Source: a virus
Reading direction: 5' to 3' (one strand)
Length of the DNA stretch: 43,863 bases
Virus record (IMG/VR): IMGVR_UViG_3300028597_000028
Span: 1-43,863 of that record
The notes beneath the pieces are model-generated. The model made no database searches. It was given only the letters and a program-made list of their open reading frames with translations, and had not been told where the DNA came from. The first letter of the stretch is position 1, and every line of letters begins with the position of its first letter. Below, in pieces: positions 1-43,863 of this stretch. The position numbers and the translations under genes were made by a program.

Positions 1-1179
1 ACCCAGAGCCCGCCCTCCCAGCTCCTGGCCGACCCCGACTTCGACGACGTCTCGCTCCAGTACTGGCGTCCGATGGGCGATGCCAAGATCGAGCCCGACC
101 CGTACTTCAACACGAACGTCGGCTCGCTGGTGAAGGTCACCCGGGCCGGTGACCCGGTCACCTACAGCTCCATGGAGGAGCAGGGGACCTGGAACCAGAT
201 CGAAGACTCGGACCCGAACCCCTACCTGCCCACCTGGGACACGATCTCCGGCACCATCCAGGTCGGGGCCCAGGGAGGCATCGAGTCCTTCCAGACCCTG
301 AACGTATCCTCGGTCGGCAAGCTCTACGCGGCAGCCCGGATCCTCGCGCCCGAGACGCTCTCCACCCCGGTGGTACTCCAGCTCCTGAACGGGGACGGAA
401 CGGTCCTCGCGCAGGAGTCGGCCACGACCACGGCCGGGCAGATCGTGGAGTGGTCGGTCGAGTACAACATCGGCACCGGAGGGGTCCCTGAGGGCACCCG
501 GCTCTGGAGCGAGGTGGAGGCCCTGGCGGCCGACTGGGACGGCATGGAGGCCGTCGGCACCTGGAACGACGTTGCGGCCGGAGCGGTCGAGCGGGACATC
601 TTCGACGTCAAGGTCCAGCTCTTCCAGAACCAGGCGTCCTCCGACGTCTTCTACGTCGACAACATCTCGGTCTTCAACGACGCGATCATGTGGGAGTTCA
701 GCCGGGACGGCGGCCGGACCTTCTGGCCCGTGTGGGACATCCGGAACGACCCCAACGGGGTGTTCCTCTTCCCGGACGGCGACGAACAGGAGCCCACTGG
801 CGGCTCCTCGCTACTCTGGCGGGTCACCGGTGCGGCCCCGAATCTCGCGGTCTCCGCCATCAAGATCCGGCCCTGGTTCGAGTCGGTGATGATGGGGATG
901 CCTTCGAAACACACCGTCCAGAAGGGCGGACCCAACCTCTCTCCGCCGGACCAGAACCCGGACGTCTCCGACGACCCGATGTTCAAGGCCTGGCACGGCG
1001 CGATCCCCCAGGACTGGTGGCACATCTACCGCCAGTGGCTGCGCTCGCAGATCCGGCCCACTCCGGTGCCCCAGAGGCCCTTCCTGCCGGACACCCTCCC
1101 CGTCGGTGTCGATGAGGGCTCCCCGGATGCTCCGGACACCTCGATCATGCCGTCTTCGTTCGTCTACACCGGCTCGTAA
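1..1179 (+). CDS. Minor tail protein, 5' end outside window
   Basis: The frame is open from base 1, so the gene starts before the window; the first internal ATG at 73 is probably not the start. It ends with TAA at 1177-1179, ten bases before the next start. The visible ~392 residues begin with a segment (LLADPDFDDVSLQYW) like the opening of carbohydrate-binding-type beta-sandwich domains found in phage tail proteins. A second such segment follows around IFDVKVQLFQNQ...VFYVDNISVF. The C-terminal part is rich in Trp and Pro (WHGAIPQDWWHIYRQWL). Position directly before three fibre genes supports a role at the tail tip or baseplate, probably binding cell-wall glycans. No catalytic motif is visible. 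Tail location is well supported by context; the binding role is inference. Confidence 0.6.
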   Translation, partial: TQSPPSQLLADPDFDDVSLQYWRPMGDAKIEPDPYFNTNVGSLVKVTRAGDPVTYSSMEEQGTWNQIEDSDPNPYLPTWDTISGTIQVGAQGGIESFQTLNVSSVGKLYAAARILAPETLSTPVVLQLLNGDGTVLAQESATTTAGQIVEWSVEYNIGTGGVPEGTRLWSEVEALAADWDGMEAVGTWNDVAAGAVERDIFDVKVQLFQNQASSDVFYVDNISVFNDAIMWEFSRDGGRTFWPVWDIRNDPNGVFLFPDGDEQEPTGGSSLLWRVTGAAPNLAVSAIKIRPWFESVMMGMPSKHTVQKGGPNLSPPDQNPDVSDDPMFKAWHGAIPQDWWHIYRQWLRSQIRPTPVPQRPFLPDTLPVGVDEGSPDAPDTSIMPSSFVYTGS

Positions 1180-1188
1180 GGAGAGACC

Positions 1189-1965
1189 GTGCGCGCTCAC
1201 TTCACCCGTCCCGTCACCGACGATGCGGGGGACCTGCTGCCGAACGTGCAGGTGACCGTCTTCGAGCCGGGCACCACCGACCCGATCAGCCAGGTCATCT
1301 ACTCGTCCGACACCGGGAACAACGTCCTGACCAACCCGTTCGTCTCGGCCACCGGGGTCATCGACGTCTACCTGGACCAGCCCGCCCGGGTCCGGTTCGG
1401 CGTCGTCCAGGGCAACCTCCCGATGCAGTTCTACGAGGACGTGGACGTCCTCGCGGCCGGATCGGACTCCCAGCACTTCGGAACCGCGACGAACTCCATG
1501 GTGATCGGGGTGGGAGCCACCGCCCCGGGAGACAGCTCCACGGCCCTGGGGACGGCAGCCACCTCCACCGGCATCAACTCCACGGCCCTGGGGGCCAACT
1601 CCAACTCCCTGGGGGACTACTCCACCGCCCTGGGGCAGGCGGCGTCCACCCAGGGCGTCTCAGGGCTCGCTGCGGGCCGTACGGCGACCTCCACGGGCCT
1701 GGCGGCCACCGCCCTCGGGAACGGCGCTCAGGCGGCCGGAGACAGCTCCACGGCCCTGGGTGACGGAGCCGTGGCGGACTTCGCTCACTCCTCTGCCCTC
1801 GGTGCGGGCGCGGAGACCGACGGGCCGAACCGGCTGGTCCTCGGAACGGCCGAGGACAAGACCGTGATCCCGCAGGGCTCGGGCATCGTGATGTTCGACG
1901 CCAACGGGGTCCAGTGGGAGATCACGGTCAACACCGACGGGAGTCTGAACACCTCTCAGCTCTGA
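1189..1965 (+). CDS. Tail fibre protein with YadA-head-like repeats, short paralogue
   Basis: A GTG start at 1189 follows AAGGAGAG. The 258-residue product begins with a module (about residues 1-90: RAHFTRPVTDDAGDLLPN, later NPFVSATGVIDVYLD) shared with the next two genes. This is probably the tail-attachment domain. Residues ~100-225 are a ladder of about 14-residue repeats ending in S-T-A-L-G (GDSSTALG occurs twice exactly), as in the YadA/Hep_Hag head family, which folds as a trimeric left-handed beta-roll. It ends with a short C-terminal segment (MFDANGVQWEITV) and has no binding domain after the repeats, unlike its neighbours. It may therefore be a short fibre, chaperone-like subunit or decoy. 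It lies in one operon with its neighbours. Fibre identity is well supported; receptor specificity is unknown. Confidence 0.7.
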   Translation: MRAHFTRPVTDDAGDLLPNVQVTVFEPGTTDPISQVIYSSDTGNNVLTNPFVSATGVIDVYLDQPARVRFGVVQGNLPMQFYEDVDVLAAGSDSQHFGTATNSMVIGVGATAPGDSSTALGTAATSTGINSTALGANSNSLGDYSTALGQAASTQGVSGLAAGRTATSTGLAATALGNGAQAAGDSSTALGDGAVADFAHSSALGAGAETDGPNRLVLGTAEDKTVIPQGSGIVMFDANGVQWEITVNTDGSLNTSQL

Positions 1966-2017
1966 TGTCCCTGTCTCGTCCAGGCCGGTGAAGGGGTGAA
2001 GACCGAGGAGGATTCCT

Positions 2018-4825
2018 GTGGCCCGTGCTCACCTGTTTCGCCCCATCACCGACCGCGAGGGCAACTTGCTCTACAACGCGACGGTGACTGTGCGGGAAGT
2101 GGACTACTCGATCCCGATCGGTCAGCCGCTCTACGCGGGCCCCACCGGGGACGAGGTCCTGGACAACCCCTTCACGGCGGTCAACGGCGTGATCGACTTC
2201 TGGATCGACAAGCCGCAGCGGATGTCCATCCTGGCTCAGCACGAGCAGGTGTCGGACATCCTGGTGTACCTGGACGCCCCGCCGCCGCCCGAGGAGATCG
2301 TCTCCACCTCGGCCCCGCTGGAGATCGTCAACAACCCCACGGTGTCCGGCCAGGTCCTCCTGAGCACCTCGGTGGCCGGGCAGGCCCAGTGGGGCAATCC
2401 GCCCTCCGGGACGGGCCTGACGCCGGTTGTGGTGGCCAGCTCCCAGAGCTTCAACGGCGGGGGTGACCCTGCGGGCTGGGGCTTCGCCGAGACGAACGGC
2501 GGAGGCCACTCCTACGACCCCCTGACGATCCCTCCCGGGACGAACTACCAGTACGCCCTGCGGATGACCCAGTCGGCCAACAGCGGGACGGTGACCCTCA
2601 CCGGTCCGACCTTCTCCCTGCTGGAGACCGGCCGCCTGTCCCTGTGGGTGAAGTCCCAGATCTCCTCCGGGGAGACCTTCACCATGAAGGTCACCGACTC
2701 GCTGGCGGTCCAGACCACCCTGGCCACGGTCAGCGCGACCCGGGACTGGGGCTTCTACGCCTTCGACCTCGGGCCCGGCACCTACACCCCGATCTTCACC
2801 TACACCGGACAGGCCGTCTTCGAGGCCGGGGATCACCTCGTGTGGCTGACGGGCTACGTCTCCCAGTACGGCGGCAACATCCCTCCGCACAACCACGGCG
2901 GGGCCGGGGCGAACTCGGTGGTCCTCGGAACGGGCGCGACGGCGGCCGGGGACGCCTCCACGGCCATCGGCGTCAACGCGAGCGCGGCCGGACTCAATGC
3001 CGCTGCCTTCGGGTACGGCTCGAACGCTCCCGGGACGAACACTCTTGCGGTGGGGTACAACGCCACGGCGGGCGGCGACTACTCCCTGGCCGTCGGCTCT
3101 GGTGCGGGCGGCAACCCGACCAGTCAGGCCTGGACCGCCATTGGCTACGGGGCGAACGCGGGCGGGACCGAGTCTCTTGCGGTGGGCAAGAACGCCTCGG
3201 CCCAGGCCGAGTACTCCGCTGCCGTGGGCTCCGGATCGCAGGTGGCGGCCACCGGCACCTCGGCCGTCGCCATTGGCCAGAACGCCATCGCGAACGCCCC
3301 CAACTCGGTCGCCATCGGCCAGGGGGCCGAGGTCGGCACCACCCACAACAACTCCGTGGCTCTCGGCTCCGGCGCGGTCACCACCAGTGCGAACCAGATC
3401 GCCCTCGGGCACCCGGGTGCCATCACCACGATCACCGGGTCGCTCCAGAACTACGGTCTGGCCTCGTTGGGTTCGGCCAACAGCCGGGTGGGCTTCTACG
3501 GCACCGCAGGGACCATCCGGCAGACCGTCTCGGGATCCGACGACGGGAACGTGACCCTGAGGACCCTCGTCCGGGCCCTGGCCGACCTCGGGCTGATCGC
3601 GAACCAGTCGATCGAGCAGCCGTTCTCGTCGACCACTCCGGTCGGCGTGATCGACTTCTTTTACCACCAGGACCCGGGCGACGGCTCCCTGGGCGTGGCC
3701 GACTTCGACTACGCGCCGTACTCGTACTTCCCTCTGCCGTTCTCCGACCAGAGTCCTTACCCGTCGGGACCGCAGTGGTTCGTAGGTGCCGACCACAACG
3801 CCTACAAGGGCTACGAGGGCGGCCTGGGCGTCCTCAAGAACATCTACCAGACCCGCCAGAACTTCTACATCTCCCTGACGTTCACAGGCACCGGGAACAA
3901 GGCGGCCTTCGCGATCCGCCACACGGGCCAGAGCGGCTCCAGCGCGGCGGCGGGATACATCATCCTGGACCAGGCGGCGAACACGGTCTCGCTGGCCACC
4001 AAGGCCCCGGGAGACCCCTCGAACACCTACACCGTGGCGGCGGGGAACTCCGTGTCCCTGGCGTCGATCGGCTCGCTGCCCTTCAACGGGCTCGCGCACT
4101 CGCACTTCATCGCGGTCTCCGGCCCGAACGTGATGTACGTCGACTCCATCGACGGCACTCCGGTCTTCTTCAACGCTCCCGCGCTGAACCTGACGGGCAA
4201 GTACATGGGCCTGGACCTGGCCCAGACCACCACCAAGTTCAACAACATCGCGTTCCTGCCGAACTACGTCTTCGACGGTTTCCGCACCACCGGCGCGCTG
4301 AGCAACGCGGCCTCCGGCGAGGCCTGGTGGCCGGTCACCTCCGGCGCGGGATCGGCGGTCACGGTGTCGGCGGCAGGGAATCTCTCGCTCACCGGTGCCT
4401 CCGGCGGGTACGCCCTGGCCTACGTCCTGACGCAGCCCACCACGGCCATGAAGACCGTCTCCACCCGGTGGAGCGCCTCCGTCACGCCGACCACGGGCAT
4501 GGGTGTGGTCGGCCGGTACGTGGACCCCAACAACTACATCTTCTGCAACAACTCTCAGATCACGAGGGTGCTCGGCGGCGTCCAGACCACCCTGGCCACC
4601 TACAGCTCGAACATGGCGGCCGGAGACAAGATGAACATCCAGTTCACGTCAGGCGGGCAGATCACCGTGCTGAAGAACACCACTCAGGTGGCCACGGCCA
4701 ACGACACCTCCCCCGCGTTGCTCGCGTCCAACCGCTACGGCCTCGGGGTGCGGGGCACCGGCACGGCCGGATTCCAGTACTTCTGGTCCTACGACCAGTT
4801 CAACTCGGGGGTGTTGTACAAGTGA
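2018..4825 (+). CDS. Large tail fibre / receptor-binding protein with YadA-like repeats
   Basis: A GTG start at 2018 is preceded by GAGGAG at 2005-2010. The 935-residue protein has the same N-terminal module as its neighbours (ARAHLFRPITDREGNLLYNA; NPFTAVNGVIDFWIDKP). A beta-rich segment (~140-290) leads to HNHGGAGANS. About ten YadA/Hep_Hag-type repeats (S-x-A-x-G, residues ~296-467) follow. Next is a conserved phage-fibre segment, GFYGTAGTIRQTV, leading to VRALADLGLI (~490-535). Two C-terminal beta-sandwich regions (~550-750 and ~750-935) with W/Y-rich lectin-like composition probably bind the host surface. The stop overlaps the start of the next gene (GTGA). This is the likeliest main receptor-binding protein, inferred from size and C-terminal elaboration. 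Confidence 0.75.
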   Translation: MARAHLFRPITDREGNLLYNATVTVREVDYSIPIGQPLYAGPTGDEVLDNPFTAVNGVIDFWIDKPQRMSILAQHEQVSDILVYLDAPPPPEEIVSTSAPLEIVNNPTVSGQVLLSTSVAGQAQWGNPPSGTGLTPVVVASSQSFNGGGDPAGWGFAETNGGGHSYDPLTIPPGTNYQYALRMTQSANSGTVTLTGPTFSLLETGRLSLWVKSQISSGETFTMKVTDSLAVQTTLATVSATRDWGFYAFDLGPGTYTPIFTYTGQAVFEAGDHLVWLTGYVSQYGGNIPPHNHGGAGANSVVLGTGATAAGDASTAIGVNASAAGLNAAAFGYGSNAPGTNTLAVGYNATAGGDYSLAVGSGAGGNPTSQAWTAIGYGANAGGTESLAVGKNASAQAEYSAAVGSGSQVAATGTSAVAIGQNAIANAPNSVAIGQGAEVGTTHNNSVALGSGAVTTSANQIALGHPGAITTITGSLQNYGLASLGSANSRVGFYGTAGTIRQTVSGSDDGNVTLRTLVRALADLGLIANQSIEQPFSSTTPVGVIDFFYHQDPGDGSLGVADFDYAPYSYFPLPFSDQSPYPSGPQWFVGADHNAYKGYEGGLGVLKNIYQTRQNFYISLTFTGTGNKAAFAIRHTGQSGSSAAAGYIILDQAANTVSLATKAPGDPSNTYTVAAGNSVSLASIGSLPFNGLAHSHFIAVSGPNVMYVDSIDGTPVFFNAPALNLTGKYMGLDLAQTTTKFNNIAFLPNYVFDGFRTTGALSNAASGEAWWPVTSGAGSAVTVSAAGNLSLTGASGGYALAYVLTQPTTAMKTVSTRWSASVTPTTGMGVVGRYVDPNNYIFCNNSQITRVLGGVQTTLATYSSNMAAGDKMNIQFTSGGQITVLKNTTQVATANDTSPALLASNRYGLGVRGTGTAGFQYFWSYDQFNSGVLYK

Positions 4826-7248
4826 GTACGCCCGTGCAGCCTCGCTGCCACCTGCACCTGCCGATCACGAACAGTGCCGGGGACGTCTTCCCGTACGCAT
4901 CCATCTCCCTGCTCGACTCGGAGACGGGGGCACCGGTCACCACCGACGTCTACGTGCAGCCGGAGGGCGGCAACCCGGTCGCCTTCCCGCTCTTCATCGA
5001 CCCGGCCGTGGTGGACGTCTGGACCGAGGACCCGGTGCGGGTGCAGATCGTCGCGGAAGTCTCGGACAACGTCCGGGTGGTCCTGGACGGCGTGGACATC
5101 CTGCCCCCGGCCGCCCACATCTTCCGGGCCCCGAAGACCTTCACCATCGACGGGGCCGACACCACGACCACCACGGCGGTCCTGATGGCCTCCGAGCCGG
5201 GCCGGGCCCTGTTCCGCGTGGCCGATCCCGTGGGCACCCACCAGCACGAGGGCGACTCGACCGGGTCCGTGGTCCTCACCCGGTCGGCCCCGACGGACTT
5301 CAACCCGTTCCAGACCTGGGTCGGGTACCAGTCCGGAGGGAACACGGCGGCCAACTCCACGGCCTCCAGCGCGTACGGCGCGAACTCGGAGCTGAACGGG
5401 GCCTCGGCCACGGTCATGGGTCTCGCCGGGATCGTTCCCCAGCCCTCCACTGGAGCCTCTGGGGACATGGCCACCGTTCTGTCCTCCGAGGACGGGGACG
5501 CCACGGGCGGATCCACGGTGGCAGGTCCGGGTAATCTCACGGCACAGGGGCGGGACATGACCGTCCTGGGCGGTCTGACCGAGCCGTCCGGGCCCGGGGA
5601 TGTCCTCAACGGCACGACGGTCGTCGGGTCCGGCAGCATCGTGAAGTCCGCCAGTACTGTGAAGATCGGGGCCAACCACCCCCTTTCCGACGCGGGCCCG
5701 AACCACACCACGGTGGGCCCGGGTAACGCCGCCCAGAGCAACGGCCTGCCCTGGGCCGGAGCGCAGAAGCCGTTCGCTCTGGGCGGTTCCCAGATCACGC
5801 TGTCCGGGGACCCGAGCGATCAGGCCTCCGTGACCGACTGGTTCGGCGGCGTCGGCCCCCTCGCCATGGGGACCAACTCCACCGCGTTCTCCCCGTCGAT
5901 CGGCCTGGTGCAGGGGAACGCGTACACCCAGGTGGCCCTCCGGGTCGAGGGTGACGTGGTGGTCAACGGTCAGCGGACGCACTCCAACGCCTCCACCACG
6001 TTGGGGTTCTTCGGGGCCACCGGTACCGCCCGAAAGGACGTCCCCGAGTCCTCCACGGCGGTCCCGAACGCCCTCCTGACCCAGGTCATGAAGGCCCTGG
6101 CCGACCTCGGCCTGATCTACACCCAGAGCGTCCCCCTGGTGTACGAGGGGGCGCACCACCCGGACGGGACCCCGCTGGAGTTCGCGGAGACTGGCCAGGC
6201 CCTTCAGTGGAAGCTGCCGCCCACGAGCCCCGACTACCGGGACCAGAACCCGTTCACGGTCGCCTCGGAGAAGGTCGTCCTGAATGCGGCCCGGGGACCG
6301 TTCCCCTCCCAGGGCGTCCCGGCCCTCTACTCGGCCGGGCGTTCCAACGTCATCGCCCAGGGCCAGTTCACCTTCAACGCCACCTCGGCCGCCGGAACGA
6401 ACGCGATCACGAACTCCGGCTTCGACACGGACACCACGGGGTGGCAGAACTGGGACGACGGGGTCACCATCGCCCGTGACGCGACCCGGGCGAAGTTCGG
6501 CAACGCCTCGCTGGCCATCGGCGGCAGCGGGGGCACCGGTTACCACCGGGCCGCGACGACCTTCACGACCACCCCGGGGACCCAGGCGTACTGGTCCATG
6601 TGGGTCTACCCCCGGGCGAACCACCCGGTCGTCATGACGATCGACTGGTTCGACGCGGGATGGGCCTACCTGGGGAACAACGGCGCGTGGAGTCTCCAGA
6701 CGCTGCCCCAGAACACCTGGACCCGTATCGGGATCGCGGGGACGGCCCCGGCCACCACGGTGAACATGGCCTGCACGGTGGGCTACAGCGGAGAGGACAC
6801 CACGGCAGTCCCGAATACGGACCTGCTGAACATTGACGCCGCCATGCTCCAGTTCGGGGCCACGACCATGAGCCCGTTCGTGGACAACGCGGGGTATCAC
6901 CCGGATGATCTGATCACCGGGCTGATGATCCGGAGCCTGCACGAGAAGTCGGTTTCCGGTGGTCAGACGATCGCCACCACCAAGGGCTATGTGATCGGCC
7001 GCAAGGATGTCTATTCGATGTCCGGGAACACGATCACGGGAACAGTGGCTACGCACAGCACACCTGTGGCCTCGGGCCAGATGCTCCAGGCCGACTGCAA
7101 TGGGAACAGCGTCATCGTTCGGGCGAATGGCACTCAGATCTCAGCCTTCACCGACACCACCTGGAACACTCGCGTGAAGTTCGGCTACCGGCTGGCACCT
7201 ACGACGAGCGTCTCCGACTTCCTCGTGCTCCCGTTCGGATTGGGATGA
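4822..7248 (+). CDS. Tail fibre protein with carbohydrate-binding-like C-terminal domain
   Basis: The start is GTG at 4822, whose last bases overlap the previous stop (GTGA). The frame is open much further upstream, but that part is antisense-like shadow of the previous gene. The 808-residue product has the shared N-terminal module (RCHLHLPITNSAGDVFPYA) and degenerate YadA-like repeats (~170-330). It then carries the same GFFGATGTARKDV...ALADLGLIY segment as the preceding paralogue. A region starting ITNSGFDTDTTGWQNW (~530-690) has the form of a CBM4/9-like carbohydrate-binding beta-sandwich. The last ~110 residues are another beta-rich region. It is the third member of a fibre array and probably recognises cell-surface sugars. 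The family is clear; the ligand is unknown. Confidence 0.75.
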   Translation: MSTPVQPRCHLHLPITNSAGDVFPYASISLLDSETGAPVTTDVYVQPEGGNPVAFPLFIDPAVVDVWTEDPVRVQIVAEVSDNVRVVLDGVDILPPAAHIFRAPKTFTIDGADTTTTTAVLMASEPGRALFRVADPVGTHQHEGDSTGSVVLTRSAPTDFNPFQTWVGYQSGGNTAANSTASSAYGANSELNGASATVMGLAGIVPQPSTGASGDMATVLSSEDGDATGGSTVAGPGNLTAQGRDMTVLGGLTEPSGPGDVLNGTTVVGSGSIVKSASTVKIGANHPLSDAGPNHTTVGPGNAAQSNGLPWAGAQKPFALGGSQITLSGDPSDQASVTDWFGGVGPLAMGTNSTAFSPSIGLVQGNAYTQVALRVEGDVVVNGQRTHSNASTTLGFFGATGTARKDVPESSTAVPNALLTQVMKALADLGLIYTQSVPLVYEGAHHPDGTPLEFAETGQALQWKLPPTSPDYRDQNPFTVASEKVVLNAARGPFPSQGVPALYSAGRSNVIAQGQFTFNATSAAGTNAITNSGFDTDTTGWQNWDDGVTIARDATRAKFGNASLAIGGSGGTGYHRAATTFTTTPGTQAYWSMWVYPRANHPVVMTIDWFDAGWAYLGNNGAWSLQTLPQNTWTRIGIAGTAPATTVNMACTVGYSGEDTTAVPNTDLLNIDAAMLQFGATTMSPFVDNAGYHPDDLITGLMIRSLHEKSVSGGQTIATTKGYVIGRKDVYSMSGNTITGTVATHSTPVASGQMLQADCNGNSVIVRANGTQISAFTDTTWNTRVKFGYRLAPTTSVSDFLVLPFGLG

Positions 7249-7289
7249 TCATGTAGACGTCTGACCGTTCGCCTGGCTAATATCCTGCT

Positions 7290-7306
7290 AGGAACAATTC
7301 CTGTAG
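7290..7306 (+). promoter_or_regulatory. AGGAA-CAA-TTCCT dyad with ATTCCTGTAG element
   Basis: In the 76-bp gap before the 7325 gene, AGGAA (7290-7294) and TTCCT (7298-7302) form an inverted repeat. The right part, ATTCCTGTAG, is identical to part of the element at 15398-15416. A TAGAAC hexamer (7304-7309) could be a -10, but it would leave only a very short leader. The helicase operon probably starts here, after the end of the tail transcript; no hairpin terminator was found in the gap. Confidence 0.35.
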
Positions 7307-7324
7307 AACGGGAGGGACGGCGAC

Positions 7325-7618
7325 ATGAACCTCGAAAACGCTGTGTCCCGCATGGTGATGCGGGCGCGGCAGTTCGAGCGTGCTGTGCACGACCCCGGCC
7401 CGTGGACGATCGTCGTGGACGGAGTCGAGAGCCCCGCGCGCAAGGTCCTCGGGGCGGATCACGCGACCTTCTACGCGATCGTTCGCTGCGACAAGGAAGC
7501 GCCGGTTGCCGAACTCCGGTGCAACGGCGAGATCGTCGCGGTGAAGCAGCTCGGACCCGTGGGGCACGCTCAGATCTCCTGGGGGTTCGAGATCGACGAG
7601 GCGATGGTGCTTGCATGA
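7325..7618 (+). CDS. Unknown 97-residue protein, first gene of helicase operon
   Basis: An ATG at 7325 is preceded by GGGAGGG. The product (MNLENAVSRMVMRARQFERA...) has a short amphipathic N-terminal helix, then a beta-rich half with IVVDGVE and VAELRCNGEIVAVKQLG. It has a small-domain look, but no family is recognised. Its TGA stop overlaps the ATG of the SNF2-like helicase gene (ATGA at 7615-7618), so the two are probably translationally coupled and may act together. Function is unknown. Confidence 0.75.
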   Translation: MNLENAVSRMVMRARQFERAVHDPGPWTIVVDGVESPARKVLGADHATFYAIVRCDKEAPVAELRCNGEIVAVKQLGPVGHAQISWGFEIDEAMVLA

Positions 7619-9171
7619 CTCAGACCCTGATACCCGCCCCCTCTGCGCACTGGCCGGAGGGGGCTCTTTATTATTCCGATCGCGGGCTGTACGACTTCCA
7701 GACCGAGCACATCGCACAGGCCTACGTGGGCGTCCAGAGCGGCGAGCAGCCGGAGTGGATGTTCTCCTGGGACACCGGTCTCGGAAAGTCCCACGCGGCC
7801 ATGCAGCTTGCCGCTCTGGCCTTCGAGGACGGCCTGGCGGATCTGGTGATCCTGGTGTGCGAGAAGAACAAGCTCAAGGAGTGGCAGGAGGACTTCGGAA
7901 AGTTCACCCGCCTGAATTCCCGCATCCACCATGGGTCCTCGCGGAAGAACAAGCTGGCCAAGCTCGGGCTGCCGGACGTCCTGATCACCACGTACGAGAC
8001 CGGCAAGGCCGACCTGGTGCGGTCGGTGATGGCCAACCGGCGCAAGACCCTGGAGTCCGGCGAGCTGCTGACGAAGGTCTTCTCGGACCACCGGCGACCC
8101 GTGGTCTTCTTCGACGAGGCCGACAAGCTCTCGAACCGGTCTTCGGCCACCTACAAGGCGTACGAGTACACCCTGAAGGCCCTCCGGAAGGTTTTTAAAA
8201 ATCTCCCGGTGTTCATGATGACGGCCACCAGCATCCGTAAGGACTACGAGAACGCCTTCAACCAGCTCCGGCTGCTGCGGCCCCAGGCCATGCCGCTGAT
8301 CAAGGAGTTCGACTCGTACTTCGTGCGGGGGCGGGACATCTACGGCAAGGCCCGGTACTGGGACCACCGCACCGAGGAGTTCGCGGCCCTCTGCCAGCCC
8401 CTGATGCTCTCCAAGAGGAAGACGGATCCCGACGTGGTGAACCAGTTCCCGGCGATGACCGAGGAGGTGCTCTGGGTCGACATGGAGGGCGACCAGAGGA
8501 AGCTCTACGACCTCGTGGCGGAGATGGACGGCGTGGGCGGTCAGCTCCAGGCCCTGCGACAGATCTGCGCGCACCCTCTGTCGATCGCCCACAGTGCCCG
8601 CGAGGGCTCCTCGAAGCTCGCCAGGACCCTCGTGGACGAGTTCGGCGTGGAATACCTCCAGAAGGCCCCCAGCGCGAAGCTGGAGGCCCTCGTGCGGTAC
8701 CTGGAGCCGGTCGTCCTGGGTCAGGGGGACAAGGCGGTGGTCTTCACGTTCTTCGGGCCCTCGGTGATCCCGCACCTGCACTTCGCCCTGCGCAACGAGG
8801 GCATCCGGTGCTTCCGGCTGGAGGAGCTGGACGAGTTCAAGGCCCACCAGGGCGGAGCCGTCCTGCTCACCTCGGACGCCGGGGCCCGAGGGGTGAACAT
8901 CCCCGAGGCCTCCTACCTCGTCGAGTACGACATGGCGGTGACGTACGGCCTGCGGACCCAGCGGCTGAACCGGATCTCCCGGATCGGCTCCGGCGGCCCG
9001 ACTGCTACGGTCCGCTCGATGCTCACTCGCCAGTCGGTCGAGGTCGGGCTGATGTTCGCGATGCTCCGGGGCAACGCTCAGTCGGACGAGCTTCTGGGCT
9101 CGGGAGTCGACGGCTCGGAGTACATGACGGCTGCCATGCGGCGGCAGATGCTCACGGAAGGCATGGAATGA
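7615..9171 (+). CDS. SNF2-like superfamily 2 DNA helicase
   Basis: The start is the ATG at 7615, overlapping the previous stop; the longer open frame upstream is a shadow. The 518-residue protein carries superfamily 2 motifs in order. These are motif I SWDTGLGKS (~51-59), motif Ia/Ib in the VILVCEKNKLKEWQ area, motif II FFDEADK (~166-172), motif III TATS, motif V SDAGARGVNI and motif VI QRLNRISRIG. DEAD plus a C-terminal QRxxRxxRxG resembles SNF2/RapA-type DNA translocases. This class is common in actinobacteriophages, where it may remodel replication forks or displace bound proteins. There is no sign of a nuclease domain. Length and motif completeness suggest an active enzyme; the exact process served is not known. 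Confidence 0.85.
   Translation: MTQTLIPAPSAHWPEGALYYSDRGLYDFQTEHIAQAYVGVQSGEQPEWMFSWDTGLGKSHAAMQLAALAFEDGLADLVILVCEKNKLKEWQEDFGKFTRLNSRIHHGSSRKNKLAKLGLPDVLITTYETGKADLVRSVMANRRKTLESGELLTKVFSDHRRPVVFFDEADKLSNRSSATYKAYEYTLKALRKVFKNLPVFMMTATSIRKDYENAFNQLRLLRPQAMPLIKEFDSYFVRGRDIYGKARYWDHRTEEFAALCQPLMLSKRKTDPDVVNQFPAMTEEVLWVDMEGDQRKLYDLVAEMDGVGGQLQALRQICAHPLSIAHSAREGSSKLARTLVDEFGVEYLQKAPSAKLEALVRYLEPVVLGQGDKAVVFTFFGPSVIPHLHFALRNEGIRCFRLEELDEFKAHQGGAVLLTSDAGARGVNIPEASYLVEYDMAVTYGLRTQRLNRISRIGSGGPTATVRSMLTRQSVEVGLMFAMLRGNAQSDELLGSGVDGSEYMTAAMRRQMLTEGME
8192..8201. repeat. TTTTTAAAAA palindrome within helicase gene
   Basis: A ten-base perfect A/T palindrome (GTTTTTAAAAA with flank) lies inside the helicase coding frame, encoding V-F-K-N. 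It recurs at 13161, 18025 and 29623 in an otherwise very GC-rich sequence. Confidence 0.5.
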
Positions 9172-9500
9172 ACGAGAAGGACCTGTTCGAGGCTGCCGAG
9201 ATCTTGGTCGAGGAGGTCGAGGCCTGGCCGACGACGGCCGACGGCAACGTGATGACGGCTCTGTCCCCGTCGGACGACCAGGAGTTCGACTTCCGGGTGC
9301 GGATCACGTTCTACCCGCTGGCGTGGCGGGACCACCCGGACGGCGAGAAGCTCGCCAACCACTTCTCGGTCTCCCTGGAGGGCGAGGACTGGGACGGGGA
9401 GACCCGGGAGCGGGCCCGGGAGTACTTCCGGGAGGCCCTGGAGTCCATCGACCGGCAGTACGAGGCGGTCACCCTCCAGCGGTCGGGGGACCGCCGATGA
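9168..9500 (+). CDS. Unknown acidic 110-residue protein
   Basis: The ATG at 9168 overlaps the helicase stop (ATGA). The product is acidic, with a helical N-terminus (EKDLFEAAEILVEEVEAW), a central beta segment (EFDFRVRITFYPLAW) and a helical end (RERAREYFREALESIDRQYE). The FRVRITFYP plus terminal-helix arrangement resembles the gene at 9793 (FVLDVRYALS...FEMTFFPGM, then a helix), so the two may be distant paralogues. No family is recognised. It is coupled to the genes on both sides. Confidence 0.75.
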   Translation: MNEKDLFEAAEILVEEVEAWPTTADGNVMTALSPSDDQEFDFRVRITFYPLAWRDHPDGEKLANHFSVSLEGEDWDGETRERAREYFREALESIDRQYEAVTLQRSGDRR

Positions 9501-9796
9501 CGCCCCTGGAGGACCCCTCTCACGAACCGGAGCATCCGCCGGAGAACGGGCAGATCCCGGAGGTCGTGGCGAAGTGGGGCAAGGCCTCCCAGCTCCGGTG
9601 GTTCAAGCGGTTCGGCGGCGACCTGCACCCCCGCCAGACCTGGGGCCAGTACTGGTGCGAGTCCGAGCACCACCCCGGTCTGTGCTGCCACTCCTGCCAG
9701 GGGGAGCTGAGGGACGGCTATCACGGAGGCGGGGTCATGTCGGACGGATGGTGCTGTTGCCGGGACCATCGGGGGCCGGGGTCGTGGGGCGCGTGA
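9497..9796 (+). CDS. Unknown Cys/His-rich 99-residue protein
   Basis: The ATG at 9497 overlaps the previous stop (ATGA) and the gene ends by overlapping the next start (GTGA). The C-terminal half is rich in Cys and His (WCESEHHPGLCCHSCQ, then WCCCRDH). This suggests metal binding, perhaps zinc, but the spacing does not match a classic zinc finger that I recognise. The N-terminus is Pro/Glu-rich and probably disordered. Function is unknown. Confidence 0.65.
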   Translation: MTPLEDPSHEPEHPPENGQIPEVVAKWGKASQLRWFKRFGGDLHPRQTWGQYWCESEHHPGLCCHSCQGELRDGYHGGGVMSDGWCCCRDHRGPGSWGA

Positions 9797-10062
9797 ACGA
9801 CTTCTTCTCGGACGTCCGGGATCTCGTCGACCAGTCCCCTCTGAAGGGCAAGGGCACGTTCGTCCTGGACGTGCGGTACGCCCTGAGCGACGAGGGGGCC
9901 CTGTTCGAGATGACCTTCTTCCCGGGCATGGACCGGCCGAGGATCGTGGCCAAGTGGATCATCGACCTGATGCGGATGGCCGAGGAGGGCGCGACGCACC
10001 GGGAACTGGTCCAGAAGGGGCTGGATGCGGTCCACGAGGCGTATCTGGCGCGGGGCTACTGA
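9793..10062 (+). CDS. Unknown 89-residue protein, last gene of helicase operon
   Basis: The GTG at 9793 overlaps the previous stop (GTGA). The protein runs NDFFSDVRDLVDQ, then strands FVLDVRYALS and LFEMTFFPGM, then a helix-rich end (VAKWIIDLMRMAEE...). The strand-strand-helix order resembles the product of the 9168 gene. The operon ends here: the TGA at 10060-10062 is followed by 780 bp without a convincing gene. Function is unknown. Confidence 0.7.
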   Translation: MNDFFSDVRDLVDQSPLKGKGTFVLDVRYALSDEGALFEMTFFPGMDRPRIVAKWIIDLMRMAEEGATHRELVQKGLDAVHEAYLARGY

Positions 10063-10067
10063 TCCAG

Positions 10068-10096
10068 TTGTACTCCCGCATATCTTGGAGTAACGT
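10068..10096 (+). promoter_or_regulatory. Sigma-70-like promoter for the non-coding region
   Basis: TTGTAC (10068-10073), a 17-bp spacer and TAACGT (10091-10096) resemble a vegetative promoter and would start RNA near 10103. The spacer contains CTTGGAG, also seen at 13146-13152 and 36154-36160. It sits just after the previous stop and ahead of the structured region. Confidence 0.5.
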
Positions 10097-10261
10097 CTTC
10101 CTCGTCGGGCCTCCGGGCCCTACAAGACCGGATCGTCTTGCACGCCTTTGGACAGGTCGAGCGCCACGTCCCCGGTCACCTGCTCGGTCGGACCAGGAAT
10201 CCGGCCGGGTGCACAACGGCCACTGGAGGGGTGGAGAGCGCCTCCAGTGGCCAGGTGGTAA

Positions 10262-10331
10262 GCGGGACGGCCTGATTCGGTGCGGCGGTGTCGAAGGGGG
10301 CCCGAGGGGGGTTCGAATCCTCTGTCCCGCA
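10262..10331 (+). ncRNA. tRNA-like fold lacking a normal anticodon arm
   Basis: GCGGGAC (10262-10268) pairs perfectly with GTCCCGC (10324-10330) as a 7-bp acceptor stem with discriminator A. A T-arm with loop TTCGAAT is exact. A D-like arm, GCC-TGATTCGGTGC-GGC, carries the GG of a D-loop. Only 20 nt remain where a tRNA needs about 23, and they form no 5-bp anticodon stem; no CCA is encoded. It is therefore a tRNA mimic, a decayed tRNA or a domain of the larger RNA. A tmRNA tRNA-like half was considered, but no separate partner half was found. Confidence 0.55.
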
Positions 10332-10742
10332 CGGGTGCGTGTAAGTGAGACACCTCGCTTCGGGCAGACCCTCCCATGGGGGTCAGCGCACCAAGGCCAA
10401 GGCCTCCGTCCAGGAGCCGATCGCAGTCCTCCCCGGGCTGTTGGCCGAATAGGGGAAGGCCGCGTCACCTTCGGGTGGTGCCGTGACAGCGTGGCCCCGT
10501 GCTGTGGCCGATACGGGGCTCCCAAGGATGTGCCCAGGGCGTTCTCCTTTCCGCCCCGGCACAGCAGCAGACCGCCCGGGACGGTCAGGCTAAGCGGGTC
10601 GCGGACCTCCCGTTGCTGCGAAAAAGGACCGTAGGGGCACCCAGACGCACCGTGAGATGAGCCCGACTGCAAGCGGGTGGACTCCGGGCGGCCTGGGCCA
10701 ACTGGAGGAAAGCACCGCCTCTTCCCCGAAATGGGCAACGGC

Positions 10743-10776
10743 AAGGCCCCGGACAACTTGTGGCGTCCGGGGCCTT
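10743..10776 (+). terminator. Strong intrinsic terminator of the structured RNA
   Basis: AAGGCCCCGGAC (10743-10754) and GTCCGGGGCCTT (10765-10776) form a perfect 12-bp stem with a 10-nt loop. No U-run follows, as is usual in GC-rich actinobacterial terminators. It would end rightward transcription. Confidence 0.7.
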
Positions 10777-10789
10777 CGTCGTGTCTGGA

Positions 10790-10833
10790 CGTCCCCACCC
10801 CCGGGGCGTGTCCAGTTCCCCGGGGGTGGGACG
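10790..10833 (-). terminator. Terminator of the leftward antirepressor transcript
   Basis: CGTCCCCACCCCCGGGG (10790-10806) pairs with CCCCGGGGGTGGGACG (10818-10833), giving a 16-bp stem with one bulged C. It lies 10 bp past the stop of the minus-strand gene at 10844 and next to the rightward terminator, so the two convergent transcripts are separated. Confidence 0.7.
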
Positions 10834-10843
10834 CCGCAGGAGT

Positions 10844-11788
10844 CTAACGGTGCTGGGAGACCTCCCTGTACCGCCGCATGTCAATCACCCCGCCAGGAGT
10901 CCGGATGACCTCCGGGGCCCGCTGGGCCGGGATCGTGGCCAGCAGCTCGGGGCGGCTCTGCTCGCGCATCCGCTGCTGAATCCACTCCAGGCCCTTGACG
11001 GTGATCCGGAGCTGGGCGTTCGCCTCCTTGAAGCCGCCCGGGACGTCGTTGTCCGGCCGGGACTGGGGCTTGAGCCGCAGCCGGTCGGAGTGGACCGCGT
11101 AGGGGATGTACGCGCCGTTCAGCTTCCGCTGGGCCATGCCGTTGTCCACGACCCACCGGAAGAGCTTCTGCGGGCCCACCAGGTGGGCTATCGACTCGTC
11201 CCGCATCAGGATGTACGCGGCCTCCCGGACGGAGTAGTCCTGACCGACGTCCGCAAGGGACTCCCAGGCCTCCGCAGGGGGCCGGAGCATCTCCGCCTCG
11301 GCCTTCGCCTCGGCCGCCTGGAGTTCGGCCTTCTCGCGGGCTTCCACCTCGTCGGCCCAGGCCCTCAACGCCTGCGGCAGGGTCGGCATCGCCTGGGGCA
11401 CTGCCTGCTGGACGGCCTCCATCCGCTGGGTCTGGAGCACGAAGTAGTGCTGGGCCGCCGCGATCTCGGGCTTGTTCGGGTCGCCGTTGATGAAGGTGAA
11501 GTGGCAGGCCGTGCGGCTCAGCCGCCAGTCGGTGACGTTTGCAGGACGACCCCGACCACGTTCCTGCTGGTCAGGATTTTTCGGCAAACTCACCAATGCA
11601 AAGTGATCCGAGGGGTCGTACCCCTCCTGGACCATGGCGCTCCGGGCGTCGTTGATCGCCCGCTGGAAGTTCCGCCAGTCGACGTAGCCCGCGTGGGGCA
11701 TCAGCTCGCGCCCCATCCAGTACTCGCCCCGATCGTCGACACGCCGGAGCGTCTCGAAGGGGTTCCCGCCCTGCATCACCTCGGTCAT
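10844..11788 (-). CDS. Phage antirepressor, Bro-N/P22-AR-like with KilAC C-terminus
   Basis: The ATG at 11788 is preceded on the minus strand by GGGGAGGAT. The 314-residue protein has an N-terminal Bro/DinD-like region (residues ~8-130: NPFETLRRVDDRGEYWMGRE, HFTFINGDPNKPEIAAAQHYF). A coiled-coil-prone Ala/Glu linker (~140-180) follows, then a KilAC-type domain (~185-310: YSVREAAYILM...LFRWVVDNGM, ITVKGLEWIQQRM). Such proteins counter or replace repressors and bind DNA in temperate and some lytic phages. It is the last gene of the only minus-strand block, consistent with a regulatory switch. No repressor of the classic Cro/CI type is recognisable in the window. The family call is good; the target is unknown. 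Confidence 0.75.
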   Translation of the reverse strand: MTEVMQGGNPFETLRRVDDRGEYWMGRELMPHAGYVDWRNFQRAINDARSAMVQEGYDPSDHFALVSLPKNPDQQERGRGRPANVTDWRLSRTACHFTFINGDPNKPEIAAAQHYFVLQTQRMEAVQQAVPQAMPTLPQALRAWADEVEAREKAELQAAEAKAEAEMLRPPAEAWESLADVGQDYSVREAAYILMRDESIAHLVGPQKLFRWVVDNGMAQRKLNGAYIPYAVHSDRLRLKPQSRPDNDVPGGFKEANAQLRITVKGLEWIQQRMREQSRPELLATIPAQRAPEVIRTPGGVIDMRRYREVSQHR

Positions 11789-11815
11789 GTATCCTCCCCG
11801 GTGTCACGTTTGTTG

Positions 11816-11852
11816 CTGAAGGCCCCTCTCCCCGGAGGGGCCTTCAGTTTTT
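11816..11852. terminator. Terminator inside the minus-strand block
   Basis: CTGAAGGCCCCT and AGGGGCCTTCAG form a 12-bp stem with TTTTT following on the plus strand (11848-11852). In the minus direction it lies between the two genes upstream (12038, 11883) and the antirepressor. It could act both ways; the U-run favours stopping plus-strand, antisense RNA. Confidence 0.65.
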
Positions 11853-11882
11853 CCTGGGGGAGATCCTAGACCTTTCAGACCG

Positions 11883-12038
11883 TCAGGTGGAGTCGTCCTC
11901 CTCGTCGTTGGGCCACGAGCAGACGTGGCCCCAGCACGGCGGAGGATCACCCGGGCGGTAGCACTCCGGGCAGTGACGCGGGTGGTGCAGATCGCAGCGG
12001 GGGCACGGGGTCCGCATCCACTCGGGGACGTAGGGCAT
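11883..12038 (-). CDS. Small Cys-rich (zinc-ribbon-like) protein
   Basis: The start ATG at 12038-12036 overlaps the stop of the upstream minus-strand gene (TGATG). The 51-residue product has CPRC, HCPEC and CWGHVC, i.e. three Cys pairs with His between, then an acidic tail (NDEEDDST). This is typical of small phage zinc-binding proteins. Coupling to the 12038-13030 gene suggests a joint role. The longer open frame upstream is a shadow. Function is unknown. Confidence 0.6.
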   Translation of the reverse strand: MPYVPEWMRTPCPRCDLHHPRHCPECYRPGDPPPCWGHVCSWPNDEEDDST

Positions 12039-13030
12039 CAGACTTCCACCTCCATCCACCGGCCCCAGTCGTCCGCCGTGGCCCGCCGGTGCACCTCGGC
12101 CAGCAGCTCGATGTCCGCCCGGTACTCGGGCGTCTCCGTTCCGTCCAGCTCGGCCAGCAGGGCCTGAGCGGTCCTCTCGCCCTCCCTGGCCCGCATCTCC
12201 TCGGCCGACAGGGGCTGGGTGATGCGGATCTGCTCCTGGCCGTGTTCCACCAGCAGGTGGCCCTCCCGGGTCCGCTGGTCCATCAGGAACATCTCGGCCG
12301 CCTGCTCGCTCAGGAGCTGCGACCAGTCCAGGGTGTACCGAGTCGCTCGGGCCTTCCCGGTCTTGGTGAGGATCCCGAAGCCGTAGGCCTCCAACTTCTT
12401 GGCCAGCCGCTTGGACCGGTCGACCCCTCCGCAGAGTCCAGCCCACTCCTTCGCGGACATCTCCAGGGTCTCCAGACCGGTCAGCATCGCGACCCTCCAG
12501 CCCTCCTTGCCCAACTGGTCCTTCCGTCGGCTCCAGATGTCCAGGGCCGGGTCCAGCAGGGCCCAGACCTCCGGCAGAGAGAATCGGTGCGCGAAGGTGT
12601 CACCATCATCTTTGTGCTCCAGACCCTTCAGGGTCTTGGAGGGCCTCCAGGCCCTGGACGGGTTTCCAGGGTTCTTAGGGTTTATGTACTTGGTGACACC
12701 TTCCCGCACCGATTCGGCGAGACGGTAGATCGAGACCTCCCGGCCCTCGGAGTCCCAGGACTTGCCGCGCTCGATGGTCTGGATCAGTCCGTGAGGGGAC
12801 AGGCCCCAGGCCTCGTGGGCGAGGGTCTCCTGGACGCAGTGGAAGGCGACGTTCGCGGACCGCTCCAGGGCACGCATGCCGCGCTGCTCGGGGTTCCGGT
12901 AGATGGAGAACGCCATGGCGCACTCGACGAGGGCTTCGGGGTGGTCACGGAGGACGGCCATGATGGCGTCAAGGTCAACGTGACTCGGGGCCGACTCTGC
13001 GGTACCGTGGTCGGACAACTTCATGTGCAC
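12038..13030 (-). CDS. Probable winged-helix DNA-binding / replication-regulatory protein
   Basis: The start is GTG at 13030 (AGGAAG five bases upstream) or ATG at 13024, two codons later; both are plausible. The 330-residue protein is mostly helical. Residues ~30-130 contain HCVQETLAHEAWGLSPHGLIQTIERG. Residues ~190-245 (MSAKEWAGLCGGVDRSKRLAKKLEAYGFGILTKT...ATRYTLDW) look like a winged helix, with recognition helix and wing. The end is Glu-rich. It faces the DinG-like helicase gene across a 223-bp divergent region, a typical place for a regulator acting on its own promoter region. It could also be a replication initiator. No exact family is recognised. Confidence 0.6.
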   Translation of the reverse strand: MHMKLSDHGTAESAPSHVDLDAIMAVLRDHPEALVECAMAFSIYRNPEQRGMRALERSANVAFHCVQETLAHEAWGLSPHGLIQTIERGKSWDSEGREVSIYRLAESVREGVTKYINPKNPGNPSRAWRPSKTLKGLEHKDDGDTFAHRFSLPEVWALLDPALDIWSRRKDQLGKEGWRVAMLTGLETLEMSAKEWAGLCGGVDRSKRLAKKLEAYGFGILTKTGKARATRYTLDWSQLLSEQAAEMFLMDQRTREGHLLVEHGQEQIRITQPLSAEEMRAREGERTAQALLAELDGTETPEYRADIELLAEVHRRATADDWGRWMEVEV

Positions 13031-13132
13031 CCGTTCTTCCTACGATGTGGGCGTGGTGCGCGAGTTGCGGGACTGGCATCCCTCAACTCACTCCGGGGAT
13101 CGTACCCTGTTCGACCGGGACCCCGGCAAGCG

Positions 13133-13165
13133 GCCCTCCAAGATTCTTGGAGGGCTTCGCTTTTT
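13133..13165 (+). terminator. Intrinsic terminator in the divergent region
   Basis: GCCCTCCAA (13133-13141), loop GATTC and TTGGAGGGC (13147-13155) form a 9-bp hairpin, followed by TTCGC and TTTTT. The stem-loop contains CTCCAAGATTCTTGGAG, a more symmetric version of the CTCCAAGGATTCCTG element 50 bp downstream. It may therefore double as a protein-binding site. Confidence 0.6.
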
Positions 13166-13170
13166 AAAAA
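13161..13170. repeat. TTTTTAAAAA palindrome after terminator
   Basis: This is the same 10-bp palindrome as at 8192, 18025 and 29623. Here it is within a 14-bp palindrome, GCTTTTTAAAAAGC, at 13159-13172. Confidence 0.5.
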
Positions 13171-13187
13171 GCCAAAAAGGGCTTCCC

Positions 13188-13212
13188 ACTCCAAGGATTC
13201 CTGGTGTAGAGT
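13188..13212 (+). promoter_or_regulatory. Conserved ACTCCAAGGATTCCTG promoter element, copy 1
   Basis: The 16-mer at 13188-13203 is identical to the one at 15398-15413 and is followed by an extended -10-like TGTAGAGT (TAGAGT 13207-13212). Both copies are also followed by ACGCCAGAGA (13220-13229 here) and then by the ribosome-binding site. No canonical -35 is present. It probably drives the DinG-like helicase gene, perhaps with a phage factor. Confidence 0.55.
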
Positions 13213-13253
13213 CGTACTCGACGCCAGAGAGACCGACTCGCCAGGAGGCCCAT

Positions 13254-15269
13254 ATGACCGTTACCGCCCCGGAGACCTTCCAGACCGCCCCTGCCACGTG
13301 GGCCGAGGTCGAGGTCAACTTCGCCAAGGAACTGCCGGGTTACGAGCCCCGCAAGCCGCAGCAGATCATGGCCACCGCGATCGAGGAGGCGATGACCGAG
13401 GGCCGCCACCTCCTGTGCCAGGCGGGCTGCGGCACCGGCAAGTCCCTGGGCGGCGTCACCCCGATGCTCCTCCAGGCGCTGGAGCAGGAGACCCGCGTCG
13501 TGGTCGCCACGGCCACCAAGGCCCTCCAGGAGCAGTACGCCAACAAGGACATCCCGTTCCTCCAGGAGAAGTCCGGCATCGACTTCACCTGGGCGCTGGT
13601 CAAGGGCCGCTCCAACTACGCCTGCCAGGCCAAGCTGAACTCCGACGACAACGAGCGCAACCCGCTCGCGCTGGAGGTCAAGCAGGAGCTGGCCGCCGAC
13701 GAGGCGCACGACGGCGACCGCGAGCACTTCCTGGCCGAGATCTCCGACTTCGAGTGGTCGAAGCTCTCCTCCAGCTCCAACGAGTGCCCCGGCAAGTCGG
13801 AGTGCCCCTTCGGTGCCGTCTGCTTCGCGGAGAAGATCAAGGAGGCGGGCTCCCAGGCCGACCTGGTCATCACGAACCAGGCGATGCTGATGACGGACCT
13901 GGTCATCCGCGAGAAGACCTCGGACCGCGACCAGGGCCCGGTGGCCATGCTGGGCGACTACGGCATGGTGCTCTTCGACGAGGGCCACGAGCTGCCGGAG
14001 TACGCGGGCAACGCCCTCGGCACCGACTTCAACGGCCGGGGCATGGTCCTGCTGGCCAAGGACTGCGCGACCTTCGCGGCCATCAACGGCGAGGACATGC
14101 AGCACCGCTCGGAGAAGATGGCGGAGGTCATCAAGGGCCTGAACGGCCTGCTGGTCCCGCTGGGCGGGGCCGCGCTCACCCTGAGCTGGTTCGTGGAGAA
14201 CTACGGCCTGTTCGCCGACCTGATGGACCTTCTGCGCTCGATGCGACTGGACATCCACGCGGTGAAGCTCGACGGCGACTCGGACAAGGGCAACGCCAAG
14301 AAGAAGATGCTGCTGACCCGCATCGGCAACGCCCTGTCGACGCTGGAGGAGATGCTCGTCTCCGAGGACGCCGACCGCGTCCGCTGGGTCGAGGTCAACG
14401 AGTTCCGCCAGGAGAAGCACTGGAAGATCCGGGTCGCGCCGGTCCAGGTCGGCCCGTGGCTGAAGCGCAACCTGTGGGACAAGGTCCCCTCGGTCGTCAT
14501 GTCCGCCACCCTGTCGGCGGGCAAGAACCGCGACGGCTCGAAGGACTTCACCTACATCCAGCGCACGCTGGGCCTGTGGGACAACGTCTCCTCGGTGGAC
14601 GTCGGCACCCCGTTCGACTTCGGCCAGCAGGGCCTGATGTACGTCCCGGCCCCGTCGGTGCCGTCCCCGAAGGACCGCAACGCCTGGATGTCCTGGTCCA
14701 TCGCCACCACCCTGGAGCTGATCGACACCTCCAAGGGCGGGGCCCTGCTCCTCTTCACCTCCCGTACGGCCATGAAGCAGGCCTACGAGGCCCTCGCCGA
14801 CCGGCTGGACGACCGGGGCCTGACCGCCCTGATGCAGGGCGACGGCCGGACGAACCGTGAGCTGGCCAAGATCTTCAAGGAGGACGAGCACTCTGTCCTC
14901 TTCGCCCTCAAGAGCTTCTTCGTGGGCGTGGACGTCCCGGGCGAGGCCTGCCGCCTCGTGATCATCGACAAGATGCCCTTCCCGGTCCCGTCCGACCCGA
15001 TCTTCGCGGCCCGGTCCCTGGCCGAGGAGCGCGAGGGCCGCCGCCCCTTCAGCACCCTGTCGATCCCGATGATGACCCTCACCCTGGAGCAGGGTTGCGG
15101 CAGGCTGATTCGCACCAAGACCGACCGGGGGGTCATCGCGATCCTGGACTCGCGGCTCTCCGCCACCCCGTACGGCCGGTCGATCGTGAACTCCCTGCCG
15201 GACTTCCCGGTCACCACCCAGCTCTCCGACGTCCGGTCCTTCTACCAGGGTGCGACCTTCGGCCGATAG
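13254..15269 (+). CDS. DinG/XPD-like iron-sulphur DNA helicase
   Basis: The ATG at 13254 follows CCAGGAGG. The 671-residue protein has motif I AGCGTGKS (~58-65) and motif II LFDEGHE (~240-246, DExH class). A four-Cys cluster lies between them (NYAC...ECPGKSECPFGAVC, ~122-188), matching the 4Fe-4S ligands of XPD/DinG helicases. The ATATKALQEQ segment, SATLS (motif III-like) and motif VI QGCGRLIRTK follow. These enzymes unwind 5'-3' and act on forks, R-loops or damaged DNA. No N-terminal exonuclease is present. Arg codons are almost all CGC, unlike most neighbours, suggesting high expression. It is preceded by the conserved promoter element and a terminator, so it begins a transcript. Confidence 0.85.
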   Translation: MTVTAPETFQTAPATWAEVEVNFAKELPGYEPRKPQQIMATAIEEAMTEGRHLLCQAGCGTGKSLGGVTPMLLQALEQETRVVVATATKALQEQYANKDIPFLQEKSGIDFTWALVKGRSNYACQAKLNSDDNERNPLALEVKQELAADEAHDGDREHFLAEISDFEWSKLSSSSNECPGKSECPFGAVCFAEKIKEAGSQADLVITNQAMLMTDLVIREKTSDRDQGPVAMLGDYGMVLFDEGHELPEYAGNALGTDFNGRGMVLLAKDCATFAAINGEDMQHRSEKMAEVIKGLNGLLVPLGGAALTLSWFVENYGLFADLMDLLRSMRLDIHAVKLDGDSDKGNAKKKMLLTRIGNALSTLEEMLVSEDADRVRWVEVNEFRQEKHWKIRVAPVQVGPWLKRNLWDKVPSVVMSATLSAGKNRDGSKDFTYIQRTLGLWDNVSSVDVGTPFDFGQQGLMYVPAPSVPSPKDRNAWMSWSIATTLELIDTSKGGALLLFTSRTAMKQAYEALADRLDDRGLTALMQGDGRTNRELAKIFKEDEHSVLFALKSFFVGVDVPGEACRLVIIDKMPFPVPSDPIFAARSLAEEREGRRPFSTLSIPMMTLTLEQGCGRLIRTKTDRGVIAILDSRLSATPYGRSIVNSLPDFPVTTQLSDVRSFYQGATFGR

Positions 15270-15276
15270 GCCCTGA

Positions 15277-15376
15277 TAGAATGAGGGTCTCGGGGCCGGG
15301 CACGGCAAGGCAAGGCGAGGCCTGGCGCGGCGAGGCAGGGAGAAGGGGTCCTCTTCGGAGGGTCCCTTCGTTTTTC
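15277..15376 (+). ncRNA. Possible ~90-nt small RNA with own promoter and terminator
   Basis: A -10-like TAGAAT at 15277-15282 lies in TGATAGAATGAGGGTCTCG. RNA could start near 15289 and end at the terminator at 15343-15375. The body is a run of GGC/AAGGC/GAGGC units. A similar TGATA-NN-AT...AGGGTCTTG element precedes another terminator at 17920-18029. No good -35 is seen, so this may simply be a readthrough region. Confidence 0.3.
15343..15375 (+). terminator. Terminator with UUCG tetraloop
   Basis: AAGGG-GT-CCTC, tetraloop TTCG and GAGG-GT-CCCTT form a symmetric stem with a GT/GT internal loop (15343-15368), followed by CG and TTTTT (15371-15375). It ends the DinG-like helicase transcript. 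Confidence 0.75.
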
Positions 15377-15397
15377 CTCCCCTTTCGGACTAGCGGT

Positions 15398-15419
15398 ACT
15401 CCAAGGATTCCTGTAGCAT
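15398..15419 (+). promoter_or_regulatory. Conserved ACTCCAAGGATTCCTG promoter element, copy 2
   Basis: The 16-mer at 15398-15413 is directly followed by TAGCAT (15414-15419, -10-like), then ACGCCAGAGA at 15427-15436 and the next gene's ribosome-binding site. It is two bases shorter than copy 1 between element and TAG. The 16-mer is a partial palindrome (CCAAGGA/TTCCTGG in copy 1). Confidence 0.55.
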
Positions 15420-15462
15420 TGGGATCACGCCAGAGAAGAACCGGTTGCACACGGAGGTACAC

Positions 15463-16215
15463 ATGACCGAGACCACCAGCACCACCCTCGTCCCGATCTC
15501 CCGCTCCCAGAAGATCGTCCTCAAGGAGAAGCCGCTCCGCGAGGTCGCCGAGACCCTCACCGTCATCCCGCTGACCGAGGCCCCTGAGGGCTTCCCGGAG
15601 GTCCCGGAGGCCCTGGAGGCCCCCAAGGAGGTCCGCGAGGCCCTCAAGACCCTCTCCCAGCTCTTCAACAAGGTGACGGTCACGGAGCGTCGGACCCACA
15701 CCGAGGAGGAGCTGTCCCACGAGGGGCAGGAGCTGGAGGCCATCCAGGCCGTCCGCAAGCTCCTGGGCATCCGCGAGGAGGTCATCAAGGAGGGCATCCG
15801 TCACCACCAGGACGTGGAGGCCGAGGAGGCCGGTCTGGCGTTCCCGAAGGACGTCTACCGCAACGGCAACCTGATCGCCCACGCGACCCCGCGTGACGCG
15901 AACGGTCACTACCTGCTGGCCGTGAAGGGCTCTCCGCAGGACACCCCGGTCCCCGGCACCACGCTGCGGTTCTCGAACCAGTTCTCGTCCGGCCGGGTCA
16001 CCGAGGACCTCGCGTCCATCGTGAAGGCCTACGAGGCTGGAGAGATCTCCGAGGAGATCTGGAAGCAGCTCACCGAGGTCCGCCGGGTCCCGACCGTGGA
16101 GAAGGTCAAGGCGTACGTCCTGAAGACGGGCGAGACCTGGCCGCTGGCCAAGATCTACCGGAAGGGTCGGGACAGCGCGTCCATGTACCTCCGCAAGGTC
16201 AAGGCCAAGAAGTAG
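15463..16215 (+). CDS. Unknown 250-residue protein, probably strongly expressed
   Basis: The ATG at 15463 follows CGGAGG. The N-terminal ~45 residues are Thr/Pro/Glu-rich (SQKIVLKEKPLREVAETL; then PEGFPEVPEALEAPKEV). A long charged helical region (~50-115) and a mixed central part (VYRNGNLIAHATPRDANGHYLLAVKG) follow. The C-terminus is basic (KVKAYVLKTGETWPLAKIYRKGRDSASMYLRKVKAKK) and could bind nucleic acid. Codons are strongly CGC- and CTC/CTG-biased. It has its own conserved promoter element and terminators on both sides, so it is a single-gene transcript. No family is recognised. A nucleic-acid-binding or host-takeover role is only a guess. Confidence 0.8.
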   Translation: MTETTSTTLVPISRSQKIVLKEKPLREVAETLTVIPLTEAPEGFPEVPEALEAPKEVREALKTLSQLFNKVTVTERRTHTEEELSHEGQELEAIQAVRKLLGIREEVIKEGIRHHQDVEAEEAGLAFPKDVYRNGNLIAHATPRDANGHYLLAVKGSPQDTPVPGTTLRFSNQFSSGRVTEDLASIVKAYEAGEISEEIWKQLTEVRRVPTVEKVKAYVLKTGETWPLAKIYRKGRDSASMYLRKVKAKK

Positions 16216-16229
16216 TTGGCCGAAATACC

Positions 16230-16255
16230 GGCCGGGGGTCTCGAAGCCCCCGGCC
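16230..16255 (+). terminator. GC-rich terminator hairpin
   Basis: GGCCGGGGG (16230-16238) and CCCCCGGCC (16247-16255) form a 9-bp stem with loop TCTCGAAG. It lies just after the 15463 gene stop and immediately before the ribosome-binding site of the next gene. No U-run follows, so it may attenuate rather than end transcription. Confidence 0.55.
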
Positions 16256-16272
16256 CCTGCATAGGAGGACTC

Positions 16273-16752
16273 ATGTCGGACTCGAATCAGGAGCCCCAGG
16301 AAGGCCCCGAAGAGGAGTACGGACTGGTGTCCATACCCTTCTCGGACCTGGCCGATCGCTTCGGCCTCGTGCCCCAGGAGGACCCCGAGACCGGACGCGT
16401 TTTCTTCCTGTGGGACTCGATGTTCCAGCGGAACGAGGAGGGGCAGCCGCTGCCCGCGTACACCGTCCAGGAGACCGCCAAGGTCTTCTTCGGCCGGGGT
16501 CCGGACTGGCTGCGGTGGCGCTACCGCCCGGCCAACAACTACCCCGAGGGGTACTTCGTTCTCGGGGGAACGATCTTGGAGCCGAAGCGCACCAAGAAGG
16601 GCAACCGCTACTACACGCTCGCGGACATCGAGCGGATGGCGCACGCCCTTGCCCAGAACCACGCCATCGACGGCGAACAGCTCTCGGTCATCATTCAGCT
16701 CGTGCTGCTCCAGGCGAGGGTGCACCGGGTGATCAAGGACGTCCCGCTCTGA
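16273..16752 (+). CDS. MerR-like helix-turn-helix protein
   Basis: The ATG at 16273 follows AGGAGG (16263-16268). The 159-residue product has an acidic N-terminus (QEPQEGPEEEYGLV) and a MerR-like segment. YTVQETAKVFFGRGPDWLRWRYRP would be the helix-turn-helix, followed after a wing by NRYYTLADIERMAHALAQN, a typical second half of such domains (about residues 60-135). It has no effector-binding domain. It is probably a DNA-binding regulator or a recombination-directionality-type protein; without an integrase nearby, regulator is preferred. Confidence 0.6.
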   Translation: MSDSNQEPQEGPEEEYGLVSIPFSDLADRFGLVPQEDPETGRVFFLWDSMFQRNEEGQPLPAYTVQETAKVFFGRGPDWLRWRYRPANNYPEGYFVLGGTILEPKRTKKGNRYYTLADIERMAHALAQNHAIDGEQLSVIIQLVLLQARVHRVIKDVPL

Positions 16753-16775
16753 GGCGGGACAGGAGGGGGAGACCC

Positions 16776-16988
16776 ATGGGAAAGAAGGACGACAAGGACC
16801 CGTTCGGTCCGCCGCGTCGGCAGGACCCGTACGTGTCCGGCTACCGGGGCGGCGGGGACCCCAGTCAGACCGGCCAGAGCGACCAGGGCAAGGAGGGGTG
16901 CGGTGAGGCGACGGCCAAGATGGCCATCGGCATCACCACGGCGTTCCTCCTGGCCCGGCTCGCCCTGCGCAGCCTGAAGAGCCGCTAG
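16776..16988 (+). CDS. Small protein with C-terminal membrane segment
   Basis: The ATG at 16776 follows AGGAGGGGG. The 70-residue product has a hydrophilic, Gly/Asp/Pro-rich first half (GKKDDKDPFGPPRRQDPYVSG) and one hydrophobic segment near the end (MAIGITTAFLLARLAL, ~50-65), then basic residues (RSLKSR). This suits a single-pass, tail-anchored membrane protein. The stop codon overlaps the next gene's ribosome-binding site. Function is unknown. Confidence 0.6.
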   Translation: MGKKDDKDPFGPPRRQDPYVSGYRGGGDPSQTGQSDQGKEGCGEATAKMAIGITTAFLLARLALRSLKSR

Positions 16989-16996
16989 GAGGATTC

Positions 16997-17866
16997 GTGC
17001 TGCTGCTTGTCGACGGCAACAATCTGTGGATGCGCGCCTGGCATGCAACGCGGCACGAGGCCATGACGGCCGGGGACGAGTCGACTGCGTCCCTGGTCGT
17101 CTTCACGAATACCCTGCTTCGGCACATCCGCGAGGAGAAGCCGGACCGGGTGGCCGTGTGCTGGGACGGCGGCAAGTCGGTCTACCGGACCCGCTTGTTG
17201 CCGTCCTACAAGGCCAACCGCACCGCCGGGACCTCGGACCGGGCCAAGCGGGAACGCAGGCTCGTCAAGGAGTTCCTGTCCCTCGCGGGCGTCTTCCACG
17301 TGGAGCGACCGGGGGTGGAGGCGGATGACCTGATCGCGAAGTACTGGCACGACGCCGAGGAGGACGTCGTCCTCGTCTCCGAGGACAAGGACTTCCTTCA
17401 GCTCGTCGGCGTGACTCCTCAGGGCCACGACTGCACCGTGCTCCGCAGCACTGGAGAGCGGTGGGACGTGAGCCAGGTCGTCACGAAGATGGGGGCCGCC
17501 CCGATGGCCCTGCCGTACGTCATGGCCCTCACGGGGGACGACTCGGACAACGTTCCGGGTGTGCCCGGGATCGGCCCCAAGACCGCCGTACAGCTCCTCG
17601 GGCAGTCTGGGTGGATATTCGATGCCATCGACCACCCGGAGGTCCGTCAGAGGGCCCCTCAGGTCAAGCTGAGCTATGTCCTGGTGAACCTGCGACTGCC
17701 CTTGCCGGGCCTGGAGTTGCCCGCTCCGCCGCTCTTCGCGCCGACGGTCCGCGATAGTGCCCTTTACGACGAACTGCTCTCGTTTCTGGAGCAGTACCGA
17801 ATGAAAGGGTTGATCGCGCGGGCGCTTTCCGGGACGCTTTGGGTCGATGGTTCGCCGGACGACTGA
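16997..17866 (+). CDS. 5'-3' exonuclease / flap endonuclease (T5 D15-like)
   Basis: A GTG start at 16997 is preceded by TAGGAGG, which includes the previous stop. The 289-residue protein matches the PIN/FEN family. It has LLLVDGNNLWMRAW at the N-terminus (first metal Asp), YKANR (helical arch), VEADDLIAKY and VSEDKDFLQLV (metal-binding acids). The helix-3-turn-helix is GDDSDNVPGVPGIGPKTAVQLL. All expected acidic residues appear present. It removes RNA primers or 5' flaps during phage replication, or degrades DNA 5'-3'. Codon use is less CGC-biased than the flanking single-gene units. A terminator follows at 17876. Confidence 0.88.
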   Translation: MLLLVDGNNLWMRAWHATRHEAMTAGDESTASLVVFTNTLLRHIREEKPDRVAVCWDGGKSVYRTRLLPSYKANRTAGTSDRAKRERRLVKEFLSLAGVFHVERPGVEADDLIAKYWHDAEEDVVLVSEDKDFLQLVGVTPQGHDCTVLRSTGERWDVSQVVTKMGAAPMALPYVMALTGDDSDNVPGVPGIGPKTAVQLLGQSGWIFDAIDHPEVRQRAPQVKLSYVLVNLRLPLPGLELPAPPLFAPTVRDSALYDELLSFLEQYRMKGLIARALSGTLWVDGSPDD

Positions 17867-17875
17867 AGGGTGTCA

Positions 17876-17903
17876 GGGGGATCCTGATGCAGGATCAGTC
17901 CCC
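17876..17903 (+). terminator. Hairpin after the exonuclease gene
   Basis: GATCCTG (17880-17886), loop ATG and CAGGATC (17890-17896) form a 7-bp stem that may be extended by GGGG (17876-17879) and CCCC (17900-17903). There is no U-run. It lies 10 bp after the stop. Confidence 0.6.
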
Positions 17904-17921
17904 GAGGTCCGTACCGCTTGA

Positions 17922-18029
17922 TACGATCTCAGGGTCTTGAGTTCTCCCCTCGGTCTGTCAGACGAAGAGGCGAGCAGACCTCGTTCTACCCGCCCCGCCT
18001 TAGCCGACCTTCGGTGGGGCGGGCTTTTT
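17922..18029 (+). ncRNA. Possible ~95-nt small RNA or leader with attenuator
   Basis: A -10-like TACGAT (17922-17927) sits in TTGATACGAT, followed by AGGGTCTTG as at 15283. Transcription from ~17934 would pass GGTCTG...CAGACC pairing and end at the U-rich terminator at 17989-18029. The terminator lies only 19 nt before the next gene's start, so a regulated leader is equally possible. Confidence 0.35.
17989..18029 (+). terminator. Intrinsic terminator or attenuator before the 18048 gene
   Basis: CCCGCCCC (17989-17996) pairs with GGGGCGGG (18016-18023), followed by C and TTTTT (18025-18029). It is close to the following ribosome-binding site (GGGGGAGGG) and may attenuate the replication operon. 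Confidence 0.7.
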
Positions 18030-18034
18030 AAAAA
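18025..18034. repeat. TTTTTAAAAA palindrome after terminator
   Basis: A third copy of the 10-bp A/T palindrome, again directly after a GC-rich hairpin as at 13161. Confidence 0.5.
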
Positions 18035-18047
18035 TGGGGGAGGGACC

Positions 18048-18434
18048 TTGGAGACATCCCGTCGTAAGTCCGGGTCGGCCATGTCCGACCGGCAGATGGC
18101 GCGAGCGGCAGTGGACGGCCGACTCATCACCTTCATCCAGGAGCTGCGAGCCTCCTACGCTGAGCAGGACCGGTCCATTTCCGGATTCCTCGTCGGCGCG
18201 GACGACTACCACTGGATGATCGTCCCCGAGGAATTCTCCAACCCGGAGCAGGACCTTCCCGTGGTCCTCGTTCACAAGTCCTGCCCATTTGTGATGATCT
18301 CCCCGAGCACTCGTCTGTCCGGTCGGCCGAAGTCCTTCCGGACGAAGGTCGGCGAGATCGGACGAGGCTTCTGGGAGCACTGCAAGCAGGCGCATCTCGG
18401 CTACACCGCTACTACCCCGCAGGAGATGAAGTGA
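18048..18434 (+). CDS. Unknown 128-residue protein starting the replication operon
   Basis: The chosen start is TTG at 18048, four bases after GGGGGAGGG; an ATG at 18081 is possible but lacks a ribosome-binding site. The product begins METSRRKSGS. It has a helical part (DRQMARAAVDGRLITFIQELRA) and a beta-rich part (ISGFLVGADDYHWMIVP; VVLVHKSCPFVMI), and ends with an FWEHCKQAHLG helix. No family is recognised. Its stop overlaps the next start (GTGA), linking it to the helicase-loader operon. Confidence 0.7.
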   Translation: METSRRKSGSAMSDRQMARAAVDGRLITFIQELRASYAEQDRSISGFLVGADDYHWMIVPEEFSNPEQDLPVVLVHKSCPFVMISPSTRLSGRPKSFRTKVGEIGRGFWEHCKQAHLGYTATTPQEMK

Positions 18435-18856
18435 TCAACTCCGACGCTGACACCCACCGGTCCCGGATGGAGGCCATGCGCAAGCTCCAGGCCCTCCAGC
18501 AGAAGCCCGGCCGCGTGGTGGAGACGGCCCCCGTCATCACGGAGAAGGTCCACGTGACCTCCGTGGCCAGCGCGTCCTACCTCATGAAGGACGACGCCCA
18601 GTGGACGTGGGAGAACCTCCGTGACTACGTCATGGGGCAGATCGAGCAGTATCACGGGCCCCAGCTCCGCAACGCGGTGAAGGAGGCCTCGATCTTCAAG
18701 GGCTTCATGAAGCGCCACGGGACCCAGGCCGTCGCCATCGCCCGCTTCGCCTTCGAGGTGCAGCGCGGCATGTGGCAGCGGGCCCCGATCTCGGTCAACC
18801 GGTTCTGTGCGGGCTCGGACCCGTACTTTGCCGACCCGATCAAGGCCCGACTCTAG
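18431..18856 (+). CDS. Unknown 141-residue protein beside the helicase loader
   Basis: The GTG at 18431 overlaps the previous stop. The product is helical: MEAMRKLQALQQKPGRV, then DDAQWTWENLRDYVMGQIEQYHG, KEASIFKGFMKRHGTQAVAIARFAFEV and RFCAGSDPYFADPI. The central block looks like a small helical partner domain, and its position just before the DnaC-like gene suggests a helicase-loading or replisome accessory role. This is inferred from context only. No known family is recognised. Confidence 0.7.
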   Translation: MINSDADTHRSRMEAMRKLQALQQKPGRVVETAPVITEKVHVTSVASASYLMKDDAQWTWENLRDYVMGQIEQYHGPQLRNAVKEASIFKGFMKRHGTQAVAIARFAFEVQRGMWQRAPISVNRFCAGSDPYFADPIKARL

Positions 18857-18907
18857 TTCCACGGTCCGACCCGCCACGGACCTAAAGAGATCTACAAGGA
18901 GCACGAC

Positions 18908-19753
18908 ATGGAATATCTGCTTCCCGGGTCACCCCGGGGCTGGCTGCTGGAGGAGCCGGACTCGAACCGGCTCCAGCAGCAGCACCCGTCTCTGTGGGGC
19001 GACCCCAAGAAGACCTGCATCACCTGCCAGTTCCACATCGACGGCGAGAAGGCCTTCCGCTGGTGGAACGAGGACCGCTCCGAGATCGTGGAGTGGAAGT
19101 GCCTGTGCATCGCCCAGTGGCTGATGCACCGCTACATGCTCTGCCACGGCATCGGCAAGACGTACCAGCGCCTCGGCTGGGCCGACGCCTCGGCCGTCCC
19201 CGAGGGAACCCAGTACGAGATCCTGACGTATCTGGAGAACGCCTCCTCCTACGTGGAGCGCGCGGTCAACCTGATCCTGCACTCGCCGGACGCCGGGACC
19301 GGCAAGACGCTCATGCTCATGCTCGCGGCCAAGAAGCTGCTGGCCGAGGGATACGACGTCTTCGTGGCCCAGATGAACACCATCGTGGAGATGTACACCT
19401 CCGGCTGGCGGGACAAGGCCGACAAGGACTACTTCGAGCGCCGGATCATGAACTGCGGTGTCCTCGTGGTTGACGACCTCGGCAAGGAGGCGGGGGACAA
19501 GCACATCGAGTTCATCGACCGGCTGCTGGACCGCGTGATCCGGCACCGGACGGCTGCGAGCCTGCCGACCCTGGCCTCCACGAACCTGACGCCCGAGCAG
19601 CTCGACAGCGGCTACGGGAAGTACGTGGCATCCCTCCTGACCGAGACCGCACTCTTCGTGGACACCTCCGGCCCCGACTGGAGGCCGCAGGCCCGGGAGC
19701 GCATGCAGGACGAGATCCGCCGGAACCTGACTCGGCCGCTGGTGATCGCTTGA
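18908..19753 (+). CDS. DnaC-like AAA+ helicase loader
   Basis: The ATG at 18908 follows AAGGAG. The 281-residue protein has an N-terminal Cys motif (CITCQF...WKCLCI, residues ~37-67), possibly a small zinc site. An AAA+ core follows: Walker A SPDAGTGKT (~125-133), Walker B VLVVDDLGKE (~183-192), sensor-type LASTNLT, and a C-terminal Arg-rich helix (RPQARERMQDEIRRN). This is the DnaC/DnaI/IstB arrangement, which loads the replicative helicase on ssDNA. The next gene, overlapping by TTGA, is the DnaB-like helicase, its expected partner. Confidence is high for the AAA+ family and good for the loader role. Confidence 0.82.
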   Translation: MEYLLPGSPRGWLLEEPDSNRLQQQHPSLWGDPKKTCITCQFHIDGEKAFRWWNEDRSEIVEWKCLCIAQWLMHRYMLCHGIGKTYQRLGWADASAVPEGTQYEILTYLENASSYVERAVNLILHSPDAGTGKTLMLMLAAKKLLAEGYDVFVAQMNTIVEMYTSGWRDKADKDYFERRIMNCGVLVVDDLGKEAGDKHIEFIDRLLDRVIRHRTAASLPTLASTNLTPEQLDSGYGKYVASLLTETALFVDTSGPDWRPQARERMQDEIRRNLTRPLVIA

Positions 19754-21063
19754 GCACCTCGCGGAGCGAGGACGTCCTCTACAGCTCTCTCACCGACGTG
19801 GACGCCCTGGAGCAGCTCAACCGGATCGGTCTTCCGCTGGAGTGCATCCCCAACCCCGCCATGCGCGACGTGGTGGGGTGGGCAATCGAGTACTTCGACA
19901 AGAACGGCCAGACCAAGGCTCCGAGCCGGGATGCCCTGCTGGAGACCTGGGGCCAGCTCCTGGAGGACCAGGAGGTCGAACTCCAGGAGGAGGACCTGGA
20001 GCTGGACGACGTCTCCTGGGCCATCGACACCCTGAAGGCCCGGTACGCCGACTGGAAGTTCCAGAGCTGGCAGAAGGAGGCCGCCTCGGCCCTGGCCCAG
20101 TCCTCCACGGCGGAGCGGCTGGCCGTCCTGACGGAGGAGGTCGGCAAGCTCAACGAGATGGTCATGAGCCTCGCCGACAAGACCCAGCAGGTGGAGGGGG
20201 TCGACGGGTTCCAGAGGTCCTTCGCGCAGTACCAGAAGCGCGCGGAGACGGCCCAGCAGCACCGTGGGCTGGCCTTCGGGATCCCCGAGATCGACGCGTA
20301 CACCTACGGCATCCACGAGGGGGAGCTGGCCGTGCTGGCCGCCGGTCCGAAGACCGGCAAGTCGGTGACGATCGCCTACATCCTGCTCCAGGAGTGGAAG
20401 AAGCGTCGGCACACGACGTACTACACGCTGGAGAACTCGGTCGACATGACGTACGACCGGCTGGCCTGCATCCACCTGCACGTCGACCACGACCGGTACC
20501 GCCGGGGCGAGTGCACGGACGACGAGGTGGCCCGGGTGCAGACCTTCCTGAACGAGTTCGGCGAGGACCTGAAGGGGCTCATCCACGTGGTCCAGCCGCA
20601 GCGAGGGGAGCGCACGGTGCAGTGGATGACCCGGCACGCCCGTGCGATAGGGACTGAGTCCCTGCTGATCGACCAGCTCACCTTCATGGAGGCGTCGCAC
20701 CGGTCGCTGCGGGGCCCGGACAAGATCACGGACATCATGCACGACCTGAAGGACGCCATCGGCGGCCGGAACGCGATCCCGTGCATGCTGGCCCACCAGA
20801 TCAACCGCGAGGGCATGCGCGAGGCCAAGAAGAACGGCTGGTTGGAGATGTACATGCTGGCCGAGGGCTCCGAGGTGGAACGTACGGCCGACTGGGTCTT
20901 CGGCCTCTACGCGAGCCCCGACGAGCGGGCCGCGCAGATGATCAAGTGGCAGACCATGGCGACCCGCCGGGGCTCCACGAACATGAACTGGCGGGCGGGC
21001 GTCTGGCGTCCGTGGGTAAACCAGATCGACGCCCTCGAAGAGATCACGGAGCCGCGAGGATGA
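19750..21063 (+). CDS. DnaB-like replicative DNA helicase
   Basis: The start TTG at 19750 overlaps the loader stop (TTGA). The 437-residue protein has a helical N-terminal domain (~1-170) and a RecA-like core: LAFGIPEIDAYTYGI, Walker A AAGPKTGKSVT (~197-207), TTYYTLENS (motif 1a), LLIDQLTFME (Walker B region), PCMLAHQINREG (motif 3), and a C-terminal RRGSTNMNWRAGV. This is the hexameric 5'-3' fork helicase family (DnaB/T4 gp41-like). It is encoded between its loader and the primase, with stop-start overlaps on both sides, so the helicase-primase complex is made from one coupled mRNA. Confidence 0.85.
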   Translation: MSTSRSEDVLYSSLTDVDALEQLNRIGLPLECIPNPAMRDVVGWAIEYFDKNGQTKAPSRDALLETWGQLLEDQEVELQEEDLELDDVSWAIDTLKARYADWKFQSWQKEAASALAQSSTAERLAVLTEEVGKLNEMVMSLADKTQQVEGVDGFQRSFAQYQKRAETAQQHRGLAFGIPEIDAYTYGIHEGELAVLAAGPKTGKSVTIAYILLQEWKKRRHTTYYTLENSVDMTYDRLACIHLHVDHDRYRRGECTDDEVARVQTFLNEFGEDLKGLIHVVQPQRGERTVQWMTRHARAIGTESLLIDQLTFMEASHRSLRGPDKITDIMHDLKDAIGGRNAIPCMLAHQINREGMREAKKNGWLEMYMLAEGSEVERTADWVFGLYASPDERAAQMIKWQTMATRRGSTNMNWRAGVWRPWVNQIDALEEITEPRG

Positions 21064-21410
21064 GCGACCAGGAGAAGAAGCCCGAGGGCGAGCACCCGTG
21101 TGACAACGGGACGTGCAACTGCGACGGCCCGGAGGCGCGGGAGTGCCGGGGAGAGGTCCCGCTCACCCTGGAGTCCATGGGCCTGCTGCCCTTCATGGAG
21201 GGCGAGTCGCTGCGGTGCCCGAAGTGCTCCGCCGTCGGCAGTCAGGTGAACTACCACGAGATGATCATCCTCACGGTGAGTGACGACAAGTTCCCCTGTC
21301 AGGAGTGGGTCGAGAAGAACCTCCTGGGCGGCACCATCACGGAGCACCTGTGCGTCCGGTGCCAGCGGTGCCGGTACGGCTTCCCGATGCGGACGGCGGA
21401 CTCCGGATGA
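21060..21410 (+). CDS. Zinc-ribbon-like 116-residue protein
   Basis: The ATG at 21060 overlaps the helicase stop and the gene ends in an ATGA overlap with the primase. There are two Cys clusters: CDNGTCNCDG near the N-terminus and a CPKC...CVRCQRC four-Cys ribbon (residues ~53-108). It is probably a zinc-binding protein serving the helicase-primase unit or RNA. No exact family is recognised. The overlap with both neighbours makes a shared function likely. Confidence 0.72.
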   Translation: MSDQEKKPEGEHPCDNGTCNCDGPEARECRGEVPLTLESMGLLPFMEGESLRCPKCSAVGSQVNYHEMIILTVSDDKFPCQEWVEKNLLGGTITEHLCVRCQRCRYGFPMRTADSG

Positions 21411-23527
21411 GCTTCTTCGAGGCCGCAATGCTCCCGGACATCCAGAAGCGGGCCCTGTGCGAGGAGCTGCTGAACGAGTTCGGGGCCCGCGTCCGGCGCA
21501 TCAACGACAGCACCGGCGAGATGATCCACGGGTGCCTGGTGGCCCCCGAGCTGCACAAGGACCAGGACCGCAACCCGACGGCGAGCCTCAACTACCAGAA
21601 GCTCACTTACAACTGCCTCCAGGGGGACACCCTGGTCAAGACCCGTGGCGGGGAGTTCCCCATCCGCGAGCTGGCCGGAGGGGTGCATCAACTCCTGGAC
21701 GGCGAGGGTCGGTGGGTGTCGGCTCCGGTCAAGGAGTACGGGGTCGACCGGCTGTACCGGGTCACCCTCTCGCGCAATGGCGTTCGCAAGGAGATCTACG
21801 CGACGGCGGACCACCGGTGGTACATCCGACCCAAGGGTGCCTACGACCAGACCTCTCTGGTCGAGACCACCACCCTGGACCTTCGTCCCCGGCAGAGGAT
21901 CCCCTCGGTGTGGGCCATGACCCGGACCGGCCGGACGATGGTCTCGCCGATCGGGGTGATGCGGGGCTTCGTCTTCGGCGACGGCACCGTGACAGAGCAC
22001 GGCTCGGTGGCCAACTTCTGCGGAGAGAAGGACCAGGCGCTCTTGTCGTGGTTCCCGGGCTTCGAGATCAGGCCGTACGACGGGATCAAGAAGATCACGC
22101 GCGGGCTGCCGCGCTCCTGGAAGCTCCGGCTCCCCGACCTGGACGAGGGTCTGTCGTCGCTGTACGGCTGGCTGGCGGGCTACTTCGCGGCCGATGGATG
22201 CGTGGCCGACGACGGCCACGTCACCCTCTCCTGCGCCAACAGGGAGACTCTGGAGTCGGTCATCGCGATTTGCGACCGGCTCGGGATCGCCACCTACACC
22301 CTGAGCGGTCGGACTCGTCAGGGAAAGGGCGACGGGGAGAGCGAGATCTTCTCCCTGTCGTTCCGGGGATCCACGCTGACACCAGAGTTCTTCCTGATCC
22401 CCGAGCACCGCAGGCGGTACGAGGAGGCTCGGCAGCGGCGGACGTACGAGCGCACCAACTGGTGGGTGGTCTCTGTGGAGGAGACCGACCGTGTGGAGCC
22501 GGTGTACTGCGCCGAGGTGGCTTCCACTCACTCGTTCGTCTTGGCGGACAACGTGCTGACCGGGAACTGCCTCGGCTGCGGGTCGTCCGGCGGTCTGCTC
22601 TGGTTCATCGCCACCTGCCGTGGGGAGACCTCTCAGGTCGCCCGGCAGTGGCTGGAGCAGACGGCGGGGCTCGGGGGCCAGGTCCTCGAACTGGACGCCA
22701 TGCTGCGGTTCCTGGACGCCATCTACGCCAAGCCGGAGAAGCAGCCGATCCCGAGGTACTCCGACCGGATGCTGGAGGCCTGGGCGTACGACCACCCCTA
22801 CTTCGAGGAGGGCCGGGGGATCGGCCCGGTGGCCCGGGAGTACTTCAAGCTGGGCTGGGACCCGAACACCGACCGGGCCGTCTTCCCGCACTTCTGGCAG
22901 GGGGAACTGGTCGGCTGGCAGACCCGGAAGATGCCGCCGGAGTGGCGGTCGGTGGAGTGGACCCCGAGGCCGCCGAAGAAGGACGGCGAGGAGGCCTTCG
23001 ACATCCACTCGGGCCACCCGAAGTCTCCGAAGTACCACTCCAGTCCGGACTTCCCGAAGGACTCCACGATCTACAACTACGACCCCAAGAACCACCCCAC
23101 CGTGGTGGTCGTGGAGTCGATGGCCTCCGTGCTCCGGCACTTCCTGAACATCCACATGTCGGCGACCTTCGGGGCCAAGGTCACCGACCGGCAGGTGAAG
23201 TGGCTCGTCAAGCACGACGTGACGATCCTCTGGATGGACAACGACCTCGCCGGGTGGCGCGCGGTCGAAGGCCGTCCGGCGGAGAGGCCGACCAAGGAGA
23301 ACCCTCAGGGCAAGGAGGAGATTCTCGGGCTGGCCGCGAAGCTCGCGCCGTACACCGAGGTGCTCATCGTGGACTCGCCGTGGCAGCAGGACGCCGGGGA
23401 CCTCCCGGTGGAGGCCGCGAAGGACTTGGTGGCCTCAGCCGTCCCGTGGAGCCTCTGGAGCCGCCCGAGGGTGCTCTACTGCTTCGAGTGCAAGAACAAG
23501 GCCCACGAGGGCCCCTGTTGCCGCTAG
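21407..23527 (+). CDS. DnaG-like primase interrupted by an intein
   Basis: The ATG at 21407 overlaps the previous stop (ATGA); the open frame starting at 21305 is a shadow. The 706-residue precursor is primase residues 1-69, an intein (70-387) and primase residues 388-706, giving a 388-residue mature protein. The joined sequence shows a primase-type zinc motif: HGC...H near residue 41-50, then TYN/CLGCGSSGG. The rest has VVVVESMASVL and ILWMDNDLAGW, the Glu and DxD parts of a Toprim domain. It ends with a second Cys group (CFECKNKAHEGPCC). It makes RNA primers with the DnaB-like helicase. Splicing is needed to rebuild the zinc site, so activity depends on it. Confidence 0.82.
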   Translation: MSFFEAAMLPDIQKRALCEELLNEFGARVRRINDSTGEMIHGCLVAPELHKDQDRNPTASLNYQKLTYNCLQGDTLVKTRGGEFPIRELAGGVHQLLDGEGRWVSAPVKEYGVDRLYRVTLSRNGVRKEIYATADHRWYIRPKGAYDQTSLVETTTLDLRPRQRIPSVWAMTRTGRTMVSPIGVMRGFVFGDGTVTEHGSVANFCGEKDQALLSWFPGFEIRPYDGIKKITRGLPRSWKLRLPDLDEGLSSLYGWLAGYFAADGCVADDGHVTLSCANRETLESVIAICDRLGIATYTLSGRTRQGKGDGESEIFSLSFRGSTLTPEFFLIPEHRRRYEEARQRRTYERTNWWVVSVEETDRVEPVYCAEVASTHSFVLADNVLTGNCLGCGSSGGLLWFIATCRGETSQVARQWLEQTAGLGGQVLELDAMLRFLDAIYAKPEKQPIPRYSDRMLEAWAYDHPYFEEGRGIGPVAREYFKLGWDPNTDRAVFPHFWQGELVGWQTRKMPPEWRSVEWTPRPPKKDGEEAFDIHSGHPKSPKYHSSPDFPKDSTIYNYDPKNHPTVVVVESMASVLRHFLNIHMSATFGAKVTDRQVKWLVKHDVTILWMDNDLAGWRAVEGRPAERPTKENPQGKEEILGLAAKLAPYTEVLIVDSPWQQDAGDLPVEAAKDLVASAVPWSLWSRPRVLYCFECKNKAHEGPCCR
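21614..22567 (+). other. Intein in the primase zinc motif (318 residues)
   Basis: The segment begins CLQGDTLVKT (N-terminal splicing block with Cys1 at 21614). It has ATADHRW (block B, Thr-x-x-His-like) and ends HSFVLADNVLTGN before the extein Cys at 22568. The residue before the last Asn is Gly, not the usual His. Between lie two LAGLIDADG-like pieces (GVMRGFVFGDGTV and LYGWLAGYFAADGCV), indicating a homing endonuclease. Insertion is between Asn69 and the first Cys of CLGCG, the most conserved part of the host protein. It appears full-length and intact. Confidence 0.85.
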
Positions 23528-23535
23528 GAGGCGTC

Positions 23536-23670
23536 ATGCAGAAGTACGGCACCGGCCAGATCCTCACCGAGGACGGCCAGCCGGTCCGAAAGACCGCCAG
23601 CACCCGACCGCTCACCGAGGACGACGTCCAGGAGATCGAGCGCGAGGGCGAGACCGAACCGGAGGAGTAG
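23536..23670 (+). CDS. Unknown 44-residue acidic protein
   Basis: The ATG at 23536 is preceded by TAGGAGG, which includes the primase stop. The product (MQKYGTGQILTEDGQPVRKT...EIEREGETEPEE) is short, charged and probably disordered. Its stop is directly followed by the next ATG (23671), so the two are coupled. Real translation is likely from the strong ribosome-binding site; function is unknown. Confidence 0.55.
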   Translation: MQKYGTGQILTEDGQPVRKTASTRPLTEDDVQEIEREGETEPEE

Positions 23671-24525
23671 ATGGGATTCCGCCCCGACCTGGATCTGACG
23701 GGCATCCTGAACCTGCATCAGCCGACCCTTCCCTCACGGGAGGAGGCCGAGGCGATGCGGAAGGTCCAGGAGGGGGACGACAGTCTGCGGTACGACACCC
23801 CCGTCCGGCTGGGGTGGGGCCCGGCCCGCTGGTCGACCTCCATGACCCTGGTGCCCGTCGAGCGCGTCTGTCACGACGTGAACGGCTACTACCGAGAGTT
23901 GGGGGTCGACTGGCGGGCCACCCGCAAGGAGCTTCGGGAGGCCTATCAGGCCCTGGACGGCCAGTCGTCGGCCCGCCTGACGTACGTCTTCAAGCAGCTC
24001 CTGGACCCGGTGACCCGCGAGGCGTACGACAAGTCGCCCAAGGGCGAGGTGTTCCTGGACGACTACACCGAGGACGATTTGAAGCGCAGGGCTCACGAGG
24101 AGGCCTCCAGGCGCAGCACCCTCGGCCAGGCCGTCTCGGCCGACGAAGTGCTGGACGACTGGGGGTACATGACCCTGGATCCCGAAGAAGGGGTTGACAG
24201 CGTCAGGGCCGTACGGGAGGATCTACCTCAGCGCAAGGCCGCGAGGGAGAACTGGAAGTACTCCTACTACGCCTGGAAGACCGAGAGCTTCGTGCAGAAC
24301 GAGGTTCGGCTCCGGGAGTGGCAGGAACTGCTCTCCAAGGCCACGGCGCAGGTGGGGACTCCTGCCGAAGTCGCTATCGGAGTGACCTCGATGGTCCGAT
24401 TGTCAGACCAGTGGTTCATCATCGAACCTGTGGACGGCAAGCCGGTGGTGTTCTTCTTCACGGACGTCGAGCCCACCACGGAGATCGCCGAGCAGGCGCT
24501 CACCGAGTTCCTCAACTTCCCGTAG
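23671..24525 (+). CDS. Degenerate J-domain-like protein
   Basis: The ATG at 23671 immediately follows the previous stop. The 284-residue protein has VNGYYRELGVDWRATRKELREAYQAL, then FKQLLDPVTREAYDKS (residues ~70-121). This resembles a J-domain (helix I YYxLGV, helix II KELRxAYxxL, helix IV DPxxRxxYD). The HPD tripeptide that activates Hsp70 is absent: the position after helix II reads DGQSSA. The remainder is helical with a C-terminal beta part (WFIIEPVDGKPVVFFFTDV). J-like proteins in replisomes can bind DnaK or act as scaffolds; loss of HPD argues for a scaffold or decoy. Only the fold resemblance is seen. Confidence 0.6.
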   Translation: MGFRPDLDLTGILNLHQPTLPSREEAEAMRKVQEGDDSLRYDTPVRLGWGPARWSTSMTLVPVERVCHDVNGYYRELGVDWRATRKELREAYQALDGQSSARLTYVFKQLLDPVTREAYDKSPKGEVFLDDYTEDDLKRRAHEEASRRSTLGQAVSADEVLDDWGYMTLDPEEGVDSVRAVREDLPQRKAARENWKYSYYAWKTESFVQNEVRLREWQELLSKATAQVGTPAEVAIGVTSMVRLSDQWFIIEPVDGKPVVFFFTDVEPTTEIAEQALTEFLNFP

Positions 24526-24559
24526 TTTCCGTCAGTTTCCCGTCTCAGAGGAGACCCAC

Positions 24560-25525
24560 ATGACCGTCACGCCCGACACGTTCGACCCCGAGGCCGCCCT
24601 CCGTCGTGGAGACGAGGAGGAGGAGCGCTCCAGCGGCAACTTCCGCAAGGAGCCCCACTGGGACCTCAAGGAGGGCGAGGAGGCCATCCTCCGCTTCCTC
24701 CAGGAGTCCAAGGACTGGTTCCGCGTCCAGACGCACCGGTTCTTCCCCACCAAGGCCGAGCCCTCGGACTACGAGGGCAAGTGGCCGGGCTTCATGCCCG
24801 CGACCTGCCGCAAGGACCCGGCGTTCGCCGATCGCTACGCGGAGCAGGGCGGCTGCCCGATCTGCTCCTCCGGCCACAAGAACAAGTTCGGCAAGGTCGT
24901 CCGCGCCGAGGACCTGCGCTACACCCTGGCGGTCGAGCGCGAGGCCTACACCGACGAGAACGGCAAGAAGGCCTACCGCGACAAGATGGTGGAGATCCCC
25001 ATCCTGGACGAGAAGGGCGAGCCGACCGAGGAGAAGATCTCCGCGCCGTCCGTCGTCATCGTCTCGCAGACGATGTACATGATGATGAGCGCCCTCAAGG
25101 CCTGCGGCGAGTCGTACGACACCCTCCGGGACCGCGACTACCGCATCAAGCGCGTCAAGAACCCCTCGGGCAACGGCACCATCTACCAGGTCTTCCCGCT
25201 CGACAAGACCCCGGACATCGCGCCGGGCACCGAGCACTGGGAGTTCTACGACCTGGCGGTCCAGGCGCACGGCCTCAAGCTGCCGACGCTGATCTTCGCC
25301 AAGTCCACCAACGAGTACTACGAGCGGTTCTTCCTGGAGGAGGACGGCTTCACCTCGGTCGACGTCCGCCGCGAGACCGGCGAGCTGGCCCCGGCGGCCC
25401 GTGCGACCGGTGGCTCCAAGGGAGGCCCCTCCATCCCGGCCCAGCCGACCGCCGCGAACGCGCCCACCCGGCCGGACGCGGACGCCCTGGCGGCGATGCG
25501 GGCCCGGATCAGCAAGCAGGGCTGA
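24560..25525 (+). CDS. Probable single-stranded DNA-binding protein
   Basis: The ATG at 24560 follows AGAGGAGA. The 321-residue protein starts with an acidic stretch (DEEEERSSGNF). A segment EGEEAILRFLQESKDWFRVQTHRF leads to a Cys/His zone (MPATCRKDPAF...GGCPICSSGHKNKF), as in zinc-containing T4 gp32-like OB folds. Later strands are VSIVSQ-like and VFPLDKTPDI. The tail is Ala/Pro/Gly-rich (PAQPTAANAPTRPDAD), typical of ssDNA-binding protein tails. Codons are very CGC/GCC-biased, indicating a very abundant product as expected for SSB. It sits between the primase and polymerase genes and is closed by a terminator at 25553. The gp32-like call is by pattern only. Confidence 0.6.
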   Translation: MTVTPDTFDPEAALRRGDEEEERSSGNFRKEPHWDLKEGEEAILRFLQESKDWFRVQTHRFFPTKAEPSDYEGKWPGFMPATCRKDPAFADRYAEQGGCPICSSGHKNKFGKVVRAEDLRYTLAVEREAYTDENGKKAYRDKMVEIPILDEKGEPTEEKISAPSVVIVSQTMYMMMSALKACGESYDTLRDRDYRIKRVKNPSGNGTIYQVFPLDKTPDIAPGTEHWEFYDLAVQAHGLKLPTLIFAKSTNEYYERFFLEEDGFTSVDVRRETGELAPAARATGGSKGGPSIPAQPTAANAPTRPDADALAAMRARISKQG

Positions 25526-25552
25526 TCACTCTCTGAGTGACCCCTCTTAGAC

Positions 25553-25585
25553 GACCGCTCGCCCTCCCCCAGGGGGCGGGCGGTC
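25553..25585 (+). terminator. Terminator between SSB and polymerase genes
   Basis: GACCGCTCGCCC (25553-25564) pairs with GGGCGGGCGGTC (25574-25585) over 12 bp including one G-U pair. It is followed by TTACTG. A small 6-bp hairpin TCACTC-TCT-GAGTGA (25526-25540) lies before it. The polymerase gene start is only 25 bp downstream. Confidence 0.7.
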
Positions 25586-25610
25586 TTACTGATCCCGCCA
25601 GGAGGACCCC

Positions 25611-28600
25611 ATGAGACTCGTCGAGTCGTATGCGTCCGACCAGACCACCGTCGTGGTCAACGGGCGCACCCTTCCCGTTCCGTCTCTCGTCGAGGACGAC
25701 GAGGACGGCATCCGGTGGCTGCTGCATGCGCAGTCCAGCACCATCCACGCCCCGCTGTGGGCCCGCGCCAGTGCCGCCGGTGCCGCCGGAATCATCCAGG
25801 CGGGTCCCTCGGGTTTCTCCGCCATCATCGCGGAGCACTTCGCCGAGGTCCGCACCGAGCAGGCCCCGAACTACATCGTCCAGGCCTGCGACTGGGAGGT
25901 CTTCGACGGGCCCCCGTCGTACTCCGAGGTGTTCTCGAAGCGCGAGGCCAGCAAGACCGGCCAGCTCTGGACCCCGCCGACCGGAGGCCTGACCGGCTTC
26001 GTGCACGGCCACACGCACGCCGAGTACTCCTCGCTGGACGGCCTCTCCACGGTCACCGAGATCGTGGACGAGGTGGTCCGGTACGGACAGCCCGGCGTGG
26101 CCCTGACCGACCACGGCCGGGTCTCCGGCCACCCGGAACTCCAGATCGCCTGCGACAAGGCGGGCATCAAGCCGATCTTCGGTCTGGAGGCGTACTTCCA
26201 GGACGACCGGTTCGCCCGGTCCAACCCGGAGTTCGACAAGGAGGTCAACCACGCGATCCGGTACGGGTACTGGCACCTGATCCTGTGGGCCATGAACGAC
26301 GAGGGGCTCCACAACCTCTGGGCCATGTCCACGGAGTCGTTCCGGGACGGCATGTACGACAAGAAGCCCCGGCTGGACTGGGACACCCTCCAGCGCCACT
26401 CCGGGGGCATCATGGCGGCCTCCGGGTGCCTCCGGGGCCCGCTGTCCGTTCCGGTCCTGAACGACGACGAGGAGACCGCCAAGGCCCGCCTGGGCAGGCT
26501 CCTGAACATCTTCGGCGACCGGTTCTACATGGAGATCCAGCCGAACGCTCTCGCGGAGCAGGAGAAGGTGAACCGGGCCCTGGTCGGCCTGGCGAAGGAC
26601 TTCAGCGTGCCGCTGATGGCCACGACCGACTCCCACTACCCCAAGAAGAGCCACTATGCCGCTCATCAGGCCTGGATCGCAGTTCAGACGAACTCGGACG
26701 TCAACGACGAGGGGGACCTCTTCTCGGTCAATCTCGATCTGTACCTCCAGAGCGAGGAGGACGTCCGACGCGGGCTGGCCTACCTCGGTTCTGAGGTGGT
26801 CGACGAGGCGGTCCGGAATTCTCTTGATCTGGTCTCCCGCACCTCGGCCCGCATTGGCGGCAAGCCCACTCCTCCCGTCTTTTCGAAGAAAGGCGGGCAC
26901 GAGCGGGATGCGGAACGCCTCCTGGATCTTTGCCTGGAGAACTGGAAGAAGGTAACTGATAAGGCGCAGCCGCAGTCGGTCTACATCGAGCGGTTCGAGC
27001 GGGAATTTAAATTGCTCCAGCAGAAGGACTTCTGCGGGTACTTCCTGATGGTCAGCGACTACTGCCTGGACCCCTCCACGCCCGTCCTGACCGAGGACAT
27101 GCGATGGGTGGAGGTCGGCAAGCTGGAGGTAGGTGACAGGCTGGCCGGGTTCGATGAGCACAAGGTGGTCAAGCAGCAGAAGGGCCACCGGTACTGGCAT
27201 TCCGCCGAGGTCGTGAACACGCGACGGATCGTCCTGCCCACCTACAAGATCACCCTGGCGGACGGGACCGAGACCATTACCTCTGAGGACCATCAGTGGC
27301 TGGTGACCTCCCCGAGTGGATGCGCCGCCCGATGGATCCGCACCAAGGACCTGAGGGTCGGACAGCGGGCCCAGCGCCTCGTGTCCGAGTGGGACGAGCC
27401 GAACACCTGGGAGGCCGGATACCTTGCCGGGATCCTGGACGGCGAGGGGTCCCTCAGCACGTCCAAGATGAACAACGGCGGCCGGACTCTGACCCTGAGC
27501 TTCGCCCAGAAGGAGGGAGTGGTCCTGGACACCTCCCTCAAGATCCTGGACTCCTGGGGCTTCGACTACTCAGTCAAGGACCACGGGGCGAAGAGAAACG
27601 GGCTCCGGAGCGTGTCTCTCCGAGGCGGCCGGGCGGAGATCATGCGCCTGCTGGGCATGGTCCGTCCGCAGCGCCTGCTGGCCAAGCTGGACGTGGAGAT
27701 GCTGGGCCGTGTCGTCTCGATTGATACCCCCGCCATCGTCAGCATCGAGCCGCTGGGCATGGGTGAGGTCGTCGCCCTGGAGACGACCACTGGGACCCTG
27801 GTGGCCCAGGGCTTCGCACACCACAACTGCCGCTGGGCCAAGAAGAACGGCATTCTGGTGGGCCCCGGCCGGGGATCCGGGGGCGGCTCCCTGGTGGCCT
27901 ACCTCTGCGACATCACCGAGATCGACCCGGTGGAGGGCGACCTCCCCTTCGAGCGGTTCATGACCGAGGGCCGGACGTCCCTGCCGGACTTCGACTGCGA
28001 CTTCCCGGCCTCCATGAAGGAGCGGATGCTCGGATACGTCCGGGACACCTGGGGCAAGGACCAGGTGGTCCAGATCGGCACCCACCTGCGACTGAAGTCC
28101 AAGGGCATCGTCAAGGACCTGAAGCGGGCCATGATGTCCACCCTCCTGGCCGACGAGCAGCGAGTTCTGGACCACGCCGTGGCGAACAACAACGACTACG
28201 CGGACGCCATGGCCGTACAGGTCGCCCGGGAGGCTCTGACGGCCAAGCGGGCCGAGATCGAGACCGACATGGCCAAGGTCTCGAAGATCGTGACGGAGGC
28301 CGAACGGGGCACGGCCGGTCTGGGTATGGCCTGGGACGACCTGTGGATCCAGTTCGGGGACCAGCTCCAGCCGTACCGCGACAAGTACCCCGAGCTGTTC
28401 TCCATGGCCGACGTGCTCCAGGGCCGCCTGAAGTCGTACGGTAAGCACGCGGCGGGCGTGGTGATCTCCACCGGCCGACCGCTGACCGACTGGCTCCCGA
28501 TGGCCCAGGGCGAGGACGAGGGCAACATGGTCACCCAGTTCGACATGGGGACCGTGGAGGCCATCGGCCTGGTCAAGTTCGACATTCTGACCATCCGGAC

Positions 28601-30269
28601 CCTGGACACGGTCCAGATGGCAGTCGACCTGATCAAGGACCTCCGTGGGGTCGATGTGGAGATCTACTCCTGGAAGGAGGAGTACTCCGACCCGCAGGTC
28701 TGGGGGGAGGTCGCAGCGGCCAAGACGCTCGGCATCTTCCAGATCGAGACGAGCGCAGGAACCCGGCTGTGTCAGCAGATGGGGCCGCGCTCCCTCCAGG
28801 AGCTGTGCGACATGATCACCCTCGTCCGGCCGGGACCGATGAACTCCGGCCTGACGGAGGCCTACCTGAAGCGCCGGGCCGGTCTGGAGCCGGTGAGCTA
28901 CCCGGACCCGCGCATGGAGCAGGTCCTCGGCTCCACCTGGGGGTGCATGATCTACCAGGAGCAGATCATGCAGGCCTGCATCCTGCTGGGCGGCTACAGC
29001 TCCGACGAGGCCGACGAGGTCCGCAAGATCCTCGGCAAGAAGAAGGTCGAGAAGATAGGACCGGCCGGTCAGGAGTTCGTCTCCCGGGCCGTCCAGAACG
29101 GTATGGAGCGCGAGGCCGCGTCCCGGCTGTGGGACCAGATGGCCGAGTTCGCGAAGTACTCCTTCGGCAAGGCCCACGCGTACGCGTACGCGGTCCTCGC
29201 GTACTGGACGGCGTGGCTGAAGTTCCACTACCCGATCGAGTTCTTCACGGCGGCCCTGAGCACCATCGACAAGGAGCGGATCCCGGAGTTCATCAAGGAG
29301 CTGCGGCGGGCCGGGTACACGGTCCTCCCGCCGGACATCAACGCCTCCGGCAAGGGCTTCAAGGCCGAGCCGCTGGCCGTCCGGTACGGGCTGGACTCGA
29401 TCAACGGCATCGGCGAGGCCGCCGTGGACTACCTGGTGGCCGGGCAGTACTACCCGGATTTCAAGTCCTACGACGAGTACGTGACCCAGAAGGGCACCGG
29501 GGCCAATGCGGCGGTCCAGATGACCCTGGCCCGGATCGGGGCGCTGGACTCCCTGGAGCCCCGCCGGGCCGCCGTGGTGCGGATGCTGGAAGCCCGCAAG
29601 ACCGGCGAGGACAAGCGGTGCGTTTTTAAAAACGACGAGGTGATCTTCTCGACTCGGGAGATCCTGACTCATCGGCTGGAGGGTCAGACCGAGGAAGAGT
29701 TCGAGGAGTGGCGGCGGATGAACGTCCCGCCGGACACCTGCACCTTCGACTGGTCCACAGAAGAGGCTCCGGTCAACAAGCGCACCGGCAAGAAGCTCAA
29801 GAAGAAGCCGCTGCCGAAGAAGTGCACCAAGGCCTGCCGCCAGTACAAGGCCCCGGAGCCGGTCTCTCTGTCCGAGGGGGAGGACTTCACGGACGAGGAG
29901 ATCCGGGCCATCGAGCACGAGCTGCTCGGGGTGTTTCTCTCGTCCTCGCCCTTCGACCGGCTGGACCCGGAGGACCGCCAGCGGCTCTACGCCGACGCGG
30001 AGGCCATGGCCGACGGCGAGGCCGGGAGGCTCTACACGGTGGCCGCGATCCTCATGGGGATCCGGCTGACCAAGACCCGTGCGAACGGGGACGAGATGGC
30101 CTTCCTGAAGCTCGACACCGAGACGTCGACCGTGGAGGCCGTCTGCTTCCCCCGCAAGTGGGCGGAGATCAAGACCGGCATGTACGAAGGTCAGCTCTGC
30201 CTGGTCGTCCTGGAGAAGCAGGACGACGACAAGGGCTTCATCGCCCAGGAATACCTGCCAGTTCACTGA
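25611..30269 (+). CDS. dnaE: DNA polymerase III alpha (DnaE-type) interrupted by an intein
   Basis: The ATG at 25611 follows CAGGAGG. The 1552-residue precursor contains an intein (485-739) and splices to 1297 residues, a usual DnaE size. Its first ~130 residues are unusual and precede a PHP domain (HGHTHAEYSSLDG, ~131-143; LTDHGRVSG). Polymerase motifs are YFLMVSDY/CRWAKKNG, VGPGRGSGGGSLVAY and PDFDCDF (catalytic Asps, near 790). VTQFDMG (third Asp region, near 980) follows. The C-terminus has an OB-like part (LYTVAAILMGIRLTKTRANGDEMAFLKLD). It is the replicative polymerase. The PHP domain keeps several His/Asp residues and may give proofreading, since no separate exonuclease gene is obvious here. 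Confidence 0.88.
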   Translation: MRLVESYASDQTTVVVNGRTLPVPSLVEDDEDGIRWLLHAQSSTIHAPLWARASAAGAAGIIQAGPSGFSAIIAEHFAEVRTEQAPNYIVQACDWEVFDGPPSYSEVFSKREASKTGQLWTPPTGGLTGFVHGHTHAEYSSLDGLSTVTEIVDEVVRYGQPGVALTDHGRVSGHPELQIACDKAGIKPIFGLEAYFQDDRFARSNPEFDKEVNHAIRYGYWHLILWAMNDEGLHNLWAMSTESFRDGMYDKKPRLDWDTLQRHSGGIMAASGCLRGPLSVPVLNDDEETAKARLGRLLNIFGDRFYMEIQPNALAEQEKVNRALVGLAKDFSVPLMATTDSHYPKKSHYAAHQAWIAVQTNSDVNDEGDLFSVNLDLYLQSEEDVRRGLAYLGSEVVDEAVRNSLDLVSRTSARIGGKPTPPVFSKKGGHERDAERLLDLCLENWKKVTDKAQPQSVYIERFEREFKLLQQKDFCGYFLMVSDYCLDPSTPVLTEDMRWVEVGKLEVGDRLAGFDEHKVVKQQKGHRYWHSAEVVNTRRIVLPTYKITLADGTETITSEDHQWLVTSPSGCAARWIRTKDLRVGQRAQRLVSEWDEPNTWEAGYLAGILDGEGSLSTSKMNNGGRTLTLSFAQKEGVVLDTSLKILDSWGFDYSVKDHGAKRNGLRSVSLRGGRAEIMRLLGMVRPQRLLAKLDVEMLGRVVSIDTPAIVSIEPLGMGEVVALETTTGTLVAQGFAHHNCRWAKKNGILVGPGRGSGGGSLVAYLCDITEIDPVEGDLPFERFMTEGRTSLPDFDCDFPASMKERMLGYVRDTWGKDQVVQIGTHLRLKSKGIVKDLKRAMMSTLLADEQRVLDHAVANNNDYADAMAVQVAREALTAKRAEIETDMAKVSKIVTEAERGTAGLGMAWDDLWIQFGDQLQPYRDKYPELFSMADVLQGRLKSYGKHAAGVVISTGRPLTDWLPMAQGEDEGNMVTQFDMGTVEAIGLVKFDILTIRTLDTVQMAVDLIKDLRGVDVEIYSWKEEYSDPQVWGEVAAAKTLGIFQIETSAGTRLCQQMGPRSLQELCDMITLVRPGPMNSGLTEAYLKRRAGLEPVSYPDPRMEQVLGSTWGCMIYQEQIMQACILLGGYSSDEADEVRKILGKKKVEKIGPAGQEFVSRAVQNGMEREAASRLWDQMAEFAKYSFGKAHAYAYAVLAYWTAWLKFHYPIEFFTAALSTIDKERIPEFIKELRRAGYTVLPPDINASGKGFKAEPLAVRYGLDSINGIGEAAVDYLVAGQYYPDFKSYDEYVTQKGTGANAAVQMTLARIGALDSLEPRRAAVVRMLEARKTGEDKRCVFKNDEVIFSTREILTHRLEGQTEEEFEEWRRMNVPPDTCTFDWSTEEAPVNKRTGKKLKKKPLPKKCTKACRQYKAPEPVSLSEGEDFTDEEIRAIEHELLGVFLSSSPFDRLDPEDRQRLYADAEAMADGEAGRLYTVAAILMGIRLTKTRANGDEMAFLKLDTETSTVEAVCFPRKWAEIKTGMYEGQLCLVVLEKQDDDKGFIAQEYLPVH
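27004..27013. repeat. AATTTAAATT palindrome just upstream of intein
   Basis: A 10-bp all-A/T perfect palindrome in the polymerase gene, 50 bp before the intein insertion. It is the only one of this sequence noticed in the window. Confidence 0.35.
27063..27827 (+). other. Intein in the DnaE polymerase core (255 residues)
   Basis: It begins CLDPSTPVLTEDMRWVEVG (Cys1 at 27063). Block B is ITSEDHQWL, and it ends VVALETTTGTLVAQGFAHHN before the extein Cys at 27828, with the usual His-Asn end. GYLAGILDGEGSLS is one LAGLIDADG-like motif; a second is not clear, so the endonuclease may be single-motif or reduced. The insertion splits YFLMVSDY from CRWAKKNG, immediately before the VGPGRGS motif. The frame is intact, so splicing should be functional. 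Confidence 0.85.
29623..29632. repeat. TTTTTAAAAA palindrome within polymerase gene
   Basis: A fourth copy of the palindrome. As at 8192, it is read V-F-K-N in the coding frame (GTTTTTAAAAAC). Confidence 0.5.
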
Positions 30270-30277
30270 GGAGTGCC

Positions 30278-31366
30278 ATGCCCCCGAAGACCAAGAAGGC
30301 CTACTCTCCGCCCTCGTCGCTCACCGCGTTCCGGGCGTCCCAGGAGAAGAAGTACCCCACCCAGCTCGTCCGCCAGAAGCAGGAGGTCTCCCTGGAGTTC
30401 ATCCCCACGGGCGTCTCCAGCCTGGACGCCAAGCTGGGAGGCGGCTGGGCCCGGGGCCGGTACCACCAGGTGATCGGCCAGGCCAACTGCTGCAAGACCG
30501 CCATGATGATCATGGCGATGGTGAACGCCCTGGAGAAGTACCCCGACCTGGGCGTCTCGTACATCGACATCGAGAACACCGTGACCGAGGCCCGCTTCCT
30601 GGACCACGGCCTGGACCCGGACGACTCCCGGTTCTTCTGGCGGAAGCCCAACTCCGCCGAGGAGGTCTCGGACATGCTCCGGGACGACATGCGGACCGGC
30701 CTGTTCTCCATGGTCGCCGTGGACTCCGTGGGGGCCATGGAGCGTGAGGACGCCCTGTACGAGAAGAGCGCTTCCGACGTCGTCATGGGCAAGGCGGCCC
30801 AGCTCCTGACCCGCATGTCCAAGCAGGTCGCCACGATCTCCCGGCAGACCAACACCGCCGTCATGCAGGTCAACCAGTACCGGAAGAACTTCGACGGCGG
30901 CCCGGACCAGGCGGCCGGTCCGGTGATCATGGGCTACATGACCACGGACTCCGTGGTGATGCGACGCCTGTACGGCGCGGAGAACGTCCTGACCGTCAAG
31001 GACGGCGAGGGCACGGAGATCGAGGTGGCCCACAAGGTGGCCGCCCGGGTCGAGCGGTCCAAGCTGGTGGCACAGGGCGGCGTGGCCCAGTTCTGGTACC
31101 ACAAGGTCGACTCCGAGCACGGCACCGTCGGCGTGGACGCGGTCATGGAGACCATGGACGTCGCCATGAAGTGCGGGGCCCTGTACAAGGAGAAGGAGAC
31201 CTCCTCCTGGTGGTTCTTCCCGGACGGCTCCAAGGAGAATGGCTCCAAGGGGGTCATGGCCCGCCTGAGGGAGGACGAGAAGGCCCTGGAGGCCGTCCGT
31301 GCCGCCATTCTGGAGAAGGCCGAGCAGCCCTCTGCCGAGCCCGAGATCAAGTTCCGACGGGGATAG
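30278..31366 (+). CDS. RecA-like recombinase with altered Walker A
   Basis: The ATG at 30278 follows GAGGAG, eight bases after the polymerase stop. The 362-residue protein has the RecA order: FIPTGVSSLDAKLGGGWARGRYHQVIG, P-loop GQANCCKT (67-74), YIDIENTVTEARF, MVAVDSVGAM (Walker B) and QVNQYRKNF (L2-like loop). VKDGEGTEIEVAHKVAARVERSKLV follows. The expected second Gly of the P-loop (GxxxxGKT) is Cys. RecA-type proteins pair homologous strands for recombination-dependent replication. The neighbours are nuclease and resolvase genes, so this starts a recombination operon. The P-loop change may alter ATP turnover. Confidence 0.85.
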   Translation: MPPKTKKAYSPPSSLTAFRASQEKKYPTQLVRQKQEVSLEFIPTGVSSLDAKLGGGWARGRYHQVIGQANCCKTAMMIMAMVNALEKYPDLGVSYIDIENTVTEARFLDHGLDPDDSRFFWRKPNSAEEVSDMLRDDMRTGLFSMVAVDSVGAMEREDALYEKSASDVVMGKAAQLLTRMSKQVATISRQTNTAVMQVNQYRKNFDGGPDQAAGPVIMGYMTTDSVVMRRLYGAENVLTVKDGEGTEIEVAHKVAARVERSKLVAQGGVAQFWYHKVDSEHGTVGVDAVMETMDVAMKCGALYKEKETSSWWFFPDGSKENGSKGVMARLREDEKALEAVRAAILEKAEQPSAEPEIKFRRG

Positions 31367-31368
31367 TC

Positions 31369-31731
31369 ATGGAATTCTTCGAGATCTTCGCCTGGATGTT
31401 CCAGGTCTCGTACTTCATCACCGGTGTGCTTTCCGGGATGATCATCACTCTGGTGGTCATACCGCTGGCATTCCGGATTCACCGCCGGACCGTTCTTCGT
31501 CGGAAGTGGAAGGCCGACAAGCCCCGGGAGGTCACCGAGGGGCTCTTCCCCGAGTGGCAGAACTACGAGCCGGAGATGCCCGGCATCGCCCGGCGGTGCA
31601 TCTGCCACAACCGCAAGATCCACCCCGGCGAGCGGGTGCTCACCTGGCCGGAGACCGGCCCGATGGACCTGCTGCACGTCGCCGTCTACTGCGAGAGCGT
31701 CAAAGAGAGGCTGTGGGACGAGAGTGAGTAG
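31369..31731 (+). CDS. Small membrane protein
   Basis: The ATG at 31369 is 2 bases after the recombinase stop; no strong separate ribosome-binding site is visible, so translation is probably coupled. The 120-residue product has a single N-terminal hydrophobic segment (FQVSYFITGVLSGMIITLVVIPLAF, residues ~11-35), then basic residues (RIHRRTVLRRKWK). The soluble tail has CICHNRKIHPGERV, a Cys/His patch, and an acidic end. It is a likely single-pass inner-membrane protein with a cytoplasmic domain. Its role among recombination genes is unknown. Confidence 0.7.
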   Translation: MEFFEIFAWMFQVSYFITGVLSGMIITLVVIPLAFRIHRRTVLRRKWKADKPREVTEGLFPEWQNYEPEMPGIARRCICHNRKIHPGERVLTWPETGPMDLLHVAVYCESVKERLWDESE

Positions 31732-32284
31732 GACGCACAACCAGCAGATGGCGGACGCCCACGAGGCGGACATCGCGGAGTGGACCCAGGGGACCCTCCA
31801 GAAGGGCTCCGGCAACCAATGGCACCGCCAGGGCGACACCAAGAACGGTGAGCACCTGGTGCCCCTGCCGATCACCTCGGACGGCAAGTCCACGATGGGC
31901 AACTCCATCACGGTCTCCCGGTCGATGTGGCTCAAGCTCGTGGAGCAGACGTTCAACCAGAACCCGGCGATGTTCCTGCGGTTCTACCAGCCCGGCACCA
32001 CGGTGCGGAACGTGGACATCGACCTGGCCCTGGTCAAGGCGGGCTTCTTCGTGGAGATCCTCGCGATGGCCCGAAGATGGGCCGCGATTGAGGAGCTGCT
32101 GTCCGAGCGTGGGATGGTCTCCGACGTCGACCCGAAGTTCGTCGCCGACCTGATCAAGGACGGCGTGGAGGTTCGGGACAAGGCCTGGCGAAAGATGGTT
32201 CAGCTCGGGGAGGAGATGGGTCCGACCTTCTCCATGGACGGCCACAAGACCGGCCGTGGCATGGGTTGTGACTGCTGCCGATGA
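31724..32284 (+). CDS. Possible restriction-like-fold nuclease
   Basis: The GTG at 31724 overlaps the end of the previous gene by eight bases. The 186-residue protein has QKGSGNQWHRQGDTKNGEHL, then ITSDGKSTMGNSITVSRSMWLKLVEQTF. This pattern (Gly-rich loop, Asp, Glu, then a Lys-Ser strand and a helix) recalls phage PD-(D/E)XK endonucleases acting on branched DNA. The exact D-ExK spacing is not clean, so the call is tentative. It ends with a Cys pair (GCDCC). The next gene overlaps by ATGA and is a PD-(D/E)XK exonuclease-like protein, supporting a DNA-processing role. Confidence 0.4.
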   Translation: MSRTHNQQMADAHEADIAEWTQGTLQKGSGNQWHRQGDTKNGEHLVPLPITSDGKSTMGNSITVSRSMWLKLVEQTFNQNPAMFLRFYQPGTTVRNVDIDLALVKAGFFVEILAMARRWAAIEELLSERGMVSDVDPKFVADLIKDGVEVRDKAWRKMVQLGEEMGPTFSMDGHKTGRGMGCDCCR

Positions 32285-33129
32285 CGTTCGACCCTGAGGT
32301 AGCACTGCGGCGCGAGGGTGACACGGTGACGACACCCGCCGTCCTCGCGCCTGCGGTGCGTAAGTACATCGGCGAAGGCCGGTTCCCCCGGAACATGGGG
32401 ATCGTGCTTCCCGGAGGCGACCCGGAGCGGGCTCCGGACGGCTGGTTCCACCCCTCCACGCATCCCACGATGACGGCCCGGCAGCTCTACTACTACGTGG
32501 CGACGCCGGAGGCCTGGGAGCCCTCTCCGTGGGCCTACGAGGGCCGCATGTCGGTCACCATCGGCACCCTGATGCACAGCATCGTCAGGATGGCCCTGAT
32601 CAGCCTCGGCTACTGGCAGATCCCCCAGGGGACCTGCCCGTGCTGCAACCGCCCCTACGGGCCCGGTGCGGGCCAGTGCGACGAGCCCGGAGTCGCGGAC
32701 CCGGTCCTCCGTCGGCGGGGCCACATGGACGGCGTGATCCTGACTCCGCAGCTCGGGATGACCGGCTACGACCTCAAGACCATCAACCATTTCTCGGTCT
32801 CGAAGATCCCGGACGACCCGGGTGGCCCCGAGGCCAAGGAGTGGCTGATCACCAAGCACCCGTACTACTACGGGCAGATGCAGGACTACATGGCCATGTC
32901 GGGGCTCCGGAAGGTCGTGATGCTCTTCGCGGGCATGGGCCTGCCGTGGCACCTGAAGGAGATCCACGTCGACTACGACCCCGCGTACGTGGTTGCCCTG
33001 GAGGCCAAGTACCGGCTTGTCCGCGAGTGCGTGGAGGCCGGTGAGCCGCCGCAGGAGCTGTGCTGTCCGCCGTTCTCCAAGGAGGCCGCCGCGTGCCCGG
33101 CGACCGCCTGCATGATCAAGAAGATGTGA
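32281..33129 (+). CDS. Cas4/RecB-like PD-(D/E)XK nuclease with Cys cluster
   Basis: The ATG at 32281 overlaps the previous stop. The 282-residue protein has GHMDGVI (~146-152) and MTGYDLKTIN (~160-169), matching the D...(D/E)xK core. YYYGQMQDYMAMSG follows, the QhxxY motif of RecB-type nucleases. Cys residues are in TCPCC (~118-123) and in LCCPPFSKEAAACPATAC at the end (~260-277). This layout is as in Cas4 and AddB, where four Cys hold a 4Fe-4S cluster. It likely resects DNA 5' ends to feed the RecA-like protein encoded three genes upstream. Which Cys bind iron-sulphur is inferred from spacing. Confidence 0.75.
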   Translation: MTFDPEVALRREGDTVTTPAVLAPAVRKYIGEGRFPRNMGIVLPGGDPERAPDGWFHPSTHPTMTARQLYYYVATPEAWEPSPWAYEGRMSVTIGTLMHSIVRMALISLGYWQIPQGTCPCCNRPYGPGAGQCDEPGVADPVLRRRGHMDGVILTPQLGMTGYDLKTINHFSVSKIPDDPGGPEAKEWLITKHPYYYGQMQDYMAMSGLRKVVMLFAGMGLPWHLKEIHVDYDPAYVVALEAKYRLVRECVEAGEPPQELCCPPFSKEAAACPATACMIKKM

Positions 33130-33151
33130 CCGTCCTGCCAGGGAGATGACC

Positions 33152-33790
33152 ATGAACGACTCGAACAACCTCGTCCCCGACGAGATACTCGCCCGCATCC
33201 GCGCGGAGGTGCAGCGGGCCAAGACCGTGAGGCCCCCGAAGGACTGGCGTCCGCCGGTGCCGGAGGACTTCACCCCGGACGTTCAGATCCTCTGCTTCGA
33301 CCAGTCCCTCAGCAACTCGGGCTGGGCTCTGCTGAACACCGACGAGGGCAAGATCAAGGTGGTGGACTCCGGCACGATCCGCCCTCCGGCGCTGGAGACG
33401 AAGTCCCGGGGCTTCGAGCTGACCCTGACCAAGTCCGTGTTCCTGGCCCGGGAGATCCAGGTCATCCTGAGCCGTCTCTACGGCCAGTACGAGCAGGTGG
33501 TCATCGAGCTGCCGTCGATCTTCGGCTACCGCACGGAGTCCTCCCTCGTGGCCGCCGCGACCATCTGCATCGAGCTGGACCGTGGGGGAGAAGACCTTCC
33601 GGTCCTGGTGTCCCGGAACTCCGCCGGAGCCTTTCTGTGCGGAGACCGTCACGCCTCCAAGAGCACCTCCAGCAACCTCGTGGCCACCCTCGTGGAGGAC
33701 CGCAAGCCGTCCGGCAAGGGGCAGTGGACCGAGCACGTCCGGGACGCGGTCTTCGTGGGTCTGCGGCACCTGCGCGCGGAGGGCTCGTGA
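33152..33790 (+). CDS. RuvC-like Holliday junction resolvase
   Basis: The start is ATG at 33152, with GGGAG at 33141-33145 spaced six bases upstream; the ATG at 33146 abuts the ribosome-binding site and is less likely. The 212-residue protein has FDQSLSNSGWALL (first catalytic Asp, RNase H fold, ~48-60), VVIELPS (Glu, ~115-121) and EHVRDAVFVGLRHL (C-terminal acids, ~193-206). This is the RuvC order. It has a basic N-terminus (AEVQRAKTVRPPKDWRPP). It would resolve branched replication intermediates before packaging. It overlaps the next gene by GTGA. Confidence 0.8.
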   Translation: MNDSNNLVPDEILARIRAEVQRAKTVRPPKDWRPPVPEDFTPDVQILCFDQSLSNSGWALLNTDEGKIKVVDSGTIRPPALETKSRGFELTLTKSVFLAREIQVILSRLYGQYEQVVIELPSIFGYRTESSLVAAATICIELDRGGEDLPVLVSRNSAGAFLCGDRHASKSTSSNLVATLVEDRKPSGKGQWTEHVRDAVFVGLRHLRAEGS

Positions 33791-34464
33791 ACGACGAGGA
33801 GAAGACCTCTGAGCAGTTCGTCCGGGAGGAGTCCCGGGAGGCGGACCGGACGCCGGAGATCGACCTCCACGACGACCGCACCCAGGAGTTCAGCCATCTC
33901 GGCCTGAGCCGGATGAGACTGAGCTGGAGGGACGAGGACGCGCAGGCGGTGGCAGGCCTGCACCAGATGATCGAGAACGTGATCCTGGAGCACTTCGGGT
34001 CTGCGTACCAGATCATGAACGACCTCTACGAGATCGTTAGGGAGCCTAAGTTCAACCCGGAGACCGGGGTGATCGAGACCGATGAGCACGGGTGGACCGT
34101 GTGGCAGCGCGGGGAGTCCGGGACCTTCGTGGAGGACTATTCCCGGCTGGGCTCGAAGGAGGTCAAGGACTTCCTTTTTAAGATCACCACCCGGCTCTTC
34201 CAGTGGGAGCAGGACGCCGCGAGGCTCTGGGGCGACTCGATGTTCGCCAAGGCCGTCTGGGAGCAGGCCCTGGCCCAGGGCTACCAGGACAGCCGTCTCC
34301 AGGGCGCGAGGACCGTGGAGGACCGCACCCAGGCCGCTCGGGTGCACGCCCGCGAGGACCGGCTCTTCGGCATCTTCCAGTCGATCATCTCCCGGAGGGC
34401 GGACGCGGTCGTCAGAAGCATGCAGCTCCTGTCCCAGCGCCTGAAGGACGTGCTGGCCGCGTAG
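33787..34464 (+). CDS. Unknown helical 225-residue protein
   Basis: The GTG at 33787 overlaps the resolvase stop. The protein is charged and helical: an acidic N-terminus (NDEEKTSEQFVREESREADR), a helix pair around LHQMIENVILEHFGSAYQIMNDLYEIV, and long helices around FLFKITTRLFQWEQDAARLWG and RRADAVVRSMQLLSQRLKDVL. No enzyme motif is seen. It may be a structural or regulatory partner of the recombination proteins. The operon ends here with a 12-bp terminator at 34491. Function is unknown. Confidence 0.75.
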   Translation: MNDEEKTSEQFVREESREADRTPEIDLHDDRTQEFSHLGLSRMRLSWRDEDAQAVAGLHQMIENVILEHFGSAYQIMNDLYEIVREPKFNPETGVIETDEHGWTVWQRGESGTFVEDYSRLGSKEVKDFLFKITTRLFQWEQDAARLWGDSMFAKAVWEQALAQGYQDSRLQGARTVEDRTQAARVHAREDRLFGIFQSIISRRADAVVRSMQLLSQRLKDVLAA

Positions 34465-34490
34465 ACACCGGTCCGAGGGACCTGCCGAAC

Positions 34491-34524
34491 ACAAACCCTG
34501 GGGGAGACCTACCCCAGGGTTTGT
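34491..34524 (+). terminator. Terminator of the recombination operon
   Basis: ACAAACCCTGGG (34491-34502) and CCCAGGGTTTGT (34513-34524) form a perfect 12-bp stem, plus one more G-C, with a short loop. A promoter starts within its right end (TTGGCA at 34524). Confidence 0.75.
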
Positions 34525-34552
34525 TGGCAGTTGGCCGAAGATCCCTTACTCT
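34524..34552 (+). promoter_or_regulatory. Sigma-70-like promoter for the sigma-like gene
   Basis: TTGGCA (34524-34529), a 17-bp spacer and TACTCT (34547-34552) predict a start near 34559, giving a ~70-nt leader. It directly follows the terminator, as expected for a new transcription unit. Confidence 0.55.
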
Positions 34553-34629
34553 CAGCCCAGACGCGCATATGCCGTCCGCCCCGCCTACAGGGGCTCGGTC
34601 GACTGGTCGGGGAAAGGCCGCGTGGATTC

Positions 34630-35286
34630 TTGTCGTTGACGGTGAGCTTGCTCCGGGCGCTGCTGAAGAACCTGGAGGCGTTCCGGTCGCTGTATGAGTC
34701 GGACGGGGTGGACCTCCTCCCCGGCCCGGACGGGTCCTGGTATTCGCTGCACGACATCGAGTACCTGTACGAAGCCCGGCACCTTCTCAGCGCTCGCCAG
34801 AAGGAAGCCATCGAGCTGTTCCTCGTCCAGAACATCCGGGAACGGGATGTGGCCCAGATGATGGGAGTGTCGGCCTCCAACCCGGTCGCCTCCTACGCCA
34901 CTCACGGACTCGAAAAGATTCTGGAGATGATCGCGAGCGGCAAGCTGCCTCGCTTTCAGATGGAGAAGGCGGAGCGCGATGGGGCAGCTTCACTCCGGCG
35001 TACATCAGCAGTTGGAGGACGCCGCGACGGAACTCATCCGGAAGTCTCTGGAGGGTGTGACGTCGATGTCCGCGAAGTCGGACATCCTCACGCCCTGGAA
35101 GGAGCAGGACCGGTACCGCCGCGAGGTGTACAGCTCGGAGGGGGTGCCGGATGGCGCGTTGCGACGTGGCATGTACCACCGTGCGTGGAATTCGATGTAC
35201 CCGCATTTGAACAGCGCCGACGGGAAAGCCCGGCCGCGAGCAGGCGACCAGTTCGTTGGTCGCGTCGATCCCCGGTTCGCGCGTGA
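34630..35286 (+). CDS. Sigma-region-4-like helix-turn-helix protein
   Basis: The start is uncertain; TTG at 34630 is chosen, with TTG 34636 and GTG 34642 as alternatives, none with a strong ribosome-binding site. The key part, LLSARQKEAIELFLVQNIRERDVAQMMGVSASNPVASYATHGLEKI (about residues 52-97, written here as one domain by position), resembles sigma-70 region 4. That region contacts the -35 element. Region 2 is not seen, so it may be a partial sigma or an activator. The frame stays open to 35286, overlapping the following gene by 308 nt. Residues after ~115 look like an out-of-frame shadow (Arg/Gly/Pro-rich), so the natural end is doubtful. It could direct late or phage-specific transcription. 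Confidence 0.5.
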   Translation: MSLTVSLLRALLKNLEAFRSLYESDGVDLLPGPDGSWYSLHDIEYLYEARHLLSARQKEAIELFLVQNIRERDVAQMMGVSASNPVASYATHGLEKILEMIASGKLPRFQMEKAERDGAASLRRTSAVGGRRDGTHPEVSGGCDVDVREVGHPHALEGAGPVPPRGVQLGGGAGWRVATWHVPPCVEFDVPAFEQRRRESPAASRRPVRWSRRSPVRA

Positions 35287-35479
35287 CGACGACGAGATCC
35301 ATCCCGGGGACGTCTACGACCTCCGGATCCAGTGGGGCCGTCAGACCAGGATCAAATGCCCGGTCTGTTCGAAGTTCGTCCGGGACGACCTCGAAATCGT
35401 CTGCCGGTGCGGGTCGGTGTTCAGCAAGTGCCCCGAGGAGGGGCAGTACCAGGTGGTGAGGATCAGTGGCGCAGGCTAG
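34979..35479 (+). CDS. Zinc-ribbon protein overlapping the sigma-like gene
   Basis: The ATG at 34979 has GGAG four bases upstream. The 166-residue product has a helical N-terminus (LHSGVHQQLEDAATELIRKSL), a middle with WKEQDRYRREVYSSEG, and a C-terminal ribbon (IKCPVCSKFVRDDLEIVCRCGSVFSKCP). The ribbon has two Cys pairs plus an additional Cys, fitting one zinc. It overlaps the sigma-like frame upstream by 308 nt and the next gene by 14 nt. Its composition is protein-like throughout, so it is the better supported of the two overlapping frames. Function is unknown; DNA or RNA binding is plausible. Confidence 0.7.
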   Translation: MGQLHSGVHQQLEDAATELIRKSLEGVTSMSAKSDILTPWKEQDRYRREVYSSEGVPDGALRRGMYHRAWNSMYPHLNSADGKARPRAGDQFVGRVDPRFARDDDEIHPGDVYDLRIQWGRQTRIKCPVCSKFVRDDLEIVCRCGSVFSKCPEEGQYQVVRISGAG

Positions 35480-36128
35480 GGCACTTCCCGGCGGTCGGCC
35501 GGGCGGCGTGGTGATGATCGAGGTCAACGGCCAGAAGTACCCCATGCGGACGGTGCCGCAGTGCCGGACCTGCATGTCGCCGTACCGCCTGGAGATCGAG
35601 CAGGCCGTGCTGGAGCAGCGGTCGTACCAGAAGATCTCCGACGCGGTGGCCGACCGGGAGCCCGGACACCTGCCGAACCCCGGATCCCAGTCGATCCGGG
35701 ACCACGTGAACAAGGGTCACATGCCCATCGGCCCGACGGCCGAGCGGGCGCTGGTGGAGGCGCGGGCCAAGGAGATCGGCCGGGACATCGAGTCGTACGC
35801 CTCGGGCCTCGCCGACTACCGGTCGGTGAACCAGATCATCATCCAGCGGGGTATGGACCGGCTGGCCCGGGGCGAGTTGAAGCCGACGATGCCCGAACTC
35901 CTGGCGGCCATCCGCCAGGAGCACGCCATGGAGTCCACCTCCGAGGAGGGTGTGACCCAGGAGGCCTACCAGCAGGCGATCATTGCCTACATGGAGGTCG
36001 CCCAGCAGTTCATCCCGCAGGAGCACTTCCAGGCGTACGGCCAGGCCCTGGCCCGGCACCCCGTCATTCGCGCCCTGATGAGCGGTCAGGCCCCCAAGGC
36101 ACTTGAAACGGTGCGCGAGGACGAGTAA
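35466..36128 (+). CDS. Possible terminase small subunit / DNA-binding protein
   Basis: A GTG start at 35466 has GAGGA five bases upstream and overlaps the previous gene by 14 nt. The 220-residue protein has CRTCMSPYRLEIEQAVLEQ (~32-50), then a helix-turn-helix-like stretch (YQKISDAVADREPG...SQSIRDHVNKGHMPI, ~53-90). A long helical remainder contains YRSVNQIIIQRGMDRL. A CxxC plus resolvase-type HTH followed by helices resembles phage small-terminase candidates, and the large terminase is 2 kb downstream with four genes between. The role is suggested by pattern and neighbourhood only. A transcription factor is the alternative. Confidence 0.4.
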   Translation: MAQARALPGGRPGGVVMIEVNGQKYPMRTVPQCRTCMSPYRLEIEQAVLEQRSYQKISDAVADREPGHLPNPGSQSIRDHVNKGHMPIGPTAERALVEARAKEIGRDIESYASGLADYRSVNQIIIQRGMDRLARGELKPTMPELLAAIRQEHAMESTSEEGVTQEAYQQAIIAYMEVAQQFIPQEHFQAYGQALARHPVIRALMSGQAPKALETVREDE

Positions 36129-36148
36129 TTTAAAAAGCGTCCCGCCAA

Positions 36149-36169
36149 CGATTCTTGGAGGCCCCTATG
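36149..36169 (+). promoter_or_regulatory. CGATTCTTGGAGG element at the DUF932-like gene start
   Basis: CGATTCTTGGAGG contains GATTCTTGGAG, also found in the terminator hairpin at 13142-13152. Here the GGAGG part serves as ribosome-binding site for the ATG at 36167. A TTTAAAAA run (36129-36136) lies upstream. Confidence 0.35.
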
Positions 36170-37186
36170 TACCTGCGATCCCTCTCCGGCACCACGCTGG
36201 AAGACCTCGCCCACGAGTTCAACCAGAACCTGACCACGTGGGGCGGCGGCGTCCACCAGATCACCCCGCACCTGGACGACGACGATCCGTACATCAGCTT
36301 CGGCTCGCACGACGTCTTCGCGGGCCGCGACGGCCTGCTGGCCATGGCCAAGTTCTTCGACATCCCGCCGAAGTTCTTCGACCGCCTGGACCGCGAGCAG
36401 AAGCAGTTCCTGCTGAGGACTCAGATCGAGAAGGCCGACGAGGACGTGACGGTCCGTTACCGCGAGGACCAGGGCGTCTCGGAGATCTACAAGTCCGGCC
36501 AGGTTCGCGTCCGCCCGCACCGCCTGATCGAGAAGGCGATGATGACCTTCCCCGCCGAGTCCCCGATCGTGGACCGCTGGCTGGACCACAACGAGATGCG
36601 GGTGGACGTCATCCTCCCGGAGGGCTTCGAGCGCGGCATAGGGGGTGACCCCGGCGTCGGGGACATCACCCGTGGCGGCGTCCGTCTCGGCCAGGACCGC
36701 AAGGCCAACATGGCCCCCTGGGTCCAGCCGTTCCTGTACCGGCTCGTGTGCACGAACGGCATGGAAGTCCCGGACTCCGGCCTGAAGGTCTCCGCCGTCG
36801 GAGCCTCCGAGGCGGAGATCGAGGCCCTCTACGAGGCCGAGATCGCCCGCGCCATGGAGCGGCTCGACCAGGACATCGAGAACTTCTACGCCCTGCGCAA
36901 CGAGCGGATCGGCAGCGACCCGACCGGGGCCCTGCGTAAGGCCGCCACGGAGATGGGGCTCCCGGCCCGTACCGTGGGCAACCTGGAGGACCTGGTCCCG
37001 TCCCTCGTGGACGAGGCGACCGGAGACGTCTCCATGTTCGACGTCGTCAACCTGATGACCAACTGGGCGAACCACCCCGACATCGACGTCCGGAGCAGCT
37101 CGCGCCGGAACCTCCAGCTTGCGGGCGGACGCCTGGTGAACGACCACGCGGAGCGGTGCGGCACCTGCCACTCCCGTCTGATCTAG
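36167..37186 (+). CDS. DUF932-like phage/plasmid protein
   Basis: The start is ATG at 36167 after TTGGAGG; TTG at 36155 is unlikely. The 339-residue protein begins MYLRSLSGTTLEDLAHEFNQ and has SFGSHDVFAGRDGLLAMAKFFDIPPKFFDRL near the N-terminus. The central part has VRVRPHRLIEKAMMTF and NMAPWVQPFLYRLVCTNGM; the latter (LxCTNGM) is the signature of the DUF932 / TIGR03299 family. That family is common in phages and plasmids and its role is unclear. It ends ERCGTCHSRLI, a possible metal site. Codon use is CGC-biased like the SSB and DinG genes, indicating strong expression. Confidence 0.72.
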   Translation: MYLRSLSGTTLEDLAHEFNQNLTTWGGGVHQITPHLDDDDPYISFGSHDVFAGRDGLLAMAKFFDIPPKFFDRLDREQKQFLLRTQIEKADEDVTVRYREDQGVSEIYKSGQVRVRPHRLIEKAMMTFPAESPIVDRWLDHNEMRVDVILPEGFERGIGGDPGVGDITRGGVRLGQDRKANMAPWVQPFLYRLVCTNGMEVPDSGLKVSAVGASEAEIEALYEAEIARAMERLDQDIENFYALRNERIGSDPTGALRKAATEMGLPARTVGNLEDLVPSLVDEATGDVSMFDVVNLMTNWANHPDIDVRSSSRRNLQLAGGRLVNDHAERCGTCHSRLI

Positions 37187-37194
37187 GAGGGCAA

Positions 37195-37653
37195 TTGCCC
37201 GGCAACACCTACAACCGCTACGTCACCTGGGGCATACAGGTCCCGGAGGGCGTAGCGGTTCCCTCGTTGGACCAGTGGCGCATACCGGTCTGGTTCCCGA
37301 ACGCCGACACGTTCTTCCCGAAGAACGTGGTCCCGATGTACGCCATCAGGAACCCGTCGGAGAGTCAGACCTACACGACCACCGGCGAGATGGTCCTGGC
37401 CCCGGCCGGGGTCTGGTTCATCTGGACCCCCGGGTCCGGCTACGGGCTCGTGGAGGACGCCTACTTCTACGGCGGGACGCCGGACACCTCCGAGGGCTCT
37501 CAGTACCCGCCCGAGGCCGACCGGGACATCGACCCCAATCCGCCCCCGTGGGTGGGCGACCCGACCCCGCCCGGGGAGACCCCCGAGCAGCCCGTGGAAC
37601 CGTCCACGGAGCAGTCCACCGACAGCACCGAGACCGAGGAGTCCACGACGTGA
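37195..37653 (+). CDS. Unknown 152-residue protein with acidic Pro-rich tail
   Basis: The start is TTG at 37195, four bases after TAGGAGGG; no ATG fits. The product has a beta-rich, Trp/Tyr-rich part (NRYVTWGIQVPEG, WRIPVWFPNADTFFP, AGVWFIWTPGSGYGLV), residues ~1-100. A disordered, acidic tail follows (GDPTPPGETPEQPVEPSTEQS...). This looks like a virion-associated or decoration-type small protein, but no family is recognised. The stop overlaps the next start (GTGA). Confidence 0.65.
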   Translation: MPGNTYNRYVTWGIQVPEGVAVPSLDQWRIPVWFPNADTFFPKNVVPMYAIRNPSESQTYTTTGEMVLAPAGVWFIWTPGSGYGLVEDAYFYGGTPDTSEGSQYPPEADRDIDPNPPPWVGDPTPPGETPEQPVEPSTEQSTDSTETEESTT

Positions 37654-38099
37654 CCGCGCAGACCCAGGAGGCCGGTGGCGTCTCCTCCGAGGTGAACCTC
37701 TACGACACCGAGATCCTCGCGGTGGAGAAGGTCCTGGACAAGCTGAACGAGCGCCGCCAGAAGACCTCCCGGATGAGCTACGAGGCCTTCGGCGACGAGG
37801 CCCGGAACCGCTTCCACGAGATCGGCCTGGTGGCCTCGGTTCTCTGGTACGAGGCCGGAGTCGAGCAGCCGGACGGCACCCTGAAGAAGGTCGAGGGGAC
37901 TCTGATCCCGGAGATCGTCATCAAGGCCCGCACGGACTCCAAGACGTTCCAGTTCGACCACGAGCGCATGCAGCACGAGGTCCAGTCGGACATCCTCCAG
38001 CTCGGTACCGGCGGCAAGGTCAAGCTCACCTCCGAGGACGTCCGCAAGATCCTGGAGACCGAGAAGGGCCACCGGCACCACTCGGGCTGCGGGCACTAG
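37650..38099 (+). CDS. Unknown 149-residue protein upstream of terminase
   Basis: The GTG at 37650 overlaps the previous stop. It is helical and charged (EVNLYDTEILAVEKVLDKLNERRQKT), with a His-rich end (EKGHRHHSGCGH). The end may bind metal. A middle segment, VIKARTDSKTFQFDHERMQHEVQ, precedes a Glu/Lys-rich part. Its position immediately before the large terminase suggests a packaging or head-assembly accessory; this is inference from location only. Confidence 0.68.
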   Translation: MTAQTQEAGGVSSEVNLYDTEILAVEKVLDKLNERRQKTSRMSYEAFGDEARNRFHEIGLVASVLWYEAGVEQPDGTLKKVEGTLIPEIVIKARTDSKTFQFDHERMQHEVQSDILQLGTGGKVKLTSEDVRKILETEKGHRHHSGCGH

Positions 38100-38108
38100 G
38101 GGCGGACG

Positions 38109-40178
38109 ATGCCGACCCCCACCGTCGTCCGGGGCAAGCCCCGCTCCTCGGGGCTGCCCGCCGCGTTCGGGCCGGACAAACTGTTCCAGCTCTTCACCGG
38201 TCTGCCGATCCCGGACCCGATCACCTTCGTGATCCATCCGGAGTACCTGGACCGGCCGAACATGTACCCGCGCCAGGCCACCCTGCTGAAGGTCATCTTT
38301 CTGCGGGACGACCTGTTCACGGAGTACGACCACGCGGTGATCGACGAGTGGGAGTCGAGCTTCCGGGAGACCGGGAACAACGGCATCGTGCCGAACGTCC
38401 GCCAGCGGATCCGGTGGCTGAAGGGCAAGGGGCACAACTGGTTCCGGGAGACCCTGCTTGTCATGGGCCGCCGTGCGGGCAAGGGGCACATCTCCGGCCT
38501 GTCCATGGCCTACGTGCTGTGGAACTACATGGCCAAGGGCGACCCGCAGCGTTACTACGGCGTGGACCGGGACAAGAAGCTCGTGGCGATGGTCTTCGCC
38601 GGTAAGCGGGACCAGGCGAAGGCCACGGTGTGGCAGGACGCGGTGAACTACATCACCGGCTCGAACTGCTTCGCGCCGTACATCCGAGCACCCCTCCAGG
38701 CCGAGAAGCTGTCGATCTTCGCCCCGAACGACTTCCTGCGCATGAAGAAGCGCGCGGAGCAGGGCATGAACCCCGACGACATCAACATGGCCACCTTCGA
38801 GCTGGTGCCGAAGGAGTCCACGCTGATGGCCGGTCGTGGTCCCACGTCGTTCTGCCAGGCCTGGGACGAGATGGCCCACGTGGTGGCCTCTGGGGCCAAC
38901 CGGTCTGCCGAGGAGGTCTACGCGGCGGCCAAGCCGTCCCTGGACCAGTTCGGCAAGGACGCCTTCATCATCGAGCCGTCCAGCCCCTGGCAGATGCTCG
39001 GGCAGTTCTACATCAACTACTGCAACTCGATCTTGCTGGACGAGGAGACCGGGGACCCGGTCTATCCCGAGATGCTCATGATCCAGCTCGCCTCCTGGGA
39101 CATCTACAAGGACTGGGAGACCGCGCACGAGCTGGAGATCTTCCCTCCGGACTTCATGGGTGACCTGGGGGAGTACGAGGGGCTGCCCCGGCCGAAGTTC
39201 GAGCCGCTGCGGGGAGCCATTCAGGCGTACGACGACCAGATGGCCCGCGAGGAGCAGGCGAACCCGGACACCTTCAAGGTGGAGCGCCGCAGCCACTTTG
39301 CGGTGGCCCTGGACGCCTACCTGAACGAGGCCAAGGTCAAGCAGATCTTCGCCCCCTGGGACGGCCGGAACCCGCACTTCGGCCAGCCGCTGCTGGGCAT
39401 GCAGGAGAAGGGCCGCCTGGACATCGAGTACACCGCCCACGGCGACCCATCGAAGTCGAACGCGAACTTCGGCCTGGCGCTGGCCCACGCCGAGATGGGC
39501 CCGGACGACCGGCTCCACGTGGTCTTCGACAAGATCCACCACTTCGAGCCGCAGAACTTCCAGGACCACATCGTCGACTACGACCTGGTGGAGGAGTGGA
39601 TCTGGGACAACTTCATGAAGCCCTTCATGCCGGGCGTCATGAGCTTCGACCAGTTCAACTCGGCTCAGGTCATCCAGCGGCTGGGGAAGCGGTCCCGGCA
39701 CTCGACCCTGCCGAAGGTCACCCAGGTCTTCGAGAAGACTGCGACCCGCCAGCGGAACTGGCAGCGGGCCGAGATCTTCAAGACCGCCGTGAACATGGGC
39801 TGGGTGCACGCGCCGTTCTACGAGCAGGCCGAGCTGGAGCTGAGGTTCCTCCAGGAGAAGAACGGTGTCGTGGATCACCCGGATTCCGGCCCCGTCCAGA
39901 CAAAGGACGTCGCGGACGCCATGATGGAGTGCGTGATGGCACTCATCGGCGACCAGATCGTCTCCATGCGGGCGGAGCTGGGGGCCATGCGGCCCCAGGG
40001 GGCCATGCAGGGCGGCGCAGAGCCGTTCCCGGGCATGAGCCGGAACGACGACTTCTCCACGGGCCCCCGGACGAGCCAGCAGATCTTCCAGCAGCTCGGA
40101 GGGTTCGGGAAGTCCCGGGGCATGCGGCCGGACTCGATACGGGGCGGCAGCCGGAGCCGTGGGCGACGCGGATTCTGA
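38109..40178 (+). CDS. terL: Terminase large subunit
   Basis: The ATG at 38109 has only a weak GGGG-type ribosome-binding site. The 689-residue protein starts with a Pro-rich segment and NMYPRQATLLKVIFLRDD. It has a Walker A-like LLVMGRRAGKG (~116-126) and Walker B-like AWDEMAHV (~250-257). The C-terminal nuclease half includes HGDPSKSNANFGLALAHAE and MSFDQFNS, with acidic residues expected for an RNase H-like nuclease. The end is Gly/Ser/Arg-rich (SIRGGSRSRGRRGF). It packages DNA into the prohead by ATP hydrolysis and cuts concatemers. It is followed by a terminator and the giant polyvalent gene rather than directly by a portal gene. Confidence 0.85.
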   Translation: MPTPTVVRGKPRSSGLPAAFGPDKLFQLFTGLPIPDPITFVIHPEYLDRPNMYPRQATLLKVIFLRDDLFTEYDHAVIDEWESSFRETGNNGIVPNVRQRIRWLKGKGHNWFRETLLVMGRRAGKGHISGLSMAYVLWNYMAKGDPQRYYGVDRDKKLVAMVFAGKRDQAKATVWQDAVNYITGSNCFAPYIRAPLQAEKLSIFAPNDFLRMKKRAEQGMNPDDINMATFELVPKESTLMAGRGPTSFCQAWDEMAHVVASGANRSAEEVYAAAKPSLDQFGKDAFIIEPSSPWQMLGQFYINYCNSILLDEETGDPVYPEMLMIQLASWDIYKDWETAHELEIFPPDFMGDLGEYEGLPRPKFEPLRGAIQAYDDQMAREEQANPDTFKVERRSHFAVALDAYLNEAKVKQIFAPWDGRNPHFGQPLLGMQEKGRLDIEYTAHGDPSKSNANFGLALAHAEMGPDDRLHVVFDKIHHFEPQNFQDHIVDYDLVEEWIWDNFMKPFMPGVMSFDQFNSAQVIQRLGKRSRHSTLPKVTQVFEKTATRQRNWQRAEIFKTAVNMGWVHAPFYEQAELELRFLQEKNGVVDHPDSGPVQTKDVADAMMECVMALIGDQIVSMRAELGAMRPQGAMQGGAEPFPGMSRNDDFSTGPRTSQQIFQQLGGFGKSRGMRPDSIRGGSRSRGRRGF

Positions 40179-40226
40179 TACTCCTTGTCGTGACCTGACC
40201 TTTATGGTTCCATGGTGGTTGAGCTT

Positions 40227-40240
40227 CACCTCCTAAGGTG
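40227..40240 (+). other. Small hairpin downstream of terL
   Basis: CACCT (40227-40231), loop CCTA and AGGTG (40236-40240) form a 5-bp stem in the 165-bp gap after terL. It is too short to act as a terminator alone and may be part of a leader. Confidence 0.3.
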
Positions 40241-40267
40241 CGGATCTCTGGCGGGATTCAGTGCTCC

Positions 40268-40299
40268 AGAAGGCCCCCGGTTCACCCCGGGGGCCTTCT
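40268..40299 (+). terminator. Terminator after terL
   Basis: AGAAGGCCCCCGG (40268-40280) and CCGGGGGCCTTCT (40287-40299) form a perfect 13-bp stem with loop TTCACC. No U-run follows. No clear promoter for the next gene is visible in the gap, so it may receive partial readthrough. Confidence 0.72.
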
Positions 40300-40343
40300 G
40301 CTGTCCTGGGAGTCGTACAGGCCCTGAAGGGGTGGAGGTGCCC

Positions 40344-43300
40344 GTGAATCTGAGTGAGCTGTTCGGCAAGGTGGCGTCCGAGACGGACGGCGGCACGGTG
40401 CGCATGGTCACGCCGGAGGAGTACCGCAAGTTCCACTATCCGGACTACCCCAACGCCAAGACGCTGCCAGCTCTGGTGAGGCACTTCAAGAAGACCGATC
40501 CGGAGTACTTCGCCAAGGTCCGGGACGACGTCCAGAAGAACGGCTTCTCCACCCCGATCCTGGTCCAGTACAAGGATCAGCGGGGCAACGACCTGAAGAA
40601 ACCGTACGTGCGCGAGGGGCACCACCGTGCAGCCGTAGCGCATGATCTCGGGATCCATCTGCCGGTCGGCGACTACGACAACGAAGCCGACTTCCAGCGG
40701 TCCCGGGCAGGCAACGCGGAGTGGTTCAAGAACAACGAGCGCGGTCCGCAGGGCGTCTCCTGGGAGGCTTCTCTCCGACCGCGCAAGGCGGCCGGGGATC
40801 CCGGGGTGTACCGGGGTCTGAGCCTCGTGCTGCCTCCGGACATCCACAAGATGGTCCACGACCCCGCACAGCCCGCCGCCGCGCGGGCCCACATGCTCCT
40901 CTCGGAGATCCGGAAGCAGAAGGAGGGCCACCAGGGCGAGGAGGCCACGGGGGAGACCGGAGGCATCGGGAGCTTCTGGACCCCGCACCGGCGCAAGGCC
41001 GAGGAGTACGCCACCCAGTCCGGCTTCGGCGCGTACAAGGAGCACGAGCTGGAGCACAACTGCGGCGACGAGTTCTACGGCCATGGCGGATGCCCCACGA
41101 CCCGCGTGGTGGTGCACGCCCAGACCCCGCCGGTGGAGCACCACTGGACGGAGATCTTCCGGCCGGGTGAGAGGTACGACCCGGAGATCTCCTGGCGGCT
41201 CCCGGTCCGGCCCGGTACCCCGATGAGCGTGAAGGCGATCTCCTGGCGCGAGGGCAACGACCACCACTCCTCCGAGGAGAAGTACTCCGCCGAGGGTATG
41301 GCGGCCGAGAGGGCCCCGTACGAGGGCTACGACTTCTCCGCCGGGGTCAGCAAGCGGGCCTCCGCAGATCTGCCGCCGGAGCACGACGGCGGGGAGATCC
41401 CCAGCGACTGGCTCAAGCTGCACGGCCACCAGGTCCGGGTGCACACCGACGGGCACTCCAACGTGGAACTGGTTCCCACCTACGACCTGACGCGGTACGC
41501 CACCCAGGAGACGGACCCGGCGCACGCCAAGAAGGTCGCCGAGCACGTCCTGACGGTCGGCCACATGAAGCCGCTGATCCTCCAGTACCACCCGAAGACC
41601 TCGGAGGCCTACCTCGGGGAGGGCAATCACCGGCTGTACGTGGCCCGGAAGCTGGGCATGTCGCACGTTCCGGTCCGGGTGACCCGGGCGGCCTACGGGC
41701 TCGCCGGAGAGGGCTCCAGGACGCCTCAGGAGCACCCGGCGGTGACTGCCGGTGCCCACGTGCCCTCGGACATCCGGCCGAGCGAGATTGGGCTGAACGT
41801 GATGCCCCCGAGACCCCGCACGGCCAAGGTCACCTCCGGCCCCGGGGAGGCACCCCCGATGGGCGAGGACCACTACGACGAGGACGACGGGGAGTACCGG
41901 CAGCTCTGGGACGAGTGGCACCCCAAGCTCCAGCCGACGATCCACCGGCACCTCGCGATGGACCTCTCCAAGGGTCACCCGGCCCACGACGAGAAGCTCC
42001 CGATGGCCGCCAGGGCGCACGCGCTGCTGGAGGATGCCGGGCAGTACCACCCCTCCGGCCGTCTGGGCTGGCACTGGACCGACGACGCCTCGTACAAGCA
42101 CCTGACCGGTCCCCGGATCTCTGCGGGCCAGACGCCGGTGACCATTCACGCCCAGACGCCCCCGCGCAGCCACATCGAGGACAACGAGTGGACCTTGCGA
42201 GAGGACCGCGCGGTGCGGGATTGGGACACCGACCCCGAGCGGGAGGTGCCGCTGAAGCGGAATGCTCCGGTGAACGTCACCGGCATCTCGTGGAACTCCG
42301 GCGGCAAGATGGTCCACCACCAGTTCGGGGGACCGATCCAGAAGCGGGCCGGGGCCAACGGAAACCTGCCTGAGGGGCTGACGTTCCACCACGAGCAGGT
42401 GATGGACGGCAAGCTCCACCACATGATCGCGCGGCACCCCGACGCCCCACACCAGGAGATGTGGGGCAATCACGTCGGCCGGATCACCTGGTGGAGCAGC
42501 GACGGCGAGGTGTCCAACCTCCATGTGGAGCCGCAGTACCAGCGTCGTGGCGTGGCGACCGAACTGTGGAACCGAGCGAAGGCCGTCCAGCCCGATTTGA
42601 AGCACTCAGAGGAGCAGACCGAGGAGGGTGCCGCCTGGGCCCGTACGACGGCCGCGTATGCCCCTCCTGGGACCATGGGGACCGATAACGAGGGCCACCG
42701 GGTCCAGATGACCACCATGGACGGCTGGGCCCACGACGACGGCTCCCACGGCCACGAGGACAACACGACGATCGGCGATCACCCGGTCTACACCCAGACC
42801 CACACCTGGCTGCCCGAGGGCCGCTACTGGGGTCCCAACAGCGCCCAGAACGACCAGCGGCTGTTCGAGGGGGATCACCTGCGGCCGGAGGTCCGCCAGG
42901 ACATCCTGAGCCGCATCAACAGCTTTATGCGGCCCCGGTACAAGAACTGGCCCAAGTGGACCCGGGTGTACTTCGCGGGATCCGAGGCGGCCCGCTGGGC
43001 TCCCTTCAACGGTGATTTCGACTGCCTCCTGGGGGCCGACTTCGAGACCTTCCGCAAGGAGAACCCGGAGTACGCGGCCCAGCCGGACGACGCCATCGCC
43101 AAGATGATCACCGACGGCATGTGGCACACCATCAACGTGGACGGCTACTGGTTCACGTTGGCCGACGGCCGGAAGGTGGGCCCCTTCGACCGGACGTTCT
43201 TCATGAACCCCAACGCGTGGGACATCCGGAACCTGAAGCCGTACGCCGCCTACAACGTGAGCGACGACACCTGGGCGGTTCACCCCCTGGAGGTCCCGAA

Positions 43301-43863
43301 GGACTGGGACGCCACCCACCTCCCGGAGTCCTACTGGACGTATGCTGAGTCGGTCTTGAACGAGATCAAGGCCATAGGACAGCTTCCGCCGGAGGAGCGC
43401 CACCGGATGGCGGCCAACCTCTGGGAGGAGCTGCACACCCACCGGTCCGACGCCTTCAACGGCGACGGCAAGGGGTTGTACGACCTCTCCAACGTCATAG
43501 AGAAGTACTTGGACCAGCACCCGGACAAGCCCTGGGATCAGCTCGTGCAGTGGAAGAACGAGGCACCGAGCGGGCCGAGCCCCTGGGTGCCGACCACCGC
43601 CAGGAGGACGATCTTGAGCATGCTGTTCGACGCGAAGGCCAAGGAGCCCGAGGGGGCCGACTCCAGCGGCCTCATGGTGGCCATCGTTCCGCCGAAGTCC
43701 CTGGGCAAGAAGCTCCTGGTGGAGGGCGGAGAGCCTCTGGAGTCCCTCCATGTGACCCTGTGCTACCTCGGGAGTGTCTCGGAGTACTCCGCGAAGCAGG
43801 TGGACGAGCTGGAGACGCTCGTGCACGCCTGGGCCGGTACGCAGAAGCCGCTGACCGCGAGGG
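40344..43863 (+). CDS. Giant polyvalent protein, ParB/ADP-ribosyltransferase-like repeats, 3' end outside window
   Basis: A GTG at 40344 follows GGAGG (five-base spacing). The frame is open for 1173 codons to the window end. Order: ParB-like 1 with REGHHR (~90-95); ART-like 1 with VYRGL (155), SFWTPHRRKAEEYA (210) and VVVHAQTPP; ParB-like 2 with GEGNHR (425-430). ART-like 2 follows: GWHWTDDASY (~575), VTIHAQTPP and DPEREVPL, an E-x-E. Then a GNAT-like piece (VEPQYQRRGVATELW, 728) and a nucleotidyltransferase-like GSEAARWAPFNGDFD (879-893, GS-x10-DxD). Last is HVTLCYLG of a 2H phosphoesterase (1136). The two ParB-ART pairs look like an internal duplication. All domains are read from motifs. 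It is likely virion-associated or co-injected, by analogy with polyvalent proteins. Confidence 0.75.
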   Translation, partial: MNLSELFGKVASETDGGTVRMVTPEEYRKFHYPDYPNAKTLPALVRHFKKTDPEYFAKVRDDVQKNGFSTPILVQYKDQRGNDLKKPYVREGHHRAAVAHDLGIHLPVGDYDNEADFQRSRAGNAEWFKNNERGPQGVSWEASLRPRKAAGDPGVYRGLSLVLPPDIHKMVHDPAQPAAARAHMLLSEIRKQKEGHQGEEATGETGGIGSFWTPHRRKAEEYATQSGFGAYKEHELEHNCGDEFYGHGGCPTTRVVVHAQTPPVEHHWTEIFRPGERYDPEISWRLPVRPGTPMSVKAISWREGNDHHSSEEKYSAEGMAAERAPYEGYDFSAGVSKRASADLPPEHDGGEIPSDWLKLHGHQVRVHTDGHSNVELVPTYDLTRYATQETDPAHAKKVAEHVLTVGHMKPLILQYHPKTSEAYLGEGNHRLYVARKLGMSHVPVRVTRAAYGLAGEGSRTPQEHPAVTAGAHVPSDIRPSEIGLNVMPPRPRTAKVTSGPGEAPPMGEDHYDEDDGEYRQLWDEWHPKLQPTIHRHLAMDLSKGHPAHDEKLPMAARAHALLEDAGQYHPSGRLGWHWTDDASYKHLTGPRISAGQTPVTIHAQTPPRSHIEDNEWTLREDRAVRDWDTDPEREVPLKRNAPVNVTGISWNSGGKMVHHQFGGPIQKRAGANGNLPEGLTFHHEQVMDGKLHHMIARHPDAPHQEMWGNHVGRITWWSSDGEVSNLHVEPQYQRRGVATELWNRAKAVQPDLKHSEEQTEEGAAWARTTAAYAPPGTMGTDNEGHRVQMTTMDGWAHDDGSHGHEDNTTIGDHPVYTQTHTWLPEGRYWGPNSAQNDQRLFEGDHLRPEVRQDILSRINSFMRPRYKNWPKWTRVYFAGSEAARWAPFNGDFDCLLGADFETFRKENPEYAAQPDDAIAKMITDGMWHTINVDGYWFTLADGRKVGPFDRTFFMNPNAWDIRNLKPYAAYNVSDDTWAVHPLEVPKDWDATHLPESYWTYAESVLNEIKAIGQLPPEERHRMAANLWEELHTHRSDAFNGDGKGLYDLSNVIEKYLDQHPDKPWDQLVQWKNEAPSGPSPWVPTTARRTILSMLFDAKAKEPEGADSSGLMVAIVPPKSLGKKLLVEGGEPLESLHVTLCYLGSVSEYSAKQVDELETLVHAWAGTQKPLTAR

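Follow-up and report, generated by a model that had tools for sequence, protein, structure and literature searches.

Very large phage RNAs are known in only a few classes, and one of these, GOLLD, forms an RNA nanocage of 14 subunits. Phages also carry the ROOL RNAs, in which we know of no internal tRNA-like domain. The cages formed by GOLLD and ROOL are of poorly understood use, and the linkers of GOLLD sometimes hold tRNAs (PMC12286853). Additionally, phage ICP1 makes a non-coding RNA of ~800 nt, of unknown class, that exceeds every other transcript of this phage in abundance (PMC7567579).

Here, we describe a locus that invites comparison with these systems, in an IMG/VR virus record of 43,863 bp that was analyzed at its full length (the window). 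The record has a high GC content, encodes a DnaE-type polymerase, DnaB, a primase, and helicases, and comes from an uncultured phage of the actinobacteria type, with a polymerase that is ~30% identical to those of 155-kb mycobacteriophages. Specifically, an intergenic gap of 781 bp (10063-10843) extends from a stop codon at 10062 to a convergent antirepressor-like gene that ends at 10844 (10844-11788, − strand; PHROG anti-repressor Ant). Syntenic gaps in other phages, conserved islands, covariation, and the absence of a conserved ORF together point to a structured non-coding RNA on the + strand, with predicted ends at 10103 and 10780, and we infer a transcript of ~670 nt. The resemblance to GOLLD and ROOL is in kind only: the RNAs are phage-borne, measure 630-740 nt across members, and combine many helices with a pseudoknot and, in some members, a tRNA-like insert.

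Synteny and non-coding character of the locus

We collected relatives using the flanking antirepressor, the SNF2-type helicase, and a DinG-like helicase as queries. A non-coding gap of similar size lies behind the same SNF2-type helicase gene (7618-9171 in the window, + strand; PHROG DNA helicase) in five further IMG/VR phage genomes, three of them of 154-160 kb, such that this gene is located upstream of the RNA in all six. The five are L003 (a 59-kb contig), L002 (26 kb), L007 (156 kb, to which L008 is 99.97% identical), L042 (160 kb), and L010 (154 kb). All six genomes agree in the position of the gap, in its promoter, and in a terminator-like 3′ end; by these comparisons five can be counted as secure members, and L010 is placed by position, promoter, and tRNA-like fold only. 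No such RNA was found behind the helicase gene of the more distant L011, L012, and L013. The helicase ORF of L042 (118-2829) is itself unusual, with 903 aa as opposed to ~517 and an intein-like insertion after GLGK of the Walker motif.

BLASTN searches against named phages and plasmids returned no match to the region, and DNA-pattern scans of IMG/VR with four motifs recovered the known relatives, the remaining matches being due to chance. A search for the helicase in 84,980 bacterial and archaeal genomes gave a single distant and unrelated match. The RNA family is so far found only in a small group of large, high-GC phages, ~155 kb where near-complete, that are distant relatives of actinobacteriophages.

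The gap had caught attention in an initial sequence-only reading as ~780 bp devoid of a plausible gene, an observation borne out by its 781 bp and the absence of a conserved ORF. That reading held that a conserved protein encoded in homologues would speak against an RNA. Translation of every stop-to-stop frame in the six gaps exposed no conserved ORF, only short similarities that were scattered over many frames and both strands, and which therefore reflect conserved nucleotide islands, not a protein. Between the window and L003, the gap is 63.6% identical with 225 gap columns, and the adjoining upstream genes are 73% identical with 16. Four ordered islands, GGACAGGTCGAG(C/T)GCCAC, CCTCCCGNNGCNNCGRAAAAGG, GGTGGACTCC, and CCCGAAATG, are common to the window, L003, L002, and L007, and amid diverged flanks the box GGACAGGTCGAGCGCCAC (10150-10167, + strand) is identical in the window, L003, and L007, with one change in L002. 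A covariance model (R1) of the CCTCCCG...AAAAGG core, built from the same four sequences, found L042 at the syntenic place (E 2e-4), independently of the training set. R1 occurs as a single copy in each of five genomes, and its search gave no match in L010.

Promoter, terminator-like hairpin, and folded domains

The left end of the gap bears a putative + strand promoter (10068-10096) with the hexamers TTGTAC (10068-10073) and TAACGT (10091-10096), separated by 17 nt that include GCATATCTTGGAG. This layout is kept at the start of the gap in all six genomes: TTGNNN and TANCNT are 17-18 nt apart, and the spacer between them is GCATTCGTTGGAG or a near variant. At the right end, the candidate terminator is a perfect 12-bp hairpin (10743-10776, + strand; arms 10743-10754 and 10765-10776) with the loop AACUUGUGGC and without a U tract. 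Hairpins whose loop contains ACUYGUGG are in the equivalent position in L003, L002, L007, and L042. The sequence-only reading had named both elements, and they are present at these exact coordinates and conserved in relatives, but a strict scan for sigma-70 promoters and U-tract terminators called neither, because the hexamers are weak and the terminator lacks a U run. Support for these candidates thus comes from conservation, not from a consensus match. High-GC actinobacteria have terminators without a U tract. Because looser variants of the promoter motif occur elsewhere in these phages, it is probably a phage-wide promoter type.

The spacer motif recurs in variant form (GCAATCCTTGGAGTA) at 15395-15411 of the window (− strand) and at several sites in the relatives' genomes. 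Arrays of five-base units GGCNN (NNGCC in reverse reading) also recur in these phages, in short gaps adjoining terminator-like hairpins: at 15297-15340 in the window, 8360-8444 in L003, ~4010-4075 and ~4600-4660 in L042, and 9565-9990 in L010, the last being the most extensive and directly 5′ of the RNA promoter. We also considered whether the conserved box pairs with the terminator loop (CCAC/GUGG), but dropped the idea, as the pairing is invariant and only 4 bp are common to all.

Within the RNA, a perfect 12-bp inverted repeat (10218-10252, + strand; arms 10218-10229 and 10241-10252) follows ACAACGGYC and directly precedes a tRNA-like domain; L003, L002 (14 bp), and L007 have equivalent hairpins of other sequence, in which the third pair, C-G in the window, is U-A. 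The tRNA-like domain (10262-10331, + strand) consists of a 7-bp acceptor (10262-10268/10324-10330), two joining bases, a T arm (10307-10323) whose 5-bp stem adjoins the acceptor and closes a TTCGAAT loop, and an A at position 73. The layout is equivalent in L003 and L007, with a longer middle, and in L010 the T stem contains a bulged A. Both sides have changed in nine of the 12 pairs, counted with the L010 bulge left out of the row, a level that none of 500 shuffles equaled and that collapses when registers are slid; with L010 read straight, eight pairs have changed on both sides (again 0/500 shuffles). When the six RNAs were shuffled by mononucleotide, none of 30,000 sequences contained the architecture, and it was not found elsewhere in the window. 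Structure prediction for the window domain gives no anticodon arm of normal shape. All four tRNA-like domains have A73, and in three the base preceding the acceptor is A. L002 and L042 carry other stem-closed modules instead, so that the domain, present in four of six members, cannot be an essential function of the whole family. In L009 9546-10180 (the L002 RNA), the segment that precedes the 3′ core has the reverse complement GCCCGTATGGCGCAGCGGTTTGGACACCGCCTTGCC, which resembles a tRNA 5′ half on the opposite strand.

Further downstream, a predicted H-type pseudoknot (10486-10519, + strand; ACAGC-GUG-GCCCC-GU-GCUGU-GGCCGAUAC-GGGGC) recurs as a module in L003 and twice in L042. Its stem 1 has changed on both sides at three of five pairs, stem 2 is invariant, and the loop is conserved; a similar module in L010, whose alignment is uncertain, did not enter the count. 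In L042 (3500-3760), two and perhaps three copies of this small module are consecutive in one RNA.

The 3′ core (10591-10637, + strand), a hairpin AGCGGG...CCCGUU with CCU in its loop followed by GCU-GCGAAAAA-GGA, is kept in the window, L003, L002, and L007, and is the region in which R1 finds L042. Its helix (10593-10598/10609-10614) pairs in five genomes, with three of six pairs changed on both sides in an alignment fitted to the model. Two smaller + strand hairpins follow. The first (10661-10685), GCCCG/CGGGU, leads into the conserved GGUGGACUCC, a motif shared by the window, L003, L002, and L007; its stem varies in sequence and was left out of the formal count because MAFFT offsets it by one column between homologue pairs. 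The second (10704-10733; arms 10704-10707/10719-10722), GGAG/CUCU, precedes the conserved CCCGAAAUG and has two of four pairs changed on both sides.

Compensatory changes are thus found in the tRNA-like domain, the pseudoknot, and the 3′ hairpins by the comparison with homologous gaps that the sequence-only reading had proposed as a check, in counts that are small because the sequences are few. The 12-bp hairpin and the tRNA-like fold that it had pointed out both hold, and the UUCG tetraloop is present in the gap (CACC-UUCG-GGUG). Its short perfect stems and three-way junction fared less well, most being indistinguishable from chance in one GC-rich sequence.

Over all helices with support, G-U occupies 16 cells and A-C none, which points to the + strand as the RNA; the observation is supportive and not independent, since the helices were chosen in the + reading. 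Folding z-scores of the six RNAs ranged from -2.6 to -5.8 (mean -3.7), each below its own shuffles, and the window RNA scored -1.5 or -2.7 in two runs. Eleven controls from the window averaged ~-1.5, with two below -3 and the lowest reaching -4.3. Because some controls fold equally well, the folding energy of the window RNA is weak evidence, and the overlap led us to reject the z-score as sole evidence.

Comparison with catalogued RNA families

No Rfam family, GOLLD, ROOL, tmRNA, and tRNA included, reached its gathering threshold anywhere in the window, so that the search that had been suggested for the locus places it in no catalogued family. A permissive scan of the region returned matches at chance level only, and a weak echo of tRNA-Sec (RF01852) at 10261-10331 scored 19.1 bits against a cut-off of 47. 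ARAGORN found neither a tRNA nor a tmRNA in the window. The GOLLD and ROOL models gave no match at E ≤10 in the region or at E ≤1 in the six whole records, the latter being a search without a positive control among the control genomes. RNase P RNA, considered for short similar words, was dropped for want of an Rfam match.

Like the present RNA, GOLLD (RF02032) is large and phage-borne, and it has a variable part able to hold a tRNA and a conserved 3′ part (PMC12286853). The 5′ part of GOLLD is less conserved. In the RNA described here, the 3′ core is conserved and the middle insert is exchangeable, so that the two may be similar in domain layout. However, many GOLLD RNAs exceed 800 nt, as opposed to ~670 nt here, and their insert is described as a tRNA, whereas no standard tRNA model accepts the insert here. 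ROOL (RF03087) is of similar length (659 nt in a solved example), phage-borne, and has pseudoknots, but its model does not match. Proximity to tRNA islands, frequent though not universal in GOLLD and ROOL, is not seen, in that canonical tRNAs are tens of kb away in the 154-160 kb relatives. The RNA of ICP1 is likewise a long transcript without an ORF in a large phage, but host and phage differ, and the likeness is one of description.

The tRNA-like domain calls for comparison with smaller RNAs as well. In tmRNA (RF00023) and viral tRNA-like structures, a tRNA mimic lacks a normal anticodon arm, and tmRNA also has pseudoknots; here, in contrast, the domain closes over only 38 to ~90 nt, the pseudoknot is located outside it, and tmRNA, which is expected to carry a tag reading frame, was matched at the locus neither by its covariance model nor by ARAGORN. 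With tRNA genes (RF00005, and RF01852 for tRNA-Sec) the domain shares the 7-bp acceptor, the 2-nt joint, the T arm against the acceptor, the TTCGAAT loop, and A73, and its acceptor stem and T arm covary. It differs from them in the negative ARAGORN result, in a T loop that reads TGCGAAT in two homologues, and in not encoding CCA, and it has neither an anticodon arm with a 7-nt loop nor a score above the family cut-off. The RNA as a whole is long, non-coding, and phage-borne with several covarying helices, as expected of large ornate phage non-coding RNAs. Since the GOLLD, ROOL, tmRNA, and tRNA models all fail, we file it as a new family. The sequence-only reading had suggested a phage RNA of ~670 nt whose class would be either similar to these or new; a new family is supported, and the similarity to GOLLD and ROOL is reduced to a general one.

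Competing explanations and a proposed role

A conserved, structured, non-coding, and modular + strand element with a candidate promoter and a terminator-like hairpin is well supported by the comparative data, and it is very probable that a structured, transcribed RNA family exists. A cis-acting DNA region, such as a replication origin or a packaging or regulatory site in which palindromes and boxes are selected and not an RNA, would suit the position of the gap between two convergent genes and its content of palindromes and conserved boxes. We consider this quite improbable, given G-U without A-C pairs in the + reading, a T loop in tRNA orientation, the pseudoknot, and the promoter and 12-bp hairpin that bracket the element in an order identical in all relatives. 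Less credible still is a functionless, drifting spacer that contains chance palindromes and what is left of a tRNA gene: such phages commonly carry tRNA genes and a T loop could outlast decay for a time, but decay is expected neither to produce compensatory changes in acceptor and T stems nor to leave near-identical islands amid diverged surroundings.

Among explanations that accept an RNA, it is unlikely that the locus encodes a precursor, with the tRNA-like and hairpin elements as cut sites for RNase P, tRNase Z, or RNase III and one or more shorter RNAs as functional products. An acceptor with a T arm approximates a minimal RNase P substrate, and the A73 of every tRNA-like domain, with the A before the acceptor in three, fits such processing. 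However, conserved islands flank the module on both sides, and the two relatives without it keep the rest. Rather more doubtful is that the RNA belongs to GOLLD (or ROOL) but has diverged very far, in which case its tRNA-like insert would correspond to the linker tRNA of some GOLLD RNAs. Size, phage origin, an exchangeable middle with a tRNA-like fold in some members only, and a better-kept 3′ domain all speak for membership; against it are the failure of the models at every threshold given above, including the search of the six records that had no positive control, and an insert that standard tRNA models refuse where that of GOLLD is described as a tRNA.

We therefore favor, with a probability of roughly 0.62 for the reading as a whole, a new family of large multidomain phage RNAs that would act in trans as scaffolds and carry an exchangeable middle module. 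Specifically, the RNA's own promoter would drive a + strand RNA of ~670 nt with several folded domains that ends at the 12-bp terminator hairpin. The body would consist of the conserved domains at the 5′ and 3′ ends. The exchangeable middle module is tRNA-like in four of the six RNAs, and there its acceptor stem and T arm would mimic the tRNA elbow. A structural or scaffold role in trans during infection, of the GOLLD and ROOL kind, is favored because an RNA from large phages that has a pseudoknot and a modular middle alongside a conserved body follows the GOLLD and ROOL pattern, with the ICP1 RNA as a further parallel; taken by itself, the trans-acting scaffold is a tentative proposal, at slightly under even odds by this analogy. 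That tRNA-handling factors bind the tRNA-like module is possible, if a little less likely again. The simplest use of the elbow mimic would be binding by RNase P, tRNase Z, or the ribosome, for trimming or docking the RNA; that elbow-binding factors dock on the module or trim at it is a conjecture. A bolder and unlikely extension is a new large-RNA class that forms an RNA-only or RNA-protein particle, with the elbow mimic as an exchangeable surface module that would capture or divert host tRNA machinery (the ribosome, RNase P, or tRNA-attacking defence enzymes) during infection.

A family equal in size to GOLLD and ROOL, without detectable relation to either and with a built-in exchangeable tRNA-like module, would represent an independent case among very large phage RNAs. 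Should this family, too, prove to form cages or to bind tRNA-handling factors, what the linker tRNA does in GOLLD would become testable by comparison between the families and by deletion of a single module.

Follow-up and report, generated by a model that had tools for sequence, protein, structure and literature searches.

The window, i.e. the whole stretch of viral DNA that was analysed (43,863 nucleotides), ends in a long open reading frame on the plus strand, directly downstream of the gene for the terminase large subunit (terL). The frame starts with GTG at 40344, which is preceded by a GGAGG-like site, and runs without a stop to the window end, where it is truncated after 1173 codons, the length given by the sequence-only reading; the mechanical ORF call begins at ATG 40212 instead. 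For TerL, matches were obtained to genes annotated as terminases in Gordonia, Mycobacterium and Rhodococcus phages and to phrog_2 (terminase large subunit, E 1.2e-4), and it is 32% identical to the terminase of phage I3. The window probably derives from a tailed phage of ~155 kb that infects soil bacteria, most likely Streptomyces. Judged by its sequence, the protein downstream of terL is composed of at least seven separate, mostly enzyme-like modules in the order ParB1, ART-like1, ParB2, ART-like2, GNAT, NTase and the start of a 2H domain:

38109..40178, plus strand: terminase large subunit (terL), 689 aa, immediate upstream neighbour of the polyvalent ORF
40344..43863, plus strand: polyvalent protein ORF, 1173 aa, GTG start, continuing past the window end
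40344..40379, plus strand: N-terminal leader MNLSELFGKVAS, pattern hydrophobic-x-x-[LFH]F-x(1-4)-A
40461..40700, plus strand: ParB/sulfiredoxin-like domain 1, aa 40-119, REGHHR; phrog_498 and phrog_21912; profile E 2.6e-23
40782..40793, plus strand: RKAA at the ParB1/ART-like1 junction
40797..41294, plus strand: ART-like domain 1, aa 152-317, from alignments and a column check; R and W-T kept
41352..41363, plus strand: KRAS at the ART-like1/ParB2 junction
41466..41741, plus strand: ParB/sulfiredoxin-like domain 2, aa 375-466, GEGNHR; phrog_8071, phrog_723 and phrog_3147
41817..41828, plus strand: RTAK at the ParB2/ART-like2 junction, with RTAG at the equivalent place in relative L004
41925..42323, plus strand: ART-like domain 2, aa 528-660, R535, W578-T579, E632-x-E634; AlphaFold pLDDT 86.9
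42342..42353, plus strand: KRAG at the ART-like2/GNAT junction; KRAGANG also precedes GNAT in relative L006
42390..42638, plus strand: GNAT acetyltransferase domain, aa 683-765; PF13673; profile E 2.6e-26
42645..42656, plus strand: TTAA at the GNAT/NTase junction
42801..43547, plus strand: Pol-beta-type NTase, aa 820-1068, G879-S880 ... D891-F-D893 and E/D at 949
43593..43622, plus strand: NTase-2H linker TTARRTILSM, within which a second leader-like LxxLF stretch begins
43665..43862, plus strand: start of a 2H phosphoesterase, aa 1108-1173+, HVTL; phrog_2659 E 5.5e-6; profile E 3.7e-28

The interpretation of REGHHR and GEGNHR as ParB/sulfiredoxin-like motifs was borne out by PHROG matches to ParB-like families (E 1e-5 to 1e-6) and by a profile built for this analysis; a GEGxHR-type motif is present, while relatives do not reach the cut-off of Pfam ParB_N. 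The region around ParB2 (aa 325-467) is 36% identical to I3 gp88. The GNAT-like motif likewise corresponds to a real match, which lies barely above the curated Pfam cut-off in the window (PF13673, 23.8 vs 23.6 bits) and is firm in relatives, e.g. 81 bits in L006. For the nucleotidyltransferase-like GSx10DFD motif, which is present as proposed, we tested the pol-beta signature hG[GS]x9-13[DE]h[DE]h plus a third acidic residue. In an alignment of 56 rows the G, S/G, D and D columns are each occupied in 56/56 and the E/D at 949 in 48/56. The structural model of this module (pLDDT 92.6) retrieved exclusively pol-beta-superfamily folds among the 50 PDB matches listed (best E 0.03). The family found no match in Pfam, PHROGs or PDB sequences, and the NTase core represents a domain family without a name in the libraries searched.

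For the 2H motif, the first HxT (HVTL) lies within the window and the second beyond its end, so that the latter could be seen in orthologs only. L004 contains both motifs, HVTL and HITL (PF13563 E 5e-12), and the complete PF13563 domain occurs in L004, L006 and L007. Assignment as the anti-CBASS enzyme Acb1 was not supported, its profile not rising above cut-off in the window, where the 2H domain is truncated, or in the close orthologs; in the relative L047 it reached 16.9 vs 27 bits, again below cut-off.

The ART-like domains were analysed via alignment columns. R, W and T/S are conserved in 16/16 rows each and the final E in 13/13 rows other than ART-like1. ART-like2 contains the R, [ST] and E-x-E motifs of the R-S-E type, all in order, whereas in ART-like1 S-W-R replaces E-x-E in all three phages carrying this domain (window, L004 and L006); ART-like1 of the window also has an extra insertion with H-x-C ... 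GGC. The V-HAQTPP block noticed in both copies was confirmed in both ART-like units. The proposal of complementary halves, with R/S in one copy and E-x-E in the other, was not upheld: since ART-like2 keeps R, W-T and E-x-E, the copies represent one complete unit and one without the E. Pfam, NCBIfam and PDB sequence searches returned nothing meaningful for the ART-like domain. In a PDB fold search with the ART-like2 model the sole ART match was the toxin TreTu (rank 4, E 0.27), matches in BFVD were only unnamed or ParB-named phage proteins, and profile comparison of ART-like2 with T4 ModA/ModB by hhalign unveiled no relationship (0.2%). The ART identity of both units is a putative one, suggested by motifs and topology and not confirmed by the profile and fold searches.

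The sequence-only reading had furthermore taken the repeated ParB-ART order as a tandem duplication with functional split. Alignment of segments 20-330 and 370-670 gave a score of 154 vs a shuffle mean of 39.9 (z=18; 0/1000 shuffles as high), with z=13.6 for ParB1/ParB2, z=12.2 for ART1/ART2 and about 0 for the cross pairs. On these comparisons, an ancient internal ParB-ART repeat is present in the window protein, and to this extent the duplication claim stood. A recent duplication of one ParB-ART unit followed by subfunctionalisation would also account for two halves that align, and a single ancient ancestor for all ART1 and ART2 was not rejected (p-AU 0.16). However, the window's ART1 shares 57-61% identity with that of L004/L006 and its ART2 60-68% with that of L004/L007, the tree with both window copies as sisters was rejected (p-AU 1e-74), ParB1 groups with the ParB of another phage and not with ParB2 (88/98), the two ParB domains fall into groups with different phages, and relatives contain single units in other orders. 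Since both halves cluster with their respective orthologs from other phages, the tandem duplication was not recent; we ruled out the recent event on the p-AU value and the ortholog grouping and regard it as highly improbable.

The relatives point to a locus whose modules are exchanged rapidly. The ORF lies directly beside terL in the closest relatives (L004, L006, L007, L009) and at least 16 further phage contigs, and in no fewer than 19 further ORFs next to terL (508-2011 aa, from ~155-kb phages) these modules are shuffled around the constant NTase. Assemblies of Streptomyces sp. MH60 and A0642 contain phages of this size. Complete orthologous ORFs measure 1494 aa (L004), 1625 aa (L006) and 836 aa (L007). 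The leader pattern recurs near the N-terminus in most complete relatives (ISATSFFRQAA, AAEFFRHAA, DILEHFAAA, LTELFTTAA), and I3 gp94 shows a leader-like FGLFEAAA. Neither DNA-level nor protein-level searches found a full-length relative among 50,697 phage records; the NTase family occurs in six of these, all Streptomyces phages. I3 gp88 and its homologs in cluster C mycobacteriophages ('ParB-like nuclease domain protein') contain homologous domains, ART-like followed by ParB, with 27% identity between gp88 and aa 244-467 of the window protein. Gp88 also has an RTAG site and lies near head genes; unlike the window protein it has 575 aa, no NTase or 2H, and does not adjoin terL.

What is new in this analysis is the enrichment of the tetrapeptide [KR]TA[AGS] in the linkers between modules, linkers being defined as residues without module assignment, which may hide undetected domains. 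An unbiased count gave TAA and KTA as the top two over-represented linker tripeptides. In the 22 proteins left out when the motif was defined, 24 sites were found in linkers and 0 in 10,812 module residues, while 1000 shuffles of the linkers yielded a mean of 2.1 and a maximum of 8; several strict sites are no more than about 30 aa away from a module boundary. The codons of the sites vary, and thus the peptide and not the DNA is conserved; a repeated DNA cassette was ruled out for the same reason. Among 189 proteins of I3, 11 of 12 sites fall into the head block, genes 88-105 (p 2e-8), i.e. into portal-region, protease and polyvalent head genes, with almost none elsewhere; RTAG/RTAA sites are carried by gp88, gp94, gp95, gp102 and gp103. 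The same bias was observed for two relatives of the window phage (P 0.001 and 1e-4), whose homologs of I3 gp103 carry sites, as does gp103 itself. Matches to a head-maturation-protease domain were obtained for gp103, in its N-terminal part, and for the homolog of the L007 phage, and the protease ORF of the L004 phage contains one site (residue 193) inside the stretch aligned to the gp103 protease region. In the major capsid protein of I3 no site was detected.

The recurring junction tetrapeptide suggests, at the level of sequence, that the protein is cut up in the virus head. Because of the terL adjacency, the shuffled modules and the motif bias to linkers and head-block genes, we read the ORF as encoding a head-packaged polyvalent effector polyprotein whose modules are possibly freed by cleavage at K/R-T-A sites; this reading as a whole we consider rather more likely than not. 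The gene would be expressed late, together with packaging and head genes, and its product loaded into the head and later into the host along with the DNA. The [KR]TA[AGS]-type tetrapeptides and the N-terminal leader are most likely signals read in head assembly, probably cleavage sites at which the phage's own head maturation protease would release the modules. Once freed, these may act separately, ParB-like domains on DNA, ART-like and GNAT domains as protein modifiers, plus the NTase, while the 2H phosphoesterase may destroy 2',3'-cyclic RNA ends or nucleotide alarm signals. Against this reading stand the relaxed motif, present in about half of the inter-module gaps (28/60), and the window protein itself, which contains no strict site and only the variants RKAA, KRAS, KRAG, KVAS, RTAK, TTAA and TTAR. 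The site within the protease-aligned stretch of the L004 phage, the negative result for the I3 major capsid protein, the differing SPN3US site and the unrecognised ART fold count against it as well.

Precedents exist for both fates of a packaged protein. Both T4 Alt and P1 DarA are packaged in the head and then injected, and the prohead protease trims DarA beforehand (PMC5512222; PMC12810830); head proteins of SPN3US are processed by a prohead protease (PMC10052503), whose described site differs from K/R-T-A (PMC10052503). The N4 virion RNA polymerase, in turn, is packaged unprocessed (PMC5512222), and by this example motif and leader could be docking or packaging signals that bind scaffold or inner capsid, the protein being injected whole. 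The leader-like LxxLF/HF stretches, which occur both N-terminally and internally, would fit such a role; strict sites that were never found inside modules and in several cases lie near boundaries, as expected of cleavage sites, and the motif sites of the protease gene itself speak against it, and we consider it rather unlikely. Quite improbable is a multi-enzyme that is produced during infection, stays in the cytoplasm and is not packaged at all, the motif marking flexible linkers only: NTase genes do occur alone, that of BRock beside an endolysin gene, but the window ORF adjoins terL, the motif is common to portal-region, protease and polyvalent head genes and almost absent from the remaining I3, and composition-matched shuffled linkers fail to yield it. 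A wider form of the cleavage reading falls somewhat short of an even bet: a plug-in polyprotein with constant NTase and exchangeable modules bordered by K/R-T-A-[AGS], cut by the phage's own head maturation protease into a stoichiometric enzyme cocktail that accompanies the DNA into the host, with one processing code also serving other head proteins of large Streptomyces and Mycobacterium phages. Proteomics of cluster C mycobacteriophage virions was not found among the papers searched. The analysis ties a fast-shuffling effector locus to a short motif present in cultured phages (cluster C mycobacteriophages, e.g. I3); should the motif prove to be a protease site, sequence would allow the head effectors of a large group of phages to be predicted.

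The initial assignment to the polyvalent proteins of phages and conjugative elements described by Iyer et al. 2017 (PMC5512222) was supported: unrelated activities (ParB-like, ART-like, GNAT, pol-beta NTase and 2H) are combined in one phage-encoded polypeptide, with terL directly upstream, conservation in relatives, and modules duplicated and rearranged as in that class. The proposed mode of action (packaging, sometimes trimming by the prohead protease, injection, anti-defence or host modification) would be analogous to that of P1 DarA/DdrB and T4 Alt. The polyvalent ARTs of PMC5512222 are of the H-Y-D type, whereas the ART-like domains described here show R / W-[ST] / E-x-E. No zincin domain was found in the window protein; in its place stands the K/R-T-A linker motif common to head genes, which, as a protease site, would provide polyvalent proteins with a defined means of processing besides zincin domains. 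The NTase described in that paper is a minimal four-strand version, whereas the one at this locus has ~250 aa, belongs to a separate family and is constant. This NTase family also includes BRock gp39 and its Streptomyces phage homologs (28% identity across 89% of the domain), which, unlike the window protein, are solo ORFs of ~330 aa without other modules.

As outlined in the list below, the polyvalent ORF lies directly after terL and, as the sequence-only reading had stated, its frame stays open without a stop over 1173 codons, counted from GTG 40344, and runs off the window end, where the 43,863-base virus record also stops. The module borders of the window protein were set with profiles built in this analysis.

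25611-30269: phage DNA polymerase ORF, 1552 aa
38109-40178: terL, directly before the polyvalent ORF
ATG 40212 or GTG 40344 (the latter preceded by a GGAGG-like site) to window end: polyvalent ORF, 1173 aa from the GTG
aa 40-119: ParB1 (profile made here)
aa 152-317: ART-like1 (profile made here)
aa 375-466: ParB2 (profile made here)
aa 528-660: ART-like2 (profile made here)
aa 683-765: GNAT (profile made here, plus PF13673)
aa 820-1068: NTase, a pol-beta-type nucleotidyltransferase (profile made here)
aa 1108 to window end: 2H (profile made here)

Since the window and a second contig, L003, whose best segment matches aa 1-1148 with 100% identity, both end inside the gene, the C-terminus of the polyvalent protein is known from relatives alone. 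L004/L005 (1494 aa), L006 (1625 aa) and L007 (836 aa) have complete post-terL orthologs, and L009 a more distant one; L008 carries an ORF at the equivalent place without a BLAST match. In the library scan, the proposed ParB-like and 2H modules were recovered via PHROGs (the latter as 2H-type 'RNA ligase') and GNAT via PF13673 with 23.8 bits against a cut-off of 23.6. The full 2H domain (PF13563) is present in L004, L006 and L007, a NUDIX domain in L004 and three GNAT stretches in L006. Furthermore, a GDWVSTS domain, whose motif looks ART-like, was observed outside the modules at aa ~1000-1100 of L006, adjoining a match to PHROG 2579 'ParB C-terminal domain', and in several relatives. Zinc-ribbon-like CPCCGG/CSCC stretches recur near the N-terminus in the linkers of L006, L058 and L067.

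The repeated ParB-ART pair had been read as a tandem duplication. Segments 20-330 and 370-670 indeed align far better than shuffled sequence (z = 18, 1000 shuffles), with z = 13.6 for ParB/ParB, 12.2 for ART/ART and values near 0 for the cross pairs. In the trees, however, each window ART groups with orthologs elsewhere, ART1 with ART1 of L004/L006 (support 100/100) and ART2 with ART2 of L004/L007 (99/98), while ParB1 joins a ParB of L042 (88/98) and ParB2 those of L004 and others (80/88). Forcing the two window ARTs together was rejected (p-AU 1e-74), which together with these groupings rules out a recent tandem duplication; forcing all six ART1 and ART2 together was not rejected (p-AU 0.16). 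The repeat is thus old; it was either put together out of separate lineages or has been maintained as such lineages. Among the proteins compared by profile, the order ParB-ART-ParB-ART occurs in the window only.

The ART-like domains retain R, W and a T/S following W in 16/16 sequences. The final E of E-x-E is present in all 13 sequences outside ART-like1, and ART-like1 of the window, L004 and L006 reads S-W-R at this position and shares an H-x-C...GGC insertion. The AlphaFold model of ART-like2 is confident (pLDDT 86.9) and places R in strand 1, W-T at strand 2 and E-x-E where a later strand begins. Its PDB fold search returned no significant match (the ART toxin TreTu ranked 4, E 0.27), its BFVD search only unnamed or ParB-named phage proteins, Pfam nothing of use, and comparison with T4 ModA/ModB no match; the name ART-like is unconfirmed.

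For the NTase, no convincing match covering it was found in Pfam, PHROG or PDB sequence. Its 56-row alignment keeps G-[SG] and D-x-D, with E/D at the third site in 48 of the 56 rows and PYAAY and H/R as further invariants. The model is excellent (pLDDT 92.6), and all 50 listed PDB fold matches are pol-beta-superfamily enzymes, including CD-NTases, terminal uridylyltransferases, CCA-adding enzymes, AadA and MNT, at a best E of only 0.03. Polyvalent ORFs of 508-2011 aa beside terL share the domain as their constant unit; as a solo ORF of ~300 aa it stands in dozens of further viral contigs and in 6 records of isolated phages, all Streptomyces. About 40 solo members lie among L060-L109; the few scanned were without a convincing PHROG name.

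Between the modules a short peptide recurs: R/K-T-A was first noticed by eye in the linkers of the first six proteins and in the cluster C mycobacteriophage I3. In 22 proteins outside the motif definition, some of them close relatives of each other, [KR]TA[AGS] gave 24 matches in 15,073 linker (unassigned) residues and 0 in 10,812 module residues, against a mean of 2.1 and a maximum of 8 in 1000 shuffles. The sites use different codons, which shows conservation of the peptide and not of the DNA. When tripeptides were counted without bias in 19 representative proteins, the first six included, TAA ranked first and KTA second. In the window, a pattern loosened post hoc, with the sequence already seen, gave variants at the N-terminus and 6/6 module junctions (KVAS, RKAA, KRAS, RTAK, KRAG, TTAA, TTAR), with one match within ParB2. 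At the start of most complete relatives stands a short hydrophobic leader with [LFH]F-x(1-4)-A at its end (SATSFFRQAA, AAEFFRHAA, DILEHFAAA, LSELFGKVAS; FGLFEAAADA in I3 gp94), a pattern also seen internally, as in three LLQHF-type stretches of L009.

The motif extends to head genes. In I3, itself among the motif-discovery genomes, the 189 annotated proteins hold 12 sites, 11 of which fall within the head block at 30-51 kb (p 2e-8), namely in gp88, gp94, gp95, gp102 and gp103. In the L004 and L007 phages the sites likewise favour the block running from portal to capsid (P 0.001 and 1e-4), with approximate gene calls and block limits drawn with the sites already seen. A head-maturation-protease family is matched by gp103 and its L007-phage homolog. 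Between the portal and protease genes the L004 and L007 phages encode a second multi-domain protein (L012:6342-10127, minus strand, and L024:1723-5709), a homolog of I3 gp102 that in the L004 phage includes an ART-like segment.

Polyvalent proteins are a class already described (PMC5512222), and their ARTs, 2H and NUDIX domains have been reported near head genes (PMC9503650). Added here are a module-shuffling locus linked to terL, whose constant NTase is unnamed, and a linker motif that the locus shares with head genes and the protease gene. This shared motif suggests that the polyvalent protein may be processed during head maturation; trimmed or ejected head proteins have precedents in SPN3US, T4 and P1 (PMC10052503, PMC12810830, PMC5512222).

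Streptomyces is the likely host, since the nearest NTase matches in the genome collection, L110 (152.5 kb, Streptomyces sp. A0642) and L111 (156.9 kb, MH60), come from Streptomyces assemblies; in both contigs terL adjoins a polyvalent ORF. They are complete-looking phage contigs in isolate assemblies (coverage 196 for L110) and could be either carried phages or contaminants. Within the DNA polymerase ORF, window 27063-27827 forms a 255-aa insertion that from its sequence is probably an intein and that both the L004 and the L007 phage lack; it begins with C, ends with HHN before C and holds a LAGLIDADG-like AGYLAGILDGEG stretch.
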